A stretch of 43,623 nucleotides of DNA from Methylobacter sp. GTDB taxonomy: Bacteria > Pseudomonadota > Gammaproteobacteria > Methylococcales > Methylomonadaceae. The stretch is from assembly GCF_004322395.1 (NCBI RefSeq), contig NZ_SCTW01000105.1, forward strand, positions 1-43,623, written 5' to 3'. The position numbers and the translations under genes are program-made. Shown here one piece after another: positions 1 to 43,623 of the stretch; positions within the stretch are counted from its first letter, which is position 1, and every line of letters starts with the position of its first letter. Below the pieces are notes generated by a model. That model was given only the letters and a program-made list of their open reading frames with translations, did no database searches and was not told the DNA's origin.

Positions 1-139
1 CTTTTCCATTGAGCCCCGTTACTTCACACAAAACATCATAAAGCGGAACCAGAGCATAGCCAAAACCAAACATTCCCAGTACAACAAACACCAATATACG
101 AACTAACTTAGCGTTTTTTTGCGTAACGCTTTCATTCAT
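1..139 (-). CDS. ctaG: Cytochrome c oxidase assembly protein CtaG/Cox11, N-terminal part
   Basis: This is the first 46 codons of a gene that continues beyond the left edge. The translation begins MNESVTQKN, has one membrane segment, and then reads FGYALVPLYDVLCEVTGLNG, which is the Cox11/CtaG signature. Cox11 is a membrane-anchored copper chaperone that delivers copper to CuB of cytochrome oxidase subunit I. The start ATG overlaps the stop of the small upstream gene (ATGA), so the two are probably translationally coupled. The copper-binding cysteines lie further along and cannot be seen here. The position after ctaC and ctaD supports the call. Confidence 0.9.
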   Translation of the reverse strand, partial: MNESVTQKNAKLVRILVFVVLGMFGFGYALVPLYDVLCEVTGLNGK

Positions 140-234
140 TGAGAAACAGCTCTCATCACTGCAAAAACATAAATAATGACAGCAACCGCAACCAAAACCA
201 CTGCTGTCAAAATATTTTTCTGTTTGGTATTCAT
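136..234 (-). CDS. Small cytochrome oxidase assembly protein (32 aa)
   Basis: A 32-codon gene lies between subunit I and Cox11. It starts MNTKQKN and is followed by a single hydrophobic segment of about 20 residues (ILTAVVLVAVAVIIYVFAV) and a short polar tail. Tiny single-span proteins are commonly found here in proteobacterial ctaD-ctaG operons and are annotated as small assembly proteins. Its exact task is not known to me. The stop overlaps the Cox11 start by four bases, and the start follows a GGTGA ribosome-binding stretch. The size, membrane span and conserved place make it a real gene despite its length. Confidence 0.75.
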   Translation of the reverse strand: MNTKQKNILTAVVLVAVAVIIYVFAVMRAVSQ

Positions 235-300
235 TATTTCACCTGATACGTTATCCATGCAGGTTGCTTTGTTAAAAACAACCTGCATGCAACACCTTAC

Positions 301-1914
301 TTAAAGATGCTCAGTAGGTATAACTGTTGGTGGTGTAGTAAAAGAATGATACGGCGGTGGCGATGGTAAAGTCCATTCCAAACTATGCTTGGCAGCGTCT
401 TCCCACACTTCAGCCGTTACTTTTTCGCCTGTTCCGCCTTTGATTGTATGGATAACAATATACAGGAACAACAACTGACTTGCACCGAAGATAAAACCAC
501 CAATACTGGAGATCATATTCCAATCCGCAAATTGAACAGCATAGTCAGGAATTCTTCTTGGCATACCGGCAAGCCCCAAAAAATGCTGAGGGAAAAACAA
601 GACATTTACCGATATTACCGACAACCAGAAATGCAGCCGACCAATCCTTTCATCATACATATGGCCGGTCCATTTAGGCAGCCAAAAATAGCCCGCAGCC
701 ATCAATATGAAGATAGAAGCAGGAACCAGTGTGTAATGAAAATGCGCGACAATAAAGTAAGTATCGTGGTATTGGAAATCAACAGGAGCAACCGCCATCA
801 TTAAACCGGTGAATCCACCCATCGTAAACAAAACCACAAAAGAAATACTAAACAGCATAGGTGTCTCAAAAGTCATCGAACCTTTCCACATGGTCGCAGT
901 CCAGTTAAAAACCTTAACCCCGGTAGGAATTGCAATTAACATGGTTGCATACATGAAATACAACTCGCCTGCTATCGGCATACCCACTGTAAACATATGG
1001 TGAGCCCAAACGATAAATGACAAAAATGCAATTGCAGCAGTCGCATGAACCATTGAGCTATAGCCGAATAAAGGCTTACGCGCAAATACCGGAATGATCG
1101 TAGAAGCGACACCGAAGGTAGGCAAAATCATTACATAAACTTCGGGATGGCCGAAAAACCAGAAAATATGCTGATAAAGAACCGGATCGCCGCCGCCCGC
1201 TGCATCAAAAAAGCTGGTATCGAAGAATCTATCTGTTAACAACATGGTCACTGCACCGGCAAAAACCGGCATGATGGCGATTAACAGGAAAGCGGTAATC
1301 AACCAAGTCCAAACAAACATCGGCATTTTCATCAAGGTCATGCCGGGAGCACGCATATTGAAAATGGTTGCGATGATATTGATAGCACCCATGATTGACG
1401 AGATACCCAGCAAATGCACCGAGAAAATCGCGAAAGGCAATGCCTTACCGGTTTGCAATACTAGTGGCGGATACAAAGTCCAACCGCTGGCAGGCGCGCC
1501 ACCTTCCATAAACAAAGTACTGGCCAGTAATAAAACACCGGCAACCAGCAACCAGAAACTCATGTTATTCATACGCGGCAATGCCATATCCGGAGCGCCA
1601 ATCATCATTGGAATCATCCAGTTGGCCAAACCGACGAATGCCGGCATAACAGCGCCGAACACCATTACCAAGGCGTGCATAGTGGTCATTGAGTTAAAGA
1701 ACTGGGGATTAACAAATTGCATACCCGGTTCAAACAATTCGGCACGAATAATCATTGCCATGGTGCCGCCAACAAAAAACATCGCCAGCGCAAACACCAA
1801 ATATAATGTACCTATATCTTTATGATTAGTGGTAATAATCCACCTTAAGAACCCCTTAGCAGGACCATGATCATGATCATGATGATCATCATGTTCAGCG
1901 ACTACAGCAGACAT
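301..1914 (-). CDS. ctaD: Cytochrome c oxidase subunit I
   Basis: A 537-residue haem-copper oxidase catalytic subunit of the aa3 type (A family). It carries haem a, haem a3 and CuB and reduces oxygen to water while pumping protons. It has about 12 membrane segments. The CuB/His-Tyr motif [10 protein letters not shown] is near residue 255 and the HH pair ([10 protein letters not shown]) near 305. The haem ligands in VAHFHYTLV follow near 390. The length is normal for the family. The N-terminus is unusually rich in His and Asp ([10 protein letters not shown]) before the first membrane helix. It lies 54 bases after ctaC and upstream of the small assembly gene and ctaG, in one probable operon. 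Confidence 0.97.
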
Positions 1915-1968
1915 ATTTTATACCTCTTGAATATATAAAAAAGATTAGATCGATAAGAACGCAATGAC

Positions 1969-3123
1969 TTATTCATTTTTATCTGCCGCCGGTGTTCCCG
2001 ATTGCAGAGCTTGGATAGCTGAAGGTTGAATAGAATCACCCACTGAATTACCCAAACTATTACGGGTATATGTTACGACTGCAGCAAAATCAACAGTGCT
2101 TAACACTTTTCCGAAAGCCGGCATCATGCCTTTTCCGTTTAAGACTAGCTTAACTTGAGCGTTAATATCGCCGGTTACCATCGGACTTGCCTTTAGAGCT
2201 GGGAAAGTACCTGGCAACCCAGCACCGTCCGGCATATGGCAAGATGAACAGCTGGTTTCATAAACAGCTTTACCTTTAGCAACCAACTCTTCTTTAGTCC
2301 ATTGCTTGCTAGCCGATCCTGCTTCAGCAGCCGCGGCCGCTTTTTGTTGTTCTACCCAAGCATTGTACTCAGGTTCGTTCATTGCAATCACGACGATCGG
2401 CATAAAACCATGATCTTTACCACAAAGCTCGGTACATTGACCACGATAAGTACCTGGCTCATCAACAGAAGTCCACGATTCATTGATAAAGCCTGGATTA
2501 GTATCTTTTTTCCAACCTAGATCCGGCACCCACCATGAATGGATTACATCTGCCGAGGTAAAAACAAAACGAATTTTCTTTTTGGTTGGAATAACTAACG
2601 GCTTATCGACATTCAACAAGTAATTAGGAACCGACCGAGGATCTAAACCAGAACCTACTTGTCGTACTTTGTTACTGGCTTCATCCAGGCTGCTGAAAAA
2701 ATGAATTCCATTATCAAGGTAGTCATATTCCCACTTCCATTGATGTCCGGTCACCTTAATAGACATTTCGGATTCCTGCACATTATCCAATTCGATCATG
2801 GCTTTCGTGGCTGGAATAGCCATGCCGATCAGGATCAAAGTCGGAATAATTGTCCAAGCGATTTCAACCGTCGTATTTTCATGAAACTGCTCCGCTTTAT
2901 GTCCTCTTGATTTACGATGATGATAAATCGAATAGAACATAGTCCCGAACACACCAATACCTATGAATACACAGATCCATAAAATCAGCATGTGCAGGTT
3001 ATAAAGGTCGTTACTGACCTTTGTAACCCCTTTCATTAAATTGAGCGTATATTCCGCCTGCGCTGTTCCTAGGCCCAAAGCCGTTAAGATCAGACCTGCG
3101 AACAGTTGCTTTGCTTTTTTCAC
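1969..3123 (-). CDS. ctaC: Cytochrome c oxidase subunit II with fused cytochrome c domain
   Basis: A 384-residue subunit II. It has a cleavable signal peptide (cut probably after GTAQA), two membrane segments (about 40-62 and 85-105) and a periplasmic cupredoxin domain. That domain carries the CuA site CTELCGKDHGFM around residues 226-240. A cytochrome c domain follows, with the haem-binding motif CSSCH at 292-296 and a likely Met ligand in GMMPAFG. This makes it caa3-like: electrons can enter via covalently attached haem c, pass to CuA and then to subunit I. The Ala-rich stretch near 262-270 is probably the linker. It is the first gene of the cox operon. Confidence 0.96.
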   Translation of the reverse strand: MKKAKQLFAGLILTALGLGTAQAEYTLNLMKGVTKVSNDLYNLHMLILWICVFIGIGVFGTMFYSIYHHRKSRGHKAEQFHENTTVEIAWTIIPTLILIGMAIPATKAMIELDNVQESEMSIKVTGHQWKWEYDYLDNGIHFFSSLDEASNKVRQVGSGLDPRSVPNYLLNVDKPLVIPTKKKIRFVFTSADVIHSWWVPDLGWKKDTNPGFINESWTSVDEPGTYRGQCTELCGKDHGFMPIVVIAMNEPEYNAWVEQQKAAAAAEAGSASKQWTKEELVAKGKAVYETSCSSCHMPDGAGLPGTFPALKASPMVTGDINAQVKLVLNGKGMMPAFGKVLSTVDFAAVVTYTRNSLGNSVGDSIQPSAIQALQSGTPAADKNE

Positions 3124-3308
3124 GGAGCAGCCTCCTCGTTTAGTAGTTATAAACTCTTGTATGCGTTACATCGTTTCGTAATTTCGGGACATGCCAAGGT
3201 CGGCTTCATTCCATTTACGCAATAATTATCACAAATAATCTATTCAATTTTAAACCATGAGGGCAATCTATACCAGCTGTCCTTTCCTTGATTTTATTTG
3301 GCTCAATA

Positions 3309-3345
3309 AAAAGGCTTGTGAATCAATGAAACTCACAAGCCTTTT
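3309..3345 (-). terminator. Rho-independent terminator after the hemerythrin gene
   Basis: A perfect 13-base stem (3309-3321 with 3333-3345) surrounds an 11-base loop. On the minus strand it is followed by TTTTTATT. It begins about 20 bases after the hemerythrin stop, so it would end that transcript before the cox operon. The cox genes therefore probably have their own promoter in 3124-3308. Confidence 0.8.
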
Positions 3346-3364
3346 ATTTTTCATTAGGAACCGA

Positions 3365-3763
3365 TCAGCCGTTTAAGGCATCTGAATAAGCCATATCGAA
3401 GTTAGGGATGTGGTTATCCAACCAGCCCTTAACCAATTGACCAACTCCCTCGTCAACTTCCGCCTGCCCTGCATGAAATTTTGCTTGCAGACCGCCGCAA
3501 ATACCTACCAATGCATCGTGCTCTTCTTTGTGGCGATCATATCCAGCAAAACCTTTTGCTAGCATTTCTTTTTCTTCATGCGCAAAATGATCAACGACAT
3601 ACGCAATCAGGTCATCCAATTGCGCACCTATTGCAGAACGCTCCGCTCCGCCAGTTGCCAAATCATATAATTTATTAAGTTTATCAAACAAAGTCTTATG
3701 CTCATCATCGGCAAAGCCAACATTTGTACCGTATTGACTAGCTGTCCAAGTAATTAAAGCCAT
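3365..3763 (-). CDS. Bacteriohemerythrin (single-domain, oxygen-binding)
   Basis: A 132-residue hemerythrin, the usual size for the stand-alone oxygen carrier known from Methylococcus. Di-iron ligands are visible in order: HKTLFDKLN (first His and partner), HFAHEEKEM (His...Glu), HKEEHD (His...His) and the C-terminal HIPNFDMAY (His and Asp). A good ribosome-binding site (AGGAG, 7 bases before ATG) fixes the start. It reversibly binds O2 at a di-iron centre in the cytoplasm. In Methylococcus, hemerythrin is proposed to supply O2 to the particulate methane monooxygenase. Its place beside the terminal oxidase suggests oxygen handling, although a terminator separates the two units. Confidence 0.93.
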   Translation of the reverse strand: MALITWTASQYGTNVGFADDEHKTLFDKLNKLYDLATGGAERSAIGAQLDDLIAYVVDHFAHEEKEMLAKGFAGYDRHKEEHDALVGICGGLQAKFHAGQAEVDEGVGQLVKGWLDNHIPNFDMAYSDALNG

Positions 3764-3936
3764 AACGTTTCTCCTGATATATATTATTTATTATTTACCG
3801 CACAAACATTATGGATTATATCCATACTCAAATCTATCTTTAATTTCCTTTATAAACCAATCTACGTTATTACCTATCAAAAATCTTTTTTTGTTGATTT
3901 TCATGTAGGTAAAGCCAAATCGGATCATTATTGATG

Positions 3937-5793
3937 CTAGTGTAATTTTGCCAAAAAAGAGGTATCAATTCGACAACCGCCGACTTCCGGTTTATCCAAC
4001 AGATCCTGTTCGAAATCCCGGTAAGTGGATAGCTGAAATGCAATGCGCGTAATTTTACCGCCGGAAAATTCAAATTCCATCGCTCCGCCTTTAACCCGAG
4101 GACTGCCTTCTTTAGTAGTGAACAATAAAATCCCCGCGTTATTCGCAGATTTCCCGAAACTGTCAGGAACCGGACGCGCACAACTGAGCTCGTTTATTAA
4201 AAGTCCTGAAAAGACCTGCGCCAATTGACGGGCGCTGATAATAATTCCCTCGCCGGGAATAGTCGTCGACGCTGGAGCCGTTGCCACAACTGGGGCAGCC
4301 GCCGGAATGCTCGAAGCGTCTACAGGGATTGGTGCTGCAGGAGGATTTAACAACAACTCCAATCCAAAATCCCCTAAATGATTTTGCAGTAACACACTGC
4401 CGTCGCCATTTTTTGCTGTATTCAGCAAAGGGAAGAGTTGGCGTTCCATTTCTGTCTTATTTGGGTTTCTCAACACAGCAACCAACTGCCGCTCTATCGA
4501 CTTAAGCGGCGTAAACAATTGCTCTTTTTTATGGCTCGCCTCCCCCACCTGATCCCAGTCGGACTGCGTATTAACCGGCAAACCCATTGATTTCATAACC
4601 GCATAGTCATCAGCCGCCAGACAATTAGCAAAGTTTTTATTGCGATAGCTCTCTATGAGCTTTGGCCGCATTTCTTCACTCAGTGTCTTTTGCCGACTGA
4701 TATTGTAGTTGCTCCAATCGCCATTCTTAGCCAGAAAATAGTAAATCACCGCATTCCGGTCAAACTTATTGAAGCCCAAATCTTTCATCACCAACTTCAA
4801 TTTTCTGCAATTGCCCTCCACTTCCTGGTAATTATTCCAATCCGGTTTCAAATTCGGTTTTGCCGGATGTGTTGATTGCTCAATCAATTGTTGAAGATTG
4901 ATTTCCCCAGTTGCCGATTTTATTGGCGAATACCCTATTTCTTCGAATGATAAATCACGCGCATCCGGAATACCGTCAGCCGTTGTCTTTAACAACAAAG
5001 ACGGCAGAATTTCCGGGTAAATTTTTAGCTCGCCAAGCTGTTTGGTATCTGATCCAAACAAATTTAATCCGCCTTCTGCGACATCATAAACTTTGAACTT
5101 TGTCTGATTGAGCGTTCCCGTCTTGCCTGAAAAAGCCGTAGTCGCCGGTAACGAATGTGACTCCGAGCTGTGTTTGACTGATTGATGAGGCGCTGACTTT
5201 ACTTCCGCTTGTTGGCTGCTTTTTATCCATTGTCCGGCAGCCTGCCCCATAATAGCAACGCCCATACCGACGCCTGTTAACGCAAGCAAGTTGCTGGCCG
5301 AATTCACATCACCGACCAAACTCGATACATCCACATCACTATTTGCATTGGTGTAAAAATTATAATCGACCATGGTTTCCTTACCCGAATCCAGGCGTAT
5401 CCATGGCGTCAGATAAAGTTTTTTAGCGTCGAAAGTAAAGTTGCACTTACCTGTTGTCGCCTGATACAAAAAGCCGGTGGCTTCACGATTAAACTTAAGC
5501 GTGTCGTTACGCACACTATAGATAAGAGCCGCGGATAAATCGCCTTTTTCATAAGAAGGCGCCATATTGGTACAGCCGCTTTTTAATACATTGTCGCCTT
5601 TAAAATCGAATTCAGAAATCAAACGCACATAGTAATCGTCGCCATCAATGGATTGAAAGCCTTGTAGCGGTTGAAGCTGGGTGGCTTCGGTTGATGGATG
5701 GTCAACAACAATTTGTCGCGTCGTTGTACATCCCGACAATAACGTACCAATAACCAAAATGAATTTTGCTGATGAGATAGAACGAATAGACAT
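3937..5793 (-). CDS. Large predicted outer-membrane or periplasmic lipoprotein, function unknown
   Basis: A 618-residue protein whose N-terminus is a lipoprotein signal with lipobox LLSGC, mature from about Cys22. I do not recognise a family. A short hydrophobic glycine/alanine-rich stretch lies near residues 165-185 (LLALTGVGMGVAIMG), followed by a Ser/His/Gln-rich linker. A second Ala/Pro-rich linker near 490-515 separates a C-terminal module of about 100 residues that contains two Cys. The layout suggests an exported, multi-domain envelope protein. The neighbouring genes are unrelated in function and it appears to be transcribed alone. The start follows no strong ribosome-binding site but gives a complete signal peptide. 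Confidence 0.8.
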   Translation of the reverse strand: MSIRSISSAKFILVIGTLLSGCTTTRQIVVDHPSTEATQLQPLQGFQSIDGDDYYVRLISEFDFKGDNVLKSGCTNMAPSYEKGDLSAALIYSVRNDTLKFNREATGFLYQATTGKCNFTFDAKKLYLTPWIRLDSGKETMVDYNFYTNANSDVDVSSLVGDVNSASNLLALTGVGMGVAIMGQAAGQWIKSSQQAEVKSAPHQSVKHSSESHSLPATTAFSGKTGTLNQTKFKVYDVAEGGLNLFGSDTKQLGELKIYPEILPSLLLKTTADGIPDARDLSFEEIGYSPIKSATGEINLQQLIEQSTHPAKPNLKPDWNNYQEVEGNCRKLKLVMKDLGFNKFDRNAVIYYFLAKNGDWSNYNISRQKTLSEEMRPKLIESYRNKNFANCLAADDYAVMKSMGLPVNTQSDWDQVGEASHKKEQLFTPLKSIERQLVAVLRNPNKTEMERQLFPLLNTAKNGDGSVLLQNHLGDFGLELLLNPPAAPIPVDASSIPAAAPVVATAPASTTIPGEGIIISARQLAQVFSGLLINELSCARPVPDSFGKSANNAGILLFTTKEGSPRVKGGAMEFEFSGGKITRIAFQLSTYRDFEQDLLDKPEVGGCRIDTSFLAKLH

Positions 5794-6135
5794 GCATTAA
5801 CCTTGTGCCGCATGTTAGGCGGCGATTCGAGCTGGGAAAGGGGAAAATAATAGGACTTTCAAAGAGACTTTGTCATGTTTTATTTTTACAAGCTGGCGCA
5901 AAGGCATTAAAGATATACAACAGCGATCCTCGGTTGCGCTTGTTTAGAAAGCCCTGACCTCAAGCCTATTCTTTGAAGCAAGTAATCTATGCAATTCGAG
6001 ACCTCGGCATTCATTAATGCACAAAATGTGCCCTACATGTACGACTATCATACCAAAAATACTAAAAGCATGGGGTCATACAAAACTTTGCCATTTTGTA
6101 TTTCAGCTCAGCTGCTGTTAAAACCAGCAATATTC
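5794..6135. other. Intergenic stretch, no gene seen
   Basis: About 340 bases between two minus-strand genes. No open frame of family-like composition is visible on either strand. It should hold the promoter of the lipoprotein gene at its left end and any terminator of the CapA-like gene at its right end. I see no convincing hairpin with a T-run, and no repeat shared with the rest of the window. Confidence 0.5.
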
Positions 6136-7404
6136 TCAACTTCTGACCGATAAAGCAAAACTGCGATCATTGACCGGTTCGATCCTTCCGCCCAACAACC
6201 GGCTCTCCCTATCCATAACTTGCTGCAACCAGCGAACGTCATCAGAGTGCGCACAATTCAAACGAAAGCGCCTGACTTGCATCGGTATCATGACCAAACT
6301 GACCAAGTTTCCTGTTATGAAGTCCATAGTCACAAAATACATCAAAGCCAAATCGCCCCGAAATTCCTCGTATCCTGAAATTCCCTCATAGTCATTTAAA
6401 AAGTCGCCGCAGCCGAACAGAATCGGTTTGCCTTTGTACAGTTCGACGCCTTTGGGGTGATGCGATGAGTGACCATGCACCACGTCCACATGGGCCTGAT
6501 CTATCAGCCGATGCGCAAACTCCCTTTGAGCGCTTAAGACCTTGTAGCCCCAGTTTCCGCCCCAATGAATCGAAGCTACCACACAATCGCCCTTCTGCTT
6601 AAAACCCGATATCCGCTCGGCGATACGACGCACCGTATTCTCGGATAAATCCGGCAGTAAATTCACGCCCGGCCTATCGCTACGGGCACCCCATAGAGAG
6701 GGAATACCGCTGCTTTCGTCGCCGAAACCGAACACCATCACACGCCCTTTCCCGGCCACCTCGATAACTGCCGGAGCTTCGGCTTCTGAAAGGTTTCGGC
6801 CCGCTCCCGCAGTCTTGATATTTGCACCGGTCAAAGTAGTCAAAGTCTCCGTCAACCCGGCATACCCCCAATCCAGGACGTGATTGTTGGACAAAACACA
6901 GCAATCGATCTTTGCCGCAGAAATGCAGGGAATGTTCCGCGGCTGCATCCGGTAATGAATACCTTTTCCGGCCCAAAATTCCGAGCTGGCCGTTACCGCC
7001 GTCTCAAGGTTAATAATGCGGACGTCGGGATTAGCGCGCCGAAGCTCTTCAAGTGCATCACCCCAGATATAGGCAAAGTTGACCGGTTTCGGAATAGGGC
7101 CGTTAGTTTCTTCCGCGAGCTTCACATAGTCCTTGGCGGAAGTCATATAAGGTTCATGAATTTGCGGATTTCCGGGATACGGCAACACCTGATCGATACC
7201 CCGGCCGGTCATCACATCGCCGCACAGAAACAGTGTAATCTGGGTATCGCGAGAAGCTGTTTGAGATGAAAGACTTTGACTTGAAATCACTTCGTTCATG
7301 TCTCCCGCTAAGCAGGTTTTTGTCATCTTTAGGGCAAGTGCAGTGCTCCCAGCTAATTTCAGGAAATCTCTTCGTGTCCTCCGGTTTAGCCGATAATCAT
7401 TCAT
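6136..7404 (-). CDS. CapA-family metallophosphoesterase-like protein, Tat-exported
   Basis: A 422-residue protein with a twin-arginine signal (NRRTRRDFLKLAGSTALAL), so it is probably exported folded. The mature part matches the CapA/PGA_cap fold, a calcineurin-like phosphoesterase. Visible motifs are LFLCGDVMTGRGID near residue 57, INLETAVT, VLSNNHVLDWG, SIHWGGNWGY and HGHSSHHPKGVE. These Asp/Asn/His residues form the family metal site. Family members are linked to poly-gamma-glutamate synthesis, but no capB or capC gene is nearby, so the substrate is unknown. It is transcribed divergently from the phosphoribosyltransferase operon, with about 290 bases between them for two promoters. Confidence 0.85.
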   Translation of the reverse strand: MNDYRLNRRTRRDFLKLAGSTALALKMTKTCLAGDMNEVISSQSLSSQTASRDTQITLFLCGDVMTGRGIDQVLPYPGNPQIHEPYMTSAKDYVKLAEETNGPIPKPVNFAYIWGDALEELRRANPDVRIINLETAVTASSEFWAGKGIHYRMQPRNIPCISAAKIDCCVLSNNHVLDWGYAGLTETLTTLTGANIKTAGAGRNLSEAEAPAVIEVAGKGRVMVFGFGDESSGIPSLWGARSDRPGVNLLPDLSENTVRRIAERISGFKQKGDCVVASIHWGGNWGYKVLSAQREFAHRLIDQAHVDVVHGHSSHHPKGVELYKGKPILFGCGDFLNDYEGISGYEEFRGDLALMYFVTMDFITGNLVSLVMIPMQVRRFRLNCAHSDDVRWLQQVMDRESRLLGGRIEPVNDRSFALSVRS

Positions 7405-7693
7405 CGCCGACGACCCCTGAAAATCGTAAAAATTAATACTGCCTCATCCGAACGAACTTCGCAACCTCATATTACTTATTTTAACGTTTGCAATTCATCA
7501 AAAACTAAACGATGAGTTTAGCTTTATTGACAGTGATACCCATCGAAAAGCTCCAAATTCATTAAGCTTACGTTAATAAGATGAGCGTATAAACAAATTT
7601 GTAAAACGACGCCCCCGTAAGTATTTGTAAGTATTCATTGTATGGATAGATCGGTATATGATTTATTTAAGTTCCTAAAATCGGTGCGATGCA

Positions 7694-8386
7694 ATGATCA
7701 AGAAAACCGCCTTGAGACTGCCATTTGAGAATCGAATCCAGGCCGGACGCCTACTGGGACAGGCGCTGGCTGAATATTCAAAGCGTCCGGACGTGATCAT
7801 CCTCGCTTTGCCTCGTGGCGGAGTACCGGTAGGGTTCGAGATCGCCCGGATGATCGACGCGCCGCTGGACATCATGCTGGTGCGCAAGCTGGGAACGCCC
7901 GGACAGGAAGAATTAGCTATGGGCGCAATCGCCAGCGGAGGATCGTGTGTTCTGAACCCCGATATAGTTGCAGCCATTGATATCAGCCAAGAAACCATTG
8001 ACGCTGCCATAGTAAGAGAGCGGCAAGAATTGGAAAGACGCGAGCGGGCTTATCGAGGAGAGCAGCCTCCTCCCGCAGTAGAAAATCATTGCGTGATTCT
8101 GGTAGACGACGGCTTGGCTACTGGTGCAAGTATGCTGGCCGCTGTCGCCGCCTTGAAACAACGAAACCCCGCCTCTATCGTAGTCGCCGTCCCCGTGGCT
8201 CCAGCTGAGACCGTGCTGCGGCTGCAACAGGAAGCCAATGATGTGGTGTGCTTAGCAACGCCCGAACCATTTTTGGCCGTCGGACGCTGGTACCGTGAGT
8301 TCTCGCAGACCAGCGACGATGAAGTCAAGTTCCTGTTGAAGCGTGCCTGGGCCACGCTCCACATTCCTCTAGACGAAACGCCATGA
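7694..8386 (+). CDS. Phosphoribosyltransferase-domain protein (COG1926 type)
   Basis: A 230-residue type I phosphoribosyltransferase-fold protein. The PRPP-binding motif reads VILVDDGLATGA near residue 135. The N-terminal part (DVIILALPRGGVPVG, then LVRKLGTPGQEELAMGAI) is typical of the COG1926 group, whose base substrate is not established. It is the first gene of a three-gene operon: its stop overlaps the start of the hydrolase gene by four bases. In some actinobacteria these two domains are fused in one protein (recalled: M. tuberculosis Rv0571c). That supports a joint function. A PRPP synthetase closes the operon and could provide its co-substrate. Confidence 0.88.
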   Translation: MIKKTALRLPFENRIQAGRLLGQALAEYSKRPDVIILALPRGGVPVGFEIARMIDAPLDIMLVRKLGTPGQEELAMGAIASGGSCVLNPDIVAAIDISQETIDAAIVRERQELERRERAYRGEQPPPAVENHCVILVDDGLATGASMLAAVAALKQRNPASIVVAVPVAPAETVLRLQQEANDVVCLATPEPFLAVGRWYREFSQTSDDEVKFLLKRAWATLHIPLDETP

Positions 8387-9054
8387 CTAATCCCTCACTC
8401 CCTACTTCTTCGATTGACATCAACATAGAGTTTGAAGGTTTTTCTCTTGCCGGCTCCCTCGCTATTCCCGAGCATCCGAAAGGCATTGTAATCTTCGCTC
8501 ACGGAAGCGGCAGCAGCCGGTTCAGCCGGCGCAATCGCTTCGTGGCCGAAACCTTGAACGATGCAGGCATTGCCACATTACTTTTCGATCTCTTAACACC
8601 GGAAGAGGAAGACATCGATCAGCGCACACGTGAACTTCGCTTTGATATCGGCTTATTGACCGACAGGCTGATCGGCGTGATCTACTGGGTGAGCCGGAAC
8701 AAAGCGACGGCCGCGCTTCCGATCGGGCTGTTCGGAGCCAGCACCGGTGCGGCGGCGGCCCTGGCCGCCGCCGCTTGGCGTCCCGACAAGGTAGCCGCCG
8801 TGGTTTCGCGCGGCGGCCGGCCGGATTTGGCCATGGGGCATCTTGCGAAAGTTAAGGCGCCTACACTGTTGATTGTGGGCGGCGAGGACGATATCGTGAT
8901 CGAACTTAATCAACAGGCCGCCAAGCAACTGCTGGTTGAATATAGCCTGAAAATCATTCCCGGCGCTACGCATCTATTCGAAGAAACAGGCAAACTAGAA
9001 CAGGTGGCGAATCTCGCCTGCGATTGGTTTCTGCACTATTTTTCCGGCTCATGA
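8383..9054 (+). CDS. Dienelactone-hydrolase-like alpha/beta hydrolase
   Basis: A 223-residue alpha/beta hydrolase. The oxyanion region [14 protein letters not shown] is followed by the nucleophile elbow [10 protein letters not shown] (Ser), the acid in VGGEDDIV (Asp) and the base in PGATHLFEE (His), so the Ser-Asp-His triad is complete. True dienelactone hydrolases use Cys; this one has Ser, so the substrate is probably an ester or thioester not identified here. ATGA overlaps exist at both ends, with the phosphoribosyltransferase before and the PRPP synthetase after. The three proteins are probably made in a fixed ratio. Confidence 0.87.
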
Positions 9055-10040
9055 GTCTCGACGCGATTCGACTGTTTGCGCTAAGCGAAAGCCGGGCACT
9101 CGGAGAAAGCATCTCTGCTGCGCTCGGTTTATCGTTGAGTGCGCACGAGGAAAGAGACTTCGAAGACGGCGAACACAAGATTCGTCCTCTGGAAAATGTA
9201 CGAGGCAACGATGTCTTCGTGATCCAATCGCTATACAGCGAACTTGGCTTAAGCGTCAACGACAAGCTTTGCCGGCTGCTGTTTTTCATCGGCGCGTTAA
9301 AGGATGCTTCGGCGCGATCGGTAATAGCCGTCCTGCCCTACCTTGGTTATGCGCGAAAAGATAGGAAAACCAAATCGCGAGATCCGGTCACCACTCGTTA
9401 TGTAGCGCAACTGCTGGAGGCCGTGGGCACCGATCGAGTACTGACTCTCGACGTGCATAACCTCGCCGCTTTTCAAAACGCTTTTCGCTGCCCGACGGAT
9501 CATCTGGAAGCCAAAAATCTGTTTGTCGAGCATTTTGCAACACGGCTCCTAGACCTTGAGGTGGTCGTGGTCTCGCCCGACATTGGCGGAGTCAAACGGG
9601 CGGAGCAGTTCCGGGAGACGCTGACCCTGCGCCTGAACAGGCCGGCAGGCAGCGCCTTTATGGAAAAGCAGCGTAGCGCCGGAGTGGTCAGCGGCGAGGC
9701 CTTGGTGGGCGACGTAAAAGGCAAAACAGCCATTATCATCGACGATATGATCAGTACCGGCGGCACGATCTTGCGAACTGCGCACGCCTGTCGAAGGCAG
9801 GGCGCGCACGGCGTCCATGCCGCCGCCTCCCACGGCATTTTCGTGGGCAAGGCCGACCAAGTCGTGGCCGATCCTTCTCTGGATAGCTTAGTGGTCACCA
9901 ATACGCTGCCGCCATTCCGGCTCGATCCGGAGCTCGTGCGTAACCGGCTGAATGTGTTGGATGTCGCGCCGCTGTTCGCCGAAGCCATCCAACGCATACA
10001 TAACGGCGGTTCCATTGTAGAGCTCCTTGAGGAGTTGTAG
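9051..10040 (+). CDS. prs: Ribose-phosphate diphosphokinase (PRPP synthetase), divergent type
   Basis: Makes PRPP from ribose 5-phosphate and ATP. I choose the ATG at 9051 (329 residues, [11 protein letters not shown]) because it overlaps the previous stop as ATGA, matching the other junction of the operon. An upstream ATG at 9024 would add nine residues. The C-terminal PRPP loop [15 protein letters not shown] is intact. The motif that is normally DLHADQIQGFF reads [13 protein letters not shown], so this is not the housekeeping form but a divergent subfamily. A second prs elsewhere in the genome is therefore expected. The context suggests it feeds the operon's phosphoribosyltransferase. Confidence 0.9.
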
Positions 10041-10064
10041 GGGCGACCGGCCGGTCGCCCCTAC
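10037..10064. repeat. Perfect 28-bp GC-rich palindrome covering the prs stop codon
   Basis: Two 14-base arms with no loop (GTAGGGGCGACCGG and its exact complement) start at the stop codon of prs. A T-run follows only about 13 bases later, so it is a poor intrinsic terminator. Palindromes of this exact kind are dispersed in many bacterial genomes. I read it as a mobile palindromic element that landed at the gene end and now supplies the TAG. Confidence 0.75.
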
Positions 10065-10107
10065 GGAAGCTACTGGTTTTTTTAGATTTATCGGTTATGA
10101 GCTACCG

Positions 10108-11106
10108 TTAACAGCGGGGCAGATAACGCTCAGCCAAATCCAGATAAGTTTGAGCGAGGCGAAGCCAATGCTGATGATCCTGCACTTGGTGATCCGCGAT
10201 GTGCCAAACTGCAATCTTGGCGCGCAAACAGGCGCGAAAAGCCTTGTAAAATCCTATTAGCTCAACGGAACAGGCATCGCCAACTGTTTCGCTATAGTGC
10301 TCTAAAATCTGCTCGCCGATGTGCGGCGCACCAAGACGTTCGCATTCCATAGCCAGATAAGCCAGTTCGTCCACGGGATCGAGAATGCGAAACTCCCGGT
10401 TGAATTCCAGACAATCAATGATCACCGGCGGGGCTGTTAAACAGATATGCTGAGGCCTGAGGTCGCCATGCGCATCGATGATGCGTCCATCCCGCGCCCG
10501 CTGCTCAAGAAGATAACCCTGTTCCGCCAGAAATTGCCTTTGTGCCGCCGTAAGGCGCTCCACCTGCGCCTTGGGCAAAGCATACCGGTTGTCGCTTAAC
10601 TCGCTCAGATTGCTTTGAATTCTTTCTTCGAAAAGGCGACGGTACTCGGCCGGGCTGATGAGTAAAGGAAGAGAATGTCGATAGAAATCGGTCAGCACCT
10701 GACTGACCTTCAGTACATCCTCAGCACTGACCGTTCCTTCCCGGATAGCAGCATCGAGCATACGGTCTGCGGGCAGGCGGCGCATCTGCACCAGCCAATC
10801 CACCAGCCGGCCTTCGCCGTCCAATTGCAATTTGCCATTTTCTTGGATGGTAAGCGGCACCGTGCCGAGATAGATGCGGCCTGCCAACCGCCGATTCAGG
10901 CTTACTTCCCATTCGCAGTCTTTTTGCCGGTCCTCTAAGGTGCTGAAGTCCAAAAACTCATACCGGACGGGCTTCTTTAATTTGTAGACAAGATTTTTGG
11001 TCAGAAAGACCCAGGACATGTGCGTTTCTATAACCTCAATGCACTTCGGTTTGTCCGGATATATTGCCGGCTGGCGGAGAAAGGCTATCTTTTCGTCGAT
11101 ATGCAT
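10108..11106 (-). CDS. COG2187-type kinase-like protein (aminoglycoside phosphotransferase fold)
   Basis: I start it at 11106 (332 residues, MHIDEKIAFL), because GGAG lies 10 bases upstream; the open frame could begin 19 codons earlier. The catalytic region reads DAHGDLRPQHICL near residue 220, with IIDCLEFNREFRILDP after it. These correspond to the HGD and DFD motifs of protein-kinase-like phosphotransferases, but with the altered residues typical of COG2187. Many members carry an extra C-terminal nucleotide-kinase domain that is absent here. The substrate is unknown and antibiotic resistance should not be inferred. It converges on the prs operon. Confidence 0.82.
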   Translation of the reverse strand: MHIDEKIAFLRQPAIYPDKPKCIEVIETHMSWVFLTKNLVYKLKKPVRYEFLDFSTLEDRQKDCEWEVSLNRRLAGRIYLGTVPLTIQENGKLQLDGEGRLVDWLVQMRRLPADRMLDAAIREGTVSAEDVLKVSQVLTDFYRHSLPLLISPAEYRRLFEERIQSNLSELSDNRYALPKAQVERLTAAQRQFLAEQGYLLEQRARDGRIIDAHGDLRPQHICLTAPPVIIDCLEFNREFRILDPVDELAYLAMECERLGAPHIGEQILEHYSETVGDACSVELIGFYKAFRACLRAKIAVWHIADHQVQDHQHWLRLAQTYLDLAERYLPRC

Positions 11107-11263
11107 AGTATACATTCTCCGGTAAGACGCAGAGTTCAATCGCAAAGCTTTAGACTGAATCACTGCTCCACAGACGGGAAGCTATCACTGTTATTGCATT
11201 CTACCGATTATGGCGGCAGCTATCCATTATTTCGGTTAATTCTAAAATAGCCTTTCGACGCAG

Positions 11264-11923
11264 CTATATATTTATCTGTTCCGAGAAAAAGTCGAAATCG
11301 GCAACTGCCCTATAAGGCAATACACCCAGCAAAGGCGCATCCACAGCGGCTTTCATGGTCAGTATAGTCTCGTCCCTGCCTAGATAGTCAGGATCTGTAC
11401 AAACGCCAATCCAACCCGAACAGCTTAATCCGGATCGCTCTATCGCCTGATAGGTTAATCTTGCATGGTTGATGCAACCCAGCTTGATCGCAACAATCAT
11501 AATCACCGGCAAAGCCAGCGTTTTTGCCAGATCGCTGATAGCTTCCCACTCATTTAAAGGCGCGTACCAGCCTCCGGCGCCTTCAACGATAATGACGTCA
11601 GCTAAGGTTTTCAATAGCTCGAATTTGGCTGCCACCAAATCCAGTTCGACCGGATTTTCCACGCCTGCAATATGAGGCGGAACAGGCGGTTCGTAGGCAT
11701 AAGGATTGATTAAGTCGTAATCGACCGGCAATGAAGCATTTTTTTGTATCAACAGCGCATCTTCGTTTTTCAGTTGTCCGTCCTGCATTGAACAACCGGA
11801 GGCAACCGGCTTCATACCGACAACCGATTTGCCCCGGCTTTTAAAATAACGCATCAGCGCAATCGTAGCCCAGGTTTTGCCGACGTTGGTGTCGGTACCG
11901 GTTATAAAGTAACCCTGTTTCAT
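11264..11923 (-). CDS. bioD: Dethiobiotin synthetase
   Basis: A 219-residue ATP-dependent carboxylase. It converts 7,8-diaminopelargonic acid and CO2 to dethiobiotin, the step before BioB. The N-terminal nucleotide loop is GTDTNVGKTWAT. KPVASGC follows near residue 40 and VEGAGGWYAPL near 115, all standard for the family. It is the last gene of the biotin operon: its ATG shares a base with the bioC stop (overlap at 11923), so translation is probably coupled. bioA, which supplies its substrate, is not in this window. Confidence 0.96.
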   Translation of the reverse strand: MKQGYFITGTDTNVGKTWATIALMRYFKSRGKSVVGMKPVASGCSMQDGQLKNEDALLIQKNASLPVDYDLINPYAYEPPVPPHIAGVENPVELDLVAAKFELLKTLADVIIVEGAGGWYAPLNEWEAISDLAKTLALPVIMIVAIKLGCINHARLTYQAIERSGLSCSGWIGVCTDPDYLGRDETILTMKAAVDAPLLGVLPYRAVADFDFFSEQINI

Positions 11924-12744
11924 TAGCTTGCCGTAACCATAATGGCCTCGAAAGTCGCAGTAACCTGCTCGCCGGTTCGATATTGCTCATAAGCCGCAAT
12001 CATCCGCTGCATCTGCGCCTTGGTAGTGATGCTTTTATTGCGCCCGGCAATCATGTTATGCGCGCCGATGTGCTTTAATTCCTTCATCAACGCCAAAACC
12101 GAGCCGTAGCTCGATGTATAAACCCTGGTTTCAACCGCTATTTCGGTATAACCCGCTAGCCGAAGAAAGCCGGTCAGCTGCTGTTCGCTGTAAAAATCAT
12201 TGACGTGATTGTAATCGTCGACTTCAGCCCACGCGGCTTTTAATTCCTGTAATGTTTGCGGGCCGAAGGTCGAAAAAACCAGTCTGCCATCCGGTTTCAA
12301 TACCCGCTTAATATCGGTAAAAACGGCTTCAAGATTGACGCACCATTGCAACGCAAGATTGGAAAACACGCCATCGGCGATTTGACCGGCCAGCGGCAGT
12401 TGTTCGGCATCGGCGCATAAATAACCGGCATTAGGCGAATCGGCGAGCTTTGTTCGCGTTACCTGCACCATCGGTAACGCAATGTCCAGCGCTATAACAG
12501 TCATGTAGGGTACGCATAGCGTACCGTTTTCCAAATATTCTGCCGGATTCACTACGCTAGCCAGCAACTTTGCAGTTAAAAACCCGGTGCCGCAGCCCAA
12601 ATCCAACAAGGTTCCGGTCAGGCTTTCGGTATTTACGGTATTCAGCAGCGCCTTACCGACACTGCGCTGCAATGCGGCTACGCCGTCATAGGTAAGCGAA
12701 GCCGCCGCAAATGACTGCCTGATTTTGGCTTTATCTAATTGCAT
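11923..12744 (-). CDS. bioC: Malonyl-ACP O-methyltransferase
   Basis: A 273-residue SAM-dependent methyltransferase. It methylates malonyl-ACP so that fatty acid synthesis can build the pimeloyl chain. The SAM motif LLDLGCGTGFLT starts near residue 46, and LCADAEQLPL and FSNLALQWC follow. The protein is about 20 residues longer than E. coli BioC (251). The excess lies between motif I and the VIALDIALPM strand and reads VVNPAEYLENGTLCVPYMT. That segment is encoded by a short palindromic repeat (see 12505-12530), so it is an insertion into a loop before the second beta strand. bioH overlaps its start by ten bases. Confidence 0.94.
   Translation of the reverse strand: MQLDKAKIRQSFAAASLTYDGVAALQRSVGKALLNTVNTESLTGTLLDLGCGTGFLTAKLLASVVNPAEYLENGTLCVPYMTVIALDIALPMVQVTRTKLADSPNAGYLCADAEQLPLAGQIADGVFSNLALQWCVNLEAVFTDIKRVLKPDGRLVFSTFGPQTLQELKAAWAEVDDYNHVNDFYSEQQLTGFLRLAGYTEIAVETRVYTSSYGSVLALMKELKHIGAHNMIAGRNKSITTKAQMQRMIAAYEQYRTGEQVTATFEAIMVTAS
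12505..12530. repeat. Short dispersed-type palindrome inside bioC
   Basis: The hairpin GGTACGC-ATA-GCGTACC (12509-12525), with flanking TGTA and GTTTTCC, resembles the GTAGGGTACGC...GCGTACC family of dispersed elements that I know from methanotrophs and other bacteria. It falls exactly where BioC has extra residues (reading GTLCVPY), and the reading frame stays open through it. Confidence 0.6.
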
Positions 12745-13649
12745 TGCCGATCCATAAATCCGGAAATAATCTCCAATGTTTCGCGGCTATGCGATAAAAA
12801 CGGCACGTGCCCTGCCCTGTCGATTATGTTTAATTCCAGGCCCGGCAGTAACTGCTGCATTTTTTGACCTACAGCCACTGGAACCAAAGTATCCAGGCCG
12901 CCTAAGATGACCGACACGGGAATATTCAATCCTGATAAAGCCGGCCTTAAGTCTGCCTGTTTCAGTATATTTAAACCGCCCCGCAAGGTGTTTTGATCCG
13001 GCGCATCGCATTCAAACACGGCTGTTTTAAGCGCCTTCAAAAGGTTTTTATGGTCGGGCAAGCCGTTTACCTGCAAGGATAAAAAGCGCAGCAACGTGGC
13101 TTGGCAGTTTTTATTCAAATGTTCGGCAAAATCATTCAGCAGCTTAACATCCATGCCGAGCCATGTTTGCGTTCCCAAGCCGGAGCTTGGGAACGAGGGG
13201 TTTCCTCCGAGTAATATCAGTGAAGAGATCCACTCAGGATAGCGGGCGGCTAGATCAAGCACCACCGTAGCGCCCAACGACCAACCCAGCCAACAAATCC
13301 CCCCCGGCCCCCCTTTTACAAAGGGGGGAGATAGCTTATTTTTTTCTTTTTCAAAAGAGGAAGACTGTTCAACTCTCTCTTTGCCAAAGACGGGGAGTTG
13401 CTCAATCCCCCCCTTTGTAAAAGGGGGGCTAGGGGGGATTATCTTAACCAACTCATCGCTAATCCGTTCCAGCGTAAACGGATCGATTGCCTCGCTACGC
13501 CCATGTCCCGGCAAATCGATGCAGGTTACTTGATAGTTAAGCGCCAATTGCTTCGCAAACTCCCGCCAGATACCGGTATGCATCGCCCAGCCATGCACCA
13601 GCACTATGGGCTTGCCTTGCCCGAACGTTTCTAAATGAATTTTTGTCAC
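12735..13649 (-). CDS. bioH: Pimeloyl-ACP methyl ester esterase with repeat-encoded insertions
   Basis: A 304-residue alpha/beta hydrolase that frees pimeloyl-ACP from its methyl ester. The triad is visible: nucleophile Ser in LGWSLGAT, Asp in GGLDTLVP and His in RAGHVPFLSH, with the oxyanion motif HGWAMHTG at the start. E. coli BioH is 256 residues. The extra ~48 residues lie between the helix ending ISDELVK and the strand CWLGWS, and start IIPPSPPFTKGG and end PPFVKGGPGG. They are encoded by a composite palindromic repeat. A second, smaller repeat encodes part of FPSSGLGTQTWLG. All catalytic parts are intact, so the enzyme is probably active with a surface loop added. It overlaps bioC by ten bases and bioF by four. 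Confidence 0.93.
   Translation of the reverse strand: MTKIHLETFGQGKPIVLVHGWAMHTGIWREFAKQLALNYQVTCIDLPGHGRSEAIDPFTLERISDELVKIIPPSPPFTKGGIEQLPVFGKERVEQSSSFEKEKNKLSPPFVKGGPGGICWLGWSLGATVVLDLAARYPEWISSLILLGGNPSFPSSGLGTQTWLGMDVKLLNDFAEHLNKNCQATLLRFLSLQVNGLPDHKNLLKALKTAVFECDAPDQNTLRGGLNILKQADLRPALSGLNIPVSVILGGLDTLVPVAVGQKMQQLLPGLELNIIDRAGHVPFLSHSRETLEIISGFMDRQCN
13171..13194. repeat. REP-type palindrome inside bioH
   Basis: Two arms, GTTCCCAAGC and GCTTGGGAAC, surround a four-base centre. The same arms occur at 29141-29164 and 29784-29807, in the inverted repeats flanking the RAYT pseudogene. Here the repeat is inside the coding frame of bioH and is translated in the segment PSSGLGTQ. Confidence 0.85.
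13296..13440. repeat. Composite 145-bp palindromic element inserted in bioH
   Basis: The two ends are inverted copies of one unit. The left end reads AATCCCCCCCGG, then CCCCCCTTTTACAAAGGGGGG. The right end is the mirror image, with CCCCCCCTTTGTAAAAGGGGGG then CTAGGGGGGATT. Each end is itself a palindrome, and about 70 bases of AT-rich spacer lie between. This is MITE-like structure without a gene. The whole element is read through in frame as part of BioH (SPPFTKGG at one end and SPPFVKGG at the other). Confidence 0.9.
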
Positions 13650-14815
13650 ATGCGGCCTGCAATAATTTTAGTCAGCGCATCCAGCAAGCGGTCGACATGA
13701 TGTTGTTCGTGCAATGCAGAAAAAGTCACCCGCAACCGAGCGCTGCCTTGAGGCACGGTCGGAGGGCGAATTGCACTGACCAGAAAACCGGCATCCAACA
13801 AGGCGGTGCTGATGTCCACGGCTGTTTGGCTGTCGCCGATTAAAATAGGCTGGATAGCCGACGGCGATGCCATCAACGTTAAACCAAGCTGATCTGCACC
13901 CAGCCGAAATCGTTCCGACAGCTGTTTAAGCTTGTCTCTGCGCCAGTTTTCTTCAATGGCTATTTTCAAACTGGCCCGTGTCGCTTCGGCAACCGCCGCC
14001 GGTAACGCGGTGGTGTAAATATAAGTGCGAGCTTTTTGGATTAAGGTTTCAATCAATACTTCAGAACCGGCCACAAACGCGCCAAAAGTACCCAAGCCTT
14101 TACCTAAGGTTCCCATCAGCACCGGCACATCGTCCTGATTTAATCCGTAATGTTCAACAATCCCGCCGCCGCGCTCGCCGACCACACCCAAGCCATGGGC
14201 ATCGTCAACCATCAGCCAAGCGTTATGATTTTTTGCGACAACCGCCAATTCGCGTAGCGGTGCAAAATCGCCATCCATGCTGAATACGCCGTCGGTAACG
14301 ATTAGTTTATTGCCTGCGGCATTTTCCAGCTTTGTTCCGAGATCGGCCACGTTGGCATGAACATAGCGCTTGAATCGTGCGCCGGACATCAAGCCTCCGT
14401 CCAACAAGGACGCATGGTTTAACCGGTCTTCAAACACCGCATCGTTGCGCCCCAATAAAGCCGAGATCACGCCCATATTGGCCATGTATCCGGTGGAAAA
14501 CAACAAGGCCCTATCCCGCCCGGTGAATGCCGCCAACTCTTCTTCCAAAGCATGATGAGCCGCGCTGTGCCCGCAAATCAAATGCGCCGAACCGCTGCCG
14601 ACGCCGTATTGATCGGCTCCGGATTTAAACGCGTTGACCACATCAGCATGATTAGCCAGCCCCAAATAATCATTGCTGCAAAAATTGACGATGTTCCTGC
14701 CGTTGACTTTCAGGTTAATGCCTTGCGGGGATTCTATAATTCGACGGGAGCGATACAAGCCCTGTTGGGCAATATCTTCGAGGCCAGCTGCTAATTCTGG
14801 AAATAGATGTACCAT
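13646..14815 (-). CDS. bioF: 8-amino-7-oxononanoate synthase
   Basis: A PLP-dependent alpha-oxoamine synthase that joins pimeloyl-ACP (or pimeloyl-CoA) and alanine, releasing CO2. I start it at 14815 (389 residues, MVHLFPELA), the family's usual length. The open frame runs 55 codons further, but only through a dispersed repeat. Visible motifs are NFCSNDYLGLANH near residue 45, GSGSAHLICGH, VDDAHGLGVVG and the PLP lysine in MGTLGKGLGTFG. The bioH start overlaps its stop. A related alpha-oxoamine synthase (kbl) lies at 21.8 kb. Confidence 0.96.
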   Translation of the reverse strand: MVHLFPELAAGLEDIAQQGLYRSRRIIESPQGINLKVNGRNIVNFCSNDYLGLANHADVVNAFKSGADQYGVGSGSAHLICGHSAAHHALEEELAAFTGRDRALLFSTGYMANMGVISALLGRNDAVFEDRLNHASLLDGGLMSGARFKRYVHANVADLGTKLENAAGNKLIVTDGVFSMDGDFAPLRELAVVAKNHNAWLMVDDAHGLGVVGERGGGIVEHYGLNQDDVPVLMGTLGKGLGTFGAFVAGSEVLIETLIQKARTYIYTTALPAAVAEATRASLKIAIEENWRRDKLKQLSERFRLGADQLGLTLMASPSAIQPILIGDSQTAVDISTALLDAGFLVSAIRPPTVPQGSARLRVTFSALHEQHHVDRLLDALTKIIAGRM

Positions 14816-14833
14816 TAGATTTAAAGTTTTTGT

Positions 14834-14904
14834 CCACGAAAAGCACGAAAGACACGAAATAAATTGTTTCGAGTATTTTCGTGCTTTTCGTGTTTTTCGT
14901 GGAT
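14834..14904. repeat. Dispersed CACGAAA inverted repeat between bioB and bioF
   Basis: The left arm (TCCACGAAAAGCACGAAA...) and right arm (...TTTTCGTGTTTTTCGTGGA) are near-perfect inverted copies, each made of repeated CACGAAA units. A second, longer copy with the same ends lies at 24645-24785. It separates bioB from bioF and could form a hairpin in the operon mRNA, but it has no proper T-run to act as a terminator. Confidence 0.85.
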
Positions 14905-14921
14905 CAATAGATTTTTCAAGA

Positions 14922-15890
14922 TCAAGCGTAACTTGAACCGCCGGAATGCACGCCCAGCCGATCAAACAAAGCCAAATCATGGTTAGTCATCGGGTTATCG
15001 GTCGTCAACAATTTATCGCCATAAAAAATCGAGTTGGCTCCGGCCAGGAAACACAGCGCCTGCATTTCATCGCTCATATTATTGCGCCCGGCGGACAAGC
15101 GCACCCGCGACTTGGGCATCATGATTCTGGCAACGGCTATGGTCCTGATAAAGATGATTGGGTCCAGCGATTCGGTGCCCATCAGCGGCGTGCCTTCAAC
15201 CTGCACCAGCATATTGACCGGCACGCTTTCAGGATGCTTGGGCAGGTTTGCCAGTTCGATTAACAGCTTGGCGCGGTCGACATCGCTCTCGCCCATACCG
15301 ACAATGCCGCCGCAACAGACGTTAATCCCGGCATCCCTGACCCTTGCCAGCGTATCCAACCGATCCTGGTAGGTCCGCGTGGTGATGACTTCCGAATAAT
15401 AATCTTCCGAGGTATCCAGGTTGTGGTTGTAATAATCCAGGCCGCCTTCTTTTAGCCTGATGGTTTGAGCATCGGTCAGCATCCCCAAGGTTACGCAAGT
15501 TTCCATGCCTAACGCCTTGACACCCTGAACCATTTCCACGACCCGTTCCACATCCCTATCTTTAGGCTGGCGCCAAGCCGCGCCCATGCAAAAACGCGAT
15601 GCGCCTTGATCTTTAGCCTGTTGCGCTGCCTGTAAAACCTTATCAATCGGCATTAACGCCTCGGGCGTTAAATCGGAATCGTAACGGGCGCTTTGCGGGC
15701 AATAGCCGCAATCTTCCGAACACGAGCCGGTTTTAATGCTCAACAGGCTGCTAATCTGAACTTCATTGGGATCGAAATTTTCTCGATGCACGGTTTGCGC
15801 CTTAAAAATCAGGTCATTAAAAGGCAACGCATAAAGCGCTTGCACTTCGTCCAATTGCCAGTCATGGCGAATTGCAGGGTTTGCAGACAT
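14922..15890 (-). CDS. bioB: Biotin synthase
   Basis: A radical SAM enzyme that inserts sulfur into dethiobiotin. The start at 15890 (322 residues, [11 protein letters not shown]) is supported by GGAG nine bases upstream; the open frame extends 15 codons further. The radical SAM cluster motif [11 protein letters not shown] lies near residue 54. YYNHNLDTS and the second-cluster Cys region ([11 protein letters not shown]) follow, as does the Arg in RLSAGR. It is the first gene of bioB-F-H-C-D. A divergent comF gene starts 80 bases away, so the biotin promoter must lie within 15891-15969. I could not see a clear BirA operator. Confidence 0.97.
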
Positions 15891-15969
15891 TCTGTTAAGC
15901 TCCAGTTTATGAGGTACGAAGTCCATCAGTCGCAAACGACGATAAACTTGTCAACCCGTTTAAATAAAA

Positions 15970-16671
15970 ATGGTATACAACTGGATCAATATTATACAGG
16001 ATTGCCTGCTTCCGCCTACCTGCATCTTATGCGGAAACCCCGGATACGATTCTCGCGACATTTGCCATTCGTGCTACACGCACTTGCCTCGAAATAATCT
16101 GTGCTGTTATCGATGCGCCGAAATATTGGAAACGCCCACCACAGCCCCGGTACTATGCGGCCGCTGTCTTAGCAGACATCCGGCTTTTGACGAAACTTAT
16201 GCGCCGTTCATTCATCAAGGAGCTATCAAGCATTTGATCGGCAACTTAAAATTCGGCGCTAATTACAAGAATGCACGCTTACTCGGCATGCTATTGGTCG
16301 GCCACCTGAGGCAAACCGCTGAACTGCCCGATTTGATTTTACCGGTTCCGCTGCACCTTTCCCGTTACCGCCAGCGCGGCTTCAACCAGGCCATAGAAAT
16401 CGGCAGAACCGTAGCCAAAGAATTAAAGATTCCGTTGGATCTGACCAGTTGCAAACGGCACCGGGACACGCCACACCAAACCCAATTATCGGCCAAAAAA
16501 CGCCGTAAGAACCTGAAAAATGCGTTTTCCGTGATCAAACCCATCCATGCCCGGCACATTGCGATACTTGATGATGTGATGACTACAGGTTCGACAGCCC
16601 ATGAACTGGCTTATGTTTTGAAAGAAGCAAGCGCTAGCCGGGTTGATGTTTGGGTCTGCGCCAGGGCTTGA
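15970..16671 (+). CDS. comF: ComF family phosphoribosyltransferase-like protein
   Basis: A 233-residue protein with an N-terminal zinc-ribbon region, Cys pairs CILCGNPG, CHSC, CCYRC and CGRC in the first 70 residues. A phosphoribosyltransferase fold follows, with PRPP loop AILDDVMTTGST near residue 200. ComF proteins are needed for DNA uptake or late transformation steps in several bacteria; in E. coli the relative GntX aids use of extracellular DNA. The proteobacterial gene is often next to bioB or bioH, as here. It is divergent from bioB. Confidence 0.9.
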   Translation: MVYNWINIIQDCLLPPTCILCGNPGYDSRDICHSCYTHLPRNNLCCYRCAEILETPTTAPVLCGRCLSRHPAFDETYAPFIHQGAIKHLIGNLKFGANYKNARLLGMLLVGHLRQTAELPDLILPVPLHLSRYRQRGFNQAIEIGRTVAKELKIPLDLTSCKRHRDTPHQTQLSAKKRRKNLKNAFSVIKPIHARHIAILDDVMTTGSTAHELAYVLKEASASRVDVWVCARA

Positions 16672-16722
16672 TTTACAATCAGTTCTGCGCGTCAGCTTGC
16701 TGTTTCGATAATAAGAAATATT

Positions 16723-16766
16723 CACCATGAAGGACATGAAGTTTTTTCTTCATGTCCTTCATGGTG
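16723..16766. repeat. Perfect inverted repeat between convergent comF and rnhA
   Basis: Two 19-base arms (16723-16741 and 16748-16766) are perfectly complementary around a TTTTTT loop. The arms contain ATGAAGGACATGAAG. It lies between convergent genes and could stop transcription from both sides, but neither flank has a full T-run. The arm sequence is that of a known kind of dispersed repeat rather than an ordinary terminator. Confidence 0.8.
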
Positions 16767-16798
16767 TTGTTTATAATTCACATAAACCAGCTATTTTA

Positions 16799-17254
16799 TT
16801 ATTTACAAGCATCTGCAACCCGTAATGAATCAATACCCAGATTAGCCAGCTCATCCGCCCTATCGTTATCTTTATGGCCTGAATGGCCTTTTACCCAGAC
16901 CCACTCGATATTGTGCCGCTGTATCGCAACATCCAGCCTACGCCACAGGTCTTCATTTTTAACCGGCGTTTTGGAGGCGGTTTTCCAGCCGCGTTTTTTC
17001 CAGTTACTCATCCATTCGGTAATGCCTTGCAATACATATTTCGAATCGGTATTGATCTGCACGGAGCAAGGCTTTTTCAGTGCTTCCAATGCCTGGATCG
17101 CCGCCATCAGCTCCATGCGGTTATTAGTGGTTTCGGGGTCGCCGCCATAGAGTTCTTTAACGACTCCTTTGTAGCTGAATATAACTCCCCAGCCGCCGGG
17201 CCCCGGATTGCCTCTGCAAGCGCCATCGGTATATATAGTGACAAGATCACTCAT
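16799..17254 (-). CDS. rnhA: Ribonuclease HI
   Basis: A 151-residue enzyme that cuts the RNA strand of RNA-DNA hybrids, removing primers and R-loops. The four acidic catalytic residues are present: Asp in [15 protein letters not shown], Glu in NNRMELMA, Asp in NTDSKYV and Asp in [11 protein letters not shown]. The length matches E. coli RNase HI. Its start overlaps the upstream YafS-like gene by eight bases. The E. coli genome has the same yafS-rnhA neighbourhood with mltD close by; dnaQ, which follows in E. coli, is missing here. Confidence 0.97.
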
Positions 17255-17966
17255 GTCTGTTTATCTGTGTTGTTGGCGCGTGAAGTGGATTCGGCATAAT
17301 TAAACGGGGGTTTAGTATTTTTACTGGGGTTAATGGGATCAGGTTGTAACGGCGCTTGATTGCTTTAATCGCATAGGCGGTCGATGTGAGCGAGTGCCCT
17401 CGGGTTATAAATTTTCCATAAGTCGATTTTACCGTATCCAACTTAAACTCCGATGATACTGTTACTTCAAAATTTAATAGTTTTAGCCAGTCCAAAATCC
17501 TTGAACGGGAAATAAAATGCCCTCCCCATGAATCGGCCATTTTTTTATCCCACAAATACTGGTATCTAATCCACAGACTCCAAGGATTGAAATTCAGTAT
17601 GACTAATATGCCTTCCGGCTTCAAAACACGTTCGACTTCCCGCATGGTTTGAAACCGAAAGGCGTCAAATTCCAATAAATGCGGAATTATAATCATATCG
17701 ACACTGTTGCTCTGCAAGGGCAGGCTATAAGCTTTAGCCTGGATTTTTCTCGCCTGATTGCAGCCTAAGCTTTTGGCATCGAGTATCGTAAAACTCTTGT
17801 ATAAAGAACAGTCGATGAACTCACTTTCCCAGTCCAGCCCGCCAATCTGCAAAATGGTCTGTTTACAACTGACGGTAATAGATCGTTGTAAATAGTTAGC
17901 TTCAAGCTGTTGTAGCAGTTTGCCTCTAGGGGTTTGGTACCAGGCAAATAAGAAATTACGTTTCAT
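17247..17966 (-). CDS. yafS: YafS-like class I SAM methyltransferase
   Basis: A 239-residue methyltransferase-like protein. The usual glycine-rich SAM motif is weak ([13 protein letters not shown] near residue 40). [18 protein letters not shown] and [23 protein letters not shown] are clearer Rossmann-methyltransferase elements. The gene sits directly upstream of rnhA with an eight-base overlap and divergent from mltD, the arrangement found for YafS in gammaproteobacteria. The substrate is unknown. The symbol rests mainly on gene order. Confidence 0.78.
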
Positions 17967-18062
17967 ATGCGTATCTTATAGTATCTAACTTTGATGATTT
18001 TCAATAGAAACAAGCTATAATGGTGACATCCTAATAATAAACTTTATTCTTAAAAGGCTTAG

Positions 18063-19694
18063 ATGATGTGCTTTAACTTTAACAGATCAGTTAAACTTTT
18101 ATTAATATTGATCTTTTTAGTCGTAACAGGCTGCTCTACAACATCATCTTTTAACGATAGACCACCCGACTCCACCGAACTGGACAACAGCTATGTGAGA
18201 CATTCCCTGCATCCATTCGGCAAACAAAAATATAATGTATCCTCAAAGTACAAAAATACCGTTTGGGAACGGTTAATATCGTTATATTCTCTGCCCGACA
18301 TTCAAAATGAACGAGTCGATCGCGAGTTAAACTGGTATTTAAGGCACCCGGGCTATCTTGCCAGAGTTCAGCAACGGGCGGAACCCTATCTGCATCTTAT
18401 ACTAGACGAAGTCGAAGCCAAAAACATCCCCGGAGAACTGGCTTTGTTGCCAATAGTCGAAAGCGCCTTTCTGCCGGAAGCGTATTCAAAAAGCGATGCG
18501 TCGGGACTTTGGCAATTTATACCAGCCACCGGCCGTTTATACGGACTGCAACAAAATACCTGGTACGACGGCCGCCGCGATGTTTACGCATCAACCAAAG
18601 CAGCAACCTCTTTTCTCAAACATTTAGGCGAAACTTTCGATGGCGACTGGCATCTTGCGCTGGCCTCTTACAATTACGGCAAAGGTAATATAAGAAAAGC
18701 TATCGAAAAAAATGAAAACCTCAATCTGCCAACCGATTATTGGTCGTTAGATCTCCCCAAGGAAACGGAAGACTATGTGCCGCGATTGCTGGCTATCGCC
18801 AAAATATTTGCTAATGCCGATAAATACAACATCAATTTACACCCCATCCCCAACAGGCCTTACTGTGAACTGGTCGATGCTAAATCCCAACTGGATTTAA
18901 ACAAAGCGGCGGAACTGGCCGACGTGCCGCTTAATGAGTTTTTAAAATTGAATCCCGGCTTTAACCACTCAAGCACCGCGCCGCAAGGACCGCATCACTT
19001 GTTGATTCCGGTTGCCAAAGCGCAATTATTCAAACAGAATCTGGCTCAACTGCCTTATGATGAGCGGGTCGATATGAAGCGTTATCACGCCGAAACAATG
19101 GCTGAGACGATGGCGCAAATTCGACATGATGAAATCCGGACTATACCGAACCAACACAAAGTTAAAGCCGGTGAAAACCTTGTATCTATAGCCGATAAAA
19201 ACAATACAACACCTCAATCGATTCGTCAGGCCAACCACTTGACGAGCAATTCCATCCACTCCGGCATGATATTAAAAATGCCGACGCCGCAAAACTCGTC
19301 AGGCACGCTATCCACAACTAAAACTAAACCCGGAAGCTCCCAAATCTATGTCGTAAAACATGGCGACACACTCTGGAATATCGGGCAAAAGTTTTCAGTT
19401 AGCGGTAAAGACATTGCCGATTGGAATAAACTCAACTCGAAAACGGCATTGGTTTCAGGCCAAAAACTGTCGATTAAAGCCTCCAATCAACAGGCTGTAA
19501 CTTCAAAGGCTGTAGCCTCACTTGCTTCGGCTGGGATTCGTTCGATTAGTTATACCGTGAAACAAGGCGATTCACTGGCGCAAATTTCCCGTAAATTTAA
19601 TGTCTCAATCGCAGATCTGCGCAAATGGAATCCACCGGCAATAAGCAATTCTCTTACTCCAGGAAAAAAACTGAAAGTTATTCTTAATACTTGA
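18063..19694 (+). CDS. mltD: Membrane-bound lytic murein transglycosylase D
   Basis: A 543-residue lipoprotein (lipobox VVTGC near residue 24) that cleaves peptidoglycan glycan strands to 1,6-anhydro ends. The transglycosylase domain spans about 110-240: catalytic Glu133 in PIVESAFLPEA, then ASGLWQFIPATGRLYGL and ALASYNYGKGN. Three LysM glycan-binding repeats follow at about 366-409 (HKVKAGENL), 428-472 (YVVKHGDTLW) and 496-539 (YTVKQGDSLA). Two ATGs are adjacent at the start (18063 and 18066) and either could be used. It is divergent from the YafS-like gene and probably has its own promoter in 17967-18062. Confidence 0.95.
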   Translation: MMCFNFNRSVKLLLILIFLVVTGCSTTSSFNDRPPDSTELDNSYVRHSLHPFGKQKYNVSSKYKNTVWERLISLYSLPDIQNERVDRELNWYLRHPGYLARVQQRAEPYLHLILDEVEAKNIPGELALLPIVESAFLPEAYSKSDASGLWQFIPATGRLYGLQQNTWYDGRRDVYASTKAATSFLKHLGETFDGDWHLALASYNYGKGNIRKAIEKNENLNLPTDYWSLDLPKETEDYVPRLLAIAKIFANADKYNINLHPIPNRPYCELVDAKSQLDLNKAAELADVPLNEFLKLNPGFNHSSTAPQGPHHLLIPVAKAQLFKQNLAQLPYDERVDMKRYHAETMAETMAQIRHDEIRTIPNQHKVKAGENLVSIADKNNTTPQSIRQANHLTSNSIHSGMILKMPTPQNSSGTLSTTKTKPGSSQIYVVKHGDTLWNIGQKFSVSGKDIADWNKLNSKTALVSGQKLSIKASNQQAVTSKAVASLASAGIRSISYTVKQGDSLAQISRKFNVSIADLRKWNPPAISNSLTPGKKLKVILNT

Positions 19695-19758
19695 TTTGCG
19701 GTTGATACGTTTGGATGACATGAGGTTTTTACAAACGTAAAATAACAGCGCCCCAGAA

Positions 19759-19790
19759 AGCAGCATCAAGATAATGATATTGATGCTGCT
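19759..19790. repeat. 11-bp inverted repeat downstream of mltD
   Basis: Arms AGCAGCATCAA and TTGATGCTGCT surround a ten-base AT-rich loop, 65 bases after the mltD stop. There is no T-run, so I call it a hairpin of unknown use. It may slow transcription between convergent mltD and the DUF2780 gene. Confidence 0.5.
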
Positions 19791-19956
19791 CATTCACTAC
19801 TGCCCGGCTTGACATTGTCATCCTTGACTCTCGATTCCGGCGCAATGTTTCCGAAACGGTGAGTTATTTAGACCCTTATTCTTCCAAAGCTTTCTAAAAG
19901 CGCAATCTTGCCGCCTATAGTAATTTTAGATACAGCCATAGGCATACCGAATTAAA

Positions 19957-20547
19957 TCAACGCCCGATTAATGCGGCGCTTAAGGTATTAACCAAAGCCT
20001 CATTGCCATGGGCTTTAACATAATCGATCACCACCGGGATGAATTGCTGCACCATCGCGGGCGACATGCCCTGCTGCTGAAAAGCGGAAACTACAGAAAT
20101 CAAATTCCCCGCAGTCCCGCCCACACCCGAAGCACCTGCTATTGAAGACAAGCGTCCCGCTAAACCGCGCGGTTGCGATAGAACTGGCGCAGCTCCCAGC
20201 ATTTCCTGCATACCCGGAACCGATTGCTCCAACTGGTTAAATGCATCCGGCTGCATCTTGTTTTTAGCGATCTGAAACAAAGCACCTGCACCGCCTTGAG
20301 CCTGAGCCCCAGTCACGCCGGTCCGCTGCACCAACAACTCGGTCAAACTGTTCGTTTGCATAGTCTGGGCTGCATTAACAGCTTGTTGACCCTGTTGCAC
20401 TACTTGACCTGCGTTATTCGCCTGGCCATTGACGTTACTATTGACCTCCTTAAGCACATCCTTCCAATTTGCGGCATCGGCATTTTTGACCGCCGCTACA
20501 GAAAGTGCCAGCGATGCACATAACGTTAAAATAGTCTTGGGCTGCAT
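19957..20547 (-). CDS. DUF2780 (VcgC/VcgE-like) secreted protein
   Basis: A 196-residue exported protein. The start at 20547 gives a clean signal peptide (MQPKTILTLCASLALS..., cut after KNADA) and has GAGAGGAAAA in front; the open frame would add nine charged residues before it. A Gln/Asn/Ala-rich linker covers about 35-70. The rest has the DUF2780 pattern: a hydrophobic helix TELLVQRTGVTGAQAQGGAG, ALFQIAKNKMQPDAF, and a C-terminal helix pair ending ALVNTLSAALIGR. The function is unknown in this family. It is a single gene, transcribed towards mltD. Confidence 0.82.
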   Translation of the reverse strand: MQPKTILTLCASLALSVAAVKNADAANWKDVLKEVNSNVNGQANNAGQVVQQGQQAVNAAQTMQTNSLTELLVQRTGVTGAQAQGGAGALFQIAKNKMQPDAFNQLEQSVPGMQEMLGAAPVLSQPRGLAGRLSSIAGASGVGGTAGNLISVVSAFQQQGMSPAMVQQFIPVVIDYVKAHGNEALVNTLSAALIGR

Positions 20548-20822
20548 ATTTTTCCTCTCATTAAATTTGATCATGATTCAAGATTAAATAATATCAAATG
20601 AAGCTTATATTACAATTAAACGCCTCGGGCCGCACCGCTCGCTTAAAGCGATGCAACGGCACAATATCTAATGGGCAAGGCAATATAAAGATAAAGGCAG
20701 AGTATTGATTCATCAAACTGAAAAATCAGTTAGATTCTAAGAACATTTTACGATTTAATGCTTCGAAACAGGCATAGGCCGACGCAAAGCAATCCCCCCT
20801 TAACAAAGCAGCGAAGGTGCAG

Positions 20823-21767
20823 ATGAAAAAGATACTGGTAACGGGTGCAACCGGGCAACTTGGTTCGGAATTAACGATAACCTTGCGCAATAGATACGGC
20901 GCCGAAAATGTGTTCGCTGCTGCCGATAAAAAGCCGGCCTTGAACGAACTAACGCAATCCGGACCTTATTATTGCCTTGATGTGCGCGATATGCCGGTAC
21001 TCAACCAAATCGTAGAAACTAACAACATCGACACGATTTTCCACCTCGCTGCATTGCTTTCCGCGGTTGCGGAACAACAGCCGCAACAAGCTTGGGATGT
21101 CAACATGAACGGCTTAATCAATGTACTGGAGATTTCCAGAATGCACCAATGTGCGCTGTTCTTCCCCAGCTCCATAGCTGCTTTCGGCACAGAAACCCCG
21201 TCTATGGATACCCCACAGGATACCATCCAAAGGCCGACAACTATTTATGGCATTACCAAAGTTTCAGGGGAACTGCTTTGCGACTATTATCATCATCGCT
21301 TTGACGTCGATGCCCGCGGCTTACGATATCCGGGATTAATTTCCAGCAAAACCAAGCCGGGCGGCGGCACGACCGATTATGCGGTGGATATTTTTTATGC
21401 GGCGATTAAATCGCAACATTATGAGTGCTTCCTTCGAGCCGATACGCAACTGGATATGATGTATATGCCCGACGCTATCGATGCCGCTATTACCTTAATG
21501 ACAGCGGACAGCACGCAGCTAAAACACAGAAACGCGTTCAATGTGACGGCCATGAATTTCACCCCCCAACAGTTGGCCGCAGAAATACAAAAACACATTC
21601 CTGAATTCACCATCGCTTACAATGTTGATCCATTGCGGCAAGCGATTGCCGATTCCTGGCCCAGACACATGAATGACAGCGCCGCCAAAGCCGAATGGGA
21701 CTGGCAGGCTCAATTCGATTTGCAGGCAATGGTCAAAGACATGCTGGAAAAAATTGCGCTCAACTAA
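20823..21767 (+). CDS. L-threonine 3-dehydrogenase, short-chain (epimerase-like) type
   Basis: A 314-residue NAD-dependent SDR-fold enzyme, read from the ATG at 20823 with GAAGG just before it; a GTG six bases earlier is also open. The nucleotide motif is LVTGATGQLGSE, the catalytic residues are in FPSSIAAFG and the YGITK pair, and PGLISSKTKPGGGTTDYAV is typical of the epimerase-like threonine dehydrogenases. It oxidises threonine to 2-amino-3-ketobutyrate. The kbl gene follows 15 bases later, which fixes the pathway. This is the bacterial/animal SDR form, not the zinc-dependent Tdh of E. coli. Confidence 0.92.
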   Translation: MKKILVTGATGQLGSELTITLRNRYGAENVFAAADKKPALNELTQSGPYYCLDVRDMPVLNQIVETNNIDTIFHLAALLSAVAEQQPQQAWDVNMNGLINVLEISRMHQCALFFPSSIAAFGTETPSMDTPQDTIQRPTTIYGITKVSGELLCDYYHHRFDVDARGLRYPGLISSKTKPGGGTTDYAVDIFYAAIKSQHYECFLRADTQLDMMYMPDAIDAAITLMTADSTQLKHRNAFNVTAMNFTPQQLAAEIQKHIPEFTIAYNVDPLRQAIADSWPRHMNDSAAKAEWDWQAQFDLQAMVKDMLEKIALN

Positions 21768-21782
21768 TAAACGGAGGCGTTT

Positions 21783-23006
21783 ATGTCACTGAAAAAATTA
21801 GAACCGCTGTTGACCGACAAATTAACCGAATTACAAAAACAAGGTGTATGCAAAGGTAATGAAAAAATCATTACCGGCATGAAAACGGCTAGTGATGGTT
21901 TCGGCCCTCGGTATTTTCTTGAAGGCTACGGCGACAGGGCTTTCTTGCGCATGAATTCTAACTCCTATCTGGGGCTTGCCACGCATCCGCAGGTCGTCAA
22001 AGCGGAAGCTGAAGCCGCTGAAAAATTCGGCACCGGCCCCGGAGCGGTCCGCTTTATCAGCGGCACTTACCAAGCGCATATTAAGCTGGAGCAAAAGCTG
22101 GCCGAATTTCATGGCCGTGAATCGGCAATGCTGTTTAGTTCCGCTTATACGACGATGACCGGCGTATTACCTCAATTTATTTCTAACGACACTTTAGTTG
22201 TCAGCGATGCGCTGAATCATAACTGCATTATCAATGCGATACGATTATCCCAACCCGCAAGCAAAGAAATTTATGCTCATGCCGATTTTGATGCCTTGGA
22301 CAAAATCCTTGAAACATACAAAGGCAGGATCAAACGCGTTTGCTTGGTTACTGACGGAATTTTCAGCATGCGCGGCGATTATGCCGATCTCAGTAAAATA
22401 AACGCCCGCTGTCAACGGCATGAAGATACGTATGAACAAGGGATTATTACTATTGTCGACGATTCTCACGGCGTTGGCGCTTTTGGGCAAACCGGCCGGG
22501 GCACGGAAGAATATAGCCAAGGCAGGGCGGATATTTTAATCGCTACGCTCGGCAAAGCCTTTGGCGTTAATGGCGGCTACGTCGTTGCCGATTCGGTGGT
22601 CATTGATTATTTACGGGAAACCTCGCCGTCTTATATTTATTCGAATCCGATTACACCGGCTGAAGCGGCCGCGGCAAGTGCCGCTTTAGACATTGTTACC
22701 AGTGATGAAGGCTTACGTTTACTGGATAAACTGCGGGTATTTAGCGTTCGCCTCAGGTCGGGACTTGAACAACTGGGCTTTGAAACTTTACAAGGAGAGC
22801 ATCCTATCGTACCGATCCTGATCAGGAATACAGAAAAAACATCGGCGTTGGTCGAATATTTATTAGCGAATAATATCCTGGTTACAGGCTTGAATTACCC
22901 GGTTGTCCCTCAAGGCGAACAGGAAATCAGGTTACAGGTTTCAGCAGAGCACACGGAAAAAGATTTAGACTATTTATTGGCAAAGCTGACTGATTTTAAG
23001 CAATAG
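21783..23006 (+). CDS. kbl: Glycine C-acetyltransferase (2-amino-3-ketobutyrate CoA ligase)
   Basis: A 407-residue PLP-dependent alpha-oxoamine synthase that splits 2-amino-3-ketobutyrate with CoA into glycine and acetyl-CoA. Motifs include MNSNSYLGLATHP near residue 58, GPGAVRFISGTY, IVDDSHGVGAFGQTGRG and the PLP lysine in ATLGKAFGVNGG. A strong GGAGG lies before the start. With the upstream dehydrogenase it forms the two-step threonine-to-glycine route. The link could supply glycine or one-carbon units to a serine-related metabolism (inference). Its fold relative bioF is in the same window. Confidence 0.93.
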   Translation: MSLKKLEPLLTDKLTELQKQGVCKGNEKIITGMKTASDGFGPRYFLEGYGDRAFLRMNSNSYLGLATHPQVVKAEAEAAEKFGTGPGAVRFISGTYQAHIKLEQKLAEFHGRESAMLFSSAYTTMTGVLPQFISNDTLVVSDALNHNCIINAIRLSQPASKEIYAHADFDALDKILETYKGRIKRVCLVTDGIFSMRGDYADLSKINARCQRHEDTYEQGIITIVDDSHGVGAFGQTGRGTEEYSQGRADILIATLGKAFGVNGGYVVADSVVIDYLRETSPSYIYSNPITPAEAAAASAALDIVTSDEGLRLLDKLRVFSVRLRSGLEQLGFETLQGEHPIVPILIRNTEKTSALVEYLLANNILVTGLNYPVVPQGEQEIRLQVSAEHTEKDLDYLLAKLTDFKQ

Positions 23007-23120
23007 CGAACTGTCCCGATAGCTGTTGATTGGTAGGTAAGTCACGGTCTTGTAAGATTATCTTTTTTGAGAATATTATTTCTTGAACGCTGCAAGATAA
23101 AGTTGGAGGTATTTTTCACT

Positions 23121-23795
23121 ATGTCAGCTATTTATCCCGTGTTTGGTTTTACTCACCCTTTGAGTTCAATAACTCACTTTTTAGGTGCGATATTTTTTAC
23201 TTATCAGGCCATCCTCATGCTTCGGCAGGGCAAAGGGTCGAGCATCCGCATCATCTCACTGGCTGTATTTTCCGGTTCCTGTATTTTTTTATTACTGGTT
23301 AGCGGTATTTATCATTTGTTGGCGATGGCCGGAACCGCGCATACGGTTTTTCAACGGCTCGACCATGCGGCGATTTTTCTAGTTATCGCCGGCACCTTTA
23401 CGCCAATACACTGCATTCTCTTTACCGGATTTTTAAGATGGGGATTTCTTGCTATCGCTTGGGTTCTGGCCATCAGTGGTCTTATCGTAAAAACAATTTT
23501 TTTTACATCAATACCGGAATGGTTAGGCTTGTCTTTCTATCTGGGTCTTGGCTGGATGGGACTGTTAATGGGGTTTCATCTGTGGCGAAGATATGGCTTT
23601 GCTTTTATTCAGCCGCTGGTGCTTGGCGGCATTTTCTATACGGTAGGGGCAGTTATTGAGTACCGCCAAAAACTAACAATACTTCCCGGCATAATCGGCC
23701 CCCATGAGATTCTACATATCACCGTGCTTTTGGGCATAGGTTTTCAGTGGTGGTTTATTGCCAAGGCATTGGATCAGGTCCCGGTTCCTAAGTAA
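23121..23795 (+). CDS. PAQR/hemolysin III family membrane protein
   Basis: A 224-residue protein with about seven membrane segments. The start at 23121 has GGAGGT ten bases upstream; the open frame extends 18 codons further without support. The family marks are present: an early helix with SSITHFLGAIFF, SGIYHL near residue 65, RLDHAAIFLVIAGTFTP near 85 and GPHEILHI near the end. These supply the conserved His/Asp zinc-site residues of the PAQR fold. Bacterial members are named after hemolysin III, but most have no shown haemolytic role. It is probably transcribed alone or as a distal gene of the tdh-kbl unit. Confidence 0.86.
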   Translation: MSAIYPVFGFTHPLSSITHFLGAIFFTYQAILMLRQGKGSSIRIISLAVFSGSCIFLLLVSGIYHLLAMAGTAHTVFQRLDHAAIFLVIAGTFTPIHCILFTGFLRWGFLAIAWVLAISGLIVKTIFFTSIPEWLGLSFYLGLGWMGLLMGFHLWRRYGFAFIQPLVLGGIFYTVGAVIEYRQKLTILPGIIGPHEILHITVLLGIGFQWWFIAKALDQVPVPK

Positions 23796-24197
23796 CGAGA
23801 TAACGTCATACCGGCATGGATTGGCTGAAGAACGACCATTAAAAACAGCCTTTTCCTGCAATACATAACAAACCGCTGTTGGTTCAGCCATTTCCGGCGC
23901 ATACTTGACTGCGATACGGAAGTATCGAACAGCGCTTCAAGTTGGGCGCGTCCCAGAAGCGATTGGATCATTTGATGCGCGATATAGTTCTCCACAGCGC
24001 GTAAGCCAGTCCCTTATCCTCAAAAATCATTTGGCATTAAAAAAATAGCTGATGTATGGCATTCAGCTCAATAGCGATTCACATGATATAGGCAATAGCG
24101 CTTATTGATCTAAGCAATTGAATTTCCTATCTTATAGATACTCGTACAGCACCAGTCGGTTTTTTAGGATTATTTAAATTAAAATAGGAAAGTAAAC
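23796..24197. other. Intergenic stretch with possible decayed minus-strand coding
   Basis: About 400 bases. The minus strand keeps an open frame through 23995-23890 (reading MENYIAHQMIQSLLGRAQLE and on), which looks protein-like, but it runs into low-grade sequence and I cannot name a family. The left end contains CATACCGGCATGGATTG, a motif typical of dispersed repeats. The right end holds the promoter of the small secreted-protein gene, with AGGAAAG before its start. Confidence 0.4.
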
Positions 24198-24584
24198 ATG
24201 AAAAGAATAAATCTAGCGGCAATTTTATTGATTTTATCCGCATTTGCCGGCGCTGTTTATGCCGATATTACCCTGCAATCCAAAGAAGAAGTAGAGGGCA
24301 CTTGGAAGCTGCAATCCACCAAAAACTCTTTAACCGATAAAGAACCGATTCCGAGGGAAGATACCTGGGTATTTAAAGGTGGCAAAGTAACGATCTTACA
24401 TATTCCGCGCGACGGAAAATTCTATGATCAACCGCCGGTAAATTACGAAATAGAAGACGGTAAATTAAAAGTTGCTCTGCTGGGTAATGACAGGTTTGAC
24501 GTATTTACTTTAGTGGAAAAAGACGACAAGAGCATGACCCTGAAAGGAAAATTTGGCGGCTATTATTACTTTGTAAAAAAATAA
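24198..24584 (+). CDS. Small secreted protein, lipocalin-like, function unknown
   Basis: A 128-residue protein with a signal peptide cut after AGAVYA. The mature part begins ITLQSKEEVEGTWKLQS, the pattern of small lipocalin-like or YggN-like beta-barrel proteins (GTW near the start of the barrel). It ends in alternating hydrophobic strands (DVFTLVEKDD, SMTLKGKFGGYYYFV). There is no cysteine in the mature part. It is probably periplasmic and binds a small ligand, but that is inference. It stands alone and is followed directly by repeats. Confidence 0.75.
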   Translation: MKRINLAAILLILSAFAGAVYADITLQSKEEVEGTWKLQSTKNSLTDKEPIPREDTWVFKGGKVTILHIPRDGKFYDQPPVNYEIEDGKLKVALLGNDRFDVFTLVEKDDKSMTLKGKFGGYYYFVKK

Positions 24585-24593
24585 TATCTTAAC

Positions 24594-24629
24594 TTAGGTT
24601 CAAGCGAGGCATGTGCCTCGCTTGAACCT
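24594..24629. repeat. Perfect 36-bp palindrome after the secreted-protein gene
   Basis: Two 18-base arms meet without a loop (left arm starts TTAGGTTCAAGCGAGG, right arm is its exact complement). It sits ten bases after a stop codon. An A-run, not a T-run, follows, so it is not a standard terminator for the plus-strand gene. It probably belongs to a dispersed palindrome family. Confidence 0.7.
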
Positions 24630-24644
24630 AAAAAACGCAGTTAG

Positions 24645-24785
24645 TCCACGAAAGACACAAAAGAAATTACTATGTTCCATTGATTTAGTCATTCACCCTT
24701 TGGGTGACTACCTGCAACGGGTATCTATTTGAATTTTTTCGTGCTTTTTGTGTCACCTAAAGCGCCTACTTTTGATTTTCGTGGA
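24645..24785. repeat. Second copy of the CACGAAA inverted repeat, expanded
   Basis: It starts TCCACGAAAGACAC and ends ATTTTCGTGGA, the same ends as the 71-bp copy at 14834-14904, but is 141 bp long. The middle holds additional material including the hairpin TCACCC-TT-GGGTGA. It appears to be a degraded or expanded copy. Confidence 0.75.
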
Positions 24786-24856
24786 TCAAATGATTTTTCT
24801 AGATTGAACGGTTTTGCGTTGGTTAAGAGTTCAGGCATCGTAAAACGTAAGGAGTA

Positions 24857-25675
24857 TTAAACCTTGTCGGCAACCGCATAAAGTACATTTGCCTGAACCT
24901 CTTGAATCCGAGCATTCGAGATAAATGAAAAATTCGCTTGACGAACATACTCGACCATTTCCGGTTCCATTTGCTCGATGGTACCTCGATAACCCGATCC
25001 GAGCAGCGTCGTCCACCAGTCTTCTGCCGATGCTATTGGGTGATTTGCTTGCTCGGCCACGATCAATGGCTCGGGCACCCCAGCTTCGTTTAACATGGCG
25101 CAGAGAGTGGACGGTTCGGAGATACGATCCCATGGGTTGAAGCCCTTGTATAGACTGGGTCTAACATCGCGAACCGCGTTCCAAAATACCGTGTTACCCG
25201 GTTCAAAGAAATCCGGCCCCCATGTGGTAATTGCAAGTTTTCCGCCCGGGCGCAACACGCGCCATAGCTCACGAATAGCTGCCGGAATATCGGGTACAAA
25301 AAATATTCCGAACACACAAACCACCGCGTCGAAGCTGTCGCCTGCAAAGCCGGTATCAAGCATATCGCCAAGCCGGAATTCAACGTTATTTAAGCCTTGG
25401 TTTTTCGCTTTGACGCTGGCAAGGTTAAGCAGTTTTTCCGCAACATCGATTCCAATAACATGGCCGTTGTGTCCGACTTGCTCGGCCGCAGGTAAAGCAG
25501 ATGCTCCGCTGCCGCAGCATACATCAAGCACCGATGCGCCAGGTTTTAAATCGAGACGATTGACGGTGTTGCGACCGAACCGGTCCCAAAAGGTATTGGC
25601 CGGATGGTCGAACAAATCGGATGCGGCATTATAAGCAGCGGCTGCTTTAGTCTTTGCTTCATTCAAGTCAGTCAT
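24857..25675 (-). CDS. Class I SAM-dependent methyltransferase (UbiE-like), substrate unknown
   Basis: A 272-residue methyltransferase. The SAM motif I reads VLDVCCGSGASALPA near residue 50; motif II is VIGIDVAEKLLNLA, and FDAVVCVFGIFFVPD with LWRVLRPGGKLAITTWGP completes the fold. The N-terminal helix (AAAAYNAASDLFD) and the long C-terminal cap resemble small-molecule or quinone methyltransferases. The true UbiE is usually shorter, so no substrate is assigned. Transcribed alone and flanked by repeats on both sides, it may be accessory. Confidence 0.85.
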   Translation of the reverse strand: MTDLNEAKTKAAAAYNAASDLFDHPANTFWDRFGRNTVNRLDLKPGASVLDVCCGSGASALPAAEQVGHNGHVIGIDVAEKLLNLASVKAKNQGLNNVEFRLGDMLDTGFAGDSFDAVVCVFGIFFVPDIPAAIRELWRVLRPGGKLAITTWGPDFFEPGNTVFWNAVRDVRPSLYKGFNPWDRISEPSTLCAMLNEAGVPEPLIVAEQANHPIASAEDWWTTLLGSGYRGTIEQMEPEMVEYVRQANFSFISNARIQEVQANVLYAVADKV

Positions 25676-25706
25676 AAATTTTCTCTGTTGGTTAACGTAA
25701 TATATT

Positions 25707-25759
25707 GAGCTTCTTGTTTAACCGTTTGCACGATAATGCCCTTGTTGTGTATGGGAATG
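25707..25759 (-). pseudogene. Relic of a toxin-antitoxin antitoxin start
   Basis: About 53 bases match the upstream region and first codons of the antitoxin gene at 30316-30369. On the minus strand they read GTG then QTVKQEA, against M-QAVKQEA in the intact copy. Homology stops abruptly after the eighth codon, and no toxin gene follows. It is a truncated second copy. Confidence 0.8.
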
Positions 25760-25987
25760 AAGCCGCCAATGAGCAATCGATTTCAAGTATCTATATTTTA
25801 AATTATCTAAATCAAATCCTTACCTGCCGTGCTAAAGCCATAAATACTTGTGTGCGGCAAAGTACAGACCGTTTCCGATATTGAGCTTATGTTTTTTTTT
25901 AAGTTTACGACGAAGCATATAGTTCGTCTCTAACTAATCTTCCTGTAATGGGAATTTTTTCTTTGATATGACTTAAGGAGAATAGCC

Positions 25988-26189
25988 ATGGCTTGGGATC
26001 AAATAGGAAGGCAATTGGAAACAATTTAAAGGTAAAATAAAAGAAACCTGGGGTGATTTGACTGATGACGAACTTGATCAAATCGCAGGCAAGCGAGATG
26101 TGCTGCTAGGTAAAATCCAGGAGCGTTATGGAATGGGAAAAGATGAAGCGGAACGACGGCTCAGAGATTTTGAAGATCGAATTCATTGA
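25988..26189 (+). pseudogene. CsbD-family stress protein gene, broken by one-base insertion
   Basis: It starts MAWDQI after a good AGGAG site and then shifts frame. With one G removed near 26007-26013 (GGAAGG) it reads as a full CsbD protein of 66 residues: WKQFKGKIKETWGDLTDDEL, DQIAGKRDVLLGKIQERYG, then RRLRDFEDRIH and stop. As printed, translation ends after 13 codons. CsbD proteins are small, abundant stress proteins of unknown function. Apart from the extra base the gene is undamaged, so it is either a very recent mutation or a sequencing error. Confidence 0.88.
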
Positions 26190-26219
26190 CCGAAACGTGC
26201 TTAATAGGACAAAAAATTT

Positions 26220-26253
26220 CGTAGGATGCGTTTTGAACTCATCGCATCCTACG
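26220..26253. repeat. Hairpin repeat after csbD
   Basis: Arms CGTAGGATGCG and CGCATCCTACG surround a 12-base loop, followed by the smaller hairpin GACCC-TTC-GGGTTTTC. It lies between convergent genes and could end the csbD transcript. The GTAGGATGCG core is a known dispersed-repeat type. Confidence 0.65.
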
Positions 26254-26280
26254 ACCCTTCGGGTTTTCTAAAACGCTCAG

Positions 26281-26853
26281 TTAAAACATATCCTCCGTGA
26301 CATAAATTTCGTGTCCTGAAATAGTAACTCCAATGCCTTGCTGATCGTAGTCCGGCGACAGGATATTTTTTCGATGCGGCGGGCTGTCCATCCAACCCTG
26401 CACGGTCGATTGCGCAATTTCTTCCTGAGTCTTCCAGGCGTATTCTTTTTTTACCGCGACACCGTTTTCTTTAATCGTAACGACCTTATCGTAAAGATTA
26501 TTCATAAATATATTTTCACCTGGACCGACTGCCCAGGTATTGGCGTCGCGTTGCTTTTTCTTGTTCCAACCCAGCTTTTGGGCTCGCTCGACGGGACCTT
26601 CCCCCTGCAAATTCGTGTGGCTAAAAAAATGATAGCTCGCCATGTCGCTGCTATGCTGGCGGGCAATGGCTGCAAGTAGCTCATCCCTATCCAATTGGGA
26701 CAATCCGTGATTTTGCCGCACCCGGTTTATCTGTTGGTGAATTTGGCGTTCAAGTTCAGCAGCAGTTATCTTCGGCGGCGCGCCAGCATCGGCTGCTACC
26801 GGATAATGAGCAAGGCCGAGGCAAAAAATGAGCGTGGATAAAATTCGTTTCAT
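26281..26853 (-). CDS. Secreted CAP-domain (SCP/PR-1) protein
   Basis: A 190-residue exported protein with a signal peptide cut near PVAADA. The CAP fold is clear: a helix with RVRQNHGLSQL near residue 45, MASYHFFSHTNLQGEGPVER (CAP1-like His), GENIFMNN, and the signature TVQGWMDSPPHRKNILSPD followed by QQGIGV. Bacterial CAP proteins are extracellular or periplasmic and few have a known role. The C-terminus ends directly after the last beta strand (YVTEDMF). It is transcribed alone, with repeat-filled intergenic DNA upstream. Confidence 0.9.
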   Translation of the reverse strand: MKRILSTLIFCLGLAHYPVAADAGAPPKITAAELERQIHQQINRVRQNHGLSQLDRDELLAAIARQHSSDMASYHFFSHTNLQGEGPVERAQKLGWNKKKQRDANTWAVGPGENIFMNNLYDKVVTIKENGVAVKKEYAWKTQEEIAQSTVQGWMDSPPHRKNILSPDYDQQGIGVTISGHEIYVTEDMF

Positions 26854-27231
26854 AATCTTGATATAGGAAAAGCTGTGTAAATAAGGAAAATGTTGTGGGG
26901 CATTTGGTGTTCGGAAAAAGCGTCAAGTCTTGATTGATACATAATCGAGTTTATTTTGAAGAAAGCATAAGGAAAAATCTGGAGCTTTTTTGTGTTAACC
27001 AAGTAATTTATCGTACTCTGCATGGCTGCCAATCCAAAGCCATTGTACACCTTTTGATCAACTGGGAGGCGTGGTTGCAAGCCCAAACCATTACAAATCA
27101 ACAACCGGACGGGGCATGTTGTCCCGTCCGAAACGTAAGGCGGCAATTAAATATAGCCGCTCAGCTCAGACATCCCAAAAACGTTAGGGACGAGATTGCA
27201 AACCCCATCCCGCTTGGAGGAACTTTTTCCG
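26854..27231. other. Repeat-bearing intergenic stretch
   Basis: About 380 bases with no convincing gene; the plus-strand frame through it is encoded by repeat DNA. It holds the promoter side of the CAP gene and the ~115-bp repeat at 27105-27218. Confidence 0.6.
27105..27218 (+). repeat. ~115-bp dispersed repeat, copy 1
   Basis: It begins with a hairpin (CGGACGGG...CCCGTCCG) and continues AAACGTAAGGCGGCAATTAA. It ends TTGCAAACCCCATCCCGCTTGG. A closely similar copy in the same orientation lies at 30437-30556. The end sequence GGGACG...CCCCRTCCC can also pair back on itself. Confidence 0.85.
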
Positions 27232-27744
27232 TTAAGGAACAACATTCCGCCAGACAGGTGAACATTCCCTAAGTAATGAACGGGGACCGGCAGGATGGGT
27301 GCAGTAATACCGGTAGCCGGGCTGCTGTTCTATGAGCGGAGGCTCAATTCTTCGCCATCCTGACGGACATTCTCTCACATAGGGATAGTAACCTGCAGGA
27401 TCTGAACAATAGTCCAAATTGCTCGGTGCAAGTGGTTGGGAGTATGGCGCAGTCCCTTGATCTATATAAGCTGGGGGAGTCGATGGCGTTATAGTACTCG
27501 GCGAGGAATAATAGGGAGAAAAGGAATAGTAAGGCCAATAATAGAAGTCTGGTAAGGAAAAGGATGAAGATGAATCAGCAACAAATCTAATCTCACCATG
27601 GTCATGGCGACGGAATCCTTCAAGGCGTTCGACTCGAATAAGACTCCCTCCACGTTCCCCGCCTCCATCACGAGCCGTGGAACTTTCGCCAGTTAACAAC
27701 ATGATAAAGATCACGAGTACAGCTGATAGTCTTCTGAATATCAT
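27232..27744 (-). CDS. Secreted Tyr/Pro-rich protein with a duplicated Cys motif
   Basis: A 170-residue protein with a signal peptide (MIFRRLSAVLVIFIMLLTG). The middle is rich in Tyr, Ser and Pro (FYYWPYYSFSPYYSSPS). The C-terminal part has two copies of a ~24-residue unit: DYCSDPAGYYPYVRECPSGW near 110 and YYCTHPAGPRSLLRECSPVW near 145, each with two Cys likely to form a disulfide. The unit is familiar from small exported proteins of environmental proteobacteria, but no function is known to me. It is a single gene next to the repeat at 27105. Confidence 0.72.
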   Translation of the reverse strand: MIFRRLSAVLVIFIMLLTGESSTARDGGGERGGSLIRVERLEGFRRHDHGEIRFVADSSSSFSLPDFYYWPYYSFSPYYSSPSTITPSTPPAYIDQGTAPYSQPLAPSNLDYCSDPAGYYPYVRECPSGWRRIEPPLIEQQPGYRYYCTHPAGPRSLLRECSPVWRNVVP

Positions 27745-27834
27745 ATCGTCGTTTCCTCATCCCCAAAAGCGCTGGGCTGGATTGTTTAACAGCGACCTGT
27801 TAAAGCATAAAATGAACACGCCTTACAGCATTCA

Positions 27835-28218
27835 TTACGCCTCAGCGCTTTTGGGCATGAGATACCACAGGACAAATGCCACCAGAAATAAAGCCGGCAC
27901 ATCGCCCAGTAGATTTGCCCGTTCTGTTTCATCAGCAATAGCCTGAACAAGCATTATTCCAGCGTGGACAATGCTCGACCAGACCGTGAACCATATAAGA
28001 CTTGCATTGGCTAAAGGATCTTTCGCCGCCCGTATTAAAAAAACTCCCAACGTGGCGTAAACACCCATAATCATCTGCTCGTATTCCGGTTGCCGCGGCA
28101 TCCAAGCCCAACCCGCAGGCCACGCCCACATCATCAGCACAGGAACTCCTGCGATGAAAATGATGCCAACCGCAATAAGAACACCTTTCAAATACCTGAG
28201 TCTTTCTTCTTGTTGCAT
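27835..28218 (-). CDS. DUF6632-type integral membrane protein
   Basis: A 127-residue protein with four membrane segments, read from MQQEERLRYLKG at 28218. The open frame extends upstream, but that part is not membrane- or family-like. Features are GVLIAVGIIFIAGVPVLMM, a short loop AWMPRQPEYEQM, MGVYATLGVFLIRAAKDPLANASL, WSSIVHAGIMLVQAI and a final helix. The NPxAN/DPLANASL and SIVHAG pattern fits DUF6632, a family with no known role. It is divergent from the cupin gene across a 300-base gap that must hold both promoters. Confidence 0.72.
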   Translation of the reverse strand: MQQEERLRYLKGVLIAVGIIFIAGVPVLMMWAWPAGWAWMPRQPEYEQMIMGVYATLGVFLIRAAKDPLANASLIWFTVWSSIVHAGIMLVQAIADETERANLLGDVPALFLVAFVLWYLMPKSAEA

Positions 28219-28521
28219 GAGATTTGGTTTTCCTGTGCAAAAAACAGCGTGGCGACAAACATCACCCCCGCAAGACATAACCATTAAGTCATGGTTTCTT
28301 GATTCTAAAGAATGCCAAGCAATGTAGCCTCTGCTACATCGAATAACTATTAGTACAAATACAGAGTTGTGGATGCAGATTGGTAAGATGCGGCGTACAA
28401 ATTGCCGCCTGTAATTCTGTAATATCAGAGCCCACCTTAAGCAATTATTGGTAGCAAATAGCACAAAGTCAGGCCTAATGCTAAAATCGTTCCTCAATAA
28501 TTTTAATTTTTAAGGCAGAAC
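28219..28521. promoter_or_regulatory. Divergent intergenic region between DUF6632 and cupin genes
   Basis: About 300 bases with no supported gene. It must carry the start signals for both flanking genes. I see no palindrome strong enough to call an operator. Confidence 0.4.
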
Positions 28522-28812
28522 ATGAGCAAAATTACCATCGAACACAATCCTAGTGAAGAGCGATTAAAAGAGCTTGGAGTTTCCGGCTGGGAAATCTGGG
28601 AAAAAGAAATCTCAAAATTCCCGATAGATTTTGATGAAACTGAATGCGCCTATGTGTTGGATGGCGAAATTCTGGTAACGCCGGCAGGCGGAGAGCCGGT
28701 ACGTATTCTGCCTGGTGATCTGGTATCGTTCCACGCAGGACTGGATAGCCAATGGGAAGTGGTCAAGCCATTGCGTAAGCATTACAGCTACGACTATCCC
28801 AACGGGATTTAA
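28522..28812 (+). CDS. Small cupin-domain protein
   Basis: A 96-residue single cupin of the (S)-ureidoglycine aminohydrolase/EutQ-like group (cupin_3). It reads WEKEISKFPIDFDETECAYV, then LDGEILVTPAGGEPVRILPG and DLVSFHAGLDSQWEV. The usual metal-binding histidines are mostly replaced: the first motif has none and the second has one His (SFHAG). It may therefore bind a ligand without being an enzyme. The length is normal for stand-alone members. No functional partner lies beside it. Confidence 0.85.
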   Translation: MSKITIEHNPSEERLKELGVSGWEIWEKEISKFPIDFDETECAYVLDGEILVTPAGGEPVRILPGDLVSFHAGLDSQWEVVKPLRKHYSYDYPNGI

Positions 28813-29135
28813 GGCATTTAATTGTGCAGCTATTGCTGTACTAATTGACCGAGTAGTCGTAGGGCGGTTTCGCGTCAGCAAACCGCCAATCACCCAAAGT
28901 AGACGCATTAGGCGACGCACAATATTAAAGACAATTCGACGTAAAAAAGTCCCCCGCTTGGAAAAGTCAGAGCAAGGATCAGGTTCAGGACTCCGTTTAT
29001 GGCAGATTGCCTAACGGCGAATCCGCCTTACAGCGTTGATAACAGTCTCGACGTAATATTATCAGATTGCTCGAAGGTTGAAGTTGGCGATAACATGGCT
29101 GTGACCTTAGTAAGTGTCATAGCTTACTAAAGCTA
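28813..29135. other. Intergenic stretch with repeat fragments
   Basis: About 320 bases without a gene. It contains a hairpin at 28863-28887 (GGCGGTTT...AAACCGCC, preceded by GTAG) and, near 29017-29030, GGCGAATCCGCCTTACA. Both are typical pieces of dispersed GGCGGATT repeats. Confidence 0.55.
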
Positions 29136-29190
29136 CGCTGGTTCCCAAGCTCCAGCTTGGGAACCCAGTCTTGGAAGCTCCAGCTTCCCG
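29136..29190 (+). repeat. REP unit left of the RAYT pseudogene
   Basis: A 55-bp unit made of two consecutive hairpins: GGTTCCCAAGC..GCTTGGGAACC and GGAAGCTC.AGCTTCC. It is matched in inverted orientation, with three mismatches, by 29758-29812 on the other side of the transposase. Confidence 0.92.
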
Positions 29191-29196
29191 AGTAAC

Positions 29197-29728
29197 TCAC
29201 CACGCCCTTATCACCTCAATCAACCCGGCCTGTCCGGCATAATTACGTGCGCTGGAATAGCGCCAATGCTCAGGTTGATCTACATAGCCGCGTTTCACAG
29301 GATTTTGATGAATGTAATCCAACTTCTGATGCATAACCGCCTCAGATTCGATGATTTGCGGATGATTGCCTTCTTCCCATACCTGATACGTAGTTTCTTG
29401 TTTATGAGCACGCTTGAAGAACGCAAGCAGTTCCAACAACTTAACCGAGCGACATTGTTCCAGATGCGCGATGATTTGCTTCGCCGTATAAGATTTAAAT
29501 CGTTGCATATCATGACTTAAATCTTCCGAAGCGGCGATAAGATGGGTGATTTTCAAGTATGACATAGCCGTATAGCTGGAAGCCCGAGTCCTGCTGTAAA
29601 AATCGCCAAGAGTCCAGCACAATATTTACGGTTTCCGGGCGGGTAAACAACGGCAGCCAGTGGTTTACCGTTGCGGTTAGGAAGTGTGGACAAGGGTTGC
29701 ATTGGACGCGATAGCGGCTTCTAGGCAT
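29197..29728 (-). pseudogene. REP-associated tyrosine transposase (RAYT), frameshifted in the HUH motif
   Basis: The first part (29728 to ~29546) reads MPRSRYRVQCNPCPHFLTAT... through LYGYVILENH. The second part, in another frame, reads HLIAASEDLSHDMQRF, KSYTAKQIIAHLEQC, and ends HQNPVKRGYVDQPEHWRYSS. Together they make a complete RAYT of about 177 residues. The shift lies near 29545, exactly between the two histidines of the HUH metal-binding motif (two bases lost or one gained). The catalytic Tyr (KSYTAKQI) is present. RAYTs are IS200-like single-strand transposases that act on REP sequences. Matching REP units flank this gene on both sides in opposite directions. As printed it cannot make an active enzyme. 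Confidence 0.92.
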
Positions 29729-29757
29729 GGTTGCCCCTTTGGTGCGGTGATGGGGGA

Positions 29758-29812
29758 CGGGAAGCTAGAGCTTCCACAACTGGGTTCCCAAGCTGGAGCT
29801 TGGGAACCAGCG
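29758..29812 (-). repeat. REP unit right of the RAYT pseudogene
   Basis: The inverted partner of 29136-29190 (52 of 55 bases identical when reversed). Together the two units and the transposase form a REPtron-like module. The core GTTCCCAAGC...GCTTGGGAAC also occurs in bioH. Confidence 0.92.
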
Positions 29813-29876
29813 AATACAACATGCGGTGCAATACGGCTAAAGCCTATTACACGCTAAGGATTGCCCCTTACCGCAT

Positions 29877-30167
29877 TCAAGGTAAATCCTCCGGTGCAAA
29901 ATCCCGCCGTTTATGAATCACCGCAAGAATCTCAACATGGTCGGTTTTTATTTCATAAATAATCCGGTATGAATACAAACCTAATTCACGGATATACTCT
30001 TCATTCAGTTCTTGCACCTTGCGACCCTGATAAGGAAGTTCGTCAAGTCCAACTGTTTTACGCACTATCGCTTCGCTGACTCGTTTGGCGTAAAGCGGTG
30101 AATCATGGGCGATATAATCGTGAATATGGCGAAGCTGCTCCAAGGCATGACCCGTCCATTTCACCAT
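29877..30167 (-). CDS. ParE/RelE-family toxin
   Basis: A 96-residue type II toxin. It reads KWTGHALEQLRHIHDYIAHD, then YQGRKVQELNEEYIRELGL, YSYRIIYEIKTDHVEILAVI and a HKRRDF end, the standard ParE/RelE order of helix pair, RELGLYSYRIIY strand and basic C-terminus. RelE members cut mRNA on the ribosome and ParE members poison gyrase; the sequence alone does not tell which. It overlaps the antitoxin gene upstream by seven bases. Confidence 0.88.
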   Translation of the reverse strand: MVKWTGHALEQLRHIHDYIAHDSPLYAKRVSEAIVRKTVGLDELPYQGRKVQELNEEYIRELGLYSYRIIYEIKTDHVEILAVIHKRRDFAPEDLP

Positions 30168-30340
30168 GTTTGAATATCTCTGAGTACCTCTTCAGCGGAT
30201 TGGGTTTTGCCTTGGGTTACGTCTTGCTGTCCGCGCCGGATATTTTCCAGCACATAGAGCCGGTACATGATCTCTTCCATGTCGGCGTCTTCCGGGAGCC
30301 GGGCGATAGTGTTCAGAGCTTCTTGTTTAACCGCTTGCAT
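30161..30340 (-). CDS. Antitoxin partner of the ParE/RelE toxin
   Basis: A 59-residue acidic protein starting MQAVKQEALNTIARLPEDAD at 30340. The open frame goes 42 codons further upstream, but that part is repeat-encoded. The N-terminal helical part is followed by EEIMYRLYVLENIRRGQQD and a C-terminal EEVLRDIQTW that would wrap the toxin. Antitoxin-first order with overlap is typical of type II pairs, and autoregulation is expected. A partial copy of its start lies at 25707-25759. Confidence 0.85.
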   Translation of the reverse strand: MQAVKQEALNTIARLPEDADMEEIMYRLYVLENIRRGQQDVTQGKTQSAEEVLRDIQTW

Positions 30341-30436
30341 AATGATGCCCTCATTGTGTTTGGGAAATGGAGTCGCCTGCTGGAGACTAGGGAAATGGTA
30401 CTCTATTATGGTATCCTGCTTGGCTAGTTGACCGAG

Positions 30437-30556
30437 CCGGACGGGACGGGGGGCATGTTGCCCCATCCGAAACGTAAGGCGGCAATTAAATGTAGTCGCT
30501 TAGCTCAGGCATCGAAGAAACGTTAGGGACGTGGTTGCAAACCCCGTCCCGCTTGG
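30437..30556 (+). repeat. ~115-bp dispersed repeat, copy 2
   Basis: The same orientation and closely similar sequence to 27105-27218 (shared AAACGTAAGGCGGCAATTAA and GTTGCAAACCCC). It lies just upstream of the toxin-antitoxin pair. Confidence 0.85.
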
Positions 30557-30686
30557 GTCTATATCATCACCTTACAGCGTTCATCGTTCTGTCACATGCA
30601 GATACTATTATATGAAGTACAGTAATTCAGATTTGCAGTGTGTCTAAATCCTGGGTTGTGAGGAATTACATTACATAGGTTTTATT

Positions 30687-31316
30687 ATGATACAAAAAAG
30701 AATATTTTCGATATTAATATTGTCCTGTTGTTCATCCCTGGTTTCGGCGCAACTAATTAATGTTGATTTTACCGCCCAACTTGATGGTGGTAATGTTCCG
30801 ATGCTCACTGAGATTGCGGGTAGTCCATATAATTGGGGGAATCCTATTAATGGGTCATATGCATATGATGACGCAGTTTCGGTTTATTCAAGAGGTCTAT
30901 TTAATTATGTTACCCCAATCAATACTTTTAAAATAAATTTTCCTATTGCTACTTATTCTTTCGATTTAAACGATGTGAATGTAAATGATCCAAGTCTATA
31001 TAGCTATGGAACGTACATGGGGGCATATTTTTATCGCAATCCTGGCCTTAATTTATTCGCACCACTATCGTTGAATTCTTATAACTCCTTATCCGGGTAC
31101 ACACCACCATTGAACTGGATGGTGGCGTTTCAGCCTGATGGAAGCGGTTTTACCGCTGGAAATAGTTTTGTTTGGTATAGTAATTACCAACAAACTGTGC
31201 AAGCTGTTTCCATGCCGCCATCAATTATATTTTTCATAAGTGCCTTATTATTCATGCTGTTACTGATGCGTAACGGTAGGATTTCAGATTCAACATTTTC
31301 TCAAATTACCGTTTGA
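30687..31316 (+). CDS. Exported protein with PEP-CTERM-like C-terminal anchor
   Basis: A 209-residue protein with a signal peptide (cut after SSLVSA). The Tyr/Asn/Ser-rich mature part is probably beta-stranded (NVDFTAQLDGG, IATYSFDLNDVNVND). At residues 175-196 it has SMPPSIIFFISALLFMLLLMRNG, a short Pro motif, a membrane span and a basic end. This is the three-part layout of PEP-CTERM-type sorting signals read by exosortase, with MPPS in place of the usual VPxP/PEP. Such proteins go to the cell surface. The gene is AT-rich compared with its neighbours. It has no operon partner in view. Confidence 0.72.
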   Translation: MIQKRIFSILILSCCSSLVSAQLINVDFTAQLDGGNVPMLTEIAGSPYNWGNPINGSYAYDDAVSVYSRGLFNYVTPINTFKINFPIATYSFDLNDVNVNDPSLYSYGTYMGAYFYRNPGLNLFAPLSLNSYNSLSGYTPPLNWMVAFQPDGSGFTAGNSFVWYSNYQQTVQAVSMPPSIIFFISALLFMLLLMRNGRISDSTFSQITV

Positions 31317-31395
31317 TTGAGACAATTGTAATAGTAGACCCTGTGTGCGAAGAGCCTTTTACCATAACGTGATGCAATAGATTAAGGAAAATTAA

Positions 31396-31938
31396 ATGGC
31401 TCTTTATAAAATAAGACATGCAGTACGAGAAGATGCTAGACGCCAGCATCGCAGCCTGGCTATGTACTGTGCATTGTTTTGTTGGCATCATGACAAACAA
31501 GCTGTGTTTGTTAGCAAGGACTTATTCCTGCAATTTATTGGTTTGGAAAGATTAAAAGATGTACGTTTTGAAATGATAAAAGAAGATGTAAACCCATATT
31601 TTTCATTTGTGTTTCAACGTACATCGAAGAATAGTAACGCTAATTTAATTGTTTTATCACGAATACCAGAAGACGAACTGATGACGTCTAAAGAAAAGGC
31701 AATTCATTTCAAGCCATCCGTGTTTGAACTAGCAAACAAATATAGACCAAATTCTGAGCTTTTTTCTCTGGGAGAGGAAACATCAGAAAATTCATCAGAA
31801 ATTATAGAAAAAGTATTTCCTTACATAAGCTCAATAGAAAATCCGTATGAATTCGCTATCTCAAACACCCTATCTTTATTGGTCGGCGGCCTTATCGATC
31901 CAAAATTAGCATTGGCAACTGAAAAGCCTATCCAATAG
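31396..31938 (+). CDS. Unrecognised AT-rich orphan protein
   Basis: A 180-residue soluble protein without signal or membrane segments. It begins MALYKIRHAVREDARRQHRS, has two Cys and several His in CALFCWHHDKQAV, and ends in a hydrophobic stretch (NTLSLLVGGLIDPKLAL). I do not recognise a family. The low GC content compared with hrpA next to it suggests recent acquisition. AAGGAAA before the ATG is a plausible ribosome-binding site, which supports it as a real gene. Confidence 0.65.
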   Translation: MALYKIRHAVREDARRQHRSLAMYCALFCWHHDKQAVFVSKDLFLQFIGLERLKDVRFEMIKEDVNPYFSFVFQRTSKNSNANLIVLSRIPEDELMTSKEKAIHFKPSVFELANKYRPNSELFSLGEETSENSSEIIEKVFPYISSIENPYEFAISNTLSLLVGGLIDPKLALATEKPIQ

Positions 31939-32023
31939 CTCCACCTGACCATCAAAAAAGCCCTGAAGATTTGCTTTGCAATTTTTCGTTTGTTTACCTT
32001 CTTTTAGGGTACGAAACGCAGCA

Positions 32024-35000
32024 TCACCCTCTCTCATCCCAAGCCTTATCCATCCGCTTTGCCGAAACCGGATAAGCGGTTTTAAGCTGCTGGGCGAACA
32101 ACGAAACCCTGAATTCCTCTAACATCCATCGATACGGGTCCTGCTCAGGGATAACCTTGTCTTTCTTGGCCTTCTTCTCCACGTCCGTCCAAAACCGTGT
32201 CGCATAACGGCTGGCTTCCTGGACTTTTTGCAGCGTGTTGTCGCGTTTATCCAGCCGGTATTGTACAGCCTTCAAATAGCGCGGAATGGCTTTGAGCTCT
32301 TGATAAGGCGTGTTGCGGATGAACCCTGCATAAATCAGCAAGTCCAACTGTTCGTTAATGTCTTTAGCCAGCGGATCATTCCCATTGAAGCGGTTAAGCT
32401 GAGTTTTGATTGCGCCGTAAAGTTCCATAATTTCCAGCGCGATTTTCCCGGCTTCATTGGCGGCGCTGATCAGCCCGGATTTATTCTGCTGTAAGCTTTG
32501 CTCAAACGCCTGCTGGGTACGGATGGTTCGGCCTTCGACAAATACGCTATGCAGGGCGACATAAAGTATGTCGTCTTTATACGAAACCTCGGCGTCATTA
32601 CCGACAACCGGATGTTTCGGCAAGCGGTTATAAGTCAGTTCTGCCGCTGCCGACTTCGGCATGTTTTTCAATATATACGTGCATTCCTTGCGCAATTGTA
32701 GCTGAAACAAACGCATTAATCCGGCCTGATGCTGTAACGCGGCTTTTTGCTCGGTGTCGAAAATGCGCACGCCGACCGCATCGCCTTCATCGATGATCGC
32801 GGGATAGCCGACAAAAGCTTGTCCTTTCTGGATAAACTGGTAAGTCTCCGGCAGATCGTCGAATGCCCAGCCGATGCAGCCGGTGTAGTTCAGCTCGTCG
32901 GCGGCGATCTGGTCGAAACTGTCCCCGGCTTTGGCGGTATGCTTGAGCTGCAATTTTTTCAGGTCGCGGCCGTAATCCAGCAGCTGGCCTTGATCGTCTA
33001 CAACTCTGAAATTCATCCTCAAGTGATCGGTCAAGGTCTCGGTATTCCAAGCATTGAGCGGAATCGCCTCGCCGGTCAGTTTTTTTAAGCGGTTGCCCAA
33101 CCATTCCTGCAACGAACCTTTAAAGTCCGGTTCGATTTCAAGACATTGTTTGACGGTCTCAGGCACCGGCACAAAGTGTTTCCTGATGTTTTTGGGCAGG
33201 GCTTTAATCAACGCGATGCATTTTTCTTCCAGCAAGCCCGGCACCAGCCAGTCGAAAGCCATTTGCGAGACCTGGTTCAATTGATGCACCGGAATAATTG
33301 CCGTCACGCCGTCTTCATCATGGCCCGGCTCGAAGCGGTATTGCAGCGGGATGCTCAGGTTGCCGATCTTCTTGCTGTCCGGGAAATCCCATTCGTTGAC
33401 ATAATCTTCTTCGTGTTCCCGCGTTAAATCCTCCTTGGTTAAAAACAGGATTTTCGGGTTGGTGCGCTCGGCTGTCTTGCGCCAAGTATCCAACGTAACG
33501 CCGCTGACTACCTCGGACGGCAGTTTGCTGTCGTAGAACTCATAAAGCCATTGCTCGTCCTCGACCAAATCGACCCGGCGGCCTTTGTGCTGGATCATGC
33601 CCACTTCTTCGAGCAGTTTCTGGTTGGCGACATAGAACGGCGCGTTGCTGTGATAATCATGATCGACCAGCGCCGAGCGGATAAAAATCTCCCGTGCAGC
33701 CTTGGCATCGACATGGTCGTAAGGAATCTTACGCCCGGCTTGCAGCGTCAAGCCGTACAGCAAAGTCCGTGAAGACACCATGCAACGCGCACCTTTCTTT
33801 TCCCAGTGCGGGTCGTAATAGTTATGCTTGACCAGATGCGCGGCGCATTGTTCTATCCATTCCGGCTCGATCCGGGCGACATTGCGTGCATAAACCTTGC
33901 TGGTTTCGACCTGTTCTGCGGCCATGATCCATTTGGGTTTGAGCTTATGCAAGCCGGAACCGGGGAAGATAAAAAACTTCAGGCCACGTGCGCCGAGATA
34001 TTCGTATTGTTCATGGCGAAAACCGATATTGGACAACAGGCCCGGCAATAACGCGCGATGAATTTTTTCATAACCCGGATCGTCGGTGTTTGGGGTCATT
34101 TTTAAATCGCCCTTAACCACCTGCATGATTTGCGCGTGGATGTCGAACCACTCGCGCATCCTCATATAAGACAGAAAATTGTCGGTACAATATTTGCGCA
34201 GCTTACTGTTGGACAGGTGCTTTTTCTTTTCCTCGTAGGTATTCCAGATATTTAAGATGGTTAAAAAATCGGACTCGGGATGACGAAACGCCGCATGTTT
34301 TTGGTCGGCTTGCGCCATTTTGTCGGCCGGTTTTTCGCGCGGGTCTTGCACGCTTAACGCAGAAACGATAATCGCGACTTCGGTTAAACAATGCTCATGC
34401 GCGGCGGCGATCAGCATTCTGGCGAGCTTCGGGTCGGTCGGGAATTTGGCCAGCTGTTTGCCGACGTCGGTCAGCTTGCCGGATTTATCCAGTGCGTTGA
34501 CTTCATGCAGCACGGTCTTGCCGTCGCGGATCATCTTATCTTCGGGCGGCTCAATGAACGGGAATTCTTCAATGTCGCCGAGATTCAACGAGATCATCTG
34601 CAAAATAACCGCGGACAAATTGGTGCGCATGATTTCCGGTTCGGTGAACTCCGGCCGGGCTAAATAATCGTCATGCGAATACAGCCTGATGCAAATACCT
34701 TCGGCAACACGGCCACAGCGCCCTGCCCTTTGGTTGGCGGAAGATTGCGAGATGCGTTCAATCGGCAGACGCTGGATTTTGCTGCGATGGCTGTAACGGC
34801 TGATACGTGCATGGCCGGTGTCGATCACACAGCGGATGCCCGGCACCGTCAACGAGGTTTCCGCAACATTGGTCGCCAGAACGATGCGCAGTTTGCCGCC
34901 TTTGGGTTTGAATACCCGCTCCTGCTCGCTGACGCTGAGCTTTGAATATAACGGCAGGATTTCATATTGGGTCGGGTGGTGCTTTTTCAGTGAATCGGTC

Positions 35001-35920
35001 GTTTCCCTGATTTCCCGTTCGCCGCTCAGAAAAATCAATATATCGCCGCGCAAATCCCGGTACAGTTCATCAACCGCATCAAGTATTGCGTTTTGCAATT
35101 CGTCGCCGGTTTCATCCGTTGCCTTTTCGTCGTCCGCTTCCTCCTTCGGGACGATGGGCCGATAACGAATATCCACAGGATATGTGCGCCCGGAAACCTC
35201 GATAATCGGCGCTTTATTGAAGTGATCTGAAAAACGTTCCGTATCAATGGTTGCCGAGGTGATGATCAGCTTTAAATCGGGCCGTTTCGGCAGCAACCAT
35301 TTCATGTAACCGATCAAAAAATCGATGTTTAAACTGCGCTCATGCGCCTCATCGATGATAATCGTGTCGTATTGATTTAAGTAAGGATCGTTTTGCGACT
35401 CGGCCAGCAGAATACCGTCGGTCATCAGCTTAACCAATGAATCCGCGTGGGTTTTATCGTTAAAGCGGATTTTGTAACCGACCGATTTGCCGATCGGTTC
35501 GCCAAGTTCTTCGGCAATACGGTCGGCAACCGTGCGCGCCGCAATTCGCCTGGGCTGGGTGTGGCCGATAAATCCCGTCGCGCCTCTGCCTATCGACAGG
35601 CAAATCTTGGGTAACTGCGTGGTTTTGCCGGAACCGGTTTCGCCGCAGACGACCACGACCTGATTTTCCTGGATCAGCTTGGCGATATCGTCCTTTTTAC
35701 CGGTCACCGGCAAATCGGGAAATGTCAGTACCGGAATACTGGCAAGGCGCTTGTCTCTGACTGCAACCGATCTTTCGATACGGCTCGCCAACTTGTTCAA
35801 TTCTTCCTCCGACTTTTTGCTGCGGCAGCGATCTAATTGACGCTTTAATGCGTGCCTGTCTTGGTTAAGACAATTCGGTAACTGGTGGGCAAGTTGCTTA
35901 ATTAAATCAGTTTTGGACAT
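32024..35920 (-). CDS. hrpA: ATP-dependent RNA helicase HrpA
   Basis: A 1298-residue DEAH-box helicase, normal in length for gammaproteobacterial HrpA. I start it at ATG 35920 (MSKTDLIKQL); a TTG one codon earlier is also open. Motif I is VCGETGSGKTTQLPK near residue 93, the DEAH box is IIIDEAHERSLN, motif III is ITSATID and motif VI is QRAGRCGR. The helicase-associated domains follow, then the long C-terminal DUF3418 region. E. coli HrpA resolves stalled ribosomes and processes some mRNAs. It stands alone on the minus strand. Confidence 0.97.
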   Translation of the reverse strand: MSKTDLIKQLAHQLPNCLNQDRHALKRQLDRCRSKKSEEELNKLASRIERSVAVRDKRLASIPVLTFPDLPVTGKKDDIAKLIQENQVVVVCGETGSGKTTQLPKICLSIGRGATGFIGHTQPRRIAARTVADRIAEELGEPIGKSVGYKIRFNDKTHADSLVKLMTDGILLAESQNDPYLNQYDTIIIDEAHERSLNIDFLIGYMKWLLPKRPDLKLIITSATIDTERFSDHFNKAPIIEVSGRTYPVDIRYRPIVPKEEADDEKATDETGDELQNAILDAVDELYRDLRGDILIFLSGEREIRETTDSLKKHHPTQYEILPLYSKLSVSEQERVFKPKGGKLRIVLATNVAETSLTVPGIRCVIDTGHARISRYSHRSKIQRLPIERISQSSANQRAGRCGRVAEGICIRLYSHDDYLARPEFTEPEIMRTNLSAVILQMISLNLGDIEEFPFIEPPEDKMIRDGKTVLHEVNALDKSGKLTDVGKQLAKFPTDPKLARMLIAAAHEHCLTEVAIIVSALSVQDPREKPADKMAQADQKHAAFRHPESDFLTILNIWNTYEEKKKHLSNSKLRKYCTDNFLSYMRMREWFDIHAQIMQVVKGDLKMTPNTDDPGYEKIHRALLPGLLSNIGFRHEQYEYLGARGLKFFIFPGSGLHKLKPKWIMAAEQVETSKVYARNVARIEPEWIEQCAAHLVKHNYYDPHWEKKGARCMVSSRTLLYGLTLQAGRKIPYDHVDAKAAREIFIRSALVDHDYHSNAPFYVANQKLLEEVGMIQHKGRRVDLVEDEQWLYEFYDSKLPSEVVSGVTLDTWRKTAERTNPKILFLTKEDLTREHEEDYVNEWDFPDSKKIGNLSIPLQYRFEPGHDEDGVTAIIPVHQLNQVSQMAFDWLVPGLLEEKCIALIKALPKNIRKHFVPVPETVKQCLEIEPDFKGSLQEWLGNRLKKLTGEAIPLNAWNTETLTDHLRMNFRVVDDQGQLLDYGRDLKKLQLKHTAKAGDSFDQIAADELNYTGCIGWAFDDLPETYQFIQKGQAFVGYPAIIDEGDAVGVRIFDTEQKAALQHQAGLMRLFQLQLRKECTYILKNMPKSAAAELTYNRLPKHPVVGNDAEVSYKDDILYVALHSVFVEGRTIRTQQAFEQSLQQNKSGLISAANEAGKIALEIMELYGAIKTQLNRFNGNDPLAKDINEQLDLLIYAGFIRNTPYQELKAIPRYLKAVQYRLDKRDNTLQKVQEASRYATRFWTDVEKKAKKDKVIPEQDPYRWMLEEFRVSLFAQQLKTAYPVSAKRMDKAWDERG

Positions 35921-36029
35921 CAAAAATAGACGAATAAATTAAGCCATTATACGTTAATTTATTTATCTATAGACTATTAACTAATTGTTTATTAAACTTC
36001 AAATAGTTTATTAGATGTGAAGGTGCATC

Positions 36030-36593
36030 ATGATTTCTTCCATATCCAATAATAGATTCACCAGCCCAAAAGCCGATTATTCCCAGCCGCAATCGGTCGC
36101 CTCAACAAACGACCCAGATCAAAAAGCTCAGCAAAAATCGGCATTAAAAACCGATGGTTCCGAATCAACAAACAATAAAAAAACCGGTGAACTTAGCGAT
36201 TCCGACCTAAAAGTCGTCAGCGAGCTTAAACAAAGAGACGCTGAAGTCAGGGCACATGAGGCGGCGCATCTGGCTGCGGCCGGAGGTATTGCTACGAGCG
36301 GGGCCAGTTTTGAATATCAGCAAGGTCCCGATGGGATTCGGTATGCAATTGGCGGCGAAGTCAATATAGATACCTCTCCGGTTCCCGGCGATCCAGCCGC
36401 AACGCTACGAAAAGCCGACACCATCAGGCGAGCCGCCCTGGCTCCGGCCGAGCCTTCCGGCCCCGACATGCAAGTTGCCGCAAGTGCGACAGCAATGACT
36501 GCCCAAGCACAGGCCGAATTATTGAGAAAAAACCAGAACACTCAAAACGGCAACAAAGACCAATTGGGAACCCAAATCGACCTGTCTGCATAA
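36030..36593 (+). CDS. SprA-related putative metalloprotease
   Basis: A 187-residue protein with the zinc-protease-like motif VRAHEAAHLAAAGG near residue 75 (HExxH). It is followed by GASFEYQQGPDGIRYAIGGE and TLRKADTIRRAALAPAEPSG, the conserved block of the SprA-related family (PF12118). The N-terminal 60 residues and the C-terminal tail are polar and probably disordered. There is no signal peptide. Members often lie near surface or motility genes, but no such genes are near. Protease activity is predicted, not shown. Confidence 0.85.
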   Translation: MISSISNNRFTSPKADYSQPQSVASTNDPDQKAQQKSALKTDGSESTNNKKTGELSDSDLKVVSELKQRDAEVRAHEAAHLAAAGGIATSGASFEYQQGPDGIRYAIGGEVNIDTSPVPGDPAATLRKADTIRRAALAPAEPSGPDMQVAASATAMTAQAQAELLRKNQNTQNGNKDQLGTQIDLSA

Positions 36594-36773
36594 GTCATCA
36601 TCAACACTCAGATTCTTATCCAAGCGGAATCGAGAATGCCCGAGCTAGTAAGCCGCAAACTAAGAATGGGTATTTTTGAATTAATCCGATTAATACTGAC
36701 GATTTTCAACCGCTAACTACCGCCGGATATTTCCTATGAACATTGATTTTTATTTTAAAATCAATTATCTAAA

Positions 36774-36864
36774 TGGCGGAGAGTGAGGGATTCGAACCCT
36801 CGATGCGCTTTTGGCACATACTCCCTTAGCAGGGGAGCGCCTTCGGCCTCTCGGCCAACTCTCC
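36774..36864 (-). tRNA. tRNA-Ser (anticodon GCT)
   Basis: 91 bases on the minus strand with a perfect seven-base acceptor stem (GGAGAGT with ACTCTCC), discriminator G and an encoded CCA. The anticodon loop reads CTGCTAA, giving GCT, which reads AGC/AGU serine codons. The long variable arm of a class II tRNA and a TTCGAATC T-loop are present. It follows csrA, as in many gammaproteobacteria, where tRNA-Ser lies after csrA. Confidence 0.96.
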
Positions 36865-37079
36865 ATATAGATGATTTATCTTTAAGCTACAACCTTGTGC
36901 CTAAAGATATTTTGAGGACTTCCCTCAAAAGCTAACATAACTTCTTTACTTAATGATGTTTAAGCGCAAACACTAACCGACTTCACAAGAAACTTGTGAA
37001 ATGCTTTGCACCTTACTTAAAACAAGCCCACATCCATCAGCTAGCGAGTGCGTAGCACACTCATAAATCTCTACTACGA

Positions 37080-37280
37080 TTACTCTTCAGATCCAGCCGA
37101 GCCTGCCGACCCATTCTGTTCCTTTTTGATCCTTTCGTAGATCTCTTCCCTGTGTACAGAGACTTCTTTTGGTGCGTTAACACCTATGCGAACCTGATTT
37201 CCTTTAACTCCGAGAACAGTGACGGTAACTTCATCACCAATCATCAAAGTCTCTCCTACCCGACGAGTCAAGATAAGCAT
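37080..37280 (-). CDS. csrA: Carbon storage regulator CsrA
   Basis: A 66-residue RNA-binding translational regulator that binds GGA motifs in mRNA leaders. It starts [20 protein letters not shown] and contains the binding strand [20 protein letters not shown] with the key Arg44 equivalent. The C-terminal tail ([11 protein letters not shown]) is variable, as usual. GGGAG lies five bases before the ATG. It is downstream of lysC and upstream of tRNA-Ser, a conserved order. Targets cannot be told from this window. Confidence 0.97.
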
Positions 37281-37372
37281 GGCTACTCCCTATATATGTT
37301 AAAAACGAACTGTTCTTAAACAGCATCCAACCAAGACGGGCAATTATAGCAGCTTTTTCTTATAAATAAAGT

Positions 37373-38599
37373 CTAAGATTCTATTTCCTGATCTAATTTA
37401 AACGCGCCATGCAGCGCCCTGACCGCGAGCTCTAGATACTTTTCATCGACTACAACCGATATTTTAATCTCGGATGTCGAGATCATTCTGATGTTGATGC
37501 TTTCATCAGCCAGCGCCTTAAACATGGTGCTGGCAATGCCCGCATGGGAACGCATACCTACACCCACAATCGATACTTTGACAATGCTATCGTCGCCGGT
37601 AACATTCCTGGCTCCTAGTTCAACACAGGTTTTATCCAGCAAGGTTTTCGCCCGCTGGTAGTCATTGCGATGCACTGTAAAGGTAAAATCAGTGGTCGAG
37701 TCATCGGCGATGTTCTGGATAATCATATCAACTTCGATATTGGCATCGGCAATCGGCCCCAGAATTTTAAACGCCACACCAGGTAAATCAGGCACTCCGG
37801 TGATGGTTAACTTAGCCTCATCCCGATTAAATGCGATTCCTGAAATTAAAGCACTTTCCACTTGTGAATCCTCGTAGGTAATGAGCGTGCCCTTACCTTC
37901 TGTAAATGATGATAATACGCGTAACGCAACGTTATATTTGCCGGCAAATTCCACCGACCTGATCTGCAATACTTTCGAGCCCAAACTGGCCATTTCCAGC
38001 ATTTCCTCAAAAGTGATTTTATCCAGCCTGCGGGCTTTAGGCTCGACCCTGGGATCGGTAGTGTAAACGCCGTCGACATCGGTATAAATATGACATTCAT
38101 CGGCTTTTAAGGCTGCCGCCAAGGCCACCGCAGTAGTATCCGAACCGCCGCGCCCCAGCGTGGTGATATTGTCGTTCTCATCCACACCCTGAAAACCGGC
38201 AACCACAACCACCTTACCTTCGTTAAGATGATTGCGAATGCGTGCGTCGTCTATTTTGCGTATCCGCGCCTTGGTATGACTGCTGTCGGTCAGGATTTTT
38301 ACCTGGCTGCCGGTGTAAGAACAGGAATCGCAACCCAGCTCATGCAAAGCCATGCTTAACAGAGAAACGGTGACCTGCTCGCCGGTTGACAGCAACACAT
38401 CCATTTCCCGCTCGTTAGGGTGTTGCTGCATGTCTTTTGCCAACGCAACCAAACGATTGGTTTCGCCGCTCATCGCGGAAACCACGACGACGATTTGATC
38501 GCCCAAATCGTGGGCTTTTTTGACTTTTTCGGCGACCGCTTTAATGCGCTCGACATTACCTACCGAGGTGCCGCCGAATTTGTATACATATAATGCCAT
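37373..38599 (-). CDS. lysC: Aspartokinase (aspartate kinase)
   Basis: A 408-residue enzyme that phosphorylates aspartate at the first step towards lysine, threonine and methionine. It begins YKFGGTSVG and has the kinase motifs GFQGVDENDNITTLGRGGSD and YTDVDGVYTTDPR. Two C-terminal ACT domains (about 265-335 and 345-405) bind lysine and/or threonine for feedback. The length fits the monofunctional type II-like enzyme with no homoserine dehydrogenase domain. It follows alaS by 14 bases, probably in one transcript. Confidence 0.96.
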   Translation of the reverse strand: MALYVYKFGGTSVGNVERIKAVAEKVKKAHDLGDQIVVVVSAMSGETNRLVALAKDMQQHPNEREMDVLLSTGEQVTVSLLSMALHELGCDSCSYTGSQVKILTDSSHTKARIRKIDDARIRNHLNEGKVVVVAGFQGVDENDNITTLGRGGSDTTAVALAAALKADECHIYTDVDGVYTTDPRVEPKARRLDKITFEEMLEMASLGSKVLQIRSVEFAGKYNVALRVLSSFTEGKGTLITYEDSQVESALISGIAFNRDEAKLTITGVPDLPGVAFKILGPIADANIEVDMIIQNIADDSTTDFTFTVHRNDYQRAKTLLDKTCVELGARNVTGDDSIVKVSIVGVGMRSHAGIASTMFKALADESINIRMISTSEIKISVVVDEKYLELAVRALHGAFKLDQEIES

Positions 38600-38613
38600 T
38601 TAATAAAACCTTC

Positions 38614-41226
38614 TTACGCGCCAAGTTGCGTTTTCACCCAGGCAGGAACCTGAGCCAATGCGCCAGCCAAACCGGACGGATCATTGCCCCCGGCCTGTGC
38701 CATATCGGGTCTGCCGCCGCCTTTTCCGCCGATTTGAGTAGCGACAAAATTAACCAGATCACCGGCTTTTATCCGTCCCATTTGATCTTTAGTTACACCG
38801 GCAATCAAACTGACCTTATCGCCCTCGACGACCGCTAAAACAATTGCGGCGCTAGCTAATTTATTTTTCAACTGATCGATCATATCTTTCAGGGACTTCG
38901 GATCGACACCATCCAGCTTAACCGCCAGTACCTTGATGCCATCGATATCGACAGCTTGAGCGCTAAGCTCGCTGCCCGCCGAACTGGCAAGCTTTGCATT
39001 CAAACGTTCCAATTGTTTTTCCAACAATCTGTTCTTCTCTATCAGCTGCTCGACTTTTTCAGGCGCTTTTTCAGGTGCGCTTTTGACCAATCCGGCAATG
39101 CTGGCAAGCGCTTGATCACGACTGGCTATATAATCAAAACAACCGCTACCGGTTACCGCTTCAATTCTTCTTACGCCTGCCGCTACGCCGGTTTCATTGA
39201 TGATTTTAAAGCAACCTATATCCCCTGCCCGCTCGACATGGGTGCCGCCGCAAAGCTCGGTCGAGAATTCGCCGATTTTTAAAACCCTGACTTCATCGCC
39301 GTATTTTTCGCCGAACAAGGCCATTGCACCGGCTTTAACCGCGTCATCTTTTGCCATGGTCTGTGCACTTACGGGATTATTCGCTCGAATTTGTTCATTT
39401 ACGATCCGCTCAACGGTGCTGATTTCAAAAGCCGTTACCGGTTCAAAATGGGAAAAGTCGAACCGCAACCGTTCAGGATTAACCAGTGAGCCTTTCTGCG
39501 CGACATGATCGCCCAGAACATGCCTTAACGCGGCATGCAATAAATGCGTCGCCGAATGGTTAAGCTCGGTTGCTTTTCTATCTTCTGCGCTGACACGGGC
39601 ATCGCACAACTGGCCATTAGTCAAAGTTCCTGCAACCAATTTACCTTTATGCAAGAACAGGTTTCCGCCCTGCTTTTGGGTATCGGTAACTTCAAATACC
39701 GCACCATCCGCTTCGATTCTTCCGCAATCGCCGATCTGGCCGCCGGACTCGGCATAGAACGGCGTTTTATCTAAAATAACAACGCCCTCATCGCCATCTT
39801 CCAAGCTGTCTACCGGCTGGCCTTTTTTGTAAAGACCGATGATATGCACTTGATCGTCAAGCTGGCTGTAGCCGGTGAATTCGGTCTGTGCATCGAGTTT
39901 GATATCCTGATCGTAGTCGGCGCCAAAGCTGCTTGCAGACCTCGCTCTTTCCCGCTGGGCCGACATCGCGGTTTCAAATCCGGCATGATCGACAGTCAGA
40001 TTATTTTCACGGGCAAAATCAGCGGTTAAATCAACCGGGAAACCATAGGTATCGTAAAGCTGGAATACGGTATCGCCGGGAATTACTGAACCTTCCATTT
40101 TGGCGACGCAAGCTTCCAAAATCTTCATGCCTTGCTCTAATGTTTCAGCAAAACGCTCCTCTTCTTTTTTCAGTACCCGTTCAACTTGCTCTTGTGCAGC
40201 TTTAAGTTCAGGGAAAGCTTCACCCATTTCTTCAGCCAGCGGCGCGACCAATTTATAAAAGAACACATCGCGGATACCCAAACGATAACCGTGGCGGATA
40301 GCGCGGCGAATAATCCGGCGTACCACATAACCGCGCCCTTCATTGGACGGCATCACGCCATCCGCCACCAGGAATGCGCAAGAACGGATATGGTCGGCAA
40401 TCACGCGCAATGAGCTTAAGGTCAAATCGTCAGTACCGGCCAATGCCGCCGCCGCTTTTAACAGTTTTTGGAACAAATCGATTTCGTAATTGCTATGCAC
40501 ACCCTGCAATACAGCTGCAATGCGCTCCAGGCCCATGCCCGTATCCACGGAGGGTTTCGGCAACGGCGTTAACGAGCCGTCAGCGGCACGATCGTATTGC
40601 ATGAATACCAGATTCCAGATTTCGATATATCTATCGCCATCTTCATCCGGCGATCCCGGAGGACCACCGGCAATGTCTGCGCCGTGATCGTAGAATATTT
40701 CAGTGCATGGCCCGCAAGGCCCGACATCACCCATCGACCAGAAATTATCCTTGGCGCCGATTCTTGAAAACCGCTCAGCAGAAACTCCGACATCCTCCAG
40801 CCAGATTTTTTCGGCTTCCGAATCTTCATCAAAAACGGTAATCCATAATTTTTCCGCCGGGATTTCCAGTTCCTTGGTTAAAAAATCCCAAGCGAAATGT
40901 ATCGCTTCTTTTTTAAAATAATCGCCAAAGCTGAAGTTACCCAGCATTTCAAAAAAAGTATGATGCCTTGCGGTATAACCGACGTTTTCCAGGTCGTTAT
41001 GCTTGCCGCCCGCCCGTACGCAACGCTGGCTGGTCACGGCCTTGTTATAGTCGCGGTGGTCTCTGCCTAAAAACACGTCCTTGAACTGCACCATGCCGGC
41101 ATTGGTAAACAGCAGGGTCGGATCGTTTCCCGGAACCAGTGAGCTTGAAGGCTGCACGGAATGTCCCCGCTCGCGGAAGAATTCCAGAAAGGCAGTGCGC
41201 AATTGGGCGCTAGTCATCTTTTTCAT
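38614..41226 (-). CDS. alaS: Alanyl-tRNA synthetase
   Basis: An 870-residue class II synthetase, full length. The catalytic domain begins [14 protein letters not shown] and contains [29 protein letters not shown] is motif 3. The editing domain carries the zinc-binding [12 protein letters not shown] and [12 protein letters not shown]. The C-terminal C-Ala region ends [11 protein letters not shown]. It charges tRNA-Ala and clears mischarged Ser and Gly. A second Met at codon 4 could be the start. It lies between recX and lysC. Confidence 0.98.
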
Positions 41227-41274
41227 AATAAATAAATGCTTTTAAAAAATCGGGTTACGCTAACCATTTACAAC

Positions 41275-41763
41275 CTAGAGAAATCTAATATCCAACTCAT
41301 CAAACAACGCACTGATCATTGCGCCGGAAAACCCGCGATGCAATAAAAAACGACTGCGTTTTGCCCATTCATTGCGATCCAACACAGTATCATGGGGGTA
41401 CTTTTTACTGTAAACCTGCTCCAGCAACGCCATCCAACTACCGGCTTCTTCTTGCACGATGCCTTCAAGATCAAATGCCGCTATGCCGTTTTGTTTGAGC
41501 TCATAGCTCACACGAATCGGCCCGTAGCCCTTCCCGATACGAAACCGGGCATAGTTTTCCGCGTACCTTAAATCGTCTTGCCAGCCTTGTTCAGCCAGTT
41601 CGTCAATGACAGGCTGCACGTCATCCCTGTCGAAACCTCTTAAAGCCAACTTATCCAGCAGCTCCTTTTGGCTGTGTTCTCTTTGCGTCAACAGACGCAG
41701 GCAAATTTCCTTTATTTGTTGTTCGGCAATGTGAGGCACTCCGGCTTCACTTTTTTCAATCAA
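41275..41763 (-). CDS. recX: Regulatory protein RecX
   Basis: A 162-residue modulator that caps or destabilises RecA filaments. Three-helix RecX repeats are visible: RLLTQREHSQKELLDKLALR, then ELAEQGWQDDLRYAENYARF with RIGKGYGPIRVSYELKQNGI, and SKKYPH...KRSRFLLHRGFSG. There is no ATG near the N-terminus: the frame opens with TTG at 41763, six bases after the recA stop, with GTG at 41739 as alternative. The frame is the same as that of recA, separated only by its TAG, TTC and GTT. Confidence 0.92.
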   Translation of the reverse strand: MIEKSEAGVPHIAEQQIKEICLRLLTQREHSQKELLDKLALRGFDRDDVQPVIDELAEQGWQDDLRYAENYARFRIGKGYGPIRVSYELKQNGIAAFDLEGIVQEEAGSWMALLEQVYSKKYPHDTVLDRNEWAKRSRFLLHRGFSGAMISALFDELDIRFL

Positions 41764-41769
41764 AACGAA

Positions 41770-42807
41770 CTACTCGTCCTCATCAACCACAGACTCCTCA
41801 ATCAGAGGAGCAGCTTTTTTGGCAAAAGCCTCGGCTCTTATTTTTGCTTCAATCTCTTTTGCTTTTTCAGGATGCTCTTTTAAAAAGGCTTTTACGTTAT
41901 CTTTGCCTTGGCCGATTTTTTCATTGCTGTAACTGTACCAGGAGCCCGACTTTTGAATAAAGCCGTAATTCACGCCCAGATCGACCAACTCGCCCAAAAA
42001 GGAAATGCCTTCTCCGTATAAAATCTCAAACTCAGCCTGTTTAAACGGTGGCGCAACTTTATTTTTGACGACTTTTACCCGCGTTTCATTGCCGATAACT
42101 TCCTCGCCTTTTTTAATCGAGCCGATACGCCGGATATCCAAACGCACCGAAGCGTAAAACTTAAGCGCGTTGCCGCCGGTGGTAGTTTCAGGATTGCCGA
42201 ACATGACGCCGATCTTCATCCTGATCTGGTTGATGAAAATAACCAATGTGTTAGAACGCTTAATGTTACCGGTCAACTTCCGTAAAGCTTGGGACATCAA
42301 ACGCGCCTGCAAACCCATATGCGAATCGCCCATATCGCCTTCAATCTCGGCTTTCGGCGTTAGCGCAGCAACCGAGTCAACCACGACCACATCGACCGCA
42401 CCGGAGCGCACCAGCATATCGGTGATTTCCAATGCCTGCTCGCCGGTATCCGGCTGGGACACCAGCAAATCATCGACATTAACCCCGATTTTTTCGGCAT
42501 AACCTGGATCTAACGCATGCTCGGCATCAACAAACGCTGCGGTACCGCCGAGTTTTTGCATTTCGGCGATGACTTGCAACGTTAATGTCGTTTTACCGGA
42601 TGATTCAGGGCCATAGATTTCAACCACGCGGCCACGAGGCAAACCGCCGCAACCTAGCGCAATATCCAAGCCCAAAGAACCAGTAGAAACAACATCGATA
42701 TCGCGCGAAGCGGCCACGTCACCCATGCGCATGACCGAGCCTTTACCGAACTGCTTTTCAATCTGCATCAGCGCCGCGCCTAGCGCTTTCTTTTTGTTCT
42801 CATCCAT
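41770..42807 (-). CDS. recA: Recombinase RecA
   Basis: A 345-residue strand-exchange protein and SOS co-protease. The Walker A motif is [11 protein letters not shown] near residue 66, Walker B is [12 protein letters not shown], loop L2 is [17 protein letters not shown] and the acidic tail is EESVVDEDE. The length is typical. It is followed by recX and alaS as in most gammaproteobacteria. The upstream DNA contains one LexA half-site-like CTGTAT but I could not find a full SOS box. Confidence 0.98.
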
Positions 42808-43017
42808 TATTAATACCCTTTACGCCCTGCGGCCATGTTGGTTAGAAAGAAATATCGCTGAAAATAAATCGTTCATTATCCCATACAGACAAAGCTTCGG
42901 ATAGTGTTGATTTGTTGGAAAGAGTTAAGATGGTAAGTGAAAAGCCCAGTAGAAAAGTTACAGCTATCAATAAATCGCCAGACATAATAACCTGACGTTT
43001 TTTAGCATAACCCTATA
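42808..43017. promoter_or_regulatory. recA upstream region
   Basis: About 210 bases that must carry the recA promoter. A TTGTCT hexamer lies about 110 bases upstream of the ATG and AT-rich DNA (ATTTATTTT) follows. No complete CTG-N10-CAG LexA site is visible, so regulation remains open. Confidence 0.4.
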
Positions 43018-43143
43018 ATGAGGGGAAACGTAAAACCAATCGAATTGACAGAAAGTGAACGAAATCTGCTACAGCTAATTGTTAAAAAAGGCAATGACTG
43101 ACAAGAACATAATTATGCCAAGACTGTCTTGATGTTATTATGA
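43018..43143 (+). pseudogene. Decayed start of an IS630-family transposase
   Basis: The plus strand reads MRGNVKPIELTESERNLLQL, IVKKGND, stop, then QEHNYAKTVLML and stop. This is the helix-turn-helix start of IS630 transposases, in which the internal stop (TGA at 43099) replaces an expected Trp (DWxExxxAKT). Only about 40 of the expected several hundred codons remain, with no catalytic DDE region. Confidence 0.75.
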
Positions 43144-43217
43144 AGAGCAATCCATTTTTTCCATAGCGAAAAAACAAGAGATACTTTTATTTTAACCTAC
43201 ACAATTCAGCTCTATTG

Positions 43218-43623
43218 TTAGTCCGAAAACGCTTTCATAGCATCGTTTATTTGCTGCTTGGCTTCACTCAATATATTTAATGAAAACTCGGGGGAAAGTG
43301 AAAAATTCTTCAATTTACTGGCAGCAGGAATAGAGGAGATAACCGGAAATTCGGACGTATTTTTCTGCCTTATTTTATTATGTAAGCGGGAAAGTACAAC
43401 TATATCGGTTAAATTAAGTTTCTCACTGTTGTTTTGAAACCAGTCATCAGCATAAAGCGGAATCTTACGATATTCTTCAACAAATCCCCAATCATTCAAA
43501 ACCTTATATCCTACCGGGCCTTTGACGTAAGGTAAAGCCAGCTCGATATCTGATTCGGTGCAATACTCTTTGGGGAAATTAGCAGCAAAACTTAAGAAAG
43601 GTATAGCACCGATATTGCAAATT
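43218..43623 (-). CDS. C-terminal part of an unrecognised protein, cut by the window edge
   Basis: The minus-strand frame is open from the right edge to the stop at 43218 (at least 134 residues). It reads ICNIGAIPFLSFAANFPKEY at the edge, continues ELALPYVKGPVGYKVLNDWG, and ends EAKQQINDAMKAFSD. Within it a TTG at 43499 could be taken as a start, but the coding character continues upstream, so the gene begins outside the window. The soluble mixed composition does not point to a family I know. It is transcribed towards the IS630 relic. Confidence 0.6.
   Translation of the reverse strand, partial: ICNIGAIPFLSFAANFPKEYCTESDIELALPYVKGPVGYKVLNDWGFVEEYRKIPLYADDWFQNNSEKLNLTDIVVLSRLHNKIRQKNTSEFPVISSIPAASKLKNFSLSPEFSLNILSEAKQQINDAMKAFSD

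Follow-up and report, generated by a model that had tools for sequence, protein, structure and literature searches.

The window analyzed here, a stretch of 43,623 nucleotides from a Methylobacter genome, contains genes in the order bioB-F-H-C-D; bioB was recognized by eye and bioF, bioH, bioC, and bioD by profile search. As the earlier note had stated, the bioH reading frame runs open through a palindromic insert, which we call site 1 (Table 1). With the NCBIfam model TIGR01738 (bioH), the window's BioH scored 196.9 bits against a cut-off of 206.95, in two stretches that flank the insert; it is probably this splitting of the match that brings the score below the cut-off.

Table 1. Features of the window discussed in the text.
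Feature	Positions	Strand	Remarks
bioH, pimeloyl-ACP methyl ester esterase, 304 codons, GTG start	12735-13649	minus	ORF, TIGR01738, and AF2 fold match
In-frame double-palindrome insert, site 1	13296-13440	minus	inverted repeat; ends AAT C6 ... G6 ATT
Palindrome unit CCCCCCTTTTACAAAGGGGGG	13308-13328	no strand	coding-strand reading PPFVKGG
Palindrome unit CCCCCCTTTGTAAAAGGGGGG	13408-13428	no strand	coding-strand reading PPFTKGG
Probable decayed palindrome copy CAACTC..CTTTGCCAAAG..GAGTTG	13370-13400		read as LPVFGKERVEQ; assigned by eye
Probable decayed palindrome copy	13340-13365		read as SSSFEKEKNK; assigned by eye
Second in-frame palindrome, BioH site 2, CGTTCCCAAGC TCCG GCTTGGGAACG (coding strand), TTCCCAAGC-family REP	13170-13195	minus	11-bp stem
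Degenerate REP-transposase locus	29136-29812	minus	55-nt inverted arms; TTCCCAAGC palindromes at 29142-29163 and 29785-29806

The description of site 1 as a 145-bp block with inverted palindromes at its ends was borne out: The two arms (13296-13328 and 13408-13440) are 33 nt each, 94% complementary, and spaced by 79 nt, and the element consists of two CCCCCCTTTnnnAAAGGGGGG palindromes within outer AATCCCCCC/GGGGGGATT ends. Its core pattern, with up to 3 mismatches, has 6 matches in the window against a shuffle mean of 0.24, the 6 being overlapping registers at the two palindrome places. By eye, the 145 bp give the impression not of a single conserved MITE body but of a pair of good palindromes separated by decayed copies, and because such copies appear to sit there, the peptide can be read as a PxFxK-like pattern repeated four times (SPPFTKGG, LPVFGKER, SSSFEKEK, and SPPFVKGG, also by eye). 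The three sense frames of the element contain 5, 0, and 1 stops, and bioH reads the single open one. As RNA, the element is predicted to fold with -90.8 kcal/mol (z -7.8), a stability equaled by 0 of 200 shuffles.

At the protein level, the earlier note had counted about 48 added residues, all in one block. Measured against empty orthologues of the genus, the net gain at site 1 is 42 residues (61 versus 19 between fixed points); the main block stands, while the second palindrome, in another loop, adds 4 residues relative to the solved BioH structures. Our AlphaFold (AF2) model, built from a 57-row alignment, has a pLDDT of at least 90 in 231 of 304 residues and below 50 in residues 77-115, inside the insert, and its nearest PDB folds are the BioH structures 4etw and 1m33. 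The modeling that the earlier note had proposed therefore predicts an intact BioH fold with the insert as a disordered loop. Ser124, Asp253, and His281, which we take to be the catalytic triad by analogy with E. coli BioH, are invariant across the alignment, in agreement with the claim that the catalytic residues remain. In terms of the fold, site 1 presumably lies where the nucleophile strand starts on its N-terminal side, distant from the active site, and site 2 presumably runs into the lid. The site-1 DNA very probably gives the enzyme a floppy loop of about 42 residues: From the reading frame, the purifying selection on the gene, and the model, we infer that the insert is translated and that the loop is part of the BioH produced.

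Between carriers of the insert, the dN/dS of the BioH core is 0.125 (G000, the window's genome, and G001), 0.137 (G000 and G019), and 0.221 (G019 and G021), and between empty pairs, it is 0.123, 0.143, and 0.171. These values (w 0.12-0.22) indicate that the core is under purifying selection. They also bear on the idea that the window's BioH represents a pseudogene in decay or an artefact of assembly, which its score below the curated cut-off and the division of the genome into 157 contigs might suggest. This idea is scarcely credible: The low score is probably accounted for by the split match, the core has evolved with a w of 0.125 relative to another carrier, and homologous inserts occur in independent assemblies and in an isolate. 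Furthermore, a second bioH, which the earlier note had named as evidence against its reading, was not found in the window's genome by our TIGR01738 search, the next match having only 54.6 bits and being part of another protein.

In our protein search with BioH, a match was obtained in 100 of 101 genomes, including the window's own. Alignment of the related proteins showed that within the genus Methylobacter, site 1 is empty in 17 of 23 genomes, reading ELVNxIPEQSCCWLGWS or similar, and filled in 6: G000, G001 (a MAG from Lac Pavin), G019 (the isolate Methylobacter tundripaludum SV96), G021, G013, and G017. Apart from SV96, most of the carriers and relatives are MAGs. Among the best 80 named loci of a longer list, which excludes the window's genome, the spacing before LGWS is enlarged by an insert in four (L193-L196, from G001, G019, G021, and G017, that is, four of the six carriers); in 7 of the 80 the spacing was unparsed and was judged normal by eye, and L227 has a 5-residue difference elsewhere. 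The empty state of G015 and of G007 (Ca. Methylobacter titanis) was read from contiguous match coordinates and from loci L199 and L197. We looked for inserts encoded by unrelated codons, which would have spoken against the earlier note, and all six inserts are palindrome DNA or a form resembling its decay. The insert of G021 is one 46-nt palindrome with 44 of 46 letters self-complementary; in that of G019 (L194), which is decayed, no perfect 8-bp stem remains; and in the short form of G013, 14 of 37 letters are self-complementary, no better than in shuffles. The insert of G017 (L056) has DQLVEIIPP..PPFSKG twice, host sequence and element being repeated together in tandem, apparently showing growth via duplication across the insertion edge.

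BioH is one host among several. The strict pattern CCCCCTTTnnnAAAGGGGG has 25 matches in the window's genome, and its backward control has 0. This mapping of the genomic copies, another check that the earlier note had suggested, showed, by our own ORF reading, that 16 copies lie within genes, in frame and flanked by host sequence to either side, that 6 are located at C-termini, and that 3 are intergenic. The in-gene hosts are HsdR, HsdS (twice), PgeF, CcmI, BioH, DUF748, MurG, an AMP-ligase, a ketosynthase, and an E2 acyltransferase; six of the eleven in-gene places, DUF748 and BioH included, have two matches each, and HemD carries a looser copy. Pfam identifies ten host proteins, and in HemD and DUF748, a single domain match runs across the insert. 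The pattern is present in 40 of 101 genomes, the window's counted, and the hosts in relatives, named by eye, include LeuRS with a five-unit array, a DapC-like aminotransferase, CoaBC, and HolB. In M. tundripaludum SV96, palindromes are present in PgeF, HsdR, HsdS, a ketosynthase, and a DapC-like aminotransferase. Judged from these sequences, in-frame palindromes are a genus-wide set in Methylobacter and not specific to BioH.

We relied on our own ORF reading for the window's genome because a coding-score script was too noisy at 150-nt windows and was set aside, having called the PgeF insert "unclear." Of 66 places in five genomes, this script called 17 internal and in frame, 31 edge, and 12 unclear, and it called 6 broken or in another frame, these comprising 2 in the window's genome, which are gene junctions by our own reading, 3 in G019, and 1 in G008. 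A second script, applied to 43 places in 40 regions of relatives picked from the pattern matches (2 regions had no hairpin), returned 15 internal, 20 terminal, and 8 noncoding calls; the in-gene share in relatives is therefore no clean majority. Of additional note, a type I restriction cluster in G000 (C12:74.8-78.6 kb; L004, L010, and L015) has seven palindromes within 4 kb, in and between its genes, which encode HsdR, HsdM, a DUF559-like protein, and HsdS (HsdM and DUF559 by eye), and its layout matches in G001 (L113) and in M. tundripaludum SV96 (L313). In LeuRS of G012 (L323, 1014-3737, by eye), the five-unit palindrome array stands before KYWLPVD, and a different insert near the N-terminus, DDCMDAGGRATQGAVAE, is like one nested in MurG of G008.

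Inserts recur at the same loops in different species. MurG and PgeF were each found by protein search in 22 of the 23 genus genomes. The MurG linker carries the C5T3 family in 12 of 22 genomes, with another palindrome nested in it in G007 and G008 and in much reduced form in G016; 10 genomes lack it, namely G009, which has a different palindrome, and 9 others, of which G003 is longer for other reasons. The PgeF loop is filled in 11 of 22 genomes, G016 having a 28-nt remnant, and empty in the other 11, for G020 and G005 as read from contiguous match coordinates. Across species, the BioH, MurG, and PgeF loops occur in empty, single, and double states, and those of BioH and MurG also house unrelated palindrome families. 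On a three-gene tree, these states require at least 6 changes for BioH (G002 and G014, both empty at site 1, were left out of this scoring), at least 7 for MurG, and at least 9 for PgeF, counts that do not separate gain from loss and come from a tree with 8 of 20 inner branches open; gain, loss, or exchange is therefore frequent.

The elements are 28-214 nt long, and within each gene, their lengths hold one remainder modulo 3: in 6 of 6 cases for BioH, in 9 of 9 for MurG (9 of the 12 C5T3-type linkers, the nested or reduced ones of G008, G007, and G016 being omitted), and in 9 of 11 for PgeF, where the 2 deviating elements have open ORFs and differ because their ends were cut differently. Continued translation demands such a constant remainder. 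This bears on the possibility that a post-transcriptional process (splicing, translational bypassing, or protein splicing) removes or skips the element, so that mature BioH has its normal length. The computed GC-rich double hairpin in the bioH mRNA would fit this possibility, and translational bypassing elements elsewhere, the byp hairpins of yeast mitochondria, are GC-rich hairpins. Bypassing or splicing needs no open frame, yet the remainder is held and the only open sense frame of the element is the one used; no obvious intron or intein features were seen. We therefore consider removal or skipping highly improbable.

The recurrence is also visible in hairpin density. Perfect hairpins with a stem of at least 8 number 6 in 1080 nt at BioH site 1, 6 in 1296 nt at site 2, 8 in 1851 nt in the MurG linker, and 12 in 1791 nt in the PgeF loop, as against 3 in 15591 nt, 7 in 23172 nt, and 6 in 15546 nt in the remainder of these genes. 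The four loops are thus 14-29 times denser in perfect hairpins (p at most 1.4e-5), and a second PgeF loop, located in part of the genomes, has 3 hairpins in 951 nt (p 0.012); these p-values are descriptive since the loops were chosen after inserts had been seen there. The BioH sites of G015 and G007 and site 1 of G012 were not located in this census.

PgeF of G015, a MAG, has recently acquired a whole element, precisely and in frame. This element, of 98 nt, is absent from the sister G007 and from G002, G022, and G018. The PgeF locus is mostly 95-100% identical between G015 and G007, falling to 91-92% just before the element and to 87% at its far edge, and the immediate flanks in G015 are G007-like on both sides right up to the element. 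The element with its short flanks, spacer included, is 96% identical to that of G019, and the other PgeF windows of G015 and G019 are 56-93% identical, mostly 75-90%. Since no other copy among those listed in G015 or G019 matches it as well, the source is most likely a PgeF allele of a G019-like cell. In this one pair, about 7 nt of the target were lost and no target duplication was formed; the gain may have come about by recombination at microhomology or by transposition.

The palindromes appear to be conserved as DNA. In the BioH, PgeF, and MurG pairs, Pro/Gly third positions are conserved in 16 of 17 cases in the hairpins versus 71 of 118 in the host genes (p 0.006), and over all 11 pairs, in the forward direction, in 42 of 47 versus 356 of 547; the filled partners were picked, the 3 named pairs having been fetched by protein search and the rest by hairpin. 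A first version of this test required the hairpin in both genomes and was dropped as biased for that reason; the values given are from a repeat of the test in which one genome alone defined the hairpin. In single PgeF palindromes, the linkers covary (TAG/CTA in G021, GAG/CTC in G013, and TGC/GCA in G011). Among the 10 single palindromes, self-complementarity surpasses every one of 500 plain shuffles in 6 and does not in 4 (BioH of G013, MurG of G001 and G022, and PgeF of G016), and the score of the 10 with their own right arm is 0.72 versus 0.58 with a foreign one, as compared with 0.78 versus 0.80, no difference, in composites. Because composites show no difference and 4 of 10 singles have lost the excess, any demonstration of compensatory upkeep is limited to single palindromes. 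The conserved third positions would not be predicted by pure neutral decay; hairpin-templated correction, renewed insertion, or selection on the mRNA would explain them.

This conservation of third positions above the level of the host gene might also indicate that the loop is adaptive, for instance in binding ACP or another partner, in regulation, or in co-translational pausing, and that the palindrome is retained for this. The repeated use of the same loops and the placing of inserts between conserved blocks, as in the MurG linker, would agree with such a role. Against it, the insert interiors diverge freely in sequence and length, the C5T3 insert is missing in 17 of 23 genomes for BioH, 11 of 22 for PgeF, and 10 of 22 for MurG, one site holds unrelated palindromes, and the inserted loop is predicted to be disordered. 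An adaptive loop thus seems unlikely to us, and the loop would rather be near-neutral. One could also propose that a few housekeeping loops are true hot spots: Palindromes would home to them, would move as a unit between orthologous genes in separate species, leaving their flanks behind, and would have their palindromy actively maintained at the DNA level by hairpin-templated repair or an mRNA function. We offer this proposal tentatively, as conceivable but doubtful; if it were true, the genus would possess a permanent apparatus for inserting disordered loops into essential enzymes and for revising them.

The palindrome at BioH site 2 belongs to another family, with 35 forward matches genome-wide at up to 2 mismatches. 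In the window's BioH, its loop, GNPSF...WxGM, contains TTCCCAAGCTCCGGCTTGGGAA. The degenerate locus of Table 1, whose palindromes are of this same family, lies 16 kb from bioH and includes a broken gene for a REP-associated tyrosine transposase (29197-29622; NF047646, 60.7 bits, E 1.4e-16, below the cut-off of 80). The site-2 repeat is thus a dispersed palindrome that flanks a transposase gene of this type, broken in the window copy, and can be regarded as a candidate RAYT-mobilized REP. In relatives, the site-2 loop is plain in some, holds the window's palindrome in G018, GTAGGGGCGACCGGCCGGTCGCCC in G008, G009, G012, and imperfectly G021, the ATTCCGGC type in G006, and a long insert in G014 (L215). 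Like GTAG REPs, the palindromes of G008, G009, G012, and, imperfectly, G021 begin with GTAG. We also considered site 1 as a GTAG REP mobilized by a RAYT and rejected this, since its unit, unlike GTAG/CGTC REPs, has no such tag, its flank being AATCCCCCC plus a variable linker (inner linkers TAG, TCGA, TGC, and GAG). Y1/RAYT-type transposases are present in all four genomes queried, and none was tied to the site-1 unit.

A mobile cousin occurs in G001, the genome with the most pattern matches (69). Its dominant repeat is a 102-bp element with GTAG/GTAA ends, which contains the AATCCCCCTCGATCCCCCTTTTTCAAAGGGGG unit found in some in-gene elements. We fetched the surroundings of the first 50 of the 69 matches, and 29 copies fit the full element: 22 of these 29 scored copies have exact 8-bp duplications and 0 of 29 are read through. 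Some matches among the copies (L107-L146) lie near contig ends (C4:65, C17:70, and C39:107). GTAA ends and 8-bp duplications are, we assume, marks of the IS66 family, and since IS66 transposase fragments are present in G001, we label this MITE IS66-like. The in-gene copies that we read lack its GTAG/GTAA ends. With 16 of 25 copies in genes in G000 versus 0 of 29 full 102-bp elements in G001, one unit thus takes two forms, transposable outside genes and frame-keeping within them. The earlier note had called site 1 a "MITE-like palindromic element." Its palindromic nature holds, given the 33-nt arms. As to a MITE, which has a body and terminal inverted repeats, site 1 does have inverted ends, and the body varies in content and, at 28-214 nt, in length. 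Unit MITEs with target duplication were rejected for the in-gene copies on the loss of target without duplication in the PgeF pair of G007 and G015; since this is the single clean empty/filled pair, the term MITE is not established for them.

Rickettsia palindromic elements (RPE) were reportedly described by Ogata and colleagues in 2000 and 2002. According to a review (PMC10969869), RPE are palindromic repeats of about 150 bp that lie in frame in unrelated protein genes, with a peptide thought to be tolerated by the fold. The likening of site 1 to RPE in the earlier note seems apt in the sense that the elements work alike: Methylobacter palindromes also lie in frame in several unrelated protein genes (ten Pfam-named hosts) that are conserved. 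Unlike in RPE, the host is a free-living methanotroph, the palindrome of about 45 nt stands alone, pairs, or forms arrays, and unrelated families occupy one loop in different species. According to Di Nocera et al. (2013; PMC3733652), intragenic GTAG/CGTC REPs of several bacteria occur singly, as dimers, or in clusters and encode 43-82 residues, flexible linkers or loops are suggested to be REP-tolerant, and recB of two Xanthomonas species has different REPs at about one site. Thiomargarita nelsonii, an uncultured large sulfur bacterium, has MITEs inside metabolic genes (PMC4853749), and those described disrupt genes such as hupL, whereas the Methylobacter frames stay open. As the elements work like RPE and the intragenic REPs of Di Nocera and colleagues, their kind is already known. 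Among the open-access papers listed, judged by title and opening of the abstract, we found no description of these Methylobacter elements, of multi-family loop reuse in a free-living genus, of one unit in two compartments, or of the PgeF natural experiment. The novelty lies in the recurrent occupation of the same loops by several palindrome families, in a genus that is free-living, and in the conservation of the palindromes at the DNA level.

Based on our findings, we consider it highly probable that a REP-like mobile palindrome has been kept as a tolerated loop in BioH, as one of many in Methylobacter. In its two-palindrome form, it would have inserted into a surface loop that joins a helix to the strand running up to the nucleophile elbow and would have been kept, being read in its single stop-free sense frame. 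The product would be a disordered loop rich in Pro, Gly, and Lys (SPPFTKGG...PPFVKGG), with the alpha/beta-hydrolase fold and the catalytic triad predicted to be intact. Such elements would reach a small number of permissive loops, where they would become longer as palindromes are added or duplicated, would be cut back to single ones, and would decay; selection would filter them only for an intact reading frame and for being tolerated.

The best-known in-frame palindromes are those of Rickettsia, intracellular bacteria in which decay of the genome could account for them. Here, they are found in MurG, LeuRS, HemD, BioH, and E2 of free-living methanotrophs, enzymes that are essential or central. 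Because close relatives show empty, single, double, and nested states of one loop, the passage from mobile DNA to protein sequence can be tested with alleles of one enzyme that have or lack the loop. The split proteins also carry a warning, as domain models and annotation can misread them, in the way that TIGR01738 does with the window's BioH. In addition, the start of BioF (14850-14980 of the window) has an odd stretch, DPRKTRKARKYSKQFISCLSCFSW..., overlapping a 32-nt repeat that is also found at 24773-24804; this N-terminal stretch may be an intergenic repeat read as an extension, or the start may be wrongly assigned.
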